Shown: positions 1 to 47,645 of the stretch, piece by piece
Layout: each line of letters begins with the position of its first letter
How positions within the stretch are numbered: position 1 is the first letter of the stretch
NCBI GenBank assembly: GCA_023381565.1
Contig: JAMCRR010000030.1
Coordinates: 1-47,645 of the forward strand
DNA: 47,645 nucleotides
DNA from: Chloroflexota bacterium
Lineage (GTDB): Bacteria > Chloroflexota > Anaerolineae > Anaerolineales > Anaerolineaceae
Direction: 5' to 3'
Notes under the pieces: model-generated
Database searches by the model: none
The model's input: only the letters and a program-made list of their open reading frames with translations
What the model was told of the DNA's origin: nothing
Position numbers and translations under genes: made by a program

Positions 1-1
1 G

Positions 2-493
2 CGAGAGGTGCTGGCTGCATTGGAGAGGGTCTGCCAGAAGCGCTCGCAGGTGCGCGTTGCCGTTTGGGGGGAGGATAGCGCTCTGCTGGATCAACTCTCC
101 ATCCAACTGGCCCAAAAATTCCGGCCAACCGGGTTCGATCAATGGGGATGGCCTCGCCAACTGGCTTATATTGATATTGGTCTGGCTCCGGTGTTCAACC
201 TCGCCGAGGAACGGCTGCGGCGGCAAGATGTGCTCGAGTACATGTCTATGAAGATTCCCTGGCTGGCGAGCGAATTTCCCGACGATCGCGAGCTGCGTCC
301 CTATGGCTGGCTCGTCCAGAACAGCGCCTCGGCCTGGGAGCGCGTGCTGTTGGATATGGTCGATCACCTGGAGGCATATATGGACGAGGCTGCCGGCGAG
401 CCTTACCTCTTCGGCATTAGCCAGGCGCTCGACGAAAATCTGAACAAAGTGCTTTCGATTTACACCTCGATCTGGAAGAAGAGCCGCCAGTAG
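2..493 (+). CDS. Glycosyltransferase, C-terminal fragment (5' end outside window)
   Basis: The reading frame is open from the window edge, so only the last ~163 codons are seen. The stretch DIGLAPV followed ~20 residues later by EYMSMKIPWLAS resembles the second Rossmann half of GT-B glycosyltransferases, where an acidic residue and a (K/E)-EYxAxGxPxxAS motif bind the nucleotide-sugar. The end of the protein (YTSIWKKSRQ) looks like the helical tail of these enzymes. The substrate cannot be told from this part. It points towards the flagellar locus but lies upstream of an oppositely oriented sensor operon, so a role in flagellin glycosylation is only a guess. The family call is moderate; the reading frame is secure. 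Confidence 0.6.
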   Translation, partial: REVLAALERVCQKRSQVRVAVWGEDSALLDQLSIQLAQKFRPTGFDQWGWPRQLAYIDIGLAPVFNLAEERLRRQDVLEYMSMKIPWLASEFPDDRELRPYGWLVQNSASAWERVLLDMVDHLEAYMDEAAGEPYLFGISQALDENLNKVLSIYTSIWKKSRQ

Positions 494-736
494 GGCACAA
501 CACGAGATGAGATCAGGGATCTCCCCCTTATCTCAAACCGCGCGCCTGAAGGTCATCAACTCCTCCCGGGGATGCTGCCGCCTGTGCTGCGCATATCAGG
601 TGGGGTTTTCCCCATCGGCACGCGCGACGTGCAATTCTGCGAGATGCTTCAGCCCGTGAGGGCTGCCTCCCGGAATACATCTCTCTGTCAATCGGTTCCG
701 GCTCGCCCGGACGGTATCCAAATGAATGGGATAATT

Positions 737-2818
737 TCAGAGCGGGTTGGCAGGCAGGACGATGATGAACTTCGTGCCCACATCGACCTGGCTTTCTACC
801 TGGATATATCCCCCATGCTGTTTGACGATGCGGTGGCATACCGACAGCCCCAGACCGGTGCCGCGCCCTGAGGCTTTGGTCGTGTAAAACGGCTCGAAGA
901 TGCGCATCACGCGCTCGGGGTTAATCCCCTTGCCATTGTCGGCAATGGTGATGCGGATTTCATTGGATACCAGCCGCGTGGATATCGAAATCTCGCCCGG
1001 CCGGCCATCCATGGCATCCAGGGCATTGATGACCATATTGATCCACACGCCTTGCAAGTGATCGCGACTGGCTGGCAGCTGCGGGAGGCTCTCGTCCAAA
1101 TCCAATTTGACGGTGATCGGGCGAGCGATCAGCTCGTGCTGGAGAAGGGCGAGGGCATTGTGAATGGTCTCATTCACATCGGTAGGGGCGAAATTGAACT
1201 GCTCCTTGCGGGCGAATCCCAGGAGGTCGCGCACCACCTGTGAGGCCCGCCGGCCTGCCAGCTCGATCAGCTTCACCGATTCTTGGGCGTCGAGGTTATC
1301 TTTAGGCAGATCTCTGAGCAGCAGTTGAGCGTTGGCTATGATTGCGGAGAGGGGGTTGTTGATCTCGTGCGCCACCCCTGCGGCGAGCTGTCCAACTGCC
1401 GCCAGTTTTTCGGTCTGGATCAGATTTGCTTCCAGGCGTCTCTTCTCGGTGATATCTTGCTCGAGCAAGATCACCTGCACCGGAAGGCTGGAACCGTCCT
1501 GAATGGGGAATGTACTGATTTCCCATTCTACGGGTTGATCGTTGTTCTGCCACTGGCGTTCAACGCGGGTGGTAATGCGCCCATTCATAAAGGTTTCTGC
1601 GGCTTTGCACCCGGGGCAGGGGTCGACGCGTTGGTGGAACTGCTCGTAGCATTTTTTCCCGACCAACAGGTTTGGCTGGCTGCCTGACCGCTCTGCCCGG
1701 CTGAGATTGACGGCCATGATGGTGTGCTTGTGATCGATAATATAAAATGAAGCGGGAATGCTGTCGAATAATGCCCGTAGGGTGTTACGCGAGCGCAGCA
1801 GCTCCCAGCGGTTGGCCTCCAGGTCGGCATTGGTGATCTTGAGCTGCTGGATAAGGTGCAGGTTGAAAATGGAGTTGGCCAGCCACTGCGCCATGGCAGG
1901 CAGCAGGCTGAGCTCATAGGCTCCCAGCGGCGTGGGGCTGCTGTTGATCACTTCGACTGCCCCCAGCACCTGCGCGTTTGAGATCAAGGGAGCGAAGAAT
2001 ACAGATTGGGCTTTGATCCCATCGATCCCATCCATATCGAGATTGAAATCCGTGCTCAGATCGGCATCTTCAACATAGATTGGTATTTCGCTGCGAATGC
2101 AATCCAAAACCAGACTGTCTTCGAGCTTCAAGTCTTCACGCGAAGCCCAGGCAGAGCCATCGCTGAAGGTTTTCTTGATGACCATCTCTTGCTCACCGTC
2201 ATCCAGCAGGAATAAGGTAGCTGCATCGCATTTAAACAGAGTCGTGATTCCTTTTAAGACCCATAGCTGCACGTCATTGAACCGGTGCTCCTCGGAAAGA
2301 GAGGCAGCCAGGATCTTCATGGCGTCAATTTCTTTGGAGAGCTCGGTCTGGCTGGCTTGCAAACGGAGGGCATGCACCTGGCGCGCAATCGGCCGGACCA
2401 GCGTGGTCCAGGATTGCGCTTCTTCCAGATTGCAGGGCGACCCGCTGAGGAGCAACGCCCCTTCGGTGCCTGTGCGAGTTGACAAGGGTAGAATGGCGGC
2501 GATGCCGGAGCCTGGGGTTCCGGGTAAAGGCATACCTGACAAGGAAACCCGGTCAACTGACTGCTGGAGCAATCCTTGAGGATCCTGCAGGCGTTCTATC
2601 CATTCACTGCCCAGGTTCCGGGTGGTCCATCCGCGGGAGCCGTCCAGCTCGGGCGCATTGATGTACACCGCAGCACCCTTCAGGCCGGTATACGACAGGA
2701 CGAAATCCATTCCGGCATTCAGGCAGTGTTGATAGTTTGCTGCTTCTGCAAGGGAATCGCTCAAAGATTCAACTGCCTCGTGCAGGCAGGGTTGACTCAC
2801 GACATCCATCAGGACCAT
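737..2818 (-). CDS. Cytoplasmic sensor histidine kinase (GAF-PAS-HisKA-HATPase)
   Basis: 693 residues with no membrane segment, so a soluble sensor. The first ~150 residues look like a divergent GAF domain, a clearer GAF lies at ~180-315 and a PAS at ~345-455. The PAS carries a cysteine cluster (C390, C401, C404 in PCPGC) of a kind seen in other PAS sensors. The H-box GVAHEINNPL has His484, and the ATPase has an intact N-box (INMVINALDA), G1 (DNGKG) and G2 (GRGTGLGL). It is therefore predicted to autophosphorylate on His484 and pass phosphate to a receiver, most simply the regulator encoded 8 bp upstream. It is the last gene of a three-gene operon. Start ATG at 2818; a second ATG lies three codons in. 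The ligand is unknown. Confidence 0.93.
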   Translation of the reverse strand: MVLMDVVSQPCLHEAVESLSDSLAEAANYQHCLNAGMDFVLSYTGLKGAAVYINAPELDGSRGWTTRNLGSEWIERLQDPQGLLQQSVDRVSLSGMPLPGTPGSGIAAILPLSTRTGTEGALLLSGSPCNLEEAQSWTTLVRPIARQVHALRLQASQTELSKEIDAMKILAASLSEEHRFNDVQLWVLKGITTLFKCDAATLFLLDDGEQEMVIKKTFSDGSAWASREDLKLEDSLVLDCIRSEIPIYVEDADLSTDFNLDMDGIDGIKAQSVFFAPLISNAQVLGAVEVINSSPTPLGAYELSLLPAMAQWLANSIFNLHLIQQLKITNADLEANRWELLRSRNTLRALFDSIPASFYIIDHKHTIMAVNLSRAERSGSQPNLLVGKKCYEQFHQRVDPCPGCKAAETFMNGRITTRVERQWQNNDQPVEWEISTFPIQDGSSLPVQVILLEQDITEKRRLEANLIQTEKLAAVGQLAAGVAHEINNPLSAIIANAQLLLRDLPKDNLDAQESVKLIELAGRRASQVVRDLLGFARKEQFNFAPTDVNETIHNALALLQHELIARPITVKLDLDESLPQLPASRDHLQGVWINMVINALDAMDGRPGEISISTRLVSNEIRITIADNGKGINPERVMRIFEPFYTTKASGRGTGLGLSVCHRIVKQHGGYIQVESQVDVGTKFIIVLPANPL

Positions 2819-2826
2819 AAGGCTGT

Positions 2827-3639
2827 CTACTCGTCTTTTGCCCGGATGGTATAGCCGTATCCCGGAATTGTCTCAATGAATTTGGGAGTGCGGGGATTGA
2901 CCTCGATCCGCTCGCGCAAATTCTTAATATGCACCCTGACCAAATCCGGGCTGCCGGCGTCGGTTGGATAATCCCAGACTTCATCCAGGAGGCGGGGCGG
3001 CGAAAAGATCTCTCCTGGGTGGCTCATCAGATGATAGAGCAAATCGAACTGTACCGGAGTCAGGCGGATTTTGGTTTTGCGGGGGGTTTCCAGCTCGAAT
3101 GTACGCGTATTGAGGATGTAATTGCGGACGGTCAGGCAGCGGTCCTCAAGGACCGGGCGATTGGCAATTTTCTTACCGCCGTTAGCGGTCCGCGTTTGAA
3201 GAAGCTGCGCAGCAATGTTTTTGCTTCTCGCAGGCGAAGGAGGCAGAACATTCTTTGGCTGGGTTTTTGTCCGCCGCAAGATGGCTTGAACGCGCAGGAT
3301 CAGTTCATCGAGATTAAACGGTTTGCTCAAATAGTCATCCGCTCCGGCGTTGAACCCGTTGATTTTGTCCTCATCTTTCGACTTCGCCGTCAGGAAGAGA
3401 ATAGGGACATCTTTCAGCAACGGATCTGCGCGCATCTCTCTGCAGACCGTATATCCATCCATCCCTGGGAGAATGACATCCAATATGACCAGCTCTGGGA
3501 TATGCCGGCGGGCGAGGCGCAAGCCCTCTACCCCGGTGCCGGTGAGAGTAACCCGTAACTCATTGCCACGCAAACAACGCTCGATCGTCCGCGCCACAAT
3601 GTCATCGTCTTCCACTACCAGGACATTGGCTGTATCCAC
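2827..3639 (-). CDS. OmpR/PhoB-family response regulator
   Basis: 270 residues: a receiver domain (1-~120) with the acidic pair D11/D12, phosphoacceptor Asp54 (VILDVILPG), Thr84 and Lys106; a basic, disordered linker of ~45 residues; then a winged-helix DNA-binding domain from ~168 to the end, finishing in IPGYGYTIR. All phosphorylation residues are present, so it should be a normal phosphorylation-controlled transcription factor. The start is GTG at 3639: a GGGAGGA ribosome site lies inside the last codons of the upstream gene, whose stop is two bases away. It is tightly coupled to the degenerate kinase upstream and the intact kinase downstream. The long linker is unusual for this family. 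Targets are unknown; the neighbouring flagellar genes are candidates. Confidence 0.93.
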   Translation of the reverse strand: MDTANVLVVEDDDIVARTIERCLRGNELRVTLTGTGVEGLRLARRHIPELVILDVILPGMDGYTVCREMRADPLLKDVPILFLTAKSKDEDKINGFNAGADDYLSKPFNLDELILRVQAILRRTKTQPKNVLPPSPARSKNIAAQLLQTRTANGGKKIANRPVLEDRCLTVRNYILNTRTFELETPRKTKIRLTPVQFDLLYHLMSHPGEIFSPPRLLDEVWDYPTDAGSPDLVRVHIKNLRERIEVNPRTPKFIETIPGYGYTIRAKDE

Positions 3640-3641
3640 TG

Positions 3642-5156
3642 CTAATCCTCCCTGAGAAATTCAACCATGATGGTTGTGTTTTGCTCTGAGCTGTATGCGG
3701 AAATTGACCCCTGGTTTTGACGCACAATTTCCCGGCAGATGCTTAATTCCAGGCCGCTCCTGAATGAGCTTGTATATGGCGCCAGTATGGGATCAAATAA
3801 AGTTTCCATTTCGTTCGGTTTCCCTAAAGCCACATTTATCTTGACTTCGACAATTACCGTTCTTTCCTGGTTTAGCCGAGATCGAATTGTGATGCTGCAC
3901 TCTTTATCGCTCGTCGTCTCTGGCAAAATCCCAACCAGTATGTTGACCCAGAGATCTTCAAACTGGCGGGCGCTTCCCCGAACCCTGGGAAGATGGTTGG
4001 CCAGGTGGAGATCGAGCTTTACTCCAAGACATTCCAGGCGAGGCCGTAATACTTCTAATGCTTGATTGATCGTCCGGTTGATATTCAGTGGTTGGAAACT
4101 ACCAGTAGATGGCAATGAGAATTCTTGCAACTTCTGTACCACTTTATGAGCGCGCCAGCCGGCTTCTTCGATTGCCTGGACTGATTCTTGAATGTGATCC
4201 TGTTGCGCGGTTCCTTGCTGGATGATCTGTGCTTCGGCGATGATTGTCGTCAGAGGGTTGTTGATCAAGTGGGCTACTCCCGCCGCCAGCTGGCCGATGC
4301 CTGCCAGGCGGCTTTGCTTCGCCATTCGCACCTGGGCTGCCTGTATGCTCGCTTCCATTTCCTTCCGATCGGAGATGTCGTAGGAGATCTCCATGGTGCC
4401 CAGGATGTCTTGGCCGAGAGACTCATCGCGCAGTGGTGTTGAGATGGCAACCACCCAGATCACCTTACCCTCCCGCGAGGGGAAATGCCTCTCTTGAACA
4501 AGCCGGTCAATTTGGTCGAATTGCTGTGGCTGGGCAGGGGGGATGAACAATGAAAGGTATTCGCTTTGTACGGGCTTTCCGACTTTTTCGTCGGAAGAGC
4601 CGCCGTAAAGCTTTTGGGCCGCCTGGTTCCAGAAAGTAATCCGGCTGTCCGTATCCCAGACAACCACGGCTTCGCGGAGATTATCGAGCAGGAATGCCTG
4701 ATAGCGGATTTTTTCCAGCGAGCGGTCGACAGACCGCTGCAGCTCACCGGTCTGGATCGTTTTTTGGATGAGCCCTGCCAGGCTGGAAAGCTGGAAGCTC
4801 CCTTTCACCAGGTAGTCCGATGCTCCCGAGCGGATGGCTTTCACGGCGACCTGCTCGCTGCCCTCACCGGTCATCATGATTACAGGAGTGGTGAATTTTC
4901 GCGCGTTCAGTTCGGCTAGAACCTCCAGGCCGGTAGCTCCCGGCAGCTTGTAATCGAGAAAGATTAAATCGTAAGTCTGGGTGGCAAGCAGCTGCTGGAA
5001 TCTATCAACCTCTCGAGAGCAATCGACCTTATGCCCCAGGGTGGTTTCGATGTAACTCTGCAGCAAATCCCCCTGGATAGGGTCATCGTCGAGGACCAGA
5101 ATGCGGTATGTGGGCGTTGGCCGGTTCATGATATTTTCACTAATAAGATAAACCAC
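3642..5156 (-). CDS. REC-PAS protein with degenerate histidine kinase core
   Basis: 504 residues from GTG 5156, or 495 from ATG 5129, which is equally plausible. The receiver domain has D23-D25, phosphoacceptor Asp68 (LIFLDYKLPG), Thr96 and Lys118. A PAS domain covers ~150-265. The dimerisation helix has His296, but the next residue is Leu (GVAHLINNPL) where kinases have Glu. The ATP domain has lost its signatures: the N-box Asn-Ala is Gly-Ile (NILVGI), the G1 Asp-Asn-Gly is Ile-Asn-Val, and the GxGLGL of G2 is SGLEL. ATP binding and autophosphorylation are therefore unlikely. It heads the operon with the regulator and the intact kinase, so an adaptor or phosphate-sink role is a reasonable inference. 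It is transcribed divergently from flbD. Confidence 0.88.
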   Translation of the reverse strand: MVYLISENIMNRPTPTYRILVLDDDPIQGDLLQSYIETTLGHKVDCSREVDRFQQLLATQTYDLIFLDYKLPGATGLEVLAELNARKFTTPVIMMTGEGSEQVAVKAIRSGASDYLVKGSFQLSSLAGLIQKTIQTGELQRSVDRSLEKIRYQAFLLDNLREAVVVWDTDSRITFWNQAAQKLYGGSSDEKVGKPVQSEYLSLFIPPAQPQQFDQIDRLVQERHFPSREGKVIWVVAISTPLRDESLGQDILGTMEISYDISDRKEMEASIQAAQVRMAKQSRLAGIGQLAAGVAHLINNPLTTIIAEAQIIQQGTAQQDHIQESVQAIEEAGWRAHKVVQKLQEFSLPSTGSFQPLNINRTINQALEVLRPRLECLGVKLDLHLANHLPRVRGSARQFEDLWVNILVGILPETTSDKECSITIRSRLNQERTVIVEVKINVALGKPNEMETLFDPILAPYTSSFRSGLELSICREIVRQNQGSISAYSSEQNTTIMVEFLRED

Positions 5157-5339
5157 TTCTTAATGATTAACGAAGAAAACCGCTATTAATTACATCCATG
5201 CAGGAATCGTACCGACTCTGGAAATATATTTAGCTGCTCTTTACCCTGTCTTCACGAGTGATTTACACACTTGGGTTTTCGAATGTGCTAGATTAATGCG
5301 GAACCTGGTGGACAAAGGTGTAGAAGAAAGGATAAGGGA
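5157..5339. other. Divergent intergenic region between sensor operon and flagellar operon
   Basis: This 183-base region must hold promoters for two divergent operons: the sensor operon leftwards and the flbD-mot-fli operon rightwards. It is A+T-richer than its surroundings. TTTACA at 5262-5267 resembles a -35 hexamer, but the best -10-like hexamer (TAGATT, 5289-5294) is 21 bases away, too far for a normal promoter. No sigma-28 match is visible. A ribosome-binding purine run (AAGGATAAGGGAG) directly precedes the GTG of flbD. I see no small gene here. Confidence 0.4.
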
Positions 5340-5564
5340 GTGATCCTGGTATCTCGCTTGAACGGCTCGCAGTTCTATGTCAATGCTGAACTGATCCAGT
5401 CGGTTGAATCTACGCCAGACACTGTGATCACGCTGACCAATAACGTGATCGTGATTGTCAAGGACCCGGCTGAACAGGTCGTTAAGAGGATTGTCGCTTA
5501 TCAGCGCCAGGTCCGCAGCGGACGGATGTCGGACGAGGAAGCCATGCAAGGGTCAGGAGCCTAG
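5340..5564 (+). CDS. flbD: FlbD/SwrD-family flagellar protein
   Basis: 74 residues, the normal size for this family, with the typical opening (ILVSRLNGSQFYVNAELIQSVE) in which a small beta-rich domain begins with the L-N-G turn, followed by DTVITLTNN and a helical tail. The Bacillus homologue SwrD (YlzI) raises flagellar motor torque; the molecular role is otherwise poorly known. Here the gene sits immediately before motA (2-base gap), which fits a stator-related function. The start is GTG at 5340, behind a purine-rich ribosome site. It is the first gene of the long plus-strand flagellar operon. The family call is confident; the function is inferred from Bacillus and from this context. Confidence 0.88.
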   Translation: MILVSRLNGSQFYVNAELIQSVESTPDTVITLTNNVIVIVKDPAEQVVKRIVAYQRQVRSGRMSDEEAMQGSGA

Positions 5565-5566
5565 GG

Positions 5567-6394
5567 ATGGATTTTGCCACGATCATCGGCCTAATGGCTG
5601 GTGTTGTCGTTTTGGTGGTCGTCATGATCATGGACGGCGGGTCGCCGATGGAGCTGTTCAGCAACCCAGCCGCCATTCTGTTGATCATTGGCGGCTCGAT
5701 TGCCGCCACGATGATCGCCTCGCCGCTGAAATCTATCATGCTGCTTCCCAAGCTGATACTCCTGGCGATGCGTGAGAAGAAACTGGGCGTCGAAGAAGCG
5801 ATTGACGTGCTGACTGCCATGTCGGATAAAGCCCGTCGAGAAGGCTTGCTGGCACTGGAAGAAGAGAGTAAGAAAATCCAGGATCCTTTTTTACAAAAAG
5901 GGATCATGCTGGTGGTCGATGGGGTCGACCCGGCTCAAGTGCGGGCGATTTTAGAGACCACGATCGAACACATGCGCGAGCGCCACATGCGGGGTTTCGG
6001 CCTGTTCAGCGCCGCTGGAGGCTTCGCCCCCACGTTTGGCATTATCGGAACAGTGATGGGATTGATCAGCGTGCTGAAGCAGCTAGACGATCCCAACCGT
6101 TTAGCACGTTCTATTGCCTCTGCCTTCCTGGCAACTTTGTGGGGCTTGCTGACCGCGAACCTGATCTACTTGCCCCTGGCGAGCAAGCTGAGGTCCAAGA
6201 GCGATCACGAGGTGGCTTACCGCACCTTGCTGGTCGAGGGCATCCTGGCGCTGCAAGCCGGTGAAAATCCACGGCTGGTGCGAGAGAAACTCGAAGCATT
6301 CTTGCCCCCCAACGCGCAGGGTAAAGAGAAGGCCAGGGGCAAATCTGGCGCAGCCGCGGAGAAAGGCCAAGAGGAAGCGAGGGCAAATCCATGA
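5567..6394 (+). CDS. motA: Flagellar motor stator protein MotA
   Basis: 275 residues with the four-helix layout of MotA: helices at ~5-22 and ~35-55, a large cytoplasmic loop, then helices at ~145-170 and ~180-200. The loop holds the charged stretch RREGLLALEEES, which carries the Arg and Glu that act on the FliG rotor. The third helix has the conserved FAPTFGIIGTVMGL with the proline needed for ion coupling. The C-terminal tail is Lys/Ala/Glu-rich. MotA forms a 5:2 complex with MotB in the inner membrane. The stop codon overlaps the motB start (ATGA). Which ion drives it cannot be read from the sequence with confidence. Confidence 0.96.
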   Translation: MDFATIIGLMAGVVVLVVVMIMDGGSPMELFSNPAAILLIIGGSIAATMIASPLKSIMLLPKLILLAMREKKLGVEEAIDVLTAMSDKARREGLLALEEESKKIQDPFLQKGIMLVVDGVDPAQVRAILETTIEHMRERHMRGFGLFSAAGGFAPTFGIIGTVMGLISVLKQLDDPNRLARSIASAFLATLWGLLTANLIYLPLASKLRSKSDHEVAYRTLLVEGILALQAGENPRLVREKLEAFLPPNAQGKEKARGKSGAAAEKGQEEARANP

Positions 6395-7191
6395 GCCATG
6401 GAGGCGGGGAAGAGGGCGGCGGAGGCAGCGAGCGCTGGCTGGTCAGCTATGCCGATTTCATCACCCTTCTAATGGTGATGTTTGTGGTTTTATATTCGAT
6501 GGGTCAGGTTGACGTGGAGAAATATAAGCAGCTCGCGGACAGCTTTCGCGCGGTTTTCGCCATGGGAGGCCCGACAAAAGTCATTGATTCGCAAATTAAC
6601 CAGGGCGGCGGATCTCAGGAAAATGGCCAATCGAACCCGATTGTGGTGCCGGGCATTCCGCAAAAGCCGCCCGCATCGGAGGAAGTCGCCGGACAATTGA
6701 CCAATTTGCTCGCAGCGCAAAACCTGGGACAGGAAGTCAGCGTACAGACCAATATCGAAGGAATATTGATCTCGTTGAGTGAAAAACTGGTTTTCCCCCC
6801 AGGCACCGCGCAGCTTCAAGAAGATGCTTTCCCAGTGTTGGATATGATCGTGGGCATGCTCAAACCACTCGACAACTCGATCCGCATCGTCGGGCATACG
6901 GATACCTCGCCCCCGACTGATCAACGTTATCCCACGAACTGGGATCTCTCGCTGGGCAGGGCGATGATCATCGCCAACTATCTTATGAAATCCGGGATTT
7001 CGCCGCAGCGGATTACCATATCTGGCCGAGGAGAGTACCAGCCCATCTTTCCCAACGATACTCCCGAACACCGGTCGCTCAACAGCCGGGCAGATATTAT
7101 CGTGGTGTATAAGGTCGAAACCAATCTGGTGGGGGTCAATTCCAATGCCCTCGACAACTCGCCTCAAGTCTATCCAGGAGGCACGCATTAG
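6391..7191 (+). CDS. motB: Flagellar motor stator protein MotB
   Basis: 266 residues: a Gly/Glu-rich cytoplasmic start, one membrane helix beginning at ~17 (SYADFITLLM) with the ion-binding Asp22, a plug/linker region, and a peptidoglycan-binding OmpA-like domain from ~125 (VGHTDTSPP, then NWDLSLGRA and LNSRADI). It anchors MotA around the rotor. The four-base overlap with motA implies coupled translation at equal levels. The Gly-rich start (GGGEEGGGGSERW) before the helix is common in MotB of many phyla. No residue is missing, so a functional stator is expected. Confidence 0.96.
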   Translation: MSHGGGEEGGGGSERWLVSYADFITLLMVMFVVLYSMGQVDVEKYKQLADSFRAVFAMGGPTKVIDSQINQGGGSQENGQSNPIVVPGIPQKPPASEEVAGQLTNLLAAQNLGQEVSVQTNIEGILISLSEKLVFPPGTAQLQEDAFPVLDMIVGMLKPLDNSIRIVGHTDTSPPTDQRYPTNWDLSLGRAMIIANYLMKSGISPQRITISGRGEYQPIFPNDTPEHRSLNSRADIIVVYKVETNLVGVNSNALDNSPQVYPGGTH

Positions 7192-7194
7192 TCC

Positions 7195-7782
7195 ATGAGC
7201 AAAATCAAAGCTATCTTGAAGATATTGTTTCGGGTAATTACCTTTCTCTCCTCACTGATTGTGATTGGGGTGAGCCTGGCTTCGGCCTACATCATCTTTG
7301 CTCCCGATGACCTGCCCAAGCCTTTTTACCTCCAATATATTTACCCGACCCCCATCCCTACCGGAGATGGAGCGGCGCCCATTGCGGTTACTCCCAGCCC
7401 CACACCCCAACCGGATATCCGCCCAGGGGATGGGATCATGGTCAACTCGGGCACGAAGATCATCAACCTCGCCGATCCAACCGGTCGCAAGTATATCCGG
7501 GTAACCGTGGTGATCGAGTTTGCACCCACGAACGGCAACTATACACAAATGACCCCTGAAGAAAAGGCGGCTTACACCACGGCGTTCAACGCCGAAATCA
7601 CGGCTAAGATGCCTATGATCGACGACACGATCATTACTTTGCTGTCGACAAAAACTTTCGATGAGCTGTATACGGCTCAAGGCAAAGAAGACGTCCGCAA
7701 AGATATTCTGGACCAGGTGAATGTGCGTTTGCCAGAGTATCGCGTGATCTCTGTATATTTCACCGAGTTCGTTGTTCAATAA
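7195..7782 (+). CDS. fliL: Flagellar basal body-associated protein FliL
   Basis: 195 residues: one membrane helix (~12-35), a Pro/Thr-rich extracytoplasmic spacer (~48-75), then a FliL domain from ~80 (ADPTGRKYIRVTVVIEFAP; an acidic-amphipathic middle; TFDELYTAQGKEDVRKDILDQVN; and the end VISVYFTEFVVQ typical of the family). FliL rings surround the stator and support torque. It lies 3 bases after motB, matching a stator role. The proline-rich spacer is longer than in Proteobacteria and may span a thick wall, which would suit a monoderm cell. Confidence 0.88.
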   Translation: MSKIKAILKILFRVITFLSSLIVIGVSLASAYIIFAPDDLPKPFYLQYIYPTPIPTGDGAAPIAVTPSPTPQPDIRPGDGIMVNSGTKIINLADPTGRKYIRVTVVIEFAPTNGNYTQMTPEEKAAYTTAFNAEITAKMPMIDDTIITLLSTKTFDELYTAQGKEDVRKDILDQVNVRLPEYRVISVYFTEFVVQ

Positions 7783-7792
7783 CAGGCGCACT

Positions 7793-8824
7793 ATGCTATC
7801 GCAAGCTGAAATTGACGCATTATTAAGCGGCGCAATCCAAATTGAAGGCAAAGATGGCGAAGGGGGCGTCAACCTGGCCAATCTGATCGATCAACCTCAA
7901 GGCGGCGCAAAAGAAGGGGAACCAGGAAAAAAGGCGCAGGCCTATAATTTCTGGTCTCCAGACAGGTTCTCGAAAGAGCAGATGAGAGCAGTGGAGCTCA
8001 TGCACGAGGACCTGGCCGAACGGTTAAACACCTCCCTGGCTGCTTTCTTGCACTCAAACCTGCGGCCGCGTGTGGCGCACACCGAACAGGGCCGCTTTCC
8101 TGATTTTATCAAAGATACCCCTGCGGATTGCCTGTTTCACATCATTACCCTGGCGCCTCTTCCGGGTCAGATCATCCTGACCATTAGCCCTGAAATCAGT
8201 CAAATTGTACTCGAGCAGCGCCTGGGAGCCAGGATCGAGGGGCAAAGGAAGGAACGCGGCCTGACTGAAATCGATCAATCTCTGCTCAGGGGCCTGGTGG
8301 AGCACATGCTCAGCGATATTCAGAGCTCCTGGGCAAAAGTGGTGGCGATCGAGCCGGCGCTGGAAGATAGCACGGTCAACCAGCATCGGGTGCAAATGAT
8401 GGTCGGCAATGAAAAGGTTCTTCTGATCGCTTTTGAGCTTTCCATGCAGAATATCACCGGGGCGATGAATATTTATATACCCTTCAGCACGCTAAAACCG
8501 ATCGCCAATGTACTCAACCCACGGATGTGGATCGCAGGACGGAAGGAACGCCAGGTAGACCCATCGGCGAAACGGGCCGCGCTGGAAGCAGTGAGCCAGG
8601 TCAAGCTGCCGGTCCAGGTCTTCTTGGGCAAAGCGCGTCTATCTGTGGGTGAAATGATCAACCTGGAAGCAGGCGATATCGTACCGCTGGATACCGGCAC
8701 AAACCAAAGCCTGACCATGCAAATTGCCGGACGGAAGCTGTTCAAAGTTCAGATCGGGAAGGTTGGAAACCGCCTGGCTGTGCAGGTTGAAGACGTTATC
8801 CGTGAGGAAGGAAAGATCGCTTGA
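7793..8824 (+). CDS. fliM: Flagellar motor switch protein FliM
   Basis: About 343 residues from ATG 7793; an in-frame TTG at 7772 is a worse choice because FliM proteins begin with the sequence seen here, MLSQAEIDALLSG. That N-terminal motif is the CheY-P docking peptide. The middle domain follows from ~50 and a SpoA/FliN-like domain fills the last ~85 residues (PVQVFLGKARLSVGEMINLE). FliM links FliG to FliN in the C-ring. The intact docking peptide implies a CheY-type partner; a single-domain receiver is encoded downstream at 11809. A 168-base structured spacer separates it from fliN. Confidence 0.95.
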   Translation: MLSQAEIDALLSGAIQIEGKDGEGGVNLANLIDQPQGGAKEGEPGKKAQAYNFWSPDRFSKEQMRAVELMHEDLAERLNTSLAAFLHSNLRPRVAHTEQGRFPDFIKDTPADCLFHIITLAPLPGQIILTISPEISQIVLEQRLGARIEGQRKERGLTEIDQSLLRGLVEHMLSDIQSSWAKVVAIEPALEDSTVNQHRVQMMVGNEKVLLIAFELSMQNITGAMNIYIPFSTLKPIANVLNPRMWIAGRKERQVDPSAKRAALEAVSQVKLPVQVFLGKARLSVGEMINLEAGDIVPLDTGTNQSLTMQIAGRKLFKVQIGKVGNRLAVQVEDVIREEGKIA

Positions 8825-8831
8825 ATAAATC

Positions 8832-8921
8832 ATTCGTGTTGAAGCATGACGAATTAAAGATCGGCCTGGGGATTGCTCCCCAGAACTGCACCGATCCCTG
8901 CCCGGTACCGCAGGTGCCGGG
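8832..8921 (+). other. Structured RNA element between fliM and fliN
   Basis: The 168-base fliM-fliN spacer is not coding on inspection but is rich in complementary segments. From left to right: ATTCGT/ACGAAT (8832-8837 with 8849-8854); GATCGG/CCGATC (8859-8864 with 8891-8896) enclosing a perfect 7-bp hairpin CTGGGGA/TCCCCAG with loop TTGC (8866-8883); then a 9-bp stem CCCGGTACC/GGTGCCGGG with one G-U pair and a 3-base loop (8901-8921). Other spacers in this operon are shorter than 30 bases, except the one before fliR. No T-tract follows, so it is not an ordinary terminator. A role in RNA processing, stability or fliN translation is inferred. Confidence 0.5.
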
Positions 8922-8992
8922 ACGAAGTGTGGTGTAAGTGCTGGTACGGAAGGCCTCGCAAAGACATGTCAATGAGTAGGAAGTGAGGTGCT

Positions 8993-9346
8993 ATGACTGA
9001 GAACTCCATGCAAGCCCCCGGCAGCAACCCGGTGGTAGATGCCGTGACGGTGCGGCCGCAGCCGGCCAACGGCAAGGGACTGGCCAATATCGATATGCTG
9101 ATGGATATCCCCCTCGTGGTCACGGTCGAGTTGGGGCGCACCGAGATGACCCTGCGCCAGGCGTTGGACCTGCAGCCCGGTGTGGTGATCGAGCTGGAGA
9201 GGCTGGCCGGCGATCCGATCGATGTGTTTATCAACGAGCGGCTGATTGCGCACGGCGAGGTCGTTGTGGTGGATGACAAATTTGCGGTACGCATCGTCGA
9301 TGTGGTTTCGTCGAAGGATGCCGCAGAGAACCACGGAGAGAAATGA
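8993..9346 (+). CDS. fliN: Flagellar motor switch protein FliN
   Basis: 117 residues: a variable ~35-residue start and a complete SpoA domain (NIDMLMDIPLVVTVELGRTE, then LDLQPGVVIELERLAGDPIDVF, INERLIAHGEVVVVDDKFAVRI). FliN forms the lower ring of the C-ring, binds FliH of the export ATPase complex and is needed in several-fold excess over FliM. The ATGA overlap with fliO couples the two genes. There is no CheC/FliY-type phosphatase domain, so this is FliN, not FliY. The structured spacer upstream may adjust its level. Confidence 0.95.
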   Translation: MTENSMQAPGSNPVVDAVTVRPQPANGKGLANIDMLMDIPLVVTVELGRTEMTLRQALDLQPGVVIELERLAGDPIDVFINERLIAHGEVVVVDDKFAVRIVDVVSSKDAAENHGEK

Positions 9347-9891
9347 TTCCCACCCCGTCTGATCGGTATCCAAAATGGTTCCGGCAGTTCCGGCAGCTTC
9401 CCTGGTGGGGGCAGGGCGGCGTGCTCCTGGCGGCGGGGGTGTTGGCTGCCCTGGGCTGGGCCATCCTCGGTGGGGGTGATCTCGCAGCGAGCACTGCAGG
9501 TCAGGGCGAGACGATCGATAACCCGGTGTGGTTGGCGTTTACGGTATTCCTGCGCTTAGGCGTCGTCGTATTATTCATTCTTGGCTGTGCTCTGGCGGTG
9601 CGGCGCTGGAAGGGCGGGCCTCTGAAATCCGCCTCTCGCCGGTTAAAGGTGATCGAAACCCTGCACCTCTCGCCTCGCCGCGCCCTGCATCTCGTGAGGG
9701 TCGGAGATCGGGAGTTTTTGATCGGGGCGACCGACCAATCGATCGGCATGCTCAGTGAAATTGAAGGGATGCCAATGCCTGCCCCAGAGGATCGAGCGCC
9801 GGCGGCGTCCCTACCATTCTCTGAGCTGCTTTCTACAGCGCAGGCGCATGGGGGGACAGGCGCCCAAGTTGGAGAGCTCCAATGTCGATAA
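9343..9891 (+). CDS. fliO: Flagellar export apparatus assembly protein FliO
   Basis: 182 residues. Two membrane helices (~23-44 and ~61-86) precede a cytoplasmic FliO domain (SASRRLKVIETLHLSPRRAL, then LVRVGDREFLIGATDQSIGML), which is the most conserved part of the family. FliO helps assemble the FliP pentamer and is the least conserved export component. Most FliO proteins have one membrane helix; the extra N-terminal one may be a signal anchor. It starts inside the end of fliN and overlaps the fliP start by 10 bases. Confidence 0.88.
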   Translation: MIPTPSDRYPKWFRQFRQLPWWGQGGVLLAAGVLAALGWAILGGGDLAASTAGQGETIDNPVWLAFTVFLRLGVVVLFILGCALAVRRWKGGPLKSASRRLKVIETLHLSPRRALHLVRVGDREFLIGATDQSIGMLSEIEGMPMPAPEDRAPAASLPFSELLSTAQAHGGTGAQVGELQCR

Positions 9892-10643
9892 AGCCGGTTG
9901 CCCTAGCGGTTATTGGAGGCGCGGCGCTTTTAACCCTGTCAGCTTGCGCTACCAGCCCCGAGCTTGCTGCCCCAGGGGTTACGCTGTCCGTGCAGCAGGC
10001 CGGCGAACCGCAGCAGGTGACTGGCGGGGTACAGCTGCTTGTGCTGCTGACTGTCCTCTCGTTGGCGCCCGCCATTTTGATCCTGGCGACTTCGTTTACA
10101 CGCATTGTGATCGTGCTCTCCATGATCCGTAACGCCATCGGCACGCCTACCATCCCGCCCAATCAGGTGATTATCGGTTTGTCGCTGCTGCTGACTTTCT
10201 TTATCATGGCCCCGGTTTACAACCAGATCGATCAGCAGGCTTTGCAGCCTTACCTGAAGAAAGAGATCGACCAGGATACGGCGTTAAACCTGGCTGTGGA
10301 GCCGGTGCGCGAGTTTATGTTCAAGCAGACTCGCGAGAAAGATATCCAGCTCTTCCTGGATCTGAGCGGGAAAAGCCAGCCAAAAACGCTTGCCGATATT
10401 TCCACGGTTGACCTCTTCCCGGCCTTTGTGATCAGCGAGTTGCGCACCGCCTTCACCATGGGGTTTATCATCTACATCCCCTTCCTGATTATCGACCTGG
10501 TCATTTCGAGCGTGCTGCTCTCCATGGGCATGATGATGCTGCCTCCATCGCTGGTATCGTTGCCCTTCAAGCTGCTGCTCTTCGTGATGGTGGATGGCTG
10601 GTACCTCATCACACGGTCGCTTACCTTAAGTTTCTTCCGCTAA
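9882..10643 (+). CDS. fliP: Flagellar type III export protein FliP
   Basis: 253 residues. The FliP core is complete: LLTVLSLAPAILILATSFTRIVIVLSM-type first helix, the NAIGTPTIPPNQV loop, and the C-terminal pair ending in VDGWYLITRSL. FliP forms the core of the export gate with FliQ and FliR. FliP usually has a cleaved signal peptide; here the signal ends in LTLSAC with Cys22, which fits a lipobox for lipidation and signal peptidase II. That would be unusual for FliP. The start ATG at 9882 follows GGAG. Confidence 0.96.
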   Translation: MSIKPVALAVIGGAALLTLSACATSPELAAPGVTLSVQQAGEPQQVTGGVQLLVLLTVLSLAPAILILATSFTRIVIVLSMIRNAIGTPTIPPNQVIIGLSLLLTFFIMAPVYNQIDQQALQPYLKKEIDQDTALNLAVEPVREFMFKQTREKDIQLFLDLSGKSQPKTLADISTVDLFPAFVISELRTAFTMGFIIYIPFLIIDLVISSVLLSMGMMMLPPSLVSLPFKLLLFVMVDGWYLITRSLTLSFFR

Positions 10644-10655
10644 AATGGACTAACC

Positions 10656-10925
10656 ATGACAGAATCTTTTGTCCTATCCCTTGCGCAAAATTCGATCCAG
10701 GTCATGCTGGTGTTGGCCGCGCCCGTGCTGATCATCAGTCTGGTGATTGGTGTATTGATCAGCCTGGTGCAAGCTGCCACCCAGATCAACGAGGTCACCC
10801 TGACATTCATACCCAAGATTGTCGGTATTGTTGCAGTTTTGATCATCCTGGGTTCGTGGATGTTGCAACAGCTCCTGGTGTTCACCTCGCAACTCTTTAC
10901 CAGTCTGCCCAATTTTGTAAACTAA
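10656..10925 (+). CDS. fliQ: Flagellar type III export protein FliQ
   Basis: 89 residues, the normal length, forming two membrane helices (~15-37 and ~50-72) with the family motif SLVQAATQINEVTLTFIPKI between them. Four FliQ copies wrap the FliP/FliR core of the export gate. It lies 12 bases after fliP. In most genomes fliR follows directly; here an HDOD gene and a receiver gene come between. Confidence 0.95.
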   Translation: MTESFVLSLAQNSIQVMLVLAAPVLIISLVIGVLISLVQAATQINEVTLTFIPKIVGIVAVLIILGSWMLQQLLVFTSQLFTSLPNFVN

Positions 10926-10953
10926 CGATGATCGTTAGCAGGGAAGAAGGAGT

Positions 10954-11793
10954 ATGATATCGAATAAGGTCGATCAAATTCTCGAGTCCGTCAGCCAGCT
11001 GCACCCCATGCCGACCAGCGTCACGCGCGTCCTGAAGGCGTTCGACGACCCGCTGGCAAATGGAAGCTACATCGCCGAATTGATCGGTTTGGACCAGGCA
11101 TTATCGGCGGCAGTGCTCCAGATGGCCAACTCGGTGTCTCTAGGGTACAACCTGAACTGCTCCTCGCTGAAGGAAGCGGTGATGCGGCTTGGCTTCAAGC
11201 GCATCAAAACGCTGATCCTGGGCGCAGGGTCTTCGGGACCGTTGACCCGCCGCCTGTATGGGTACCGTCTGGGCGCCGGCGAGCTGTGGAACCATTCAGT
11301 GGCGACGGCTGTCGCCGCTCAGTGGTTAGCGCAAGCATTTTCTTTTCCCAACCCCGAGGTGGCTTACGTGGGCGGGCTGCTGCACGACATGGGTAAGCTG
11401 CTGCTCGACCAGTTTGTAATGGTGGATTATGCCAGGATTGTGGAGATCATCGACCAGAGAAATCAGCCGCCGTGGGAGGTCGAAGACCAGGTCTTGGGGA
11501 TACACCATGCGGCGGTCGGCGGGCTGATGGCGGAAAAATGGGATTTCCCGGTCATCCTGGTGGATGCAATCAATTATCATCACGCGCCGTCCCTGGCCCG
11601 GACGCACCCAGAGCTGCCGGCTGTCATCAATATCGCCAACTCGTTCACCACGCAGAACGATGGCACCATACACAGCCTCTTCGACCGCACTGTGCACCCT
11701 GAGGCTTTGCAAATATTAAAGCTGTCGCCCGAGCGGCTGGAAAAAATGCGGGAAGAAATCAATCATTATTTGACTTACACCCGCTCCTCATAG
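10954..11793 (+). CDS. HDOD-domain signalling protein
   Basis: 279 residues, an HDOD domain over almost the whole length: LHPMPTSVTRVLKAFDDP at the start, IGLDQALSAAVLQMANS, then the HD part with LWNHS (His114), GGLLHDMGK (His144, Asp145) and a later His-His pair. Unlike many HDOD proteins, the metal-binding His/Asp pattern seems intact. HDOD proteins regulate motility, cell cycle or signalling, often by contacts with diguanylate cyclases or kinases. It lies 28 bases after fliQ and 15 before the receiver gene, inside the export gene block, so a link to motor or export control is likely but not shown. Confidence 0.88.
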   Translation: MISNKVDQILESVSQLHPMPTSVTRVLKAFDDPLANGSYIAELIGLDQALSAAVLQMANSVSLGYNLNCSSLKEAVMRLGFKRIKTLILGAGSSGPLTRRLYGYRLGAGELWNHSVATAVAAQWLAQAFSFPNPEVAYVGGLLHDMGKLLLDQFVMVDYARIVEIIDQRNQPPWEVEDQVLGIHHAAVGGLMAEKWDFPVILVDAINYHHAPSLARTHPELPAVINIANSFTTQNDGTIHSLFDRTVHPEALQILKLSPERLEKMREEINHYLTYTRSS

Positions 11794-11808
11794 AATCTGG
11801 CACCAATT

Positions 11809-12189
11809 ATGACAGAGAAGAAAACCACAGTCCTGCTCTGCGAAAGCGATCCTGTCCAGCGTGATTTGATCGGCCTGGCTTTGAGGCGCCTGGGTCTCCA
11901 GGTGATCATTGCTCAAAGCCAATCTGAGGCGGGTGGGCTGATTGCCAGATACTCGCCCGCACTGGTCCTGTTAGATCTGTTCTTGCCGGGAGGTGGCGGG
12001 TTGGATTTGATCCGAGATATAAAACAGAAGGGCGCTCAATCTCCTGGAGTGATCGTCGTTTCAGCGCTGGGCTTCACCGAGGTCGTCGAGCAAGCTGTAG
12101 CGGCCGGCGCTCGGGATTTCCTGGTGAAACCTGTGAACCCCGACTTTCTTGTAGAGAGGGTCCAGGCTGCCCTGGAAATGAAACCGTAA
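11809..12189 (+). CDS. Single-domain response regulator (CheY-like receiver)
   Basis: 126 residues, one receiver domain with no output domain. The acidic pair E12/D14, phosphoacceptor Asp56 (LVLLDLFLPG), Ser85 and Lys107 are all present, so phosphorylation is possible. It sits in the flagellar operon together with fliM, which has a CheY-docking N-terminus, and there are no che genes in the window. It may act on FliM like CheY, or pair with the HDOD protein upstream. It lacks the Phe/Tyr-rich switch signature of classical CheY as far as can be judged by eye, so I leave it without a symbol. Confidence 0.87.
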   Translation: MTEKKTTVLLCESDPVQRDLIGLALRRLGLQVIIAQSQSEAGGLIARYSPALVLLDLFLPGGGGLDLIRDIKQKGAQSPGVIVVSALGFTEVVEQAVAAGARDFLVKPVNPDFLVERVQAALEMKP

Positions 12190-12287
12190 GATCAGGCAAA
12201 ATATAACGTATCGTCCTTTTCTCTCACAACTTTAGGCTGCTTCGATATTTTTTACGCTATCTTTAGTTCTGCTTCATCCCCCCTTTA

Positions 12288-12316
12288 CTGACAATTAAGC
12301 CCTGCGAGTTTATCCT
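12288..12316 (+). promoter_or_regulatory. Candidate sigma-70-type promoter before fliR
   Basis: CTGACA (12288-12293) and TATCCT (12311-12316) are separated by 17 bases, a 5/6 and 4/6 match to -35 and -10. The 158-base gap here is one of only two sizeable gaps in the operon. Transcription would begin near 12323, after the first possible fliR ATG (12321), which supports the second ATG at 12348 as the true start. By eye only. Confidence 0.35.
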
Positions 12317-12347
12317 GGGTATGGAGAGAATACCAGGACAGTTTGGC

Positions 12348-13109
12348 ATGATTGTATCTATCGCGCAGGCGCAAAGCTTCTTCTTGGTCTTAACCCGCAT
12401 TTTGGCGATGATCATTTATATCCCCATGCTGGGCGGGCAGGTCGTGCCCGCGCAGGTGCGTATTGGGCTGGGGGTGCTTTTGAGTGCTATCCTGATACCC
12501 TGGCAACCTTTACCGGCAGATGCCCCCGCCCCCGAGCTCTTCGGTTTTGGGATCGCCATCGGCCGGGAGCTGCTGATCGGCTCGCTGGCCGGGTTCGCCG
12601 GAGCGCTGACTTTCGGCGCAGTCCAGATTGCAGGGGAGACGATGGGTTTGGGGAGCGGGTTTGGCTCAGGGCGCATCCTTAACCCCACCATTGAAAGCTC
12701 GGGGTCGGCGCTGGACCAACTCTTCGTGATGGTGGCCATGCTGCTGTTTTTGGTATTAAACGGTCACCACCTTTTTTTGGCTGCAGTCCAACGGACCTTC
12801 ATCTTGCTACCGGTCAATAGTGCCCTGCCGGCATTCAACGCCGACCGGTTGATCGGGCTGACGGCCCAATTAATTACTGCGGGCGTGCAGATGGCCTTGC
12901 CGGTGATTGGCGCCCTGCTTCTTACCGACCTGACCCTGGGCCTTCTGGCGCGGGTGGCCCCGCAGGTGCAGGTATTCTTTTTGGGGCTGCCCATGAAGGT
13001 GGCGGTTGGCATGGTGGCCCTATCGCTCACCTTTACCGTCGCCATCCCTATCCTCGGGAACCTGTACCGTTCTTTAGGGCACCGAACGCTTCAATTAATC
13101 GTCAAATAA
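12348..13109 (+). CDS. fliR: Flagellar type III export protein FliR
   Basis: 253 residues from ATG 12348, which has AGGA nine bases upstream; an earlier in-frame ATG at 12321 has no clear ribosome site. Six or so membrane helices, with FliR motifs LTRILAMIIYIPMLGG at the start, GRELLIGSLAGF, the middle AGETMGLGSGFGSG, and LLTDLTLGLLARVAPQVQVFFLGLP near the end. FliR closes the export gate core with FliP and FliQ. It is 5 bases before flhB. It is cut off from fliQ by the HDOD and receiver genes, and seems to have its own promoter region. Confidence 0.95.
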   Translation: MIVSIAQAQSFFLVLTRILAMIIYIPMLGGQVVPAQVRIGLGVLLSAILIPWQPLPADAPAPELFGFGIAIGRELLIGSLAGFAGALTFGAVQIAGETMGLGSGFGSGRILNPTIESSGSALDQLFVMVAMLLFLVLNGHHLFLAAVQRTFILLPVNSALPAFNADRLIGLTAQLITAGVQMALPVIGALLLTDLTLGLLARVAPQVQVFFLGLPMKVAVGMVALSLTFTVAIPILGNLYRSLGHRTLQLIVK

Positions 13110-13114
13110 ACTCT

Positions 13115-14182
13115 ATGGCTGACCGCACCGAAGCACCTACTCCACGCCGTCTCGAGGATGCCCGTTCCGAGGGCCAGGTGGCGCGCAGCCTGGAGCTGAA
13201 TACCGCCTCCATCCTGCTGGTAGGAGCATTGCTCCTCGGTGGGCCGGGGAAGGCGCTTCTGGATGGGATGAAAGCGTCGCTGACCGATGCCCTGTCTGCC
13301 CTGCCGGGAGCAACCATCACTGACTCCTGGCTGCGCGATTGGCTGATTACCGAGCTGATCCGGGTGGTTCCCAGTTTAGGAGTGGTAATGGTCGGGTTGC
13401 TGGTGACCGGCGTCAGTGTGACCCTGGTCCAGACCGGCTTTTTGTGGACCAGCAAGCGCATCGGCTTTGACTTCAAGCGGGTCAACCCGCTGACGGGGCT
13501 GCAGCGGATCTTTTCTACCCAGGGGCTGGTTGAGCTCGGCCGGGCGCTGCTCAAGCTGGGGTTGGTCGGGTGGGTGGCATATACATCCTTGCAAGGAGAA
13601 TCCTCAGAGTTGCTGCGCTTGAGCCAGATGGATTTCTTATCTGCGCTGCAGGATTGGAGCAACCTGGCGCTCTCGCTGGCAATCCGCGTAGGGGGCGCCT
13701 ACGTATTCCTGGCTGCCGCCGATTACGCCTACCAGCGCTGGAAGTTTATGCGTTCTTTGCGCATGTCGAAAGAGGAAGTCAAGGAAGACCTGAAGCGGTC
13801 CGAAGGGGATCCTTTCTTACGCGGGCGCATCCGGGCGCAGCAGCGCCGCCTGGCGCGCAGCCGCATGATGGCGAATGTGCATAAGGCCGATGTGGTGATC
13901 ACCAACCCTACCCACTTTGCCGTGGCGATTGCTTACGATCCCCAACAGATGCATGCGCCGCGCGTGCTGGCTAAAGGAGCTTATGCCGTGGCCCAGCGCA
14001 TCGTGGAGCTTGCCCGCTCGAGTGGAGTGCCGGTAATTCAGAATATCCCGCTGGCGCGTGCGTTGTACCGCAGTGTGGAAGTCGACCAGGAGATCACGCC
14101 GGAGCTTTATTTAGCGGTGGCGGAAGTTCTGGCTTACGTGTTCCGGTTGAACGGGCGCAGCCCCCACCCTGCCCAACCGTGA
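13115..14182 (+). CDS. flhB: Flagellar export switch protein FlhB
   Basis: 355 residues, family length. Opens with RTEAPTPRRLEDARSEGQVARS, has four membrane helices, then the cytoplasmic domain with the self-cleavage site NPTH at 264-267 (VVITNPTHFAVAIAYDP). Cleavage between Asn264 and Pro265 switches export from rod/hook to filament substrates together with FliK. All key residues are present. A second, separate copy of the cytoplasmic domain is encoded at 24247-24540. It lies 5 bases after fliR, 29 before flhA. Confidence 0.97.
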   Translation: MADRTEAPTPRRLEDARSEGQVARSLELNTASILLVGALLLGGPGKALLDGMKASLTDALSALPGATITDSWLRDWLITELIRVVPSLGVVMVGLLVTGVSVTLVQTGFLWTSKRIGFDFKRVNPLTGLQRIFSTQGLVELGRALLKLGLVGWVAYTSLQGESSELLRLSQMDFLSALQDWSNLALSLAIRVGGAYVFLAAADYAYQRWKFMRSLRMSKEEVKEDLKRSEGDPFLRGRIRAQQRRLARSRMMANVHKADVVITNPTHFAVAIAYDPQQMHAPRVLAKGAYAVAQRIVELARSSGVPVIQNIPLARALYRSVEVDQEITPELYLAVAEVLAYVFRLNGRSPHPAQP

Positions 14183-14211
14183 CCTGGGCGGATTGAACTC
14201 AAGAGGAGACC

Positions 14212-16302
14212 ATGGCAGCAACTGCACCGGCAATAAAGGGAATGAACCTGGACCTGAAGCGACTGCTCCAGTCCAAAGATATCGCCATGGCGATCGGGCT
14301 CGTGGTGATCGTGGGCCCCTTGCTCGTGCAGCTCCCTCCCGGGATGGTGGATCTGCTCGTTGCATTGAACCTGGCCGTCTCGATTGGGATCATGCTGCTG
14401 ACCATGTATATCTCCCAGCCGATGGAGTTCTCGGTCTTTCCGACTGTCCTGCTGCTGGTCACCCTGTTTCGCCTGGGAATCAACATTGCCGCCAGTCGCT
14501 TGATTCTGCTCAGCGGCAATGCCGGGACCGTGATCGCTACCTTTGGCGATATGATCGTCGGCGGAAATTACGTCGTTGGCGTGGTCATTTTCCTCATGTT
14601 GATGATCATCCAGTTCGCTGTGATCAACTCCGGCGCGGGCCGGGTAGCAGAGGTTTCGGCACGCTTCACCCTGGATGCCATGCCGGGGAAACAGCTCTCC
14701 ATCGACGCCGACCTGAACGCCGGCCTGATCGACGAGACAGAGGCGCGCGCTCGCCGTAAAGCCATCGAGACTGAGGCGGATTTTTACGGCGCCATGGACG
14801 GCGCCAGCAAGTTTGTTCGCGGGGATGCCATCGCCGCCATCATCATTATGGTGGTGAACATCATCGGCGGCTTTGTGATCGGCATGATGCAGCGTAACCT
14901 GGATCTGATGCAGGCCTTGCAGAGTTATACCCTGCTCACCGTCGGCGCAGGACTCGCTGTGCAGGTGCCGGCTCTGCTGGTTTCGGCGGCTTCAGGCTTG
15001 ATCGTCACACGCTCGACTTCCGAAGCCTCGCTGGGCACCGACCTTTTCGGGCAGCTTTCCAATTTCAACGCCCTGGCAGTTGCTGCGGTGATCGTCGGCT
15101 TGCTCAACTTCGTCCCCGGTTTACCCAAGCTGCCTTTCATCCTGGTTAGCCTGACCCTGGGAACGGCTGCTTATTTCGTCCAGCGCATGCGCAAGGGAGA
15201 GACGAACCTCACCGCAGCCGTACCGCAGGCAACGACGGCCGAACCCGAAAGCCCCGAAGATATGCTCGAAATGGTCGTCGTCGACCCGATGGAGCTGGAA
15301 ATCGGCTATGCTCTCATCCCTCTCATCGACGAAGACGCCGCCGACAACCTGCTGCGCCGCATTACCAGCATCCGCCGCCAGATGATGGCGGAGATGGGTT
15401 TGATCTTGCCGGTGGTGCGCATTCGCGACAACCTGCGCCTGCAGCCGCAGGAATACCGCGTCAAGATTCGCAGCCAGGAAGTCGCCCGCGGCGATCTGCT
15501 GCTCGACCGTCTGCTGGCTATCCCAGGCTCTGACGCCGATGAGCAGCTGCGCGGTGTCGAGACCCACGAACCGGCTTTCGGGCTGCCGGCGCTGTGGATC
15601 CCCGAGCCAGAGCGCGGCAGGGCAGAGCTGCTGGGTTACACCGTGGTGAACCCGCTTTCGGTGCTGAGCACCCACCTCACCGAAGTGGTGCGCGCTCACG
15701 CCCCAGATCTGCTGAGCCGGCAGATGGTGCAAGAAATCTTGAACCAGCTCAAATCGAAGAGCCCGGCTTCGGTGGAAGGGGTGATCCCAGAGATGCTCAG
15801 TTTGGGCGAGGTCCAGGCGGTGCTGCGCAACCTGCTGAGGGAACGCGTGCCAGTCCGCGACCTGAGCGGCATCCTGGAGGTACTGGCGAATCACGCTGGC
15901 GCGACGCGTGACGCGAGCATACTGTCCGAAGCAGTGCGCCAGTCGATGGCGAGCACGATCTCGAGCCAGTACCGGGATGAAAAGAACACCCTGCACGTGA
16001 TTACCCTCTCGCCCCAAATTGAAAGCGCGCTGCGCTCTGCGTTAACCTCCGGGGAAGGCGGGCTGGGTTTCCAGATCGATGCGACCCTGGCGCAGGGCAT
16101 CCTGGCCCGTACGGGTGCGCAGATGGAGAAATTAGCCGAGGAAGGGTTCCTGCCCATTCTGCTCTGCCCGCGCGAGCTACGTCTGGCTTTCCGCCGCCTG
16201 GTGGAGCCTTCGCTGCCGACTCTGGTGGTGCTGGCATATTCGGAGATCAGCCCGGGAACGAAGGTGCGGGCGCATGGCATGGTGGAAATCACACCAGGAT
16301 AA
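14212..16302 (+). CDS. flhA: Flagellar export gate protein FlhA
   Basis: 696 residues, normal length. The N-terminal half has eight membrane helices with the family signature around TLFRLGINIAASRLIL and the charged loop GRVAEVSARFTLDAMPGKQLSIDADLNAG (FHIPEP region); the C-terminal half from ~350 is the cytoplasmic domain forming the nonameric ring that docks chaperone-substrate pairs (FliS, FlgN and others, also encoded here). AGAGGAG precedes the ATG. The signature reads FRLGINIA where many FlhA have FRLALNVA, a mild variation. No truncation. Confidence 0.97.
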   Translation: MAATAPAIKGMNLDLKRLLQSKDIAMAIGLVVIVGPLLVQLPPGMVDLLVALNLAVSIGIMLLTMYISQPMEFSVFPTVLLLVTLFRLGINIAASRLILLSGNAGTVIATFGDMIVGGNYVVGVVIFLMLMIIQFAVINSGAGRVAEVSARFTLDAMPGKQLSIDADLNAGLIDETEARARRKAIETEADFYGAMDGASKFVRGDAIAAIIIMVVNIIGGFVIGMMQRNLDLMQALQSYTLLTVGAGLAVQVPALLVSAASGLIVTRSTSEASLGTDLFGQLSNFNALAVAAVIVGLLNFVPGLPKLPFILVSLTLGTAAYFVQRMRKGETNLTAAVPQATTAEPESPEDMLEMVVVDPMELEIGYALIPLIDEDAADNLLRRITSIRRQMMAEMGLILPVVRIRDNLRLQPQEYRVKIRSQEVARGDLLLDRLLAIPGSDADEQLRGVETHEPAFGLPALWIPEPERGRAELLGYTVVNPLSVLSTHLTEVVRAHAPDLLSRQMVQEILNQLKSKSPASVEGVIPEMLSLGEVQAVLRNLLRERVPVRDLSGILEVLANHAGATRDASILSEAVRQSMASTISSQYRDEKNTLHVITLSPQIESALRSALTSGEGGLGFQIDATLAQGILARTGAQMEKLAEEGFLPILLCPRELRLAFRRLVEPSLPTLVVLAYSEISPGTKVRAHGMVEITPG

Positions 16303-16311
16303 GGTTGAAAT

Positions 16312-17505
16312 ATGGATAAGCAAACATTTCGAGCTCCCAATATGCTGACTGCCCTGCAAAACGTGCAACGCAAGCTCGGCCCCCAGGCCGTCGTGCTCTC
16401 CATGCGCGAAATCCCTTCCGGACCGGCCTGGCAGGTATGGCGGCGAGCGGGATGCGAGGTAATCGCCGCGCTGCCGGTTGCTGAGCTGCCCAACCCTGTC
16501 GGGGAAATAGAGAGCGAACCTCAAGAAGCTGCTGATCCACCGGCGGTCAATTCTCCGCGTTTGAAGGCGCCCGCCGCACATGCCTTCGCACCGTTGGCCC
16601 TGGCTGCGAGCCACCCTGCAGGCGAGCCGGCGGAGAACCATGGAGAACCCGAGCAGAAGCCTCCTACAGCCGCCAAAATATCCCCTTCGGCGCCTGAAAC
16701 CAAAGCCATACTGCCCGTTCCGGTAATCAATGCTCGCCGCCGGTTGGTTTCTCAGGGTGTGGATGAAAGCCTGGTCGGCAGGATGATTGGCAGCAGCCTG
16801 CAGGTGCTTACCCCGGCGATGCTGGAAGACGAAAAGCGGCTGCACCATTACCTGCGCATGCAGCTCGAAGCCGGGTTAACGGCTCACCCGCGCACGATGG
16901 CCCTGGCGCCCAACCGGGTGATCTGCCTGGTAGGCCCGAGTGGCAGCGGCAAGACCAGCGCCTGCGCCAAGCTGGCTTCCTTTTACTCCCTGAACCTGGA
17001 GAAGAAGGTGGCCTGGGTTGGAGCAGATACGGTGCGCACCGGGGCGATCGCTGAGGCCGGAAAATATACCGACACCCTGGGGATCCCCCTGCGCCTGGCT
17101 TATACCCCCGAGGACCTTTCCGCGGCGATTGCCGACCAGAAGGACGCAGATGTGATCCTGGTAGATACGCCAGGGTGCAATCCCCGCCAGGAGAGCCAGA
17201 TGGTCGAATTGGGCGCATTCCTGACCGGCGTCGCTCAGCGGGCCACCTACCTGGTGCTTCCGGCGACGATGAAAGAGGCCGACCTGATGCAGGCGTTGGG
17301 CGCTTTCGGTTTGTTCAGCTTGAAGGGCATTATCGTAACCCGAACCGATGAGACCGCCACCCTGGGGAACATCTACAATCTGGCCGCGCGCAGCCGGGTG
17401 CCCCTGGCTTATTTCACGACGGGAAGCCGGGTGGTGGGCAATCTCCACGCGGGCGATCCGGGGGTCCTTGCCGAAGCAATTCTAAATGGAAGGATGGCAT
17501 TGTGA
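16312..17505 (+). CDS. flhF: SRP-type GTPase FlhF
   Basis: 397 residues: an N-terminal basic FlhF segment (TFRAPNMLTALQNVQRKLGPQAVVL), a low-complexity Pro/Ala/Glu linker (~60-135), a helical bundle (~140-200) and the GTPase G domain. G1 is GPSGSGKT (208-215), the DTVRTGA loop follows at 239, G3 is DTPG (285-288) and G4 is TRTD (343-346) where most FlhF have TKLD. FlhF sets flagellar position and number. Its usual partner FlhG is not found after it; instead a small membrane protein overlaps its stop by 4 bases. The active-site Arg of DTxR is kept. Confidence 0.9.
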   Translation: MDKQTFRAPNMLTALQNVQRKLGPQAVVLSMREIPSGPAWQVWRRAGCEVIAALPVAELPNPVGEIESEPQEAADPPAVNSPRLKAPAAHAFAPLALAASHPAGEPAENHGEPEQKPPTAAKISPSAPETKAILPVPVINARRRLVSQGVDESLVGRMIGSSLQVLTPAMLEDEKRLHHYLRMQLEAGLTAHPRTMALAPNRVICLVGPSGSGKTSACAKLASFYSLNLEKKVAWVGADTVRTGAIAEAGKYTDTLGIPLRLAYTPEDLSAAIADQKDADVILVDTPGCNPRQESQMVELGAFLTGVAQRATYLVLPATMKEADLMQALGAFGLFSLKGIIVTRTDETATLGNIYNLAARSRVPLAYFTTGSRVVGNLHAGDPGVLAEAILNGRMAL

Positions 17506-17876
17506 GTAAAGAGAAAAAAGCGGATAAGAAGGAGAAGGATCTCTCCAAGAAATCGAAAGCCGTCGCAGGATCTGCCCTCAGCGGAAAGGATGCCGTTCAC
17601 TTGCCGGTGATGCTGGAGGTCACCTTTATCTTTGCCCGCCTGCTGATCGTGCTCGTCATGGCAGTTGAGATCGTCCTGGCGTTTCTGGCGGGCGCTCCGC
17701 CCCTGGTGATCCTGTTGCGGGCGGGCGTCTCCGTGTTGGTGGTGGGGCTGATGCTGTGGGCGATTTCCTGGATTTTAGCCGGAGGCTCGCTGCAGCTAGA
17801 AAGCAATGAAAACGAAGGAAAAACCGGCGAAATGGATCAGCAGCCGGCGCAAAGCACCCTGGAAATGAAAGCCTAG
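17502..17876 (+). CDS. Small membrane protein of unknown function in the flhG position
   Basis: 124 residues, not recognised. A strongly Lys-rich start (residues 2-19: KEKKADKKEKDLSKKSK) precedes two membrane helices (~40-63 and ~67-92) and a short Glu/Gln-rich tail, so both ends are probably cytoplasmic. GTG start overlapping the flhF stop (GTGA). It lies between flhF and fliA, exactly where flhG normally sits, but it has no ATPase motif and is not related to FlhG. A membrane anchor or partner for FlhF is a guess from position. Frame and codon use match the neighbours. Confidence 0.75.
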   Translation: MSKEKKADKKEKDLSKKSKAVAGSALSGKDAVHLPVMLEVTFIFARLLIVLVMAVEIVLAFLAGAPPLVILLRAGVSVLVVGLMLWAISWILAGGSLQLESNENEGKTGEMDQQPAQSTLEMKA

Positions 17877-17886
17877 ACACTGACCT

Positions 17887-18765
17887 ATGCTCGCGAACCT
17901 GAGTGAACCGGACTTGCTTGCTCAATACCTGGCGACGCATTCCCCTGACGCAAGGGAGAAGCTGGTCTTAAGCCACGTCTCCCTGGTACATCACGTGTTG
18001 GGCAGGCTCGGGTTGAGCGGCGATCCCGGCAACGGCTACGAAGATCTGGTCAACCAGGGATTATTGGGGCTGATCGAAGCGGTCGACCACTATGACCCGA
18101 GCTACGGGACTCAGTTCAGTACCTACGCCACCTTCCGGGTGCGGGGAAAAGTGCTGGATTACCTGCGCTCGCTGGACTGGCTGTCGAGATCGGCTCGCCG
18201 TCGCACCAAGGCAGTCCAGCAGGCGATCGCCGAAATCTATGCCCGGACGCGCCAGTCGCCCACAGATGACGAAATTGCCGCTTCCCTGGGGATGGATCTG
18301 GCGCAAGTCCAGCAAGCTATGACCGATTCGAGCCGCATCTTCTTATCCCTGGACACGCTTACCGAGAGCGATTCGGAAGAGGATCAGGATTATTACGAGG
18401 TTCTGGCGGATGAGAACCAGACGGATCCGTCGGAGGTTGTCACCGAGATTGATCTGAAGAACCGCCTGGTGTTGGCGCTGCAGGAGCTTCCCGAGCGAGA
18501 ACAGATGGTGCTGACTCTGTACTATTATGAAGAGTTGACGCTTAAGGAAATCGGAAGCGTACTGGGGATATCCGAGTCGCGCGTCTGCCAGCTCCATGGG
18601 CGGGCGGTGCTGATGCTGAAAGCCATCCTGGAGCAGGATGAAGCCGCGGCTATCCCATCTCCAAAGCTGCGCCGGGACCGTTCAGAGCAGCCAACCAGGC
18701 TCCAGGCAGCAGCTTCGGCGCCGTACGAGGCTCCTGCGCGGATAAAGAGGGAGATCCATGTCTGA
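17887..18765 (+). CDS. fliA: RNA polymerase sigma-28 factor FliA
   Basis: 292 residues. Region 2 is clear (YEDLVNQGLLGLIEAVDHYDP, FSTYATFRVRGKVLDYLRSLDW), region 3 spans ~115-150, and region 4 has the helix-turn-helix LTLKEIGSVLGISESRVCQLHGRA. This is the FliA/WhiG-type group 3 sigma factor for late flagellar genes. It is longer than usual by ~35 residues at the C-terminus, a tail rich in Ala, Pro and Arg. Exact sigma-28 promoters in the window (20677-20703, 37114-37088) and the anti-sigma factor FlgM support the call. The downstream HTH gene overlaps its end by 8 bases. Confidence 0.95.
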   Translation: MLANLSEPDLLAQYLATHSPDAREKLVLSHVSLVHHVLGRLGLSGDPGNGYEDLVNQGLLGLIEAVDHYDPSYGTQFSTYATFRVRGKVLDYLRSLDWLSRSARRRTKAVQQAIAEIYARTRQSPTDDEIAASLGMDLAQVQQAMTDSSRIFLSLDTLTESDSEEDQDYYEVLADENQTDPSEVVTEIDLKNRLVLALQELPEREQMVLTLYYYEELTLKEIGSVLGISESRVCQLHGRAVLMLKAILEQDEAAAIPSPKLRRDRSEQPTRLQAAASAPYEAPARIKREIHV

Positions 18766-19171
18766 CCCAATCCCAAACCTGCTTAACCATACGCTCAATC
18801 TGATTCAACTGGCGCGCGAGACCGCGCTCGTCCAGGGAAAAAAGACGCAAGCCGAGCGTTTGACGCCGGTCGCTGAAGACCTGCGCACCCTGGTCGCCAC
18901 CTCGCGCGAGGCAAAACCTCCAGCCGCCTCTGGCGGAATCCTGGGGCAGAGCGACTTCCGCACCCTCCTGGAAGCGGCGAAGGCGCCGCAGGTCTCCGCT
19001 CAAAGCGGCAGCACAGCGGCGTTGGAACGAAATCGGGCGATCCTGGCAATGGCAGCCGGGGATATGACAGAGGTGGAAATAGCTCGCCAGATGGGCATGA
19101 CCCGTGATGAGGTCCGGCTGGTATTGAGCATCGGGCGCAACAGCGAGAAAGGGATGGAGAAGTTACGATGA
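18758..19171 (+). CDS. SwrB/DUF6115-like HTH protein
   Basis: 137 residues. The C-terminal ~35 residues (AAGDMTEVEIARQMGMTRDEVRLVLSI) form a helix-turn-helix like that at the end of Bacillus SwrB, which also follows the sigma-28-type gene in its operon. SwrB promotes flagellar export and sigma-D activation. Unlike SwrB there is no N-terminal membrane helix; the first 40 residues look helical and amphipathic, and the middle is Ala/Ser-rich. The match rests on the last domain and on position, so homology of function is tentative. Overlaps fliA by 8 bases and flgF by 4. Confidence 0.65.
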   Translation: MSDPIPNLLNHTLNLIQLARETALVQGKKTQAERLTPVAEDLRTLVATSREAKPPAASGGILGQSDFRTLLEAAKAPQVSAQSGSTAALERNRAILAMAAGDMTEVEIARQMGMTRDEVRLVLSIGRNSEKGMEKLR

Positions 19172-19926
19172 TCAAGGGATTGTATTCTGCTGCTTCGGCC
19201 ATGGTCGCCGGGATTAACCTCCAGCAAGCCCTGGCTCATAACGTGGCCAATCTGGAGACGCCGGGGTTCAAACAGATCCTCATGACTCTGGAAGACTTCA
19301 TGCAGACGCCGGTCACCCAACCCGCGGGCGATGGATCGCAGAGCGGGGTGAGCTACGTGGGCGACCTGGGATTGGGTGTGCTCACTGGGCCAAATATCAA
19401 CGACTTCGAGCAGGGGGGTATCGAAACCACAGGGCATCCCCTGGACCTGGCGATTGAAGGTCCCGGCTTTTTCCGCGTGCAGACCGCCGGCGGCGAGCGC
19501 TATACGCGCGACGGGCGTTTCGTGCGCGATGCTGAGGGACAGCTCGTGACCATCGATGGGTACAAGGTCCTGGGCGAGAATGGGCAACCTTTGCAGATTC
19601 CGGATGGCGAGATCTTAATTGGCACGGACGGCGCCATCACCGCAAACGGGGAGGCCGCCGGAAAGATCGGGCTAGCCTTCTTCAAAGATCCTGGGGTCGA
19701 GCTGACACGAGAAGAAGACAACACCTTCAGCGCAAGCGGTGCCCCCAGTGGTGATGCCTCCGGAACCATCCAACAGGGTGCTTTAGAAATGTCAAACGCC
19801 AACCCCACCCAGCTCATGACCATGCTCGTCGAGGTGGCTCGTTCTTACCAGGCAGCCCAGCAGATGGTCCAGACCCAGGATAGCCTGCTGGGTCAAACGA
19901 TCGACACGCTGGGACGGATTGCATAA
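19168..19926 (+). CDS. flgF: Flagellar proximal rod protein FlgF-like
   Basis: 252 residues of the rod/hook family: N-terminal MIKGLYSAASAMVAGINLQQALAHNVANLETPGFKQ with the ANxxTPGFK motif, the central GHPLDLAIEGPGFFRVQ and YTRDGRF signatures of FlgF/FlgG, and a C-terminal coiled helix ending in SYQAAQQMVQTQDSLLGQTIDTLGRI. The first of two tandem genes of this kind; the order and the C-terminus fit FlgF, but assigning F versus G between the two is uncertain because both are of similar length (252 and 245). Overlaps the HTH gene by 4 bases. Confidence 0.85.
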   Translation: MIKGLYSAASAMVAGINLQQALAHNVANLETPGFKQILMTLEDFMQTPVTQPAGDGSQSGVSYVGDLGLGVLTGPNINDFEQGGIETTGHPLDLAIEGPGFFRVQTAGGERYTRDGRFVRDAEGQLVTIDGYKVLGENGQPLQIPDGEILIGTDGAITANGEAAGKIGLAFFKDPGVELTREEDNTFSASGAPSGDASGTIQQGALEMSNANPTQLMTMLVEVARSYQAAQQMVQTQDSLLGQTIDTLGRIA

Positions 19927-19941
19927 ACGGAGGATAAGGTT

Positions 19942-20679
19942 ATGGCAGGTCTTTTTCAAATCTTGAATATCTCTCGCCTGGATATGCTCTCCCGGTTAAA
20001 TGACCTGGATGTGGTCAGCAACAACCTAGCGAACGTGAATACGACGGGTTTTAAGCGCAGCCGGGCAAACTTCCAGGAGCTGCTGGACATGCAAGAGCCG
20101 GCCGGCAATCACCTCAGCTCGACCCAAATGCTCGACGACCCGGGAAGCTATCAGACCACGACGAACCCACTGGATCTCGCCATCCAAGGGCAGGGCTATT
20201 TTGCCGTTACCCTGGCAGATGGAACGACTGCCTACACCCGCGACGGGCGGCTGTCTCTAGACGCCGATAATCGTCTGGTCACGGCAGGGGGACGGCAGCT
20301 GGTGTGGCAGGGGCAGATTCCGCCCGGTGTCGATGAAATCCAGGTCAGGGGCGATGGACAGGTATACACCCGCATCGGAGAAGCATGGACGAGAGCCGGC
20401 GCCATCCAGCTCGCTCGCTTCATTAACCCATCCGCCCTGCAGGGATACGGCGAGAACCTGTGGCTGGAGACCCCCGCATCGGGCACGGCCCAAAACGGCG
20501 TCCCCGGGTCTGAAAACTACGGTGCCCTGGCTTCAAACACGCTGGAGCAGTCGAATGTTAACCTGGCGGATGAGATGACTCACCTGGTCAGCCTGCAGCG
20601 TGCCTTTGAGATGTCGGTTAAAACGTTCCAGCAGACCGACGAGATGATTACTCAGGCGATTCAGGTTCGGCAGGCATAA
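19942..20679 (+). CDS. flgG: Flagellar rod protein FlgG-like
   Basis: 245 residues, second tandem rod gene: VVSNNLANVNTTGFKRSRANF, then NPLDLAIQGQGYFAVTLADG, YTRDGRLSLD, and the end SNVNLADEMTHLVSLQRAFEMSVKTFQQTDEM typical of FlgG. Forms the distal rod. Shorter than the ~260 of enteric FlgG. Because P and L rings are not encoded here, the rod probably crosses a thick wall directly. Its stop codon TAA is part of the -35 element of the flgM promoter, so the two operons meet with no gap. Confidence 0.87.
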   Translation: MAGLFQILNISRLDMLSRLNDLDVVSNNLANVNTTGFKRSRANFQELLDMQEPAGNHLSSTQMLDDPGSYQTTTNPLDLAIQGQGYFAVTLADGTTAYTRDGRLSLDADNRLVTAGGRQLVWQGQIPPGVDEIQVRGDGQVYTRIGEAWTRAGAIQLARFINPSALQGYGENLWLETPASGTAQNGVPGSENYGALASNTLEQSNVNLADEMTHLVSLQRAFEMSVKTFQQTDEMITQAIQVRQA

Positions 20680-20703
20680 AGTTTGCAAGAAAGCAGCCGA
20701 TAA
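20677..20703 (+). promoter_or_regulatory. Sigma-28 promoter of flgM operon
   Basis: TAAA (20677-20680), exactly 15 bases, then GCCGATAA (20696-20703): a full match to the sigma-28 consensus of enteric bacteria and close to that of Bacillus. Transcription should begin ~7 bases later, giving a ~48-base leader for flgM at 20758. The first three bases of the -35 are the flgG stop codon. It makes flgM-flgN-flgK-flgL-csrA a late, FliA-dependent operon. Confidence 0.92.
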
Positions 20704-20757
20704 GGGAATCAGGCGAACTTACCCCTTTGCAGATTTCCATCTGGAGGCGATTGGAAG

Positions 20758-21051
20758 ATGAAAATTGAAAATAACCCGGTAAACCCGCTCTCGACGCATA
20801 AGCCTGAAAATACCCGTGTGGTGAAAAATTATGCGCATAGCGCCGACACTCTGGTCGCAGGGGAGAAAGATCAGGCTGTGCTCTCTGAACGAGCGCGCCT
20901 GCTGGCGAAAGCCCGCCTGGCTTTGGATGAAACCCCCCGGGCAGATGACCAGAAAGTCGAGGCGCTCCGTCAAAGGGTCCAATCCGGGGAATACAAAATC
21001 TCCCTCGAAGAGCTGGCCGGCCGGTTGCTTTCTCGTCTTGGCTTCAAGTAA
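20758..21051 (+). CDS. flgM: Anti-sigma-28 factor FlgM
   Basis: 97 residues, usual size. Disordered N-terminal half and the conserved C-terminal sigma-binding part: VLSERARLLAKARLAL and then KVEALRQRVQSGEYKISLEELAGRLL, the hallmark of FlgM. It holds FliA inactive until exported through the completed hook. It sits behind a perfect sigma-28 promoter, giving the familiar negative loop, and before its chaperone-type neighbours flgN, flgK, flgL. ATG after GGAGGCGATTGGAAG. Confidence 0.93.
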   Translation: MKIENNPVNPLSTHKPENTRVVKNYAHSADTLVAGEKDQAVLSERARLLAKARLALDETPRADDQKVEALRQRVQSGEYKISLEELAGRLLSRLGFK

Positions 21052-21063
21052 AGGATCACGCGT

Positions 21064-21588
21064 ATGGCCGTCGTCACCAAAAACCATGAAGACATGGTCG
21101 GAGAGCTGGAAGATACATTGGTCCAGGAGTTTCGCGGTTTGCAGTCGTTAATCGCTCTGGCAAAGGAAGAACGTGCCTTGCTTTCGAGCCGGAATGCAGA
21201 TGCATTGATGGTTCTCCTGGGTCAGAAAGAAAGCTTGCTGGATGAGCTTGGGCTGATAGAAGAGAGGCGCCGCATGGTGACCCAAAACGTGGCAACGATC
21301 CTGGGCATGCGCCTCGAATCATCATCCCTGATCGAGCTGCTGACCGGCATGGAAGGGCCTTCGGTGGACCGGCTGTTCCGTTTGAGCGAAGGGATCGCCA
21401 CCCTGGTTGGGCAGGCACGCGATCTTAACTACGGCAACCAGACCTTATCCCGCGCCGGCCTCGATTGGATTGCCGCCACCCAGGAATATTTGCTCAGCTT
21501 CTACCAGCCTCAACCGGGCTATGCTCCTCCAGGAGCTGTGCCCACCCTGGAGAGAGTTGCGATTTGGGATCTTGACCATCGCGTTTGA
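21064..21588 (+). CDS. flgN: FlgK/FlgL export chaperone FlgN
   Basis: 174 residues, helical: GELEDTLVQEFRGLQSLIALAKEERALLSSRNADALMVLLGQKESLLDELG is the FlgN helical hairpin pattern (long helix, KEERxAL, then QKExLL). Sits directly before flgK and flgL, its clients. The C-terminal part (TLSRAGLDWIAATQEYLLSFYQP) matches the family's final helix. About 30 residues longer than enteric FlgN. The gene ends 11 bases before the real flgK start, inside which its stop overlaps the flgK ribosome site. Confidence 0.9.
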   Translation: MAVVTKNHEDMVGELEDTLVQEFRGLQSLIALAKEERALLSSRNADALMVLLGQKESLLDELGLIEERRRMVTQNVATILGMRLESSSLIELLTGMEGPSVDRLFRLSEGIATLVGQARDLNYGNQTLSRAGLDWIAATQEYLLSFYQPQPGYAPPGAVPTLERVAIWDLDHRV

Positions 21589-21599
21589 CAAGGAGCAGT

Positions 21600-23000
21600 A
21601 TGCCGAGCTTATTATCGGGGGTCCAGTTAGCATTACAGGCGGTGCTCAGCCACCAACAGGCGGTGGAGGTGATCGAGAATAACGTGGCGAATGCCAACAC
21701 TCCCGGTTACCGCCGCCAGACTGCCGTATTAAAACCGGCCCCTCCTTACGAAACCACCGGGTTGCAGGGAGGCACGAATGCCGGACAGATGGGGACGGGC
21801 GTTCTGGTCGAACGTATCGACCGTTTCAGTGTTGATTTTTATGATCGGCGCTACCGTCAGGCTTCGGCGGAAGCCAGGCGCTGGGAGACGCAGCAGGACG
21901 TGCTTCAGCAGCTCGAATCCTCCCTGGGCGAGAACACGCAGGATGGCTTGCTGCCCAAGTTGGATGATTTCTGGTCGGGGTGGCGGTCTTTGAGCGGAGA
22001 CCCATCGAACCTCAGCTTGCGGCAGGATCTGCTCGACCGCTCCCAAGCGCTGGCGGAGGCTTTCCACACCCGCATTAATAAGATTGATGCCCTGATCGCC
22101 GACCAGACCCTGGCAGTGACCCAGCGTGTGCAGGAGGTCAACTCTCTCACTCAGCAAGTCGCCCATTTGAACGGGGAAATCTCGCGCGTGCTGTCCATCG
22201 GCAACCAGCCTAACGATCTGATGGACCAGCGGGACCTGCTCCTGGACCGGCTGTCGGAGTTGGCTGGGGCGGTTTCTTCAGCCCAGGCAAACGGAGAGGT
22301 GCTGGTATCCATCGGCGGCCAAAACGTGGTCACCGGTCACGATGCTTTCGCCATTGATACCCGGGTCGAACCGGACACCGGAAACTTGCTGCTGGTTGAC
22401 CCCAACGGGAGGGCTTTCGACCTCACCAGCGGGGAGCTGCCGGGCTTGCTGGCAGCCCGCAATGAGGACCTTCCCGCACAGAAAGCCGGCCTCAACGCCC
22501 TGGCTTCGTCGCTGGTCGAGCGGGTGAATGCCCTCCATTCCGGAGGGTTCGGGTTGGACGGCTCCACAGGGATCGATTTCTTTACCGGCAGCGATGCCGC
22601 CTCCATCCAGGTCAACTCTACCCTGGATGATGTGGCGAACATTGCCGCAGCCGGGGCCGCAGGGGCGGCTGGAGATGGTGAAATCGCTCGCCAGATCTCT
22701 AATGTTCAGGCTGAAACCCTGGCAGCATTGGGTGGGGCGACTGCGCACGATTACTATAATGCTCGATCGTCTGCCCTGGGCCTGCAGGTTCAACGCGTTT
22801 CTCGCGAGGCTCAGGATTATGGGCTGGCTCAGGATGCTCTCAAAACCCAGCGCGACTCGCTGACGGGCGTTTCTCTGGATGAGGAAGCCGCTAACCTGGT
22901 CAAAAGCCAGCGCGCCTATGAGGCTGCGACCCGGCTGATGACCGTCATCGACCAGATGCTAGATCAGGTTATTAATAATATGGGAATTGTCGGCCGCTAA
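21600..23000 (+). CDS. flgK: Flagellar hook-filament junction protein FlgK
   Basis: 466 residues from ATG 21600, which follows AAGGAG; an in-frame TTG at 21585 is not needed. N-terminal D0 motif ALSHQQAVEVIENNVANANTPGYRRQ-type, central HxxxN variations (INGExxRVxxxG near 190; PNDLMDQRDLLLDRLS), C-terminal coiled helix SLDEEAANLVKSQRAYEAATRLMTVIDQMLDQVINNMG. The first of the two junction proteins; shorter than enteric FlgK (~550), probably lacking part of the exposed middle domain. Confidence 0.95.
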   Translation: MPSLLSGVQLALQAVLSHQQAVEVIENNVANANTPGYRRQTAVLKPAPPYETTGLQGGTNAGQMGTGVLVERIDRFSVDFYDRRYRQASAEARRWETQQDVLQQLESSLGENTQDGLLPKLDDFWSGWRSLSGDPSNLSLRQDLLDRSQALAEAFHTRINKIDALIADQTLAVTQRVQEVNSLTQQVAHLNGEISRVLSIGNQPNDLMDQRDLLLDRLSELAGAVSSAQANGEVLVSIGGQNVVTGHDAFAIDTRVEPDTGNLLLVDPNGRAFDLTSGELPGLLAARNEDLPAQKAGLNALASSLVERVNALHSGGFGLDGSTGIDFFTGSDAASIQVNSTLDDVANIAAAGAAGAAGDGEIARQISNVQAETLAALGGATAHDYYNARSSALGLQVQRVSREAQDYGLAQDALKTQRDSLTGVSLDEEAANLVKSQRAYEAATRLMTVIDQMLDQVINNMGIVGR

Positions 23001-23018
23001 CAACGGCAGAGGTGCAGC

Positions 23019-23903
23019 ATGCGCATATCTACCCCGGTCATCTTCGATAACGCCATCCGGCACATGACGGCCAACCAGACACTCCTGGCCGCGCTGCAGG
23101 AAAAAGCCTCCTCGGGGAAGCAGTTTACGAATATCTCCGATAACCCGACGGCTGCCTCTACTGCGCTAAGCTTGCGTTCCACCCTGCAGATCGGGCAGGA
23201 TTATCTATCTACGGCTCAAAATACAGATGATTGGATGAGCGCCACCGATCAGGCTTTTCAGCAGATGTCGGACCTGGCAAAACGGGCCATCTCGCTCGTG
23301 GTGGAGGGGCTTTCTGATACCCTTGGGGACAGCGAGCGCAAGAACGCTTTGGGCAGCGAAATGGGAGCCTTGATAAACCAGGCTGTGGACCTGGGGAACG
23401 CTTCTCACCAGGGTAATTATCTGTTCTCGGGGTTCCAGATCAAAACCAGGCCCTTCTCTTACGATGGGAGCGACAGCGTGGATTATCAGGGTGATAACGG
23501 GACGATGCTGCGCGACCTGGGACCTGGCCAGACGGTTGCGGCCAACACCGACGGTGAGCAGGCGTTTATGCCTTTCTTTGAGGCGCTGATATCAGCTCGC
23601 AATGCATTGAACGATTTCAACCGGAACGACCTGCAAGACAGCCTGGATGCCTTGAACGGCACACTCGATACGGTCAGCCAGTACCGCGCCGACAACGGCG
23701 CCCGCCAGCGCGAGGTTAAAGCCGTCATCGACCAATCTGAAAATACGCAGCTCCAATTGAAGAGCTTGCTGTCTAAAAAGGAAGATACCAACATGGCTGA
23801 AGCGATCTCTTTGCTCCAGGCGCAGGAGACCACCTACCAGGCGGTCTTGGAAGTCAGCCAGCGGTCGATTTCGATGTTGAACCTCTTCGACGTTCTGCGG
23901 TGA
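23019..23903 (+). CDS. flgL: Flagellar hook-filament junction protein FlgL
   Basis: 294 residues, flagellin-like: MRISTPVIFDNAIRHMTANQ at the start, KASSGKQFTNISDNPTAA, the middle GNYLFSGFQIKTRPFSYDG typical of FlgL, and the C-terminal helix SKKEDTNMAEAISLLQAQETTYQAVLEVSQRSI. Links FlgK to the filament. Length is normal. ATG at 23019, 18 bases after flgK. Next is csrA. Confidence 0.95.
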   Translation: MRISTPVIFDNAIRHMTANQTLLAALQEKASSGKQFTNISDNPTAASTALSLRSTLQIGQDYLSTAQNTDDWMSATDQAFQQMSDLAKRAISLVVEGLSDTLGDSERKNALGSEMGALINQAVDLGNASHQGNYLFSGFQIKTRPFSYDGSDSVDYQGDNGTMLRDLGPGQTVAANTDGEQAFMPFFEALISARNALNDFNRNDLQDSLDALNGTLDTVSQYRADNGARQREVKAVIDQSENTQLQLKSLLSKKEDTNMAEAISLLQAQETTYQAVLEVSQRSISMLNLFDVLR

Positions 23904-23918
23904 TCTCGGGGAGCTGAT

Positions 23919-24170
23919 ATGCTGGTACTCACGCGGCGGATCGACGAGATTCTGAATATTGGCGAGAACATCACGGTGACCGTGCTGGCTATCGAGGGAG
24001 ATAAAGTCAAGCTGGGAATCAAAGCCCCGCGTGAAATACCCATCTTACGCAACGAGATCTATCAAGCGGTAGCCGCGCAGGAAATGCTTGCGAAAAGCCT
24101 GGCTTCAGGCCTCGAGCCGGATAGCTTCCAGGATTTGCGCGATTTGCTAGCGGCAGAAGTGGATAAATAA
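23919..24170 (+). CDS. csrA: Translational regulator CsrA
   Basis: 83 residues. MLVLTRRIDEILNIGENITV, then VKLGIKAPREIPILRNEIY with the RNA-binding Arg kept. About 20 residues longer than enteric CsrA: the C-terminal helix extension is like that of CsrA proteins which bind FliW in Bacillus and Campylobacter. Here fliW is not between flgL and csrA and not elsewhere in the window. As the last gene of a FliA/FlgM-controlled operon it is made with the late genes. Probable target: the flagellin leader (40414-40450). ATG after GGGGAG. Confidence 0.96.
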   Translation: MLVLTRRIDEILNIGENITVTVLAIEGDKVKLGIKAPREIPILRNEIYQAVAAQEMLAKSLASGLEPDSFQDLRDLLAAEVDK

Positions 24171-24171
24171 T

Positions 24172-24206
24172 ATCCACAGATGGCACACATTTTTTTATCT
24201 GTGGAT
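24172..24206. terminator. Bidirectional terminator between convergent operons
   Basis: Perfect 10-bp inverted repeat ATCCACAGAT (24172-24181) and ATCTGTGGAT (24197-24206) around a 15-base loop containing seven Ts. It lies 2 bases after the csrA stop, between it and the end of the minus-strand operon at 24247. Neither arm is followed by a strong T-tract, so efficiency is uncertain, but its position fits termination. Confidence 0.65.
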
Positions 24207-24246
24207 TGTTCTTCTCTACGTCTTCGAGCTGGAAATCCGTGTCCCC

Positions 24247-24540
24247 TTATTTGTAGGCCTTCTGGATGCGGTAGACGTACGCCAGCACCTCGGCGACCAC
24301 CGCATACAGCTCGGGGGGAATGACCTGGCCCACGTCTACGCCTGCCAGCGCGCTGACCAGTATGGGATCTTCCCGGATGGGGATGCCTTCGAGGCGAGCC
24401 AGCGCCAGGATCTGTTCGGCCAGTTGTCCTTCTCCGGCAGCTAACAAGCGCGGAGCTTCGTCATGGAGGGGGTTGTACCCCAGAGCGGCTGCCTGGGGCA
24501 AGCGCCCCTTCCTTTTAGGGTGGATCGGTTTGGCGCCCAT
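24247..24540 (-). CDS. FlhB cytoplasmic-domain-like protein (FhlB/YlqH type)
   Basis: 97 residues matching only the C-terminal cytoplasmic part of FlhB: AAALGYNPLHDEAPRLLAAGEG, EQILALARLEGIPIREDPILVSALAGVDVGQVIPPELYAVVAEVLAYVYRIQKAYK. There is no NPTH; the family equivalent (YlqH in Bacillus) can replace the cleaved C-terminal part of FlhB in some species. It is the last gene of the minus-strand rod/hook operon, 4 bases after a FliK-like gene, an arrangement also seen as ylqG-ylqH in Bacillus. Function inferred from homologues. Confidence 0.9.
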   Translation of the reverse strand: MGAKPIHPKRKGRLPQAAALGYNPLHDEAPRLLAAGEGQLAEQILALARLEGIPIREDPILVSALAGVDVGQVIPPELYAVVAEVLAYVYRIQKAYK

Positions 24541-24543
24541 CGT

Positions 24544-25872
24544 TCAAACCTCCCGGTCGACCGACTGGTAGAGTTCCATTCCTGCAGCCGGAGCGTTCCC
24601 TGACTTCCGGTTGAAAAACGGGTTTACTCCGCACTGGCTTCTTTTCATGCTGTAGCCCAGCCTGGCCAGGCCGGTTTCGAGGTCGGGCAACTCGAAGCGG
24701 GCCAGATCGCATAGAACCTGCGATGAGGCGGTAATTTCGGCGCTCACCTGGCGGCCGGCGACAGAAAGATCCACTTCCAGCTTCTCGCCGGCGGGTAGAT
24801 CTATCTGGAAGACAAGGCGGGTATAGCAGGGATTGATACGGGTGTTTTCCCCGCGACTGTCATAAGCGACCTTCAGATGAATTGTGCCGGGTTCTTTCCC
24901 CGGGGAGCAGCTCTGGAAGGGGAGATTGAGATGGACCCACCGCCCCTGGATCGGGTCGGAATCGGGGAGCGCATTCAGAAAGTGAACCCAGCGTAGCCCA
25001 TCCAGGAATGCATCCAGCGCGCTGCGCAGAGAATGGGTTTTGTTTTGCGGTAGAGCTGCCCGCAAGCGGGCCAGGATGAGCGAGCCGCTTTCGGCTTCAT
25101 TCACCGTGAGGCTCGACCCGTTGAGTACTGCTTCTGCCAGGCTGTGTTCTAGCGAGCGCCCGAGCAGCTTGACTGCCTGGATCACCCGGGTGGGTTGGTT
25201 TTCCGCCGGGCCTCCGGCAGCGAGGTTGATTTGCATCAGCACAGCCCGGGCATCCTCCGTCAAGGCAGCGGGTACTCCAGGGAGTGAGCCGATTAAAGAT
25301 TGGAGCCGGCCGGCTACCTGGCCGATATCCGGGTGCATCTCCCGGGCTAATTCCAGGCTCCCCCGGGTCAGCGGTAGCCCGCAAGCTCTCAGCCAGGCGG
25401 CAAGCTGCGCATCTCGGGCATCCCAACTACCTCCACTCGCTAGAGCCTGTTGTAGCTCGCGGATCAGTGCGGGTGTAATGGGCAGCCCTTGTGAAAGGGA
25501 GGCGCGCACCAGTGAGATATTCTCAGGCAGCGCCGGAAGCCCGATTTCCTGCAGCAGGCGCGGGAGCAGGTTCGTTGAGCGGAGCTGCGATGCCGCCGCG
25601 GGAGCTGCCGGCGAGTTTGCCAGTTGGAGGGTGATCGATTGGGAGGATACATCTCGCACGATAAACTGGGTGAACTGCCTCTCGACGAGCATGGAGGCTT
25701 GTTCAGGCGAGCTCAGCCTGGCAAGTACGGTCACCCCCTGGATCGATAAGGCTACCCGGTCGCCGGAGACCTGCAGGATCTCAGCCGTGATGCGCTGGTT
25801 TGGCTGCAGAGAAAGCGCGGGCTCAGCCGAGCGATATACTGGAGTAAGGGGAACAGGACCGGCGAGATTCAT
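24544..25872 (-). CDS. FliK-like/YlqG-like flagellar hook-length-type protein
   Basis: 442 residues from ATG 25872; the earlier TTG (25878) is less likely. A beta-rich start (ITAEILQVSGDRVALSIQGVTVLARLSS), a helical middle (~75-280) with repeated acidic and Leu-rich segments, and a C-terminal domain with WVHLNLPFQS and KLEVDLSVAGRQVSAEITASSQ that resembles the Flg_hook domain of FliK. The equivalent of Bacillus YlqG, paired as there with a FlhB-C-like gene. The cluster has a regular fliK as well (28223), so this is a second protein of this kind. It may act on the downstream FlhB-like protein. No clear ribosome site. Confidence 0.72.
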   Translation of the reverse strand: MNLAGPVPLTPVYRSAEPALSLQPNQRITAEILQVSGDRVALSIQGVTVLARLSSPEQASMLVERQFTQFIVRDVSSQSITLQLANSPAAPAAASQLRSTNLLPRLLQEIGLPALPENISLVRASLSQGLPITPALIRELQQALASGGSWDARDAQLAAWLRACGLPLTRGSLELAREMHPDIGQVAGRLQSLIGSLPGVPAALTEDARAVLMQINLAAGGPAENQPTRVIQAVKLLGRSLEHSLAEAVLNGSSLTVNEAESGSLILARLRAALPQNKTHSLRSALDAFLDGLRWVHFLNALPDSDPIQGRWVHLNLPFQSCSPGKEPGTIHLKVAYDSRGENTRINPCYTRLVFQIDLPAGEKLEVDLSVAGRQVSAEITASSQVLCDLARFELPDLETGLARLGYSMKRSQCGVNPFFNRKSGNAPAAGMELYQSVDREV

Positions 25873-25935
25873 CGTCAAAATGGTCTGAGGAGAAGGCCCT
25901 TTGGCGGGTTCCTTCCCCTCGTGACCGGATCAAGC

Positions 25936-27156
25936 TTACCGTTTGAGGTTGACCAGCTCCTGCAAGATTTCGTCGGAGGTGGTGATCACCCGCGAGGAAG
26001 CCTGGAAGCCGCGCTGTGCCAGGATCATGTTGGTGAACTCCTGAGCCATATCGACGTTAGAAGCCTCTAGATATCCCGATGCGATCGTACCCCGCCCGCC
26101 GGTGCCGGCTGCCCCTACCTGCGGCTCGCCCGAGTTCAGCCCGGCGCGGAACAGGTTGTGGCTGTCGCGCATCAGTCCTGTGGGGTTGGTGAAGCGCGCC
26201 AGCGCTAGCTGACCGATCAGCTGCTTCAGCCCGTTGGAGTAGACCAGATAGATCTCACCGGTGTTGGGTGTGGCGTACACGTCTGATACTGCGCCGGGCG
26301 CCAGGCCATCTTGATCGGTTGCGGTCACTGTACCGGTGCTGGAGAGCATGGTCAGCTTGCTGGCATCCAGGGTGAAGACCGTATCCTTTGCCCCATTTTC
26401 GCCGGTGAGGGTGATTTGACCGGCATCCGCCGGGACGAATTGGCCGGCTTCATCGAAAGCGACGGTGCCGCTGCCCGAGGCGGTTGCCGGGCTGTCTACC
26501 TTCCAGCTCCAGTTATGGTCATCCACGCGCTTGAAAGTGACGCCAATATTATTCAGGGCCCCAAGGGAGTCGTACACACCAAAAGAGGTGGACAACTCGT
26601 CGCCGGCCTCCGTTGTGGAGGATAGGTTGCCGCCCAAAGTAACGTTCGAAGTGGCGCGGGCCAGGGTGGAGCCGAGAGGTATGGAAATGTCAGAGATGGG
26701 ATTGTTGGTATCGATCGACCCGGCTTGCCCGGCTGGGATTGCCCAACCCTGGATGCGCAGGCCATTCGAGTTATTGACCAGATATCCATTGGCGTCGATT
26801 TCCAGCGAACCTTCGCGAGAATAACGGCGGTCGACACCCTGATCGTAGATGAAAAAGCCGTCTCCCTGGATCGCCAGGTCGGTGTTGCGCCCGGTGCTCT
26901 GCAGCAAGCCCTGGGTGAAGAGCGGTGATACGTAACCGAGTTGGACGCCCAGACCGATCTGAGTGGGGTTGATGCCGCCCTGGCTGTCGGAGGGCGCCGC
27001 GCCGGGGCTCATGAGCTGTGAGAACTGGTCCTGAAAGACCACCCGGCTGGCTTTGAAGGCGGTGGTGTTGGCATTGGCCAGATTATCCGAGATGACGTCC
27101 AGATAGGTCTGGTGCAGGTTCAGCGAGCTGATGGCAGTGAACATTGCGCGTAACAT
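25936..27156 (-). CDS. flgE: Flagellar hook protein FlgE
   Basis: 406 residues: AISSLNLHQTYLDVISDNLANANTTAFKASRVVFQDQF at the start (ANTTxFK motif), the FlgE-type NTDLAIQGDGFFIYDQG and YSREGSLEIDANGYLV, an exposed beta-domain with many Thr/Ser/Gly (~170-320), and the C-terminal helix SNVDMAQEFTNMILAQRGFQASSRVITTSDEILQELVNLKR. Forms the universal-joint hook; the end SSRVITTSDE is typical. AGGAGA precedes the ATG. Normal length. Confidence 0.95.
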   Translation of the reverse strand: MLRAMFTAISSLNLHQTYLDVISDNLANANTTAFKASRVVFQDQFSQLMSPGAAPSDSQGGINPTQIGLGVQLGYVSPLFTQGLLQSTGRNTDLAIQGDGFFIYDQGVDRRYSREGSLEIDANGYLVNNSNGLRIQGWAIPAGQAGSIDTNNPISDISIPLGSTLARATSNVTLGGNLSSTTEAGDELSTSFGVYDSLGALNNIGVTFKRVDDHNWSWKVDSPATASGSGTVAFDEAGQFVPADAGQITLTGENGAKDTVFTLDASKLTMLSSTGTVTATDQDGLAPGAVSDVYATPNTGEIYLVYSNGLKQLIGQLALARFTNPTGLMRDSHNLFRAGLNSGEPQVGAAGTGGRGTIASGYLEASNVDMAQEFTNMILAQRGFQASSRVITTSDEILQELVNLKR

Positions 27157-27230
27157 GTCAATTTCTCCTGAAGGCTTGGTTCTGGATCACAGGCTTCCTC
27201 CAAGAGGGCCGGCCTGTGTGGATAAGATAA

Positions 27231-27656
27231 TCATGCCGATTTGAGCGTCGAGCCCACCCCTGCGCTTGCAGAATCGGATGGGTCGGCGAAGACCACGCTG
27301 TCGATACGGGTGAAAACGCCTTCGCCGCGGTTTTGCGAGTCGATTGCGGTGACGATAAGGCGCTCCTTGACGTTGACGATGAAAGCCAGGTCGTCGACCA
27401 GCACCAATGATTCACGCCCGCCGCGGTCCTGGGCTTTATCTACCGCTTTCGACAGGCGCGAGATGCCGTCGTCCGATAGACTGATGTTGCGCGTCTCCAG
27501 CCGTTTTTGCGCGTGGTTCGAGAACCTGATTTGCTGGGTCTTGGCAAGCGTTTCTGCAAAGCTGGGCCCAGAGACCGTCGATTGCTGCCGTACCGGCGTG
27601 ACCTGTGGGGCATTAGCCTGAGATGGGTTAACGTCGAGATGGATGGGGTTTGTCAT
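27231..27656 (-). CDS. Flagellar operon protein, TIGR02530 family
   Basis: 141 residues, between flgD and flgE. The family pattern is RFSNHAQKRLETRNISL, then SKAVDKAQDRGGRESLVLVDDLAFIVNVKERLIVTAID and VFTRIDSVVFADP. This family is found only in flagellar operons of monoderm and some other bacteria, next to flgD/flgE. Its role is not established; a part in hook assembly is inferred from location. Three bases after flgD, 74 before flgE. Confidence is high for family, none for mechanism. Confidence 0.85.
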   Translation of the reverse strand: MTNPIHLDVNPSQANAPQVTPVRQQSTVSGPSFAETLAKTQQIRFSNHAQKRLETRNISLSDDGISRLSKAVDKAQDRGGRESLVLVDDLAFIVNVKERLIVTAIDSQNRGEGVFTRIDSVVFADPSDSASAGVGSTLKSA

Positions 27657-27659
27657 CGA

Positions 27660-28079
27660 TTACTCCCCTTCTTTTACCTCGACGATGGAGGCAAACGGGA
27701 CTGATTGCTTGCCGATCTGCAGATAAGCTACCCCACCCTTGAAAGTGATCGCCTCCACCTTGCCGGTGATGGTATCTCCATCATCCAGGTTGGCCGTCAC
27801 GGTCCGCCCGAGGAGGTTGGCGGCGCTGACGGTCTGGTTAGCGCTGGTGAGCAGGGCGATTTGAGATTTGATCTCCTGCAGCTCCTGCAGGGAATTCAGC
27901 TGGGCGACCTGGCCCATCAAATCTTTATCCTGCATAGGATCCAGTGGGTTTTGGTTGCGCAGCTGAGCCATGAGCAGCAGCATGAAATCGCTGTTGGTGA
28001 AGCTCTGCTTGGCAGCCTGGGCGGGCTCTGCCGTTGGTGCGGTCGTTGTGCTGGCTGCGGTAACGCTGTTGACTTGCAT
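27660..28079 (-). CDS. flgD: Flagellar hook capping scaffold FlgD
   Basis: 139 residues, the short form as in Bacillus (~140) rather than ~230 in enterics. N-terminal FTNSDFMLLLMAQLRNQNPLDPMQDKDLMGQVAQLNSLQELQEIKSQ is the conserved scaffold segment; a compact beta-domain (NLLGRTVTANLDDGDTITGKVEAITFKGG) replaces the larger FLgD Ig-like/Tudor domains. Caps the growing hook. GGAGAG before ATG. Confidence 0.92.
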   Translation of the reverse strand: MQVNSVTAASTTTAPTAEPAQAAKQSFTNSDFMLLLMAQLRNQNPLDPMQDKDLMGQVAQLNSLQELQEIKSQIALLTSANQTVSAANLLGRTVTANLDDGDTITGKVEAITFKGGVAYLQIGKQSVPFASIVEVKEGE

Positions 28080-28222
28080 GATTTCTCTCCTTTCGGTTTG
28101 ATTTTTAGCCGTAGGTGAAAGCAGATGAAAGCAGATATTTGGATGTCAATCAAGCGTATAGTTCAGAAATCCATCCGGATGAATCTATCTGGTCTGTGTC
28201 CATCCGCGTTGATCTGTGGCTG
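28080..28222 (-). other. fliK-flgD spacer with a short tandem repeat
   Basis: 143 bases without a gene. It holds a 10-base unit TGAAAGCAGA repeated twice in tandem (28116-28135), then the palindrome CATCCGGATG, and finally a run with ATCTGTG-type words (GTCTGTGTCC, GATCTGTGGC, near 28190-28217) similar to the ATCTGTGG arm of the terminator at 24197. It may be a worn dispersed repeat. I see no promoter. Confidence 0.4.
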
Positions 28223-29476
28223 TTAAATCCGGTAGTCGATGCCGGAGGTCGGGACCGGCGACCAGTGCTTCTGTACGACCTCCGGCGCAGGCTCTTGTTT
28301 GGGCGGCGCAACCGATAACCACTGCCCGGGGTTGGCCGGGGTTTGCTGCTCGCCCGGGTTCTGCCTCAGCAGGCTCTCGGAACCCACGTTCAGGCTGTTG
28401 AGCTGGATACCGGCTTGAGCCAATGAGTGGCGCAATGCGTCTAGCTGGGTTTCGAGCAGCCGGCCGGTGGAGCCCTGGTCGGCGATCAAGGTCACGCCCA
28501 ACCCGGAGTGCCCGGTGGTCAGGCGCAGCTCGATGTGCCCCAGGTCTTCGGGGTAGAGCTGCATGCGGAAGGAGTTGCTCCCCGTCTTGACCAGAGCTTG
28601 AACCTGGTCTCCGAGCTGGCGCAGAAGGCCGGTTGAATGAGCTTCCGCCAGGCGGGCCGGCTCACTCGTCAGGAGGGGGTCCGGGCGCATCGCCAGAGGC
28701 GGGCTTTGCACCCCGCTTTCTGCATGCGATGCAGACCGGATCGTGGCGCTGAGATTTTGCTCGCTCTGAGTGTCTGAAACCTGACTGCTGCCGGATTTTA
28801 TTGCGTGGAGCGGGGGCGCCGTCTCGGCTGCACCCGGGGTGGGCTGTAGAGCAGTTTGGGTGGCCGGTTGGCTTGGAGCCTGCCGCGTTTGGAGAGCTTG
28901 CGGCGCATCTATCACCGGCTGGTCTCCCGCTTGAATCGCATCGATCTGTTTTGTCGCGCCCTCCGGTGAAGGCGGCTCGCCGGGAGTAACGATTTTAGGA
29001 GGTGTGGCGGTCTTTACTGCTTCGGCAAGGGTGTCCCCGGCATTTGTAGAAACCGAGGTTTGACCCTGCGGAGGAGCTGCCTCAAAAGTCGATTGAGCGG
29101 TGGCGGTTACAGCAGAGGCAGCGGCGGAATCGGCCGGTTTACTTTCTTGGGAGGCGGCTATGGCGGCTGCTGCCTGGACAGATGGTTCGGCGTTTGCACC
29201 CCCGGAAATGCCAGACGGCTGTTCTGCGGCAGGTGCAGCTTGAGCCTCCCCTCCGGATGCAGGCGGCTCGGGCGGGTTTTGGGTCGGGTTGGTGGCGGCA
29301 GCCTGCCCGGCTGCCATGGCGCCTTCTTGTTCCACCTGGCTGGTTTCTTCATCCTTGCGCCGGAGGATTTTAGCGAAAGTACCCTCGGCGGGTGAATCTT
29401 CACGCCTCAGTTTTGGCGCCGGCTTGGGCGCAGGAGTTGCGGGTGGGGCAGGGAGAGCAATCATGGATACAGTCAT
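28223..29476 (-). CDS. fliK: Flagellar hook-length control protein FliK
   Basis: 417 residues from ATG 29476, which has GGAG upstream (an in-frame GTG six bases earlier is weaker). About 250 residues of low complexity rich in Ala, Pro, Thr, Gln (the ruler), then the Flg_hook domain ~280-375 (LYPEDLGHIELRLTTGHSGLGVTLIADQGSTGRLLETQLDALRHSLAQAGIQLNSLNVG) that acts on FlhB. A normal hook-length ruler. The C-terminal tail is Gln/Pro-rich. The gene begins 3 bases after flgB ends. Confidence 0.92.
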   Translation of the reverse strand: MTVSMIALPAPPATPAPKPAPKLRREDSPAEGTFAKILRRKDEETSQVEQEGAMAAGQAAATNPTQNPPEPPASGGEAQAAPAAEQPSGISGGANAEPSVQAAAAIAASQESKPADSAAASAVTATAQSTFEAAPPQGQTSVSTNAGDTLAEAVKTATPPKIVTPGEPPSPEGATKQIDAIQAGDQPVIDAPQALQTRQAPSQPATQTALQPTPGAAETAPPLHAIKSGSSQVSDTQSEQNLSATIRSASHAESGVQSPPLAMRPDPLLTSEPARLAEAHSTGLLRQLGDQVQALVKTGSNSFRMQLYPEDLGHIELRLTTGHSGLGVTLIADQGSTGRLLETQLDALRHSLAQAGIQLNSLNVGSESLLRQNPGEQQTPANPGQWLSVAPPKQEPAPEVVQKHWSPVPTSGIDYRI

Positions 29477-29478
29477 CT

Positions 29479-29883
29479 TCACGCTCCTCCGGCGATCGCC
29501 TTGAGTAGGAGCAGTTTTTGGCTGATCTCCTGGCTGACCGCCTGATATTGGATACCGGTTTCAGACATCTGCGCCAGCTCGACGTCAACGTCAACGTTAT
29601 TCTGGTCGGCGCGCAGGCTCCCGCCCTGGCGGGGTACGGCCCTGAAAGCAGGCACAGGTGTCGGGACAGCGAAATGGGTAGCGTGTGTGGCTTGCAGCCC
29701 GATCGAAGCGCCGTGCTTCATTGCCTGCTGGATGGTGGTTTCAAAATCGACCGTTTGGGCGCGATAGCCGGGCGTATCGACATTGGCCAGGTTGCGGCCG
29801 ATGATCTCCTGGCGCAGCGAAAGCCCATCCAGAGCCAGGCTGGCGGCGCGTAGTGCGCTATCGTCGAAAAGGGAATTGCTCAT
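29479..29883 (-). CDS. flgB: Flagellar rod protein FlgB
   Basis: 134 residues from ATG 29883 (SNSLFDDSALRAASLALDGL), nine bases after GGAG; longer starts (TTG 29898, ATG 29889) would crowd the ribosome site. IIGRNLANVDTPGYRAQTVDFETTIQ is the rod signature, and VDVDVELAQMSETGIQYQAVSQEISQKLLLLKAI the C-terminal helix. It is normally encoded before flgC; here it is 6.6 kb away, between a lytic transglycosylase and fliK. Function in the proximal rod is well established in the family. Confidence 0.95.
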   Translation of the reverse strand: MSNSLFDDSALRAASLALDGLSLRQEIIGRNLANVDTPGYRAQTVDFETTIQQAMKHGASIGLQATHATHFAVPTPVPAFRAVPRQGGSLRADQNNVDVDVELAQMSETGIQYQAVSQEISQKLLLLKAIAGGA

Positions 29884-29885
29884 GA

Positions 29886-30422
29886 TCATGCTCTCCAATC
29901 GTTCAAGGACTGGAAATAACTCAACACGCGGTTAACGTAGGTCTGGGTTTCTTGATAGGGTGGGATGCCCTGATAGCGGTCCACTGCTCCGGGGCCGGCG
30001 TTGTAAGCTGCCAGCGCCAGGGGCAAATCGCCGTTGTAGCGGTTGAGCAGGCTGCGCAGCATCTGGACTCCGCCGTCGATGTTTTGTTCCGGGTCCAGCG
30101 GGTCATCCACGCCTAAGGATAGGGCGGTACCCGGCATGAGCTGCATTAATCCCAGGGCACCCGCCGGCGAAACCGCATCGGGGTTATAGGCGGACTCGGC
30201 TTGTATGACTGCCTGCACGAGGTTCGGATTGACCCGATATTTTTGGGCGGCTTGCTGGATCATGCTGGCGAAATCCCCGGCATGCCCGGATGGATCGGTT
30301 GCAGCGAGGGCGACTGAGCTTTGTTGATTGCTGCCTGCCCCAGCCGCCAGGCGCTCTTGCAGCTCCCATACCAATTGGTAGAGGGTGGTTTGCATGGCGT
30401 TGGTAAAAATGGAGGCATCCAT
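29886..30422 (-). CDS. Lytic transglycosylase (SLT domain) in rod operon
   Basis: 178 residues with an SLT/goose-lysozyme-like domain from ~55: [46 protein letters not shown], with the catalytic Glu in QAVIQAES, then [32 protein letters not shown]. It cleaves peptidoglycan to let the rod pass, taking the place of the FlgJ muramidase. No signal peptide is obvious, so it is presumably exported by the flagellar secretion system, as FlgJ is. In the operon between fliJ and flgB. Confidence 0.92.
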
Positions 30423-30433
30423 GGATGAAAACC

Positions 30434-30877
30434 CTACTGCCGCTGCTGGTATTCACGTGCAATGTAGAGGTCATCTTGCGAGGCGCTTTCCAGCCGTCTC
30501 TGTTCCATGCGAAAGGTCTCGTACTCCTTACCCTTCAAGATGGTCAGGGTCTCCTCGGACTGCTTGGCCGCCACCAGTTCCTGGCGTTTTGCCTCGATCC
30601 TGACGGCCAGCTCTGCCAGCGAATCGCGTACCTGCACAATGCCTTTGTTGACGTCTTCGATATTAGCGTGCAGGTGCTGGATCATGAAAATATCCATCTC
30701 TCCATTCTCCTGGCGACGCAGGCGGTCGTGAAGGGTGACCTGCAGCGCCAGCAGGGTTTCCAGGAGAGCCTGGTTCTGATTGCGGGTCTGCATCAGCTTG
30801 CCCAGCTCGATTTCGAGGGCTTCGACCCGGCTGTGGCGGACATTTAAAACGGATTGCAGGGAGAATTTTGGCTTCAT
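30434..30877 (-). CDS. fliJ: Flagellar export chaperone-escort FliJ
   Basis: 147 residues of one long coiled coil ([22 protein letters not shown], ending in [19 protein letters not shown]), the family form. FliJ is the stalk of the FliI ATPase and contacts FlhA. Overlaps the end of fliI by four bases (ATGA). The family has low sequence conservation, so the call relies on length, coiled-coil character and position after fliI, which are all as expected. Confidence 0.88.
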
Positions 30878-32205
30878 GCTTTCTCTCTTGGTTGGATGTT
30901 GGATAGGAGACCGATGGTCTGGTCGAACGACGAGGTTTCGAGCTGGCTCTGCTGCAAGAAAGCAGTCAGAACAGGCATCACGTTGATTGCAGCGTCGATT
31001 TCAGGGTCTGAACCGTTTACATACGCGCCGATATTGATCAGATCGCGGGCTTTTTCGTAAGTTGCCAGGTGCTTGCGAGCTTGAGAAGCAAGCTGGATAT
31101 GCTCTGGGGTGGAGACGCTGGGCATCACCCGGCTGATGCTGTTCAGCACGTCGATGGCCGGATAGTGGTTGCGGGAAGCCAGAGTCCGGCTGAGTATGAT
31201 GTGCCCGTCGAGGATGCCGCGCACGGCGTCGCAGATGGGTTCGTTGAAATCATCCCCTTCGACCAGCACCGTGAAAAAGCCGGTGATGGTGCCACGCTCG
31301 CTGGCGCCGGCGCGCTCCAGCAAGCGCGGCAAGAGTGCAAATACCGAGGGGGTGTAGCCTTTGCTGGCAGGAGGCTCCCCGATGGCGAGGCCAACTTCGC
31401 GCTGCGCCATGGCAAAACGGGTGACCGAATCCATCATAAAGGTCACGTCCAGGCCGGCATCGCGGAAATGCTCGGCGACAGTCATGGCGACGAAAGCAGC
31501 TTTCAGCCGCACGAGCGCCGGCTGGTCTGAGGTTGAAACAACGACCACCGAGCGCCTCAGCCCTTCTTCACCCAGGTCGCGCTCGAGGAACTCGCGCACT
31601 TCGCGGCCGCGTTCTCCTACCAGGGCGATCACGCTTACGTCTGATCGGGAGCTGCGGGCGATGGTGCCCATCAGGGTGCTTTTGCCGACCCCGCTGCCTG
31701 AGAAGATCCCCATACGCTGCCCCTTGCCGCAGGTCAGCATCCCGTCGATGACGCGTACCCCGGTGATCAAGGGTTCTTTGATCGTCGGCCGGTTCAGGGG
31801 CGGCGGTGGTAGGTTGTGCGTGGAGACCCTTTCCACGTTGTCCAGAGGCCGCAGGCCGTCGATGGGCTGCCCCAGGCCGTCTAACACGCGGCCCAACAAA
31901 GCGGTGCCCACCGGGGCACGGAGGGCCTGGAAGAGCGGGTAAACTGCGCTACCCGGCTGGATGCCCTGCATCTCACCCAGCGGCATGAGCAGCACGCGGT
32001 CTTCCTTGAATCCCACCACCTCAGACAGGATGGCAGTGATCCCATTGGTCTTGATCTCGCATACTTCACCTATCTGGCAGTCAAGCCCCACGGCTTCGAT
32101 GGTCAGCCCGACCACCTGCACCACCCGGCCTGAGGTGCGGGTGGGGTTCAGCCGTGAGAGGGCACGCGAGTAGCGCTCGAGGTCTGGCACCTGGACGTCC
32201 ATCAT
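30874..32205 (-). CDS. fliI: Flagellar export ATPase FliI
   Basis: 443 residues from ATG 32205 (or 32202), which overlaps the fliH stop as ATGATG; a longer upstream reading has no ribosome site and lacks homology. Walker A is GSGVGKST within GIFSGSGVGKSTLMGTIARSS, Walker B is MMDSVTRFAMAQREVG, and GEPPASKGYTPSVFALLPRLLERAG follows. Homohexameric ATPase, related to the F1 beta subunit, that unfolds export cargo. All catalytic residues are present. Confidence 0.96.
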   Translation of the reverse strand: MMDVQVPDLERYSRALSRLNPTRTSGRVVQVVGLTIEAVGLDCQIGEVCEIKTNGITAILSEVVGFKEDRVLLMPLGEMQGIQPGSAVYPLFQALRAPVGTALLGRVLDGLGQPIDGLRPLDNVERVSTHNLPPPPLNRPTIKEPLITGVRVIDGMLTCGKGQRMGIFSGSGVGKSTLMGTIARSSRSDVSVIALVGERGREVREFLERDLGEEGLRRSVVVVSTSDQPALVRLKAAFVAMTVAEHFRDAGLDVTFMMDSVTRFAMAQREVGLAIGEPPASKGYTPSVFALLPRLLERAGASERGTITGFFTVLVEGDDFNEPICDAVRGILDGHIILSRTLASRNHYPAIDVLNSISRVMPSVSTPEHIQLASQARKHLATYEKARDLINIGAYVNGSDPEIDAAINVMPVLTAFLQQSQLETSSFDQTIGLLSNIQPREKA

Positions 32206-33077
32206 GCGGCGCCTCCCTCGGGGGTGTTCTCTGGGGAGAGCGCATCCATAATCGCTTTGAGCTGTGTCTCGATACGCCCATCTACTGTTCCCCACTGACC
32301 TTCGATAAAGCATCCCCCGCGGCGAATGGCCGTGCTGGGAATGATCTGGATCTGATGCCCGCTGATCGAAACCTGGAACTCGCGCCAGTATGCCCCCAGG
32401 TTGGTAGCGTCGTCCGGGTGAACGTAGATGCTGAGGTCGCCGAGCGAGCGTGCGTTCTCCATCACCCGGTTGAAGGTTTGCTGCAGCACAGTGCTGTCCA
32501 GTGCCAAACCGTCGCCGAAGAGTTTCCGCCCGATTTCCTTTACCAGGCCGATCACCACCGTTTCGCTTTGGACCAGGAGCTCTTCGCGCCAGGCCGAAAC
32601 CTGATCCACGATAGCTTTGGCTGTCTCGAGCATCGCAGAGGTCTCTGTCTCTGCGGCTGCCCAGCCTTCCTTGTGCGCCTGCAGGATGATTCTTTCGGCT
32701 TCTATTCTGGCGTTGGCTAAGATTTCATTCGCTTGAGTTCGGGCGTTCTCGCGCAGGCGTTCGTTTTCTGCTTCGATCTGGCGGACCGGATCGAATGGCC
32801 GGGTGGTTGCGGAGTGGAAATTTGGAGCGGCGACTATTGGAAGGACGGCCGGGGCGATCTGGAGAAGGTCATGAGGAGACCAGGGTTGGCTGTCTCGAAA
32901 CGGAGCAGGTGAAACGATGGGTTGATTGATGTCTGACTCGCTATCTTCTCTACGCCGTTCTGAGCTGAAGATAGTCAACACATCTGAGCCTGGCTGCCGC
33001 AGCGAACCAGAGGAAGCGGGGGCGAGGTCACCGGGAGACCAGGGGAGCGCAGAGGATGGTTCAGGAAATGACTTCAT
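32202..33077 (-). CDS. fliH: Flagellar assembly protein FliH
   Basis: 291 residues from ATG 33077 (GGAG upstream); a GTG at 33089 is possible. The first ~95 residues are Ser/Pro-rich and unordered, then a long helix (ENERLRENARTQANEILANARIEAERIILQAHKEGWAAAETE, the Ala/Glu-rich heptad stretch) and the C-terminal domain (SLGDLSIYVHPDD, RGGCFIEGQWGTVDGRIETQL). FliH is the peripheral stalk of FliI and docks on FliN. The long N-terminal region is unusual. Overlaps fliG by 17 bases. Confidence 0.9.
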   Translation of the reverse strand: MKSFPEPSSALPWSPGDLAPASSGSLRQPGSDVLTIFSSERRREDSESDINQPIVSPAPFRDSQPWSPHDLLQIAPAVLPIVAAPNFHSATTRPFDPVRQIEAENERLRENARTQANEILANARIEAERIILQAHKEGWAAAETETSAMLETAKAIVDQVSAWREELLVQSETVVIGLVKEIGRKLFGDGLALDSTVLQQTFNRVMENARSLGDLSIYVHPDDATNLGAYWREFQVSISGHQIQIIPSTAIRRGGCFIEGQWGTVDGRIETQLKAIMDALSPENTPEGGAA

Positions 33078-34095
33078 TTTCCGCTCCACCGCTGCCGCCG
33101 ATCACAATTTCGCCCGATTCTTCCAGCGTTCGCACGGCATCCACAATGCGGCGCTGCGCTGCGTAGACATTTTTCGCCAGCTGCGGCCCCAGGATGTCGA
33201 TTTCCTCTTTCAAGTTCTCGCGGGCGCGCTCAGAAAGATTGCGGTAAACCAGGTCGCGCAGCCGGTCGGGCGCGGCTTTTAGCGCCAGAGCGAGATCGCT
33301 CTTATTAATATCCCGCAGAACCCGCTGCATGGTGCGGTCGTCAATTTTCATCAGGTCGTCGAAGGTGAACATATTCGACCGGATATCATCGACCAATTTG
33401 GGGTCCGTGGCCTCCAGGGCCTCAAAGAGGGATTTTTGCGTGCCGCGGTCCACCTGGTTGAGCATCTTCACCAGGAAATCGACCCCCCCGGTAGTCCGAA
33501 AATCGGCGTCGTTCAGCACCCCTGAGAGCTTATTCTTCAGGGCGCGTTCGACAGCCTGGACCACCTGCGGAGAGACGCGGTCCATCGCAGCCAGCCGCAG
33601 GGTGACCTCCACCTGCAGGTCTTTGGGCATGCTGGTCAGGATATCGGCGGCGACTTTCGCCTCTAGGTAAGAGAGCACCAGGGCGATAGTCTGCGGCAGC
33701 TCGTCCTGCAATAGGGCGGCGATCTGGGCAGGATTGGCGTTGCCCAGCATTTCGAAGGCGGAGACCTGTTGTTGGGCAATAATCCGTTCCAGGATCTCAG
33801 CGCCACGCTGGGGACCCATAGCCCGCGACAGGAGCTGGCGGCTGTATTCGATGCCGCCGCTTTGCGAAGATGCCCCCTTCTGGAAGGTCTGGAAAGCTTC
33901 GCGCACAGCCGTGGTGCGAATATCTCCGGGGATGGAATTCGCCTTGCTCAAGGCGAGCAGTACGCGTTCGATCTCGCTCTCGCCCAGGTATTGCAGGATC
34001 TTCGAGGAGAGGTCTACCCCAAGGCTGAGCAGCAGGGAGGAGGCTTTGTCGATTCCGCTTGGCTTAGCATCAACGTCAGGCATGCTGCTTCCCAT
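33061..34095 (-). CDS. fliG: Flagellar motor switch protein FliG
   Basis: 344 residues, normal size, in three domains: N-terminal FliF-binding (~15-100), middle with DELPQTIALVLSYLE (the EHPQ-type motif), and C-terminal torque domain with GGVDFLVKMLNQVDR and the charged helix LVDDIRSNMFTFDDLMKIDDRTMQRVLRDI (Asp and Arg residues that engage MotA). Complete. The start ATG 34095 overlaps fliF; a second ATG at 34083 is possible. Confidence 0.96.
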   Translation of the reverse strand: MGSSMPDVDAKPSGIDKASSLLLSLGVDLSSKILQYLGESEIERVLLALSKANSIPGDIRTTAVREAFQTFQKGASSQSGGIEYSRQLLSRAMGPQRGAEILERIIAQQQVSAFEMLGNANPAQIAALLQDELPQTIALVLSYLEAKVAADILTSMPKDLQVEVTLRLAAMDRVSPQVVQAVERALKNKLSGVLNDADFRTTGGVDFLVKMLNQVDRGTQKSLFEALEATDPKLVDDIRSNMFTFDDLMKIDDRTMQRVLRDINKSDLALALKAAPDRLRDLVYRNLSERARENLKEEIDILGPQLAKNVYAAQRRIVDAVRTLEESGEIVIGGSGGAENEVIS

Positions 34096-35695
34096 CCTCG
34101 TTTAGCCACATCTGAATGATTTCGGCGACGTTAGCCGGGTTCTCTTCCGTCATGTGCGCCAGCACACGCTGCATCTGATCATCCTGCGAAATTGAAGCGG
34201 ATGTGGAGCCTGGTTGGGGCACGTCACGCGTCGCTCCCGCCGGGGAGCCGCTGGCAATCAAAGGCATTGCGCCAGGAGAGATCAGGGCTGCTTCCGAAAC
34301 CGGCTTCATCACCGGGATCCAGGCCTGGGCTGAAGCCAGGCGCAAATTCTTGAACAGGCGCAGCATAAACCAGAGCAGTAAACCCAGTAGCAGAGCCGCG
34401 CCAACCCCTTCGCCGATCTGGTAGTACATGCTGGTCTTTTCTCCCTGGGCGAGATCCTGGGATTGCTGCTCGATGTAGGATCGATCGAACGCCAGGGTTT
34501 CCACCGAGAGAATATCGCCGCGCCCTTCGTCAATCCCCGCTGCCGCGGCAACCGATTTCTTCAGCGTGTCGATCTGCTGTTGGTCGGTGACTCCGTCAAC
34601 CAGCACGGATAAGGAAACCGACTTGACCTGACCGGGGGAAACCACCTCGTGCGTCTGGCTCTGGGTGATCTCGTAATTAATGGTTTCTTCTGTATGCTGG
34701 TAATTATTCATCGCCCCACCCGCGGCCACCGTGGCAACAGGCGTGGGGAGATTGCTGCCGGCTCCTGGAATGCCGCCAACGTTATCCCCGCTGGTTCCGT
34801 AGATTTCGGACACCTTTTGAGAGCTGCGTATAGCTGCCGGGGTCGGGTCGAACGTCTGCGAGGTGACTTCGCGCTGGGTCCAATCCAGGAGGACGCTCGC
34901 CTGAACGACAGATCGATTGGGGCCCAGGACCGAATCCAGCAAGCTCTGAATTTTATTTTGAAGGTCGGCAGAAGCTGCCAGCTCGGCGGCGCGATGGCTG
35001 TCGGCCTGGGTCAGGGATGCTCCCTGTATGCCATCGCTGGCGCCGGAAGCCAGCATATTGCCGTTGGTATCGATAATGGCGACATTTTCAGGAGCCAGCC
35101 CTTCCACACTGCTGGCAACCAGGTGGGTGATGGATTGTACCTGGGCGTGGTCGAGGCTTTTGCCGGGCCTGACTTTGATCGTGATAGAAGCCGTCGTGGG
35201 CGCCTGCTCCTCAGAAAGAAGCGTTTTCTCAGGGGTGACCACATGCACCCGGACGGCTTCGACGGCGTCCAGACTGCCTATGGTTCGTTCCAGCTCGCCT
35301 TCCAATGCGCGTTGATAGTTTACCCGTTGGGTGAATTCGGTCATTCCCAACGTGTTGCCGCTGAAAAGCTCGTACCCTACTGTGCCGCTTTGTGGTAAAC
35401 CCTGGGTTGCCATCCTCAGGCGCACGGAGTACACGTCCTTCGAGGGCACCAGGATCGTACTGCTGTCACGCAGCTGGTAAGGGATGTTGTCTCCATCCAG
35501 CGCCTGGGCGATCTGCCCGGCGTCTGTTTCGCTTAGGCCGCTGAAAGCCACCACGTAGCTTGGCGCATTAGCCCAGGAGATCAGCACGGGCACGATGATC
35601 ATTGCCGCCAGCAGCAGCGCGATCAACGTCAAACGCTGAGATTTGCTCTGGTGCTGCCAGAAAAGAGAGAGTTGTTTCCGGAGGGAAGCTGTCAT
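34076..35695 (-). CDS. fliF: Flagellar MS-ring protein FliF
   Basis: 539 residues: N-terminal membrane helix (~23-43), ring-building YscJ/FliF domain (SYVVAFSGLSETDAGQIAQALD, IPYQLRDSSTILVPS, VRLRMATQGLPQSGTVGYELF), second domain ~250-430, a second membrane helix (~440-460: GAALLLGLLLWFMLRLF) and a C-terminal FliG-binding tail (MQRVLAHMTEENPANVAEIIQMWL). The base of the rotor. No clear ribosome site was seen before the ATG; coupled reading from fliE (24 bases before) is possible. Confidence 0.96.
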   Translation of the reverse strand: MTASLRKQLSLFWQHQSKSQRLTLIALLLAAMIIVPVLISWANAPSYVVAFSGLSETDAGQIAQALDGDNIPYQLRDSSTILVPSKDVYSVRLRMATQGLPQSGTVGYELFSGNTLGMTEFTQRVNYQRALEGELERTIGSLDAVEAVRVHVVTPEKTLLSEEQAPTTASITIKVRPGKSLDHAQVQSITHLVASSVEGLAPENVAIIDTNGNMLASGASDGIQGASLTQADSHRAAELAASADLQNKIQSLLDSVLGPNRSVVQASVLLDWTQREVTSQTFDPTPAAIRSSQKVSEIYGTSGDNVGGIPGAGSNLPTPVATVAAGGAMNNYQHTEETINYEITQSQTHEVVSPGQVKSVSLSVLVDGVTDQQQIDTLKKSVAAAAGIDEGRGDILSVETLAFDRSYIEQQSQDLAQGEKTSMYYQIGEGVGAALLLGLLLWFMLRLFKNLRLASAQAWIPVMKPVSEAALISPGAMPLIASGSPAGATRDVPQPGSTSASISQDDQMQRVLAHMTEENPANVAEIIQMWLNEDGKQHA

Positions 35696-35719
35696 AGTCG
35701 GAAGGAGAAATCAAACGGG

Positions 35720-36019
35720 CTAAACGCTCATGCGCATCACTTCACGGTAGGCATCCACCAGGCGGTCGCGGATGGCGATTGCCACCCGGAAGTTGACGTC
35801 GTTCTCTTCTGTGGCGATCATCACCTGGTGCAGGTCCACGTCCTCACCGCTGGCAAGCTGTTGGATCAAATTGTCGCTTTCATTCTGGGACTGGTTGAGA
35901 GTGTCGAGAACCTGGCTGAAGGTTTTCTCGACAGAATCAGCCGTGCCCGCCGGGCGTATCCCGGAAGCCGGGCCGGTGACGGAATTGGGGGAGAAAGGTT
36001 GGATGGGGGGAATTTGCAT
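35720..36019 (-). CDS. fliE: Flagellar MS-ring/rod junction protein FliE
   Basis: 99 residues: TADSVEKTFSQVLDTLNQSQNESDNLIQQLASGEDVDLHQVMIATEENDVNFRVAIAIRDRLVDAYREVMRMSV holds the family pattern (FxxxLxxxLNxxNxxQ, the GEDVDLHQVMIAxExA element, and the end YxEIMRMxV). Joins the MS ring to the rod. Directly between flgC and fliF. GGAG before the ATG. Confidence 0.95.
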   Translation of the reverse strand: MQIPPIQPFSPNSVTGPASGIRPAGTADSVEKTFSQVLDTLNQSQNESDNLIQQLASGEDVDLHQVMIATEENDVNFRVAIAIRDRLVDAYREVMRMSV

Positions 36020-36045
36020 CTTCAGCTCCGCGGCGGTTGTGAGGA

Positions 36046-36501
36046 TTACCGGCCGATATCCAGGGCTTTAAGCGCCATGCGCTTAGACGCCTCGATAACT
36101 GTCAGGTTGGCTTCGTAAGAACGGGTAGCCGAAAGCATGTTGGTCATCTCAACGACCAGGTTCACGTTAGGCAGGGTTACATAGCCGTCCTGATCGGCAT
36201 CAGGGTTGGTGGGATCGTACACGCGCGACCCGGGTGTGGTGTCGGTGACGATCTGGGCGACCTGCACGCCGCCAGTGGGAGCGGCCGCTCTCGAAATGAG
36301 GCCTGTACTGGCAGTTTTGAAAGGGAGGTTAAACGGGGTTTGTCCTTGAGGGGTGAAGACCACGTCTTGCCTCTGGTAAGGTCCCCCGGCGGCGGTACGC
36401 GTGGTCTGGGCGTTAGCGATGTTGTTTGAGATCAGATCCAGCCGCAGTCTCTGAGCAGTAAGGCCCGATGCGCTGATCCTCATGCTGTTCCAAAAGCTCA
36501 T
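36046..36501 (-). CDS. flgC: Flagellar rod protein FlgC
   Basis: 151 residues from ATG 36501, preceded by GAAGGAG; an in-frame upstream extension (to 36609) has no homology. SFWNSMRISASGLTAQRLRLDLISNNIANAQTTRTAAGGPYQRQDVVF is the FlgC start (ANAxTTRT), and GYVTLPNVNLVVEMTNMLSATRSYEANLTVIEASKRMALKALDI the C-terminal helix. First gene of the rod/ring/export operon. flgB is not next to it. Confidence 0.95.
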   Translation of the reverse strand: MSFWNSMRISASGLTAQRLRLDLISNNIANAQTTRTAAGGPYQRQDVVFTPQGQTPFNLPFKTASTGLISRAAAPTGGVQVAQIVTDTTPGSRVYDPTNPDADQDGYVTLPNVNLVVEMTNMLSATRSYEANLTVIEASKRMALKALDIGR

Positions 36502-36588
36502 CCCTGGCTCCTTCTCTCGGTTCGACGCCGGCTGATGTGGATGATCCCTGATCCAGGGGAAATAGGCCGGATAACCGCTTTTGCTTGA

Positions 36589-36616
36589 GTCATAGTAGCA
36601 TAGCAGCACGGCTCAA
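36589..36616 (-). promoter_or_regulatory. Possible promoter/operator before flgC
   Basis: Read on the minus strand, TTGAGC (36616-36611) and TATGAC (36594-36589) lie 16 bases apart, 4/6 matches each to -35 and -10. They are flanked by the 7-base inverted repeat GCTTGAG/CTCAAGC (36583-36589 with 36612-36618), which could be an operator. This region between fliS and flgC is where the early rod operon must begin. Weak, by eye only. Confidence 0.25.
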
Positions 36617-36683
36617 GCAGTAAAGCTGGGGTGAACTTGGGATTAAATTTACGTGAATGAGTTCGAGGGAGGGGTAATTCGGA

Positions 36684-37040
36684 TTAGATGGCAACCCTCC
36701 CAGAAAGACGCGGCTGTACTGAAGGGGTGGACAGGCGTTTTTCGGTGACTGACCAGGCGTCGCGCAGCTCGCGCAGCGTTTCGCGGGCATCGCCGAAGTT
36801 CTCCTGGCGGATACAATCCAGGCACCACTGGTAGATGCGGAACAGGCCAACGGAAACCTCCGGGTAATCGAAGTTGAGCGCATCTCGCAGCACGGTGATT
36901 GCCCTGGTGGCTTGTTCGAAATCCTTCTGCTCGCAGGCCTGGATTGCCAGATCGTATGCCATCACGACCAGTCGAATCGGGCTGGCGCCCATCACATCTT
37001 GCTGGCGGTATTCCTGTTTCCAAATGTTAGTTTGAACCAC
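36684..37040 (-). CDS. fliS: Flagellin export chaperone FliS
   Basis: 118 residues, GTG start at 37040 behind AGGAG. Helical family: YRQQDVMGASPIRLVVMAYDLAIQACEQKDFEQATRAITVLRDALNF then SVGLFRIYQWCLDCIRQENFGDARETLRELRDAW. FliS binds the flagellin C-terminus and docks on FlhA. Usual order flaG-fliD-fliS is seen (here fliD-flaG-fliS). A perfect sigma-28 promoter lies 48 bases upstream, giving fliS its own late transcript besides that from fliD. In-frame end is Arg/Gly-rich. Confidence 0.93.
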   Translation of the reverse strand: MVQTNIWKQEYRQQDVMGASPIRLVVMAYDLAIQACEQKDFEQATRAITVLRDALNFDYPEVSVGLFRIYQWCLDCIRQENFGDARETLRELRDAWSVTEKRLSTPSVQPRLSGRVAI

Positions 37041-37087
37041 GGTTGCGCTCCTGTCGTACCCTTAGATTTTCTGCTTGCCTGTTAATA

Positions 37088-37114
37088 TTATCGGCTGGCG
37101 CCAGACAACCTTTA
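37088..37114 (-). promoter_or_regulatory. Sigma-28 promoter of fliS
   Basis: On the minus strand: TAAA (37114-37111), 15 bases, GCCGATAA (37095-37088). A perfect sigma-28 consensus lying in the 97-base gap between flaG and fliS. Transcription should start near 37081, ~40 bases before the fliS GTG. This makes the filament chaperone directly FliA-dependent. Confidence 0.92.
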
Positions 37115-37137
37115 GCCCTGCAAACCCAATGCCAGTT

Positions 37138-37449
37138 TCAGGCGAAGAGCTCGATGAGGTCACCTTCTCTCAAGTGGGTCAGCTCTTCGGATGGAATAGT
37201 GCGCAGAACGCGCTGGCTGGCGCGGTCGATGATGAATACGGTGACCTCATTCGATTGGCTGTCGACGAGGAACTTCAAACGTATGTCTGCCTGTTTTACC
37301 GGTTCGACGCGTTCGATCCGCGCATCTGCCTCCCCATTGGAGGCAATAGGCGGCAGCGCTGCCCCTTCGCTTTCGCCGGGTTGGATCGGGGCTCGATGGG
37401 TAGAATCGATCTCGACTTTATTGACGGGAGATAAGGGGTTGGTAATCAT
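37138..37449 (-). CDS. flaG: Flagellar protein FlaG
   Basis: 103 residues. Disordered first half, then the FlaG core: ADIRLKFLVDSQSNEVTVFIIDRASQRVLRTIPSEELTHL. FlaG affects filament length in some species; the molecular mode is unclear. Between fliD and fliS, the usual neighbours. A very strong ribosome site (GAGGAGGAGAG) precedes the ATG. Confidence 0.9.
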   Translation of the reverse strand: MITNPLSPVNKVEIDSTHRAPIQPGESEGAALPPIASNGEADARIERVEPVKQADIRLKFLVDSQSNEVTVFIIDRASQRVLRTIPSEELTHLREGDLIELFA

Positions 37450-37503
37450 ACTCTCTCCTCCTCAAGTGCTATCCTTGTCGATACAATCCATAATTCTCCA
37501 GTA

Positions 37504-39258
37504 TTAAGCATATTGGTTGACAGACCCATAGATCAGACTCATCTGCTGCTGGGTGTACTGCATCATGAGAAGCTGGGTTTGGAGCTGAGCATATTGCTCG
37601 GTGAGAGCCTGCTTGCGCACGTCCAGGCGCTGGTTCATGGTCGTGATCTTGTCGTTGAGCGTTTCGGTCTCGCGGTCAGAGGATTCGATGGCGGATTCTA
37701 CGTAGCTGTTAGAACCGGTATAGTAACCCAACTTAGCGTCGATCCCAGACATGACCTTATCGAACAGGGCACTGACGTTGGCGAAATCTGACTGTAGGGC
37801 GTTCTCGAGCTTGGTAGCGTCGCTGACGGCAAGCTGCATGTTGTCGTTCAGGGTCAACCCCACCTCGCGCAGATTCGTCAGAGTGCCGTCGTTGCTGGCA
37901 TTGCCGCTGATGAGATTGAAAAGATCGTTGCGCAGGGAAGTAAACATCATGTCACCGGCAAGCGCGCCGCGTTTATACGTTCCATCGGCCTGCTTGGTTA
38001 CGGCGATTTTATCGCTCAGATAGCTCTGCAGACTGTTAAATTTAGTGATCAAGCCATTCACTAAATCTTTTGCCCCGGTAGGATCCGAAGTGATCGATAG
38101 GGTGGCGGTCTTGCCTTCGGCATCAGGAGCCAGGTTGATGGTGACTCCACTGACAACGTTGCTCAGGTTGGCGTTCTGGCTGCGATGGATGACCATATTA
38201 TTCAAGGTGAACTGCGCATCGGACGGGGTTTGGCTCTCGTGGAGGAACCCCGTCCCATCTAGGATCCCCAGTGTCTGCAGGATCGCAGCCGGTGCGGTGT
38301 CGCTGACCAGGATGGCGTGGTTCACGCCGGTGCTTTTCGAGGTCAGGATCAGCTGGTTGTCGACCACTGTGGCCGTCACACCGTTCCCCTCGGCGAATAT
38401 TTCCCGGTTTATTTTGGAGGCAATGTCGATCAGGCTGTCGCCAGCGCTCACCTGGATGGCAGCGCCCTGGGCTGTGTAAACCGCCTGGACTGCCCCGGTG
38501 GTCTTGCTGTTTGCGCTGTAGGCTGACGGATCTGCGCCGAAAGTAATCGTCAGACCGCGCCCGGTGTCATAGGCGCCGGCGCCGGTAGGGATGGCTTGCC
38601 AGCCGCTGGTAAAGCTCGTTCCACTCGCCATGCGGATGCTCGCCGCAGTTCCATCCTCATTGACCAGGCGGAACTGCCAGGCGCCAGATGCTGGGTCGAG
38701 CCGCGTTTCGATGTAGTAAGGTCCGCTGCCCAGCTCAGTTTGGCCGGCAGCCAGCTCGCCTGTGCCGAACCCGGTAACTGTGGCATTCGCCGTCCCGGTG
38801 ACCGAGACCGTCCGCGTGGCTGCCCCGCCCAGGATAAAGCCGCCGCTCAGGTTGAGAGCCTGGTCGGCGTACTCCTGCTGGTTGGAGGCCAGGGTGTGCG
38901 CTTTTGCCAGAGTGACGTCCTTCAAGGTGTAGGCGCCCGGAACAGCGCCGCTGTTCGTCGTAAAAGAGGCCACCGTCGCTGTGGTTGCCGCCCCGGTGGC
39001 AGTGATGAAGACGTTTGCCAGATTGACTTTATTCCCCAGGCTGAGCGTGCAGAAAGGATCGCTGCTTTTGAGACTTCGCGCCGCGCTCTGCAGGTCGTCC
39101 AATGTTTTCTTTAGATCGTTATAGATCCCCTTTTGCAGAGAAACCGAATCGCGCTGCTGGGTCAGCCTGGTGAGCGGCTGGCGTTCGATCTCCATCAGGC
39201 TGTTGATCAGGCTGGTGAAGGTGGGATCGAGAGTAGTAATTGGGCTGGTGGTGGCCAT
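37504..39258 (-). CDS. fliD: Flagellar filament cap protein FliD
   Basis: 584 residues from ATG 39258, preceded by GGAG; an earlier TTG (39282) is unlikely. N-terminal PTFTSLINSLMEIERQPLTRLTQQRDSVSLQKGIYNDL is the FliD coiled coil, the middle holds Gly/Thr-rich beta domains (~100-420), and the C-terminal end has the second coiled coil (ETLNDKITTMNQRLDVRKQALTEQYAQLQTQLLMMQYTQQQMSLI). Longer than Bacillus FliD (498). Cap that inserts flagellin. flaG and fliS follow. Confidence 0.93.
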   Translation of the reverse strand: MATTSPITTLDPTFTSLINSLMEIERQPLTRLTQQRDSVSLQKGIYNDLKKTLDDLQSAARSLKSSDPFCTLSLGNKVNLANVFITATGAATTATVASFTTNSGAVPGAYTLKDVTLAKAHTLASNQQEYADQALNLSGGFILGGAATRTVSVTGTANATVTGFGTGELAAGQTELGSGPYYIETRLDPASGAWQFRLVNEDGTAASIRMASGTSFTSGWQAIPTGAGAYDTGRGLTITFGADPSAYSANSKTTGAVQAVYTAQGAAIQVSAGDSLIDIASKINREIFAEGNGVTATVVDNQLILTSKSTGVNHAILVSDTAPAAILQTLGILDGTGFLHESQTPSDAQFTLNNMVIHRSQNANLSNVVSGVTINLAPDAEGKTATLSITSDPTGAKDLVNGLITKFNSLQSYLSDKIAVTKQADGTYKRGALAGDMMFTSLRNDLFNLISGNASNDGTLTNLREVGLTLNDNMQLAVSDATKLENALQSDFANVSALFDKVMSGIDAKLGYYTGSNSYVESAIESSDRETETLNDKITTMNQRLDVRKQALTEQYAQLQTQLLMMQYTQQQMSLIYGSVNQYA

Positions 39259-39381
39259 GGTTTGCTCCGGGAGAACCGGCAAGAATGCAGAAGTTATTTG
39301 TGCTTGATATCTATATCGTCAATTCTCAACAAAACTTGAGGGAGAAAAACATCAATTAGCCTATTTCGGGTCAACGCATAT

Positions 39382-39407
39382 CTACCGGATTACCGGCGGT
39401 TGCTTTA
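39382..39407 (-). promoter_or_regulatory. Possible weak sigma-28 promoter of fliD
   Basis: On the minus strand TAAA (39407-39404), 14 bases, TCCGGTAG (39389-39382), a 5/8 match to the -10 GCCGATAA. It lies ~125 bases upstream of fliD, which is a class-3 gene in most species. The short spacing and poor -10 make this tentative. Confidence 0.3.
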
Positions 39408-39466
39408 CACGCGAATTCGTTTCACATCCGTTGACCCAAAGGAGAAATCCGCCAGGCGATTAAATA

Positions 39467-39493
39467 TGTGGGGAGCCGGTTTGGCTCCCCACA
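39467..39493 (-). terminator. Terminator of the flagellin gene
   Basis: Perfect 11-bp inverted repeat TGTGGGGAGCC (39467-39477) and GGCTCCCCACA (39483-39493) with a 5-base loop, 32 bases after the flagellin stop. On the minus strand it is followed by TATTTAAT, moderately T-rich. It isolates the highly expressed flagellin transcript from fliD. Confidence 0.82.
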
Positions 39494-39524
39494 CGGATAC
39501 CCATTAATGATCGACCGGTAAGGT

Positions 39525-40412
39525 TTAGCGGAACAGGGTGAGCAAGAACTGCGGGGCGGCGTTGGCCTGGGCCAGCATGGCGGTAGCGGTCTGCTGCAGG
39601 ATCTGGAATTTGCTGGCATTCACCTGCTCTTCGGCCATGTTGGCGTTCATGATCCGGTTGTAAGCGCCTTCCACGTTGATCTGGGCAGCCGAGACCTGGT
39701 CCTCTTTGAAGGTCAGGCGTCCTTCCATAGCGCCGATCTTGGACATCTCGCCGCTGACCAGGGCAAAAGCGCCGGTGGTGGCAGGTACAACGGGGTCGGC
39801 GGTTGGATCGCCAGGGCTACCATCCAAAACGGTAAGCAGAGCATTGAATCCTGCCTGGTCGGTCAGGGCCGTCACCACATCCGTGGTAACACCCAAGGCA
39901 GTTGAACCCAGGTCGGCGACGGCGGACATGGTGGTGGTGTCACCTGAGTCCGCACCGGTTTGGAAGTTCAGATCTGTCGCACTGCCGATGAGCTTATTGC
40001 CGTTCCACTTGGTCTCGGCGACGATCTTGTCGATCTGGCCTTGGTACTCGGTGATTTGGGTTTTCAGGGCGGCGCGCTCTTCTGACCCCATGGTATCGCT
40101 GGCGCCGGACAGGGCTTTGTTGCGGATCTGGACGAGAATGTTATTGATCTGGCTTACGCCGGACTCGGCGACGGCCAGCAGGTTCTTGGCATCTCCGATG
40201 TTGGAGAGAGCTACTTTCATGCCTTCGCTGCGAGCCTGCATTTTGGTGGCGATGGTCAGGCCGGCGGGGTCGTCTGCGGCGGAATTGATGCGCTTGCCGG
40301 TAGCCAGGCGAGCCTGGTAGGTGGCGAGCTGGCGGTTGATGTTGTTCAGAGAGTTCAGGGCATTCAGGGCGCCGATATTACCGGCAACGCGAGTGACATC
40401 ATAATCTGGCAT
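39525..40412 (-). CDS. hag: Flagellin
   Basis: 295 residues, a compact flagellin with D0/D1 domains and a short middle. N-terminal NIGALNALNSLNNINRQLATYQARLATGKRINSAADDPAGLTIATKMQARSEGM is the coiled D0/D1 pattern, and the C-terminal MNANMAEEQVNASKFQILQQTATAMLAQANAAPQFLLTLFR ends with the usual FLLTLFR-type tail. The exposed middle (~160-225) is Asp/Thr/Pro-rich. It has an excellent ribosome site AGGAGG, placed in the loop of a hairpin (see the leader entry). The only flagellin in the window. Named hag from similarity to the monoderm type; fliC is the alternative name. Confidence 0.95.
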   Translation of the reverse strand: MPDYDVTRVAGNIGALNALNSLNNINRQLATYQARLATGKRINSAADDPAGLTIATKMQARSEGMKVALSNIGDAKNLLAVAESGVSQINNILVQIRNKALSGASDTMGSEERAALKTQITEYQGQIDKIVAETKWNGNKLIGSATDLNFQTGADSGDTTTMSAVADLGSTALGVTTDVVTALTDQAGFNALLTVLDGSPGDPTADPVVPATTGAFALVSGEMSKIGAMEGRLTFKEDQVSAAQINVEGAYNRIMNANMAEEQVNASKFQILQQTATAMLAQANAAPQFLLTLFR

Positions 40413-40413
40413 G

Positions 40414-40450
40414 GCAAACCTCCTTGTTTGCGTGGCGGGGATCCTTCCCC
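40414..40450 (-). promoter_or_regulatory. Two candidate CsrA-binding hairpins in the flagellin leader
   Basis: Read on the minus strand from 40450: GGGG-AAGGAT-CCCC (40450-40437), five bases, then GCAAAC-AAGGAG-GTTTGC (40431-40414). Both stems are perfect and both loops contain GGA; the second loop is part of the Shine-Dalgarno sequence AGGAGG, seven bases before the ATG. The second site AAACAAGGAGGT fits 10 of 12 positions of the published CsrA consensus RUACARGGAUGU; the first loop AAGGAT has its core ARGGAU. The GGA triplets are 21 bases apart, about what a CsrA dimer can bridge. Translation repression by CsrA is inferred. Confidence 0.75.
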
Positions 40451-40686
40451 TTTTTGAATGAATGAGTTATCCGGTTGGGCTCTCTTCGTGCGAGGGGTTT
40501 CAGTCTGAGCCCGGCTTAATTCTGAAACCGTGGACGAGCAGTGTATGGTGCAGATCGGGTTTATTCTCTGTGGTCGAGCCTCCTGAGCGATCGAGCCTGA
40601 ATGGTTTTTGTCTTTGGTCTGTTATTGTTTTCGTCTCTTGCGATATTTCCTGAAGCCTGCAGGCGTAAAAAAAGCGTAAAAATATA
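40451..40686 (-). other. Flagellin upstream region, no gene seen
   Basis: Part of a 366-base stretch between flagellin and the lipoprotein gene. CCGGATAA (40474-40467, minus) resembles a sigma-28 -10 (6/8), but no TAAA is found 14-16 bases upstream, so I do not call a sigma-28 promoter. The flagellin promoter should nevertheless lie here. No convincing small gene. Confidence 0.4.
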
Positions 40687-40724
40687 ATCAAAGAGGGGCT
40701 GAACTGGTTCAGCCCCTCTTTGAT
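40687..40724 (-). terminator. Terminator after the DUF333 lipoprotein gene
   Basis: 18-bp perfect inverted repeat ATCAAAGAGGGGCTGAAC (40687-40704) with GTTCAGCCCCTCTTTGAT (40707-40724). On the minus strand it is followed by TATATTTTTACGC, a good T-tract, so it terminates transcription leaving 40779. It also shields the flagellin promoter. Confidence 0.9.
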
Positions 40725-40778
40725 CTATAGATGAGATTTGCCATCCCGACGGGGATGTGCTTGCCTCACATTTGCTTG

Positions 40779-41360
40779 TCAGCCACCGCTTGTGCCGGAC
40801 GTTTCCGGACGGATGGAGCTGCCGGTCAGATCTGTGCGGAAAGTGGAGGGTTGGCCGTTAGGGGTTTGGACGATTATCCGATAGCCGGGCGTCTGCACCT
40901 GGGCGCAGGCTTCGGCAGCGGTGCCAAGGCCCAGGCAGGCGTCAGACCAGGTGACGGCCTCTACGGAAATCAAGCTGATCGCTGAGGGATCGATGCTCAA
41001 GCCTGACGCAAGAAATGTCCGGACTGCCTCGACTGCCAGATCACCTTCGCCAGTGCTGACCGGCGTGGTGACCTTTGGGCCACTCTCGCCCTGGCTGCAT
41101 TCGCCGCGGAAGTACGCCCATTCTTCGCATTCGCTGCCATCCGGGAAGATACAGGCGCCGTACTGGCTGCCGTCGGCTGCGGTGCGAATTTCGAGGGAGT
41201 AGCCCTTCTCGGTGCAGTACACCGAAGCCGGGTTGGCAATGCCAGTGTTGGCATCCGTTGGGGTTGCCGTCGGGGAGGGTGGCTGTTGGGCGGCGCAGCC
41301 GCTGGCAATCATGGCAGCCAGCAATAAAATGGTTAAAAAAGGAAGGCGGGTCGTTCTCAT
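40779..41360 (-). CDS. Lipoprotein with DUF333 and a C-terminal Cys domain
   Basis: 193 residues from ATG 41360, with AGGAGA before it; a longer reading has no ribosome site. Signal peptide ending in the lipobox IASGC, a Pro/Thr linker, then a DUF333 domain (NPASVYCTEKGYSLEIRTAADGSQYGACIFPDGSECEEWAYFRGEC, with its Cys pairs), then a domain with VTWSDACLGLGTAAEACAQVQTPGYRIIV, a Trp/Cys pattern shared by exported proteins of Chloroflexi and cyanobacteria. Exposed on the cell surface; function unknown. Ends at its own terminator. Confidence 0.85.
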   Translation of the reverse strand: MRTTRLPFLTILLLAAMIASGCAAQQPPSPTATPTDANTGIANPASVYCTEKGYSLEIRTAADGSQYGACIFPDGSECEEWAYFRGECSQGESGPKVTTPVSTGEGDLAVEAVRTFLASGLSIDPSAISLISVEAVTWSDACLGLGTAAEACAQVQTPGYRIIVQTPNGQPSTFRTDLTGSSIRPETSGTSGG

Positions 41361-41491
41361 TTGTGTTTCTCCTGGTTGTGGTTGGCCGGTCAGCATACTC
41401 TTGCGTATACCCCAAGCTCTGGATGTGGTTGGTTCGTTACAAATATAGGACGTCGTGTCCCTTATTTTGTTCCCCAAGAAGAAGATTAAAT

Positions 41492-41521
41492 AAAGACGCC
41501 CGGTGCAACCCGGGCGTCTTT
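41492..41521. terminator. Strong bidirectional terminator
   Basis: 12-bp perfect inverted repeat AAAGACGCCCGG (41492-41503) and CCGGGCGTCTTT (41510-41521) with a 6-base loop. T-rich sequence follows on the minus strand (TATTTAAT). It ends the redox operon/microprotein transcript, 32 bases after the microprotein stop, and lies just upstream of the lipoprotein gene. Confidence 0.92.
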
Positions 41522-41553
41522 TTGCAAGGAGAAGGTAGATAATTGAAGCTCGA

Positions 41554-41655
41554 TCACCGTTCGGAACGAGATTCTTGATCGCCGAGGAGGCTCAACAGGC
41601 TCATCGTGCTAAAAATTAGTATGATAAATATGGTTATGATCCAAACCGGGTACAT
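41554..41655 (-). CDS. 33-residue single-helix membrane microprotein
   Basis: Read ATG 41655 to TGA 41554, 34 codons including the stop; too short to appear in routine gene calls. The ribosome site GGGAGGTGA lies four bases before the ATG and is a nearly full match to the 16S rRNA tail. Residues ~2-24 (start YPVWIITIFIILIFSTMSLL) form one hydrophobic helix; the end is short and charged (GDQESRSER). It is followed by a strong terminator at 41521-41492 and preceded 103 bases upstream by the ferric-reductase-like gene. Similar helix-only proteins are subunits of membrane complexes such as cytochrome bd (CydX) or Kdp (KdpF). A partner in the nearby redox operon is a guess. I recognise no homologue. 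Confidence 0.72.
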   Translation of the reverse strand: MYPVWIITIFIILIFSTMSLLSLLGDQESRSER

Positions 41656-41757
41656 TTTTCACCTCCCGCCTCTTGGTTGGCGTTAAGCTCCTTCTACTAT
41701 ATATAACGCAAGATTCACGCGAAAGTTCCACTTATTCTTGAAATTCCATCGAGCAGT

Positions 41758-42591
41758 TTAGTTGACGACCCGTCTAACCGGTGTGGATGTCGCCGAACTG
41801 CTTTTTACCGGGAGCGGCTTTCGATTCCGCCCAACCAGGAACCAGTACGAGGTCAGGAAGACGATTACCAGGAACGAGCCGATGTAGAGTAATCGGGTGG
41901 CCAGGAGGGGCGAATCGGTGCCGGAGAAGAAGCCGTGTACGGTTGATCCTAAGTAAGCCACCAGACTGAGGCCGTGGATCGAGCGGAAGGTCTTCATGCC
42001 GATGCGGCTGCGGAGATAAAATGTGATCGTTACCAGGATAGTCAGATAGAAAGAGATAATGCCGATTCCAACCCATAAGGGACGGTAAGGATCGATGAAT
42101 GGCACGAGCACCTGGGCAATCGAAAAAGGTAAATACTGGTCCATCATGAGCACGACAACGTGGAGGAAAATAAAGCCGACGGCCAGCAAGGAAAGGAACT
42201 GGTGGAAATCATAGGTAAAAGTACGGTGCAGGATATTGTCGAGAATTTTGCTCGAAACCGCCAGACCCCAGGCAGAGGATAAAAACAACAGGAAGTAAGC
42301 CATCAGCCCTGCCGAACGGGTCATGTACCAGAATGCCTGCACAGTGTCGGTTTTGAAAAGTATATTTGCCAGGTACCCTAAAGTGCCTCCCAGGGGAGTG
42401 TTTGCGATCAGGATGGCTATCCCGGAGGCCAGCAGCCCAAGACCCACCACGAGGAGCCACCTGGCTCTCTGGATAAATGAGTGTGACGACCTATCCTGCG
42501 GTGATTGATCGGTTTCTTTATCAAGCCTCCAGCCTGCCATGCGGCTATTCTGCGTTGCTTTATCCTGCGGTGATAGATTGGTACCTGCCAT
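41758..42591 (-). CDS. Ferric-reductase-like transmembrane protein
   Basis: 277 residues from ATG 42591, seven bases after GGAG; it overlaps the apbE end by 32 bases. Six membrane helices of the ferric reductase-like/MsrQ-type fold, with His pairs that would bind b-type heme: FHQFLSLLAVGFIFLHVVVL and FRSIHGLSLVAYLGSTVHGFF. It has no cytoplasmic flavin/NAD domain, so an outside partner is needed to bring electrons. It is next to ApbE, an enzyme of flavin attachment. The first ~40 residues contain two copies of a short SPQD(K/R) motif. Membrane electron transfer is inferred from the fold. Confidence 0.82.
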   Translation of the reverse strand: MAGTNLSPQDKATQNSRMAGWRLDKETDQSPQDRSSHSFIQRARWLLVVGLGLLASGIAILIANTPLGGTLGYLANILFKTDTVQAFWYMTRSAGLMAYFLLFLSSAWGLAVSSKILDNILHRTFTYDFHQFLSLLAVGFIFLHVVVLMMDQYLPFSIAQVLVPFIDPYRPLWVGIGIISFYLTILVTITFYLRSRIGMKTFRSIHGLSLVAYLGSTVHGFFSGTDSPLLATRLLYIGSFLVIVFLTSYWFLVGRNRKPLPVKSSSATSTPVRRVVN

Positions 42592-43516
42592 CGATATACT
42601 CCTTAATGATTTTTGACCCCCACAGTGTGCCATCCTCTCTCACCCCGATAAAGGCAGCTACATCCACCGGCAAGGGAAAAGTAACTGCTTCATGCGATCC
42701 GGCGATCAATAAAGCCTTGGCAAAGACCTCTGCGGTGGTTGCGTGGGAGGCAATCACCGTCACGCTAAGCCAGTCAGTTTCCACCGGCCGGCCGGAGCGC
42801 GGGTCGATTAAATGATGGCGAGGTTGATCTCCTTGAAGCCAGCGCCGTTTGGTTATGGAAGATGTGGCAACGGCCCCATCATCCACGCGCAACACCGCCA
42901 GTGTGTTGGCCGGGTCGCGCGGGTCTTCCAGAGCGATCCCCCAGCGGTCTTCCTGGCTGGGAGTGCCAACCATGAACATATCGCCTCCTGCATTGACTAC
43001 GCACGCAGAGGCGTAAGCGCTCAGGATGCGGGCAGCCCGCTCGGCAATCCAGCCTTTGGCGATCCCGCCCAGGTCGATCTGGACGCCGGGCGTGAGCCAG
43101 ATGTGCCGGCGCTGGCGGTCGAATTGGGTATCGTAGAAATCCGAACGGACGTAATCGGATAAATAGGAGCGCGACGGCAAAATGCTGTGGCGAAGGCGAA
43201 TTTCATCCATGCTGCGGTCGTACCCTGCTTGTTTCAGGGCGGGTAAAATTGAAGGATCGAACAGCCCTCCGGTCAGGTCCAGGAAATGGTGGGCTTCTCT
43301 CACCAGATCGAACATCTCTGCCGAAGCGCGGAACCAGCTCCCTGCGCTGCGGTTGAGGTCCGCCAGCTCGCTGTCTTCAGAAAAGCGGGTAAAGCGCTTT
43401 TCACTGGCTTCGATATAGCGGCGCGCTTCTTGAAAACCCTTCGCCAGTTGTTCGGCTTCGCCTTCCGCTCCCAGCAGGATATCCGAATTCATCGCCCGGA
43501 ATTGGTCGTACTTCAC
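42560..43516 (-). CDS. apbE: FAD:protein FMN transferase (ApbE)
   Basis: 318 residues, starting at GTG 43516 behind GGAGGA. ApbE pattern: SEKRFTRFSEDSELADLNRSAG, FDLTGGLFDPSILPAL, IDLGGIAKGWIAERAARIL (catalytic-site GGIAKG), NAGGDMFMVG, and ATSSITKRRW with HHLIDPRSGRPVETDWLSVTVIA. It transfers FMN from FAD to a Thr of partner proteins on the outer face. No substrate motif (S/T-G-A-S/T) was seen in the neighbours. Usually anchored as a lipoprotein, but no signal peptide is seen here. Stop and start with the preceding gene share one base. Confidence 0.93.
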   Translation of the reverse strand: MKYDQFRAMNSDILLGAEGEAEQLAKGFQEARRYIEASEKRFTRFSEDSELADLNRSAGSWFRASAEMFDLVREAHHFLDLTGGLFDPSILPALKQAGYDRSMDEIRLRHSILPSRSYLSDYVRSDFYDTQFDRQRRHIWLTPGVQIDLGGIAKGWIAERAARILSAYASACVVNAGGDMFMVGTPSQEDRWGIALEDPRDPANTLAVLRVDDGAVATSSITKRRWLQGDQPRHHLIDPRSGRPVETDWLSVTVIASHATTAEVFAKALLIAGSHEAVTFPLPVDVAAFIGVREDGTLWGSKIIKEYIDGRYQSITAG

Positions 43517-43791
43517 TAGGATCCTCCGGTGCGAATCTGGGGAATGCTAAAAGCAGGCGATTGGGGAGCCGAAGGAATCGGCTGCAGGCCCGACAAACCT
43601 GACGAGGAAGAGCTGCCAAATTGCGGGATTGGCGCCAGGGTGGGCAGCGCAGCAAGGTTGGATGTCGTCGACTGGCTCCCCATCAGCGGCGCCGGTTTGC
43701 CGGCGTGCGCCAGGGTGACCCAGCCCGCAAGGAACCCTATAGCGGCGACAAGGGCAATCCAGATGCGTAAGGCAAGCTTGAGCGGTTTCAT
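43516..43791 (-). CDS. Small exported or membrane-anchored protein of unknown function
   Basis: 91 residues, not recognised. One N-terminal helix (~8-28: WIALVAAIGFLAGWVTLAHA) could be a signal peptide or anchor, followed by a Ser/Pro-rich tail without cysteines or charged clusters. Translation is coupled both ways: its ATG overlaps the upstream stop (TAATG) and its stop touches the apbE start. Stable in its operon with ApbE, so perhaps part of the same redox system; no flavinylation motif seen. Confidence 0.78.
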   Translation of the reverse strand: MKPLKLALRIWIALVAAIGFLAGWVTLAHAGKPAPLMGSQSTTSNLAALPTLAPIPQFGSSSSSGLSGLQPIPSAPQSPAFSIPQIRTGGS

Positions 43792-44201
43792 TATTGGAAA
43801 TTCCCTTGCGGAACGTAGATGCGGCCATCTTGACCGATGCGGATGATGCCCGCATTCTGCAGAGCAACCAGGATGGATTGATACTGCTGGATCTGAGCCT
43901 GCGCCTGCTGGAGCTGCTGTGCAGCATTGTTCAGTTGCGTCTGGTACTGCTGCTCGCGCGTCTGATATTGAGAGATGAGGCCCTGTAGCTGCTGCACTTC
44001 CGCCTGAAGCTGCGCCTGGTTGGCGCTGCTGGTGGAGCTTGGGTTAGCAGACTGAGTGGCAGTTGCCAGGGCTTGTTTCGGATTGTTAAAAATGGGCAGG
44101 GTGTTGGTATTCAAAAGCGCATTTCCACCAATGGCGAACATGGCTCCGGCGACAACGCCGGTGATCGCCAGGGCGGCGATAATTGCAACAAAATGTTTCA
44201 T
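43791..44201 (-). CDS. Membrane-anchored coiled-coil protein of unknown function
   Basis: 136 residues. One N-terminal membrane helix (~5-27), a Thr/Ser/Asn spacer, a Gln-rich coiled coil (~63-112: repeats of LQxxxxQLQ), then a short conserved-looking end (NAGIIRIGQDGRIYVPQGNFQ). Probably outside the cell. AGAGGAGAAAG precedes the ATG. It is the first gene of the apbE operon. I do not recognise it; the coiled coil suggests a multimer or tether. Confidence 0.8.
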   Translation of the reverse strand: MKHFVAIIAALAITGVVAGAMFAIGGNALLNTNTLPIFNNPKQALATATQSANPSSTSSANQAQLQAEVQQLQGLISQYQTREQQYQTQLNNAAQQLQQAQAQIQQYQSILVALQNAGIIRIGQDGRIYVPQGNFQ

Positions 44202-44410
44202 GATCTTTCTCCTCTCAAAATAATTGCTGATCCAATGAATGCAAGAATAATTAATAGCTTCTAAGAGTTAATTACCTGAGCAATTCCGAATCAATAACCC
44301 CTTTGTCAACATCCGAACATTTCGGCTTTAGTATATCGGACGGAGATGACAATTTGATGAATAGGGTAAGATAGATCGCAAAACATTTTGTGTAAATTTA
44401 TTTAATGCTT
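44202..44410. promoter_or_regulatory. Divergent promoter region of the redox operon and the two-component genes
   Basis: A+T-rich region between divergent genes. On the minus strand TTGACA (44309-44304) is a perfect -35 hexamer for the coiled-coil gene but I find no good -10 at 15-19 bases. Next to it is the palindrome CCGAA-CAT-TTCGG (44313-44325), a possible operator. Assignments are by eye. Confidence 0.4.
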
Positions 44411-44428
44411 CTGTCATCAACATGTCAT
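44411..44428 (+). promoter_or_regulatory. Pho-box-like direct repeat
   Basis: CTGTCAT (44411-44417) and ATGTCAT (44422-44428), 11 bases apart start to start. Escherichia Pho boxes are CTGTCAT, four bases, CTGTCA(C/T). Such direct repeats one helical turn apart are how OmpR/PhoB-type regulators bind. It overlaps the -35 of the promoter of the response regulator gene, so autoregulation is likely. Whether phosphate is the signal is not shown. Confidence 0.6.
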
Positions 44429-44444
44429 ATATTTATGTTAAAAT
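44417..44444 (+). promoter_or_regulatory. Promoter of the two-component genes
   Basis: TCAACA (44417-44422), 16 bases, TAAAAT (44439-44444) with an extended -10 TG (TATG at 44434-44437). Transcription would start near 44451, giving a ~12-base leader to ATG 44463 that holds the ribosome site GAGGTGA. Confidence 0.5.
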
Positions 44445-44462
44445 TTTTCTTTAGAGGTGAAA

Positions 44463-45140
44463 ATGCGTATTTTATTAGTTGAGGATAATCGTCGCTTGAA
44501 TAATTCCCTGCGGATGAGCCTGGTGGATGACGGCTATGCAGTGGATTCTGCCTACGATGGTCTGGAAGGCGAAGAGCTGGCCGAGGCAACCCCCTATGAT
44601 GCGATCATTCTGGATATTATGCTGCCGAAGAAAGATGGGCTGGATGTATGCCGCTCCCTGCGCCAGGACCGGATTAACACCCCCATTATCATGCTTACCG
44701 CGCGCGATACCATCGATGATCGGGTAGAGGGATTGGACAGCGGGGCGGATGATTATTTGGTCAAACCGTTTGCATTCAATGAGCTGCGGGCGCGCTTGCG
44801 CGCCTTATTCCGCCGTGAGGCCGTCGATAAGATCGGGGTGCTCTCGGTCGGAGACCTGACTGTGGACCCGGCAACCCACTGGGTGGAGCGCGGCGGGCAG
44901 CCGATCCAGCTTACGGCAAAGGAGTTCTCGCTGCTGGAATATTTTATGCGTAACCCTAACCGGTTGATTACACGCGAGATGGCTGAGGCTCACGTGTGGA
45001 GCTATGATTTCGAAGGTACCTCCAATGTAGTCGATGTGTACATCCGGCGGTTGCGCCGCAAGATCGACGACACTCATCCAGTCAAGCTCTTCGAAACGGT
45101 GCGCGGGGTAGGCTACCGGCTGTACCGGCCTGAATCGTAA
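44463..45140 (+). CDS. OmpR-family response regulator
   Basis: 225 residues from ATG 44463 with GAGGTGA just before it (the GTG at 44457 is two codons earlier). Receiver with E7/D8, phosphoacceptor Asp51 (AIILDIMLPKKDG), Thr79-region LTARD and Lys-Pro (DYLVKPF), then a winged helix (LTAKEFSLLEYFMRNPNRLITREMAEAHVW, then VVDVYIRRLRRKIDD, VRGVGYRL). Complete and typical. 12 bases before its kinase gene. A Pho-box-like repeat precedes it. Targets unknown; the divergent redox operon is a candidate. Confidence 0.95.
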   Translation: MRILLVEDNRRLNNSLRMSLVDDGYAVDSAYDGLEGEELAEATPYDAIILDIMLPKKDGLDVCRSLRQDRINTPIIMLTARDTIDDRVEGLDSGADDYLVKPFAFNELRARLRALFRREAVDKIGVLSVGDLTVDPATHWVERGGQPIQLTAKEFSLLEYFMRNPNRLITREMAEAHVWSYDFEGTSNVVDVYIRRLRRKIDDTHPVKLFETVRGVGYRLYRPES

Positions 45141-45152
45141 AGAAAGGTTTTC

Positions 45153-46703
45153 ATGCGCTCGATCGCCCGGTCATTTCTCCGGCGGGTGAGGCTGGTCGTT
45201 CACAGCGTGCGCTTCCGCCTGACGTTATGGACCCTGGCCATTCTAGCCCTGGTCCTGGCAGCCTTCAGCGGGTTTGTTTACTACCGCCAGATGCAGGATG
45301 TCGAATACGAAACACGCGTACGCCTGGAAGATAGGGTACGCCAGTTCGGGTTGCTCTTTCGCATCGTCGGGACGGGATTCCTGGAGCAGGGCAATTCTAT
45401 TCTGCCGATCTTGAACCAGAATGGGGTCTCCGTGCTGCAGCCGGGAGAAGCCCTGGCGCTGATTGATCCCAACGGGCATGCCGTTCAACAAGCCGGGCCG
45501 CTCAGCTCCGCCGATATCCAGCAACTGACTGCCAGAATCAGCCAGGCCGGCAGCAGCGTAACTCTGGCTCTCGATCAGAACAGCGTGAGCCTGGATTTGC
45601 CCACCGCAAAAAATGGGAACTACATGTTTGTGATCGCCCCATTGCGAGCAGACGAAGGTGGCATCTGGTTGCTGGCTCTGGGATCTCCTGTCGATCCAGG
45701 TGGGCAGCTGCAGCGGCTTGCGCTGACCTTGCTGGGCGGGTCGCTGGCTATCCTGCTGGCAGCTGCACTCGTCGGATACTGGCTGGCGGGAAGGGTGATG
45801 CGCCCGGTGCACATTATCACTCAGGCGGCCCGCGAGATCAGTGAGACGGATCTGAAGCGAAGGCTGAATTTAAATACGCAAGATGAGCTGGGAGAGCTGG
45901 CGAACACTTTCGATAAGATGTTGGGGCGGCTGCAGGCTGCGTTTGACCGGCAGCGGCAATTTACCGCAGATGCCAGCCATGAGCTACGCACGCCTCTGAC
46001 GATCATCGATCTTGAGGCAGAAAGAGCTTTGACCCGCCGTCGATCGCCAGAAGAATATGAACGCGCCTTAGGGGTGATCCAATCCGAAAATGGCTACATG
46101 TCGCGATTGGTTAATGACTTATTGACCCTGGCGCGCATGGACGCCGGGCAGACCGTGCTGAAACACGAAGAGGTCGATTTGAGCGACCTGGCTCTGGAGG
46201 TGGTCGAACGCCTGGCGCCGCTGGCCCGCCGGCGAGGCGTCGAGATCGTTGCTCGAGAACTCCCCGAAGTGGTTGTCCAGGTAGACAGGCAGTATATTGT
46301 GCAGCTGATCTCCAACCTGGTGGAAAATGCGATTAAGTATGCAGGCGGAGCAGGCAGGCACGTATGGGTAGATACCGGGATCAAGGGAGAAGGCAAGAAT
46401 CAGCAGGCCTGGATCCAGGTCGCCGATGACGGCGTGGGTATCCCCTCCGAACACATTCCTCACCTGTTCGACCGCTTTTACCAGGTGGATAAAGCTCGCT
46501 CCCGGATGAATGAGGAGGCGCAGAATGACGGCGCTGACAGCGGTGAAGCCGGAGGCAGCGGTTTGGGCCTGGCGATCGTGCAATGGATCGCCCAGGCGCA
46601 CGGCGGTGTGGTTACGGTTTCAAGCGAGGTCGGGCAGGGGACGACCTTTGAGGTTGCCCTGCCCATGGCGACCAAATTTACCCAGGTGACACGCCCTGCC
46701 TAG
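45153..46703 (+). CDS. Membrane sensor histidine kinase
   Basis: 516 residues: membrane helix ~23-43, outside domain ~44-187, second helix ~188-211, HAMP ~212-264, then DHp with His276 ([10 protein letters not shown]) and an intact ATPase ([49 protein letters not shown]). Partner of the regulator 12 bases upstream. A classic periplasmic-type sensor; the ligand is unknown. Its stop TAG lies in a CTAG shared with the stop of the convergent pncB gene. Confidence 0.95.
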
Positions 46704-47645
46704 TTTGCCCTGCCCTCAGCAGAGCTCACCAGGTCTTGCTTCAGATTCCACAAGCCTTCACTCAAAGAAACGTGATAGATGTGGGGGTTGATTAAGCGTT
46801 TCACGCCCGGGTCGAGATGGTCCATATCTTCCTGGCGCTGCTTGCGCATCTCCTCGATCGAAGGCAGATCGTAGACGAGCTTCCCATCGCGCAGAATCTC
46901 GACCAGCAGGGGCTCGATGCAGCACAGATCTTTCTGTTCCAGGAGGCGGTACTTGGCATGCTCGGATGGGTGCCGCAGCACGATGGGATTCATAGTACGC
47001 GGATCCTCCACATCCAGGGTGAGCAGGTCGGCAGTCGCTTTGTTGCGCTTGTCGAACAGGCGCCAGATACTCTTATGGCCCGGATTGAGGGTTTTAATGG
47101 GCGTCTCGGAAATCTTAATCGTCGGCTCCCAGTTCCCATTTTGGCGCACGGCAACCAATTTATAAACCCCGTCCAGAGCCGGCGACCCCTCGGAAGTGAT
47201 CAGGCGCGTGCCTACGCCGTAGGTTAGCCGGTGGATAAGCTTATCGGGGTCGACGTCATAGCGCGGCGCTTCTTGCTGAATCTGGGTGAGGATCTGCCAG
47301 ATGATCAGCTCGTCGAGCTCATTGGACCAGACGATCGACGTATCGGCGAAGCCGGCCTCGTCCAGCATTTTGGCAGCTTGAATGGTCAGGTACGCCAGGT
47401 CCCCTGAGTCGAGGCGGATACCCAGAGGCTTATGCCCCTTGCTCTGCAGCTCTTCGAATACTTTGATGGCATTGGGGACGCCGCTTTCCAGCGTGTTGAT
47501 CGTATCCACCAGCAGCAGGCATTCATCCGGATAGACATCTGCGTAAGCGCGAAAGGCGTCCAGCTCGCTGCCGCCCAAAGCCAGGAATGCCTGCACCATG
47601 CTGTGGGCGTGGGTTCCTTTAGGCGGGTACCCCAGGACGTGAGAG
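46700..47645 (-). CDS. pncB: Nicotinate phosphoribosyltransferase, C-terminal part (5' end outside window)
   Basis: The frame is open to the window edge; ~314 codons seen. Just upstream of the first Met the edge encodes GTHAHS, the conserved NAPRTase motif, followed by [63 protein letters not shown] and [13 protein letters not shown]. It makes nicotinate mononucleotide for NAD salvage. Not related to the flagellar genes; probably the flanking housekeeping region. It ends opposite the histidine kinase gene with a four-base convergent overlap. Confidence 0.95.

Follow-up and report, generated by a model that had tools for sequence, protein, structure and literature searches.

Twin hairpins in the leader of a flagellin gene

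The DNA analysed here (the window) is a stretch of 47,645 nucleotides, contig JAMCRR010000030.1 of a Chloroflexota bacterium of the family Anaerolineaceae (GCA_023381565.1). It carries a large flagellar cluster with genes for a sigma-70 family factor (probably FliA), FlgM, FlgN, FliS, FliD and CsrA. A full flhB lies at 13115-14182, and a minus-strand frame at 24247-24540, adjoining a FliK-like gene and csrA, encodes a 97-aa protein that corresponds to the C-terminal part of FlhB only. The features treated below are:

40437..40450, minus strand: hairpin 1 (H1), GGGG-AAGGAT-CCCC, perfect; predicted upstream CsrA site; GGA at 40444-40442
40414..40431, minus strand: hairpin 2 (H2), GCAAAC-AAGGAG-GTTTGC, perfect; loop formed by the Shine-Dalgarno sequence; second predicted CsrA site, with GGA at 40423-40421
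39525..40412, minus strand: flagellin gene, 295 aa, behind the leader; ATG at 40412
40578-40583, minus strand: GGAGGC, a Shine-Dalgarno-like element that no start codon follows; conserved among flagellin leaders; not tied to CsrA
23019..23903, plus strand: flgL, directly before csrA; where fliW is csrA-linked, it sits between flgL and csrA
23919..24170, plus strand: csrA, 83 aa, predicted repressor; L4, R6, A36, P37 and R44 present; position 55 is E, not N

The original prediction, made from the letters of the window, placed two adjacent perfect hairpins here with GGA triplets 21 nt apart and the ribosome site in the second loop, in front of a flagellin gene and with csrA at 23919. Re-reading the letters confirmed the hairpins and their spacing; the gene behind them encodes a genuine flagellin by its Pfam domains (Flagellin_N, 2.6e-29; Flagellin_C, 1.5e-16), and csrA is where it was said to be (PF02599, 6.6e-23). 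The GGA of the H2 loop (AAGGAG) lies 11 nt upstream of the flagellin ATG. In H1 an extra A-U pair can close the loop, leaving AGGA as the loop.

Both strands of the window were scanned for hairpins with an ANGGAN hexaloop, at least 4 Watson-Crick pairs and a stem score of at least 10. Three were found: H1, H2 and one on the plus strand at 14794 within flhA, which we regard as chance. Sixty dinucleotide shuffles gave 1.77 such hairpins per window, so that single ANGGAN hairpins are unremarkable. H1 and H2 are the only close pair in the window (stems of at least 4 pairs), and pairs within 40 nt occurred on none of the 120 shuffled strands. Folded alone, a 48-nt element has both hairpins in 71% of its ensemble (z = -2.1, a value equalled by 5 of 200 shuffles), and the stability of the 161-nt leader as a whole is not unusual (z = -0.5). 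Rfam returned seven matches up to E 5 within 39300-41500, none overlapping 40410-40455.

The hairpins are conserved and covary among related leaders

Flagellin relatives were gathered solely by the similarity of their proteins. Of 396 class genomes 25 gave a match, and named genome records supplied 46 loci. Three loci without the N-terminus (L014, L029, L075) were left out before counting; the other 73 of 76 gave leaders, 65 of them distinct, including one betaproteobacterial record. The pattern for H1 was (G/T)ANGGA at an appropriate distance, and H2 was no selection criterion. H1 was present in 53 of the 65 distinct leaders and absent from 12, two of which (L046, L019) have another hexaloop hairpin of at least 4 pairs at that place, neither of them ANGGAN. 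At least 3 pairs in strict hexaloop register were formed by H1 in 51 of the 53 leaders; of the two exceptions, L044 is merely out of register and L022 has a loop of eight bases. H2 formed at least 3 pairs in 48 of the 53 H1-bearing leaders. The distance from GGA to GGA ranged from 20 to 32 nt (median 26). Named carriers include Anaerolinea thermolimosa, which has two tandem flagellins with identical leaders, Bellilinea caldifistulae, Thermanaerothrix daxensis and Leptolinea.

This alignment of leaders from related Anaerolineae, which the original prediction had proposed as its check, showed covarying stems and conserved ANGGAN loops. Covariation was counted over 14 pairs in two helices on the 53 leaders chosen by H1: 81% of stem cells were paired, 11 of the 14 pairs showed changes on both sides, and the covariation score was 0.326 vs 0.095 in shuffles and at most 0.092 with the partner slid. 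The RNAalifold consensus fold alone predicted only H1. When loop letters were ignored in the search, 87 of 106 hexaloop hairpins in 64 leaders were ANGGAN. The aligned H2 loop is ANGGAG in all 53 leaders, which were chosen by H1 only; its variable base, where at least 3 pairs form, is T in 30, A in 9 and C in 9. The corresponding base of H1 is A in 47, C in 3 and T in 1, the A and GGA of this loop being fixed by the selection pattern. We conclude that the twin hairpins are kept in relatives by compensating mutations.

One genome, G409, has a first flagellin (L045) with both hairpins and a second (L046) without them; paralogous flagellins within one genome may escape the control.

Further upstream, GGAGG[CT] without a start codon behind it occurs in 48 of 64 flagellin leaders at -109 to -231 (mean 4.5 and at most 9 in shuffles), and is followed by an ATCG motif in 17 of the 48. 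By its letters, this element is possibly a 5' mRNA stabiliser of the STAB-SD type, in which a Shine-Dalgarno-like sequence lies far upstream and does not direct initiation (PMC4113751); the resemblance is in sequence only. A Sigma28-like promoter, TAAA-N14-16-GCCGATAA with at most 2 mismatches, was found in 25 of 53 leaders vs 3.8% of shuffles. In 15 of the 25 the site ends 186-225 nt before the start codon, which points to leaders of roughly 200 nt. The best such site in the window itself has 4 mismatches, and none is claimed there.

Search for the twin layout at other genes

A covariance model of the twin (R1) was trained on these leaders, so that its specificity is partly built in and its result shows rarity elsewhere, not independent discovery. 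On 33 selected genomes R1 matched 23, at the flagellin leader in 22 and weakly elsewhere in G312; the 10 unmatched genomes are the csrA-less, hairpin-less ones. Across the 396 class genomes it matched 14, 13 at flagellin and one (G113), weakly, at another gene. The 13 matches lie directly before a flagellin start or, in G104 at the contig end, in tandem with one. Matches not before flagellin were those in G113 (E 0.004), G312 (E 0.07) and G417:C2 (E 0.08). The G113 match is a Shine-Dalgarno hairpin resembling H2 before a non-flagellin gene, in a genome without csrA, so an H2-like structure alone is no proof. A phylum-wide search of 301 genomes gave no match besides two same-family genomes, under stricter filters that lose weak matches: in the run over the 396 class genomes these filters, applied above 40 genomes, missed G060 and G312, both found with the 33-genome search.

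A wider regulon was sought with the pattern GGGGANGGANCCCC in 10 genomes and rejected: of 15 matches, 11 were flagellin leaders already hit by R1 and four fell within long open frames or on the strand opposite such frames, and GGGGANGGANCCCC reversed as a control gave 7 matches. No second target of the twin layout was found in the window genome or in the 10 pattern-searched genomes, where weaker or differently built targets are possible.

Co-occurrence of csrA with the hairpins

The window genome has a single PF02599 match, the csrA gene listed above. R6, which we take to be an RNA-binding residue, and R44 are present in all 51 CsrAs compared. A role of R44 in RNA binding by CsrA has been described (PMC7829508).

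Of 68 genome handles, 52 gave a match to CsrA and 15 to FliW. Four genomes had been entered twice (G202/G413, G372/G415, G382/G422 and G034/G403, with identical places or leaders); with these merged, CsrA is present in 49 of 64 distinct genomes. The hairpins and csrA co-occur, 48 of the 53 hairpin leaders coming from csrA genomes. The five hairpin leaders without a csrA match in the genome are those of G034, an assembly 94% complete in 370 contigs, and of G399, G424, G429 and G433, which are MAG records; the G399 flagellin is identical over the 170 residues used to that of G401, which has csrA. Conversely, all 10 class genomes whose sampled flagellin leader is hairpin-less have no csrA, and 10 of 11 hairpin-less class leaders come from csrA-less genomes, the eleventh being L046 of G409. 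The GGAGG upstream element is kept in 8 of these 11 leaders, which indicates that the hairpins in particular were lost or never gained. The flagellin tree shows just four changes of the hairpin trait, and the hairpin-csrA link rests on about three independent events; with so few changes a sign test cannot reach significance.

Over the family cut-off, csrA was present in 14 of 25 class genomes with flagellin vs 5 of 371 without. Among these five, G224 and G307 have divergent or partial matches, and in G289 csrA is split across two frames beside fliS. The genome with this last locus (L148) belongs to the order of the window genome and gave no flagellin match; the split csrA is likely a decaying flagellar remnant, or else a sequencing error.

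FliW and the CsrA contact residue

No match to FliW (PF02623) was found in the window genome (93% complete) by a search that detects the B. subtilis and T. maritima controls, and fliW is not beside csrA in the window, where flgL ends 15 nt before csrA. Among the 52 csrA-bearing genome handles, FliW was detected in 15, adjoining csrA in 12 of these, and gave no match in 37. Among these 37 are Leptolinea sp. HRD-7, whose genome is complete, and two cultured strains, Anaerolinea thermolimosa and Thermanaerothrix daxensis. The flgL-csrA gap is 439 to 857 nt in genomes with linked fliW (10 measured) vs 11 to 225 nt in 33 of 34 FliW-less genomes and 411 nt in the remaining one (G408). The open reading frames of this 411-nt gap were inspected by eye, and no divergent FliW was among them.

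In B. subtilis, C. jejuni and Geobacter, CsrA needs its residue N55 to bind FliW (PMC7829508, PMC13407953). N55 is kept in 12 of 12 genomes with linked fliW vs 7 of 34 FliW-less genomes; position 55 is occupied by nine different residues across the 51 CsrAs. (G143 and G150, in which the presence of FliW was not searched, are excluded from the N55 and motif counts.) Three genomes with an unlinked tandem FliW (G409, G432, G437), which fall inside an otherwise FliW-less CsrA clade, are also without N55. Tandem FliW, two matches in one open frame of 275-341 aa, was seen in G404, G409, G432 and G437 (L154, L155, L157, L159), away from csrA in three of these four genomes, and the CsrA of these three lacks N55. 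Linked fliW changes once on the CsrA tree, which argues for one loss followed by relaxation rather than many independent cases: linked FliW was probably lost once, and its contact residue then relaxed.

The C-terminus of CsrA differs too. A motif there, (L/F/I)xxL(R/K)x(F/L)(L/I), written after inspecting the alignment, is present in 34 of 34 FliW-less CsrAs; it occurs in 1 of 12 CsrAs where fliW is linked, and in 2 of 3 where FliW is unlinked. Fisher tests on these counts, on those for N55 and on those for the hairpins are inflated by kinship. The AlphaFold model of CsrA, of low confidence (pLDDT 65.7, pTM 0.39), has two predicted C-terminal helices. According to PMC13407953, a C-terminal extension is absent from sRNA-regulated homologues; an extension without N55 thus matches neither known mode of CsrA.

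The leaders differ along the same line. Among csrA-bearing leaders H2 is stronger where FliW is absent (median -6.4 vs -3.3 kcal/mol, n = 34 vs 15, p = 0.001 uncorrected for kinship), and H1 strength shows no FliW-related difference (p = 0.15). H2 is present in all 39 hairpin leaders without FliW vs 9 of 14 with FliW, the other 5 of the 14 not reaching 3 pairs. CsrA control of flagellin thus seems to persist without FliW, its known antagonist.

Relation to known systems

In the hag leader of B. subtilis, which the original prediction had offered as a parallel, there are likewise two CsrA sites, one over the Shine-Dalgarno sequence (PMC7652899, PMC6529632). That likeness stands, but the nearest described match is the flaA leader of Campylobacter jejuni. 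There, two stem-loops with ANGGA hexaloops lie side by side and the second covers the ribosome site, with a GGA spacing of 21 nt, compensatory changes in relatives, and flagellin as the main target (PMC4894983). Mutations, gel shifts and footprinting have proven the flaA layout, and CsrA is titrated by this leader as well (PMC4894983). Unlike here, C. jejuni uses FliW as the main antagonist and has a 45-nt leader (PMC4894983); FliW was not found in the window genome, and for several relatives the promoter-like sites point to a leader of some 200 nt. High-affinity RsmE/CsrA targets carry the hexaloop ANGGAN (PMC7652899), and the letters of H1 and H2 match it, here in an mRNA leader and not in a sponge RNA.

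The original prediction also read the locus as flagellin homeostasis by CsrA. CsrA-type sites and csrA itself are in place; homeostasis of the B. subtilis type, however, needs FliW, and the window genome, which has E55 instead of N55, has no FliW match, so that the feedback half of the circuit is absent or replaced.

Proposed mechanism and alternatives

We infer CsrA binding, bridging and repression at the flagellin leader. The leader's ANGGAN twin, with H2 over the ribosome site, is very probably bridged by a CsrA dimer that likely represses flagellin, although no FliW is detectable in the genome. CsrA would dock on H1, in whose loop there is no ribosome site for a start codon, and H2 would act as the switch; one dimer bridging the two would cover the Shine-Dalgarno sequence in H2, block ribosomes and so repress flagellin translation. 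The 21 nt in the window and the 20-32 nt in relatives fall inside the reported bridging range of 10-63 nt (PMC7652899).

Known relief of CsrA comes either from sponge RNAs or from proteins, FliW and CesT among them (PMC7366521, PMC7652899). Here the likeliest candidates for relief of repression are titration by the flagellin mRNA leader and a protein on the CsrA C-terminus: abundant leader could titrate CsrA, as reported in C. jejuni, which is the simplest route available, or a different protein could dock on the conserved C-terminal segment. More tentatively, at rather less than even chances in our judgement, the circuit would have lost its csrA-linked FliW roughly once within the Anaerolineae and would now depend on a different, undescribed antagonist (the twin hairpins as a sponge, or a new protein gripping the C-terminus), with the Shine-Dalgarno hairpin reinforced.

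A complete partner switch of the B. subtilis type, in which CsrA is still countered by a FliW that escaped detection through divergence or dropped out of the assembly, is favoured by the 15 FliW-bearing handles of 52, 12 of them with FliW adjoining csrA, from which the ancestor likely had FliW; the window genome is 93% complete. We nevertheless consider it improbable, given the 37 handles without a match, complete and cultured genomes among them, the short flgL-csrA gap in the window and other FliW-less genomes, and the loss of N55 in most of the latter (kept in 7 of 34 vs 12 of 12). Equally improbable is that CsrA binds but stabilises or activates the flagellin mRNA; CsrA can repress or activate in other bacteria, so that either direction has precedent. 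A second site over the Shine-Dalgarno sequence, as here, is nevertheless the repressing layout in B. subtilis hag (PMC7652899) and C. jejuni flaA (PMC4894983).

The hairpins might also work without CsrA: H2, which encloses the Shine-Dalgarno sequence, as an RNA thermometer or an intrinsic brake, and H1 as a stabiliser. The stronger H2 of FliW-less leaders would suit such a function. That account leaves unexplained the ANGGAN loop of H1, after which there is no start codon, as well as the absence of csrA from the genomes with hairpin-less leaders (10 of 10) while 8 of 11 such leaders keep the GGAGG element; we give it a small chance, hardly above that of an undetected FliW. Least credible, to the point of being negligible, is H1 as a transcription attenuator or terminator. 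Its GC-rich perfect stem in a leader, and the T-run shortly after H1 in one relative (L067), would fit, but loop identity would be irrelevant for a terminator, no T-run follows H1 in the window or in 64 of 65 leaders (at least 5 T within eight bases after H1 in just one), and this reading was rejected.

Repression by a bridging CsrA dimer, our preferred reading, extends the flaA-type twin-hexaloop leader to Chloroflexota. Among the papers listed by searches of the openly licensed literature, none was on CsrA control of flagellin in this phylum, which is not proof of absence; in the available parts of two papers that touch on it, csrA in Chloroflexota bins is named only as a storage-regulator marker (PMC11650866), and Chloroflexi are mentioned once, for FlgV (PMC11607428). 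What appears to be new is the lack of a detectable FliW in the window genome and in most of its clade, with CsrA control seemingly kept. A bacterial group appears to keep CsrA-flagellin control, its RNA site covarying, while most of its members have lost FliW and N55, and what frees CsrA once FliW is gone is directly testable in the cultured Anaerolinea thermolimosa or Bellilinea caldifistulae.
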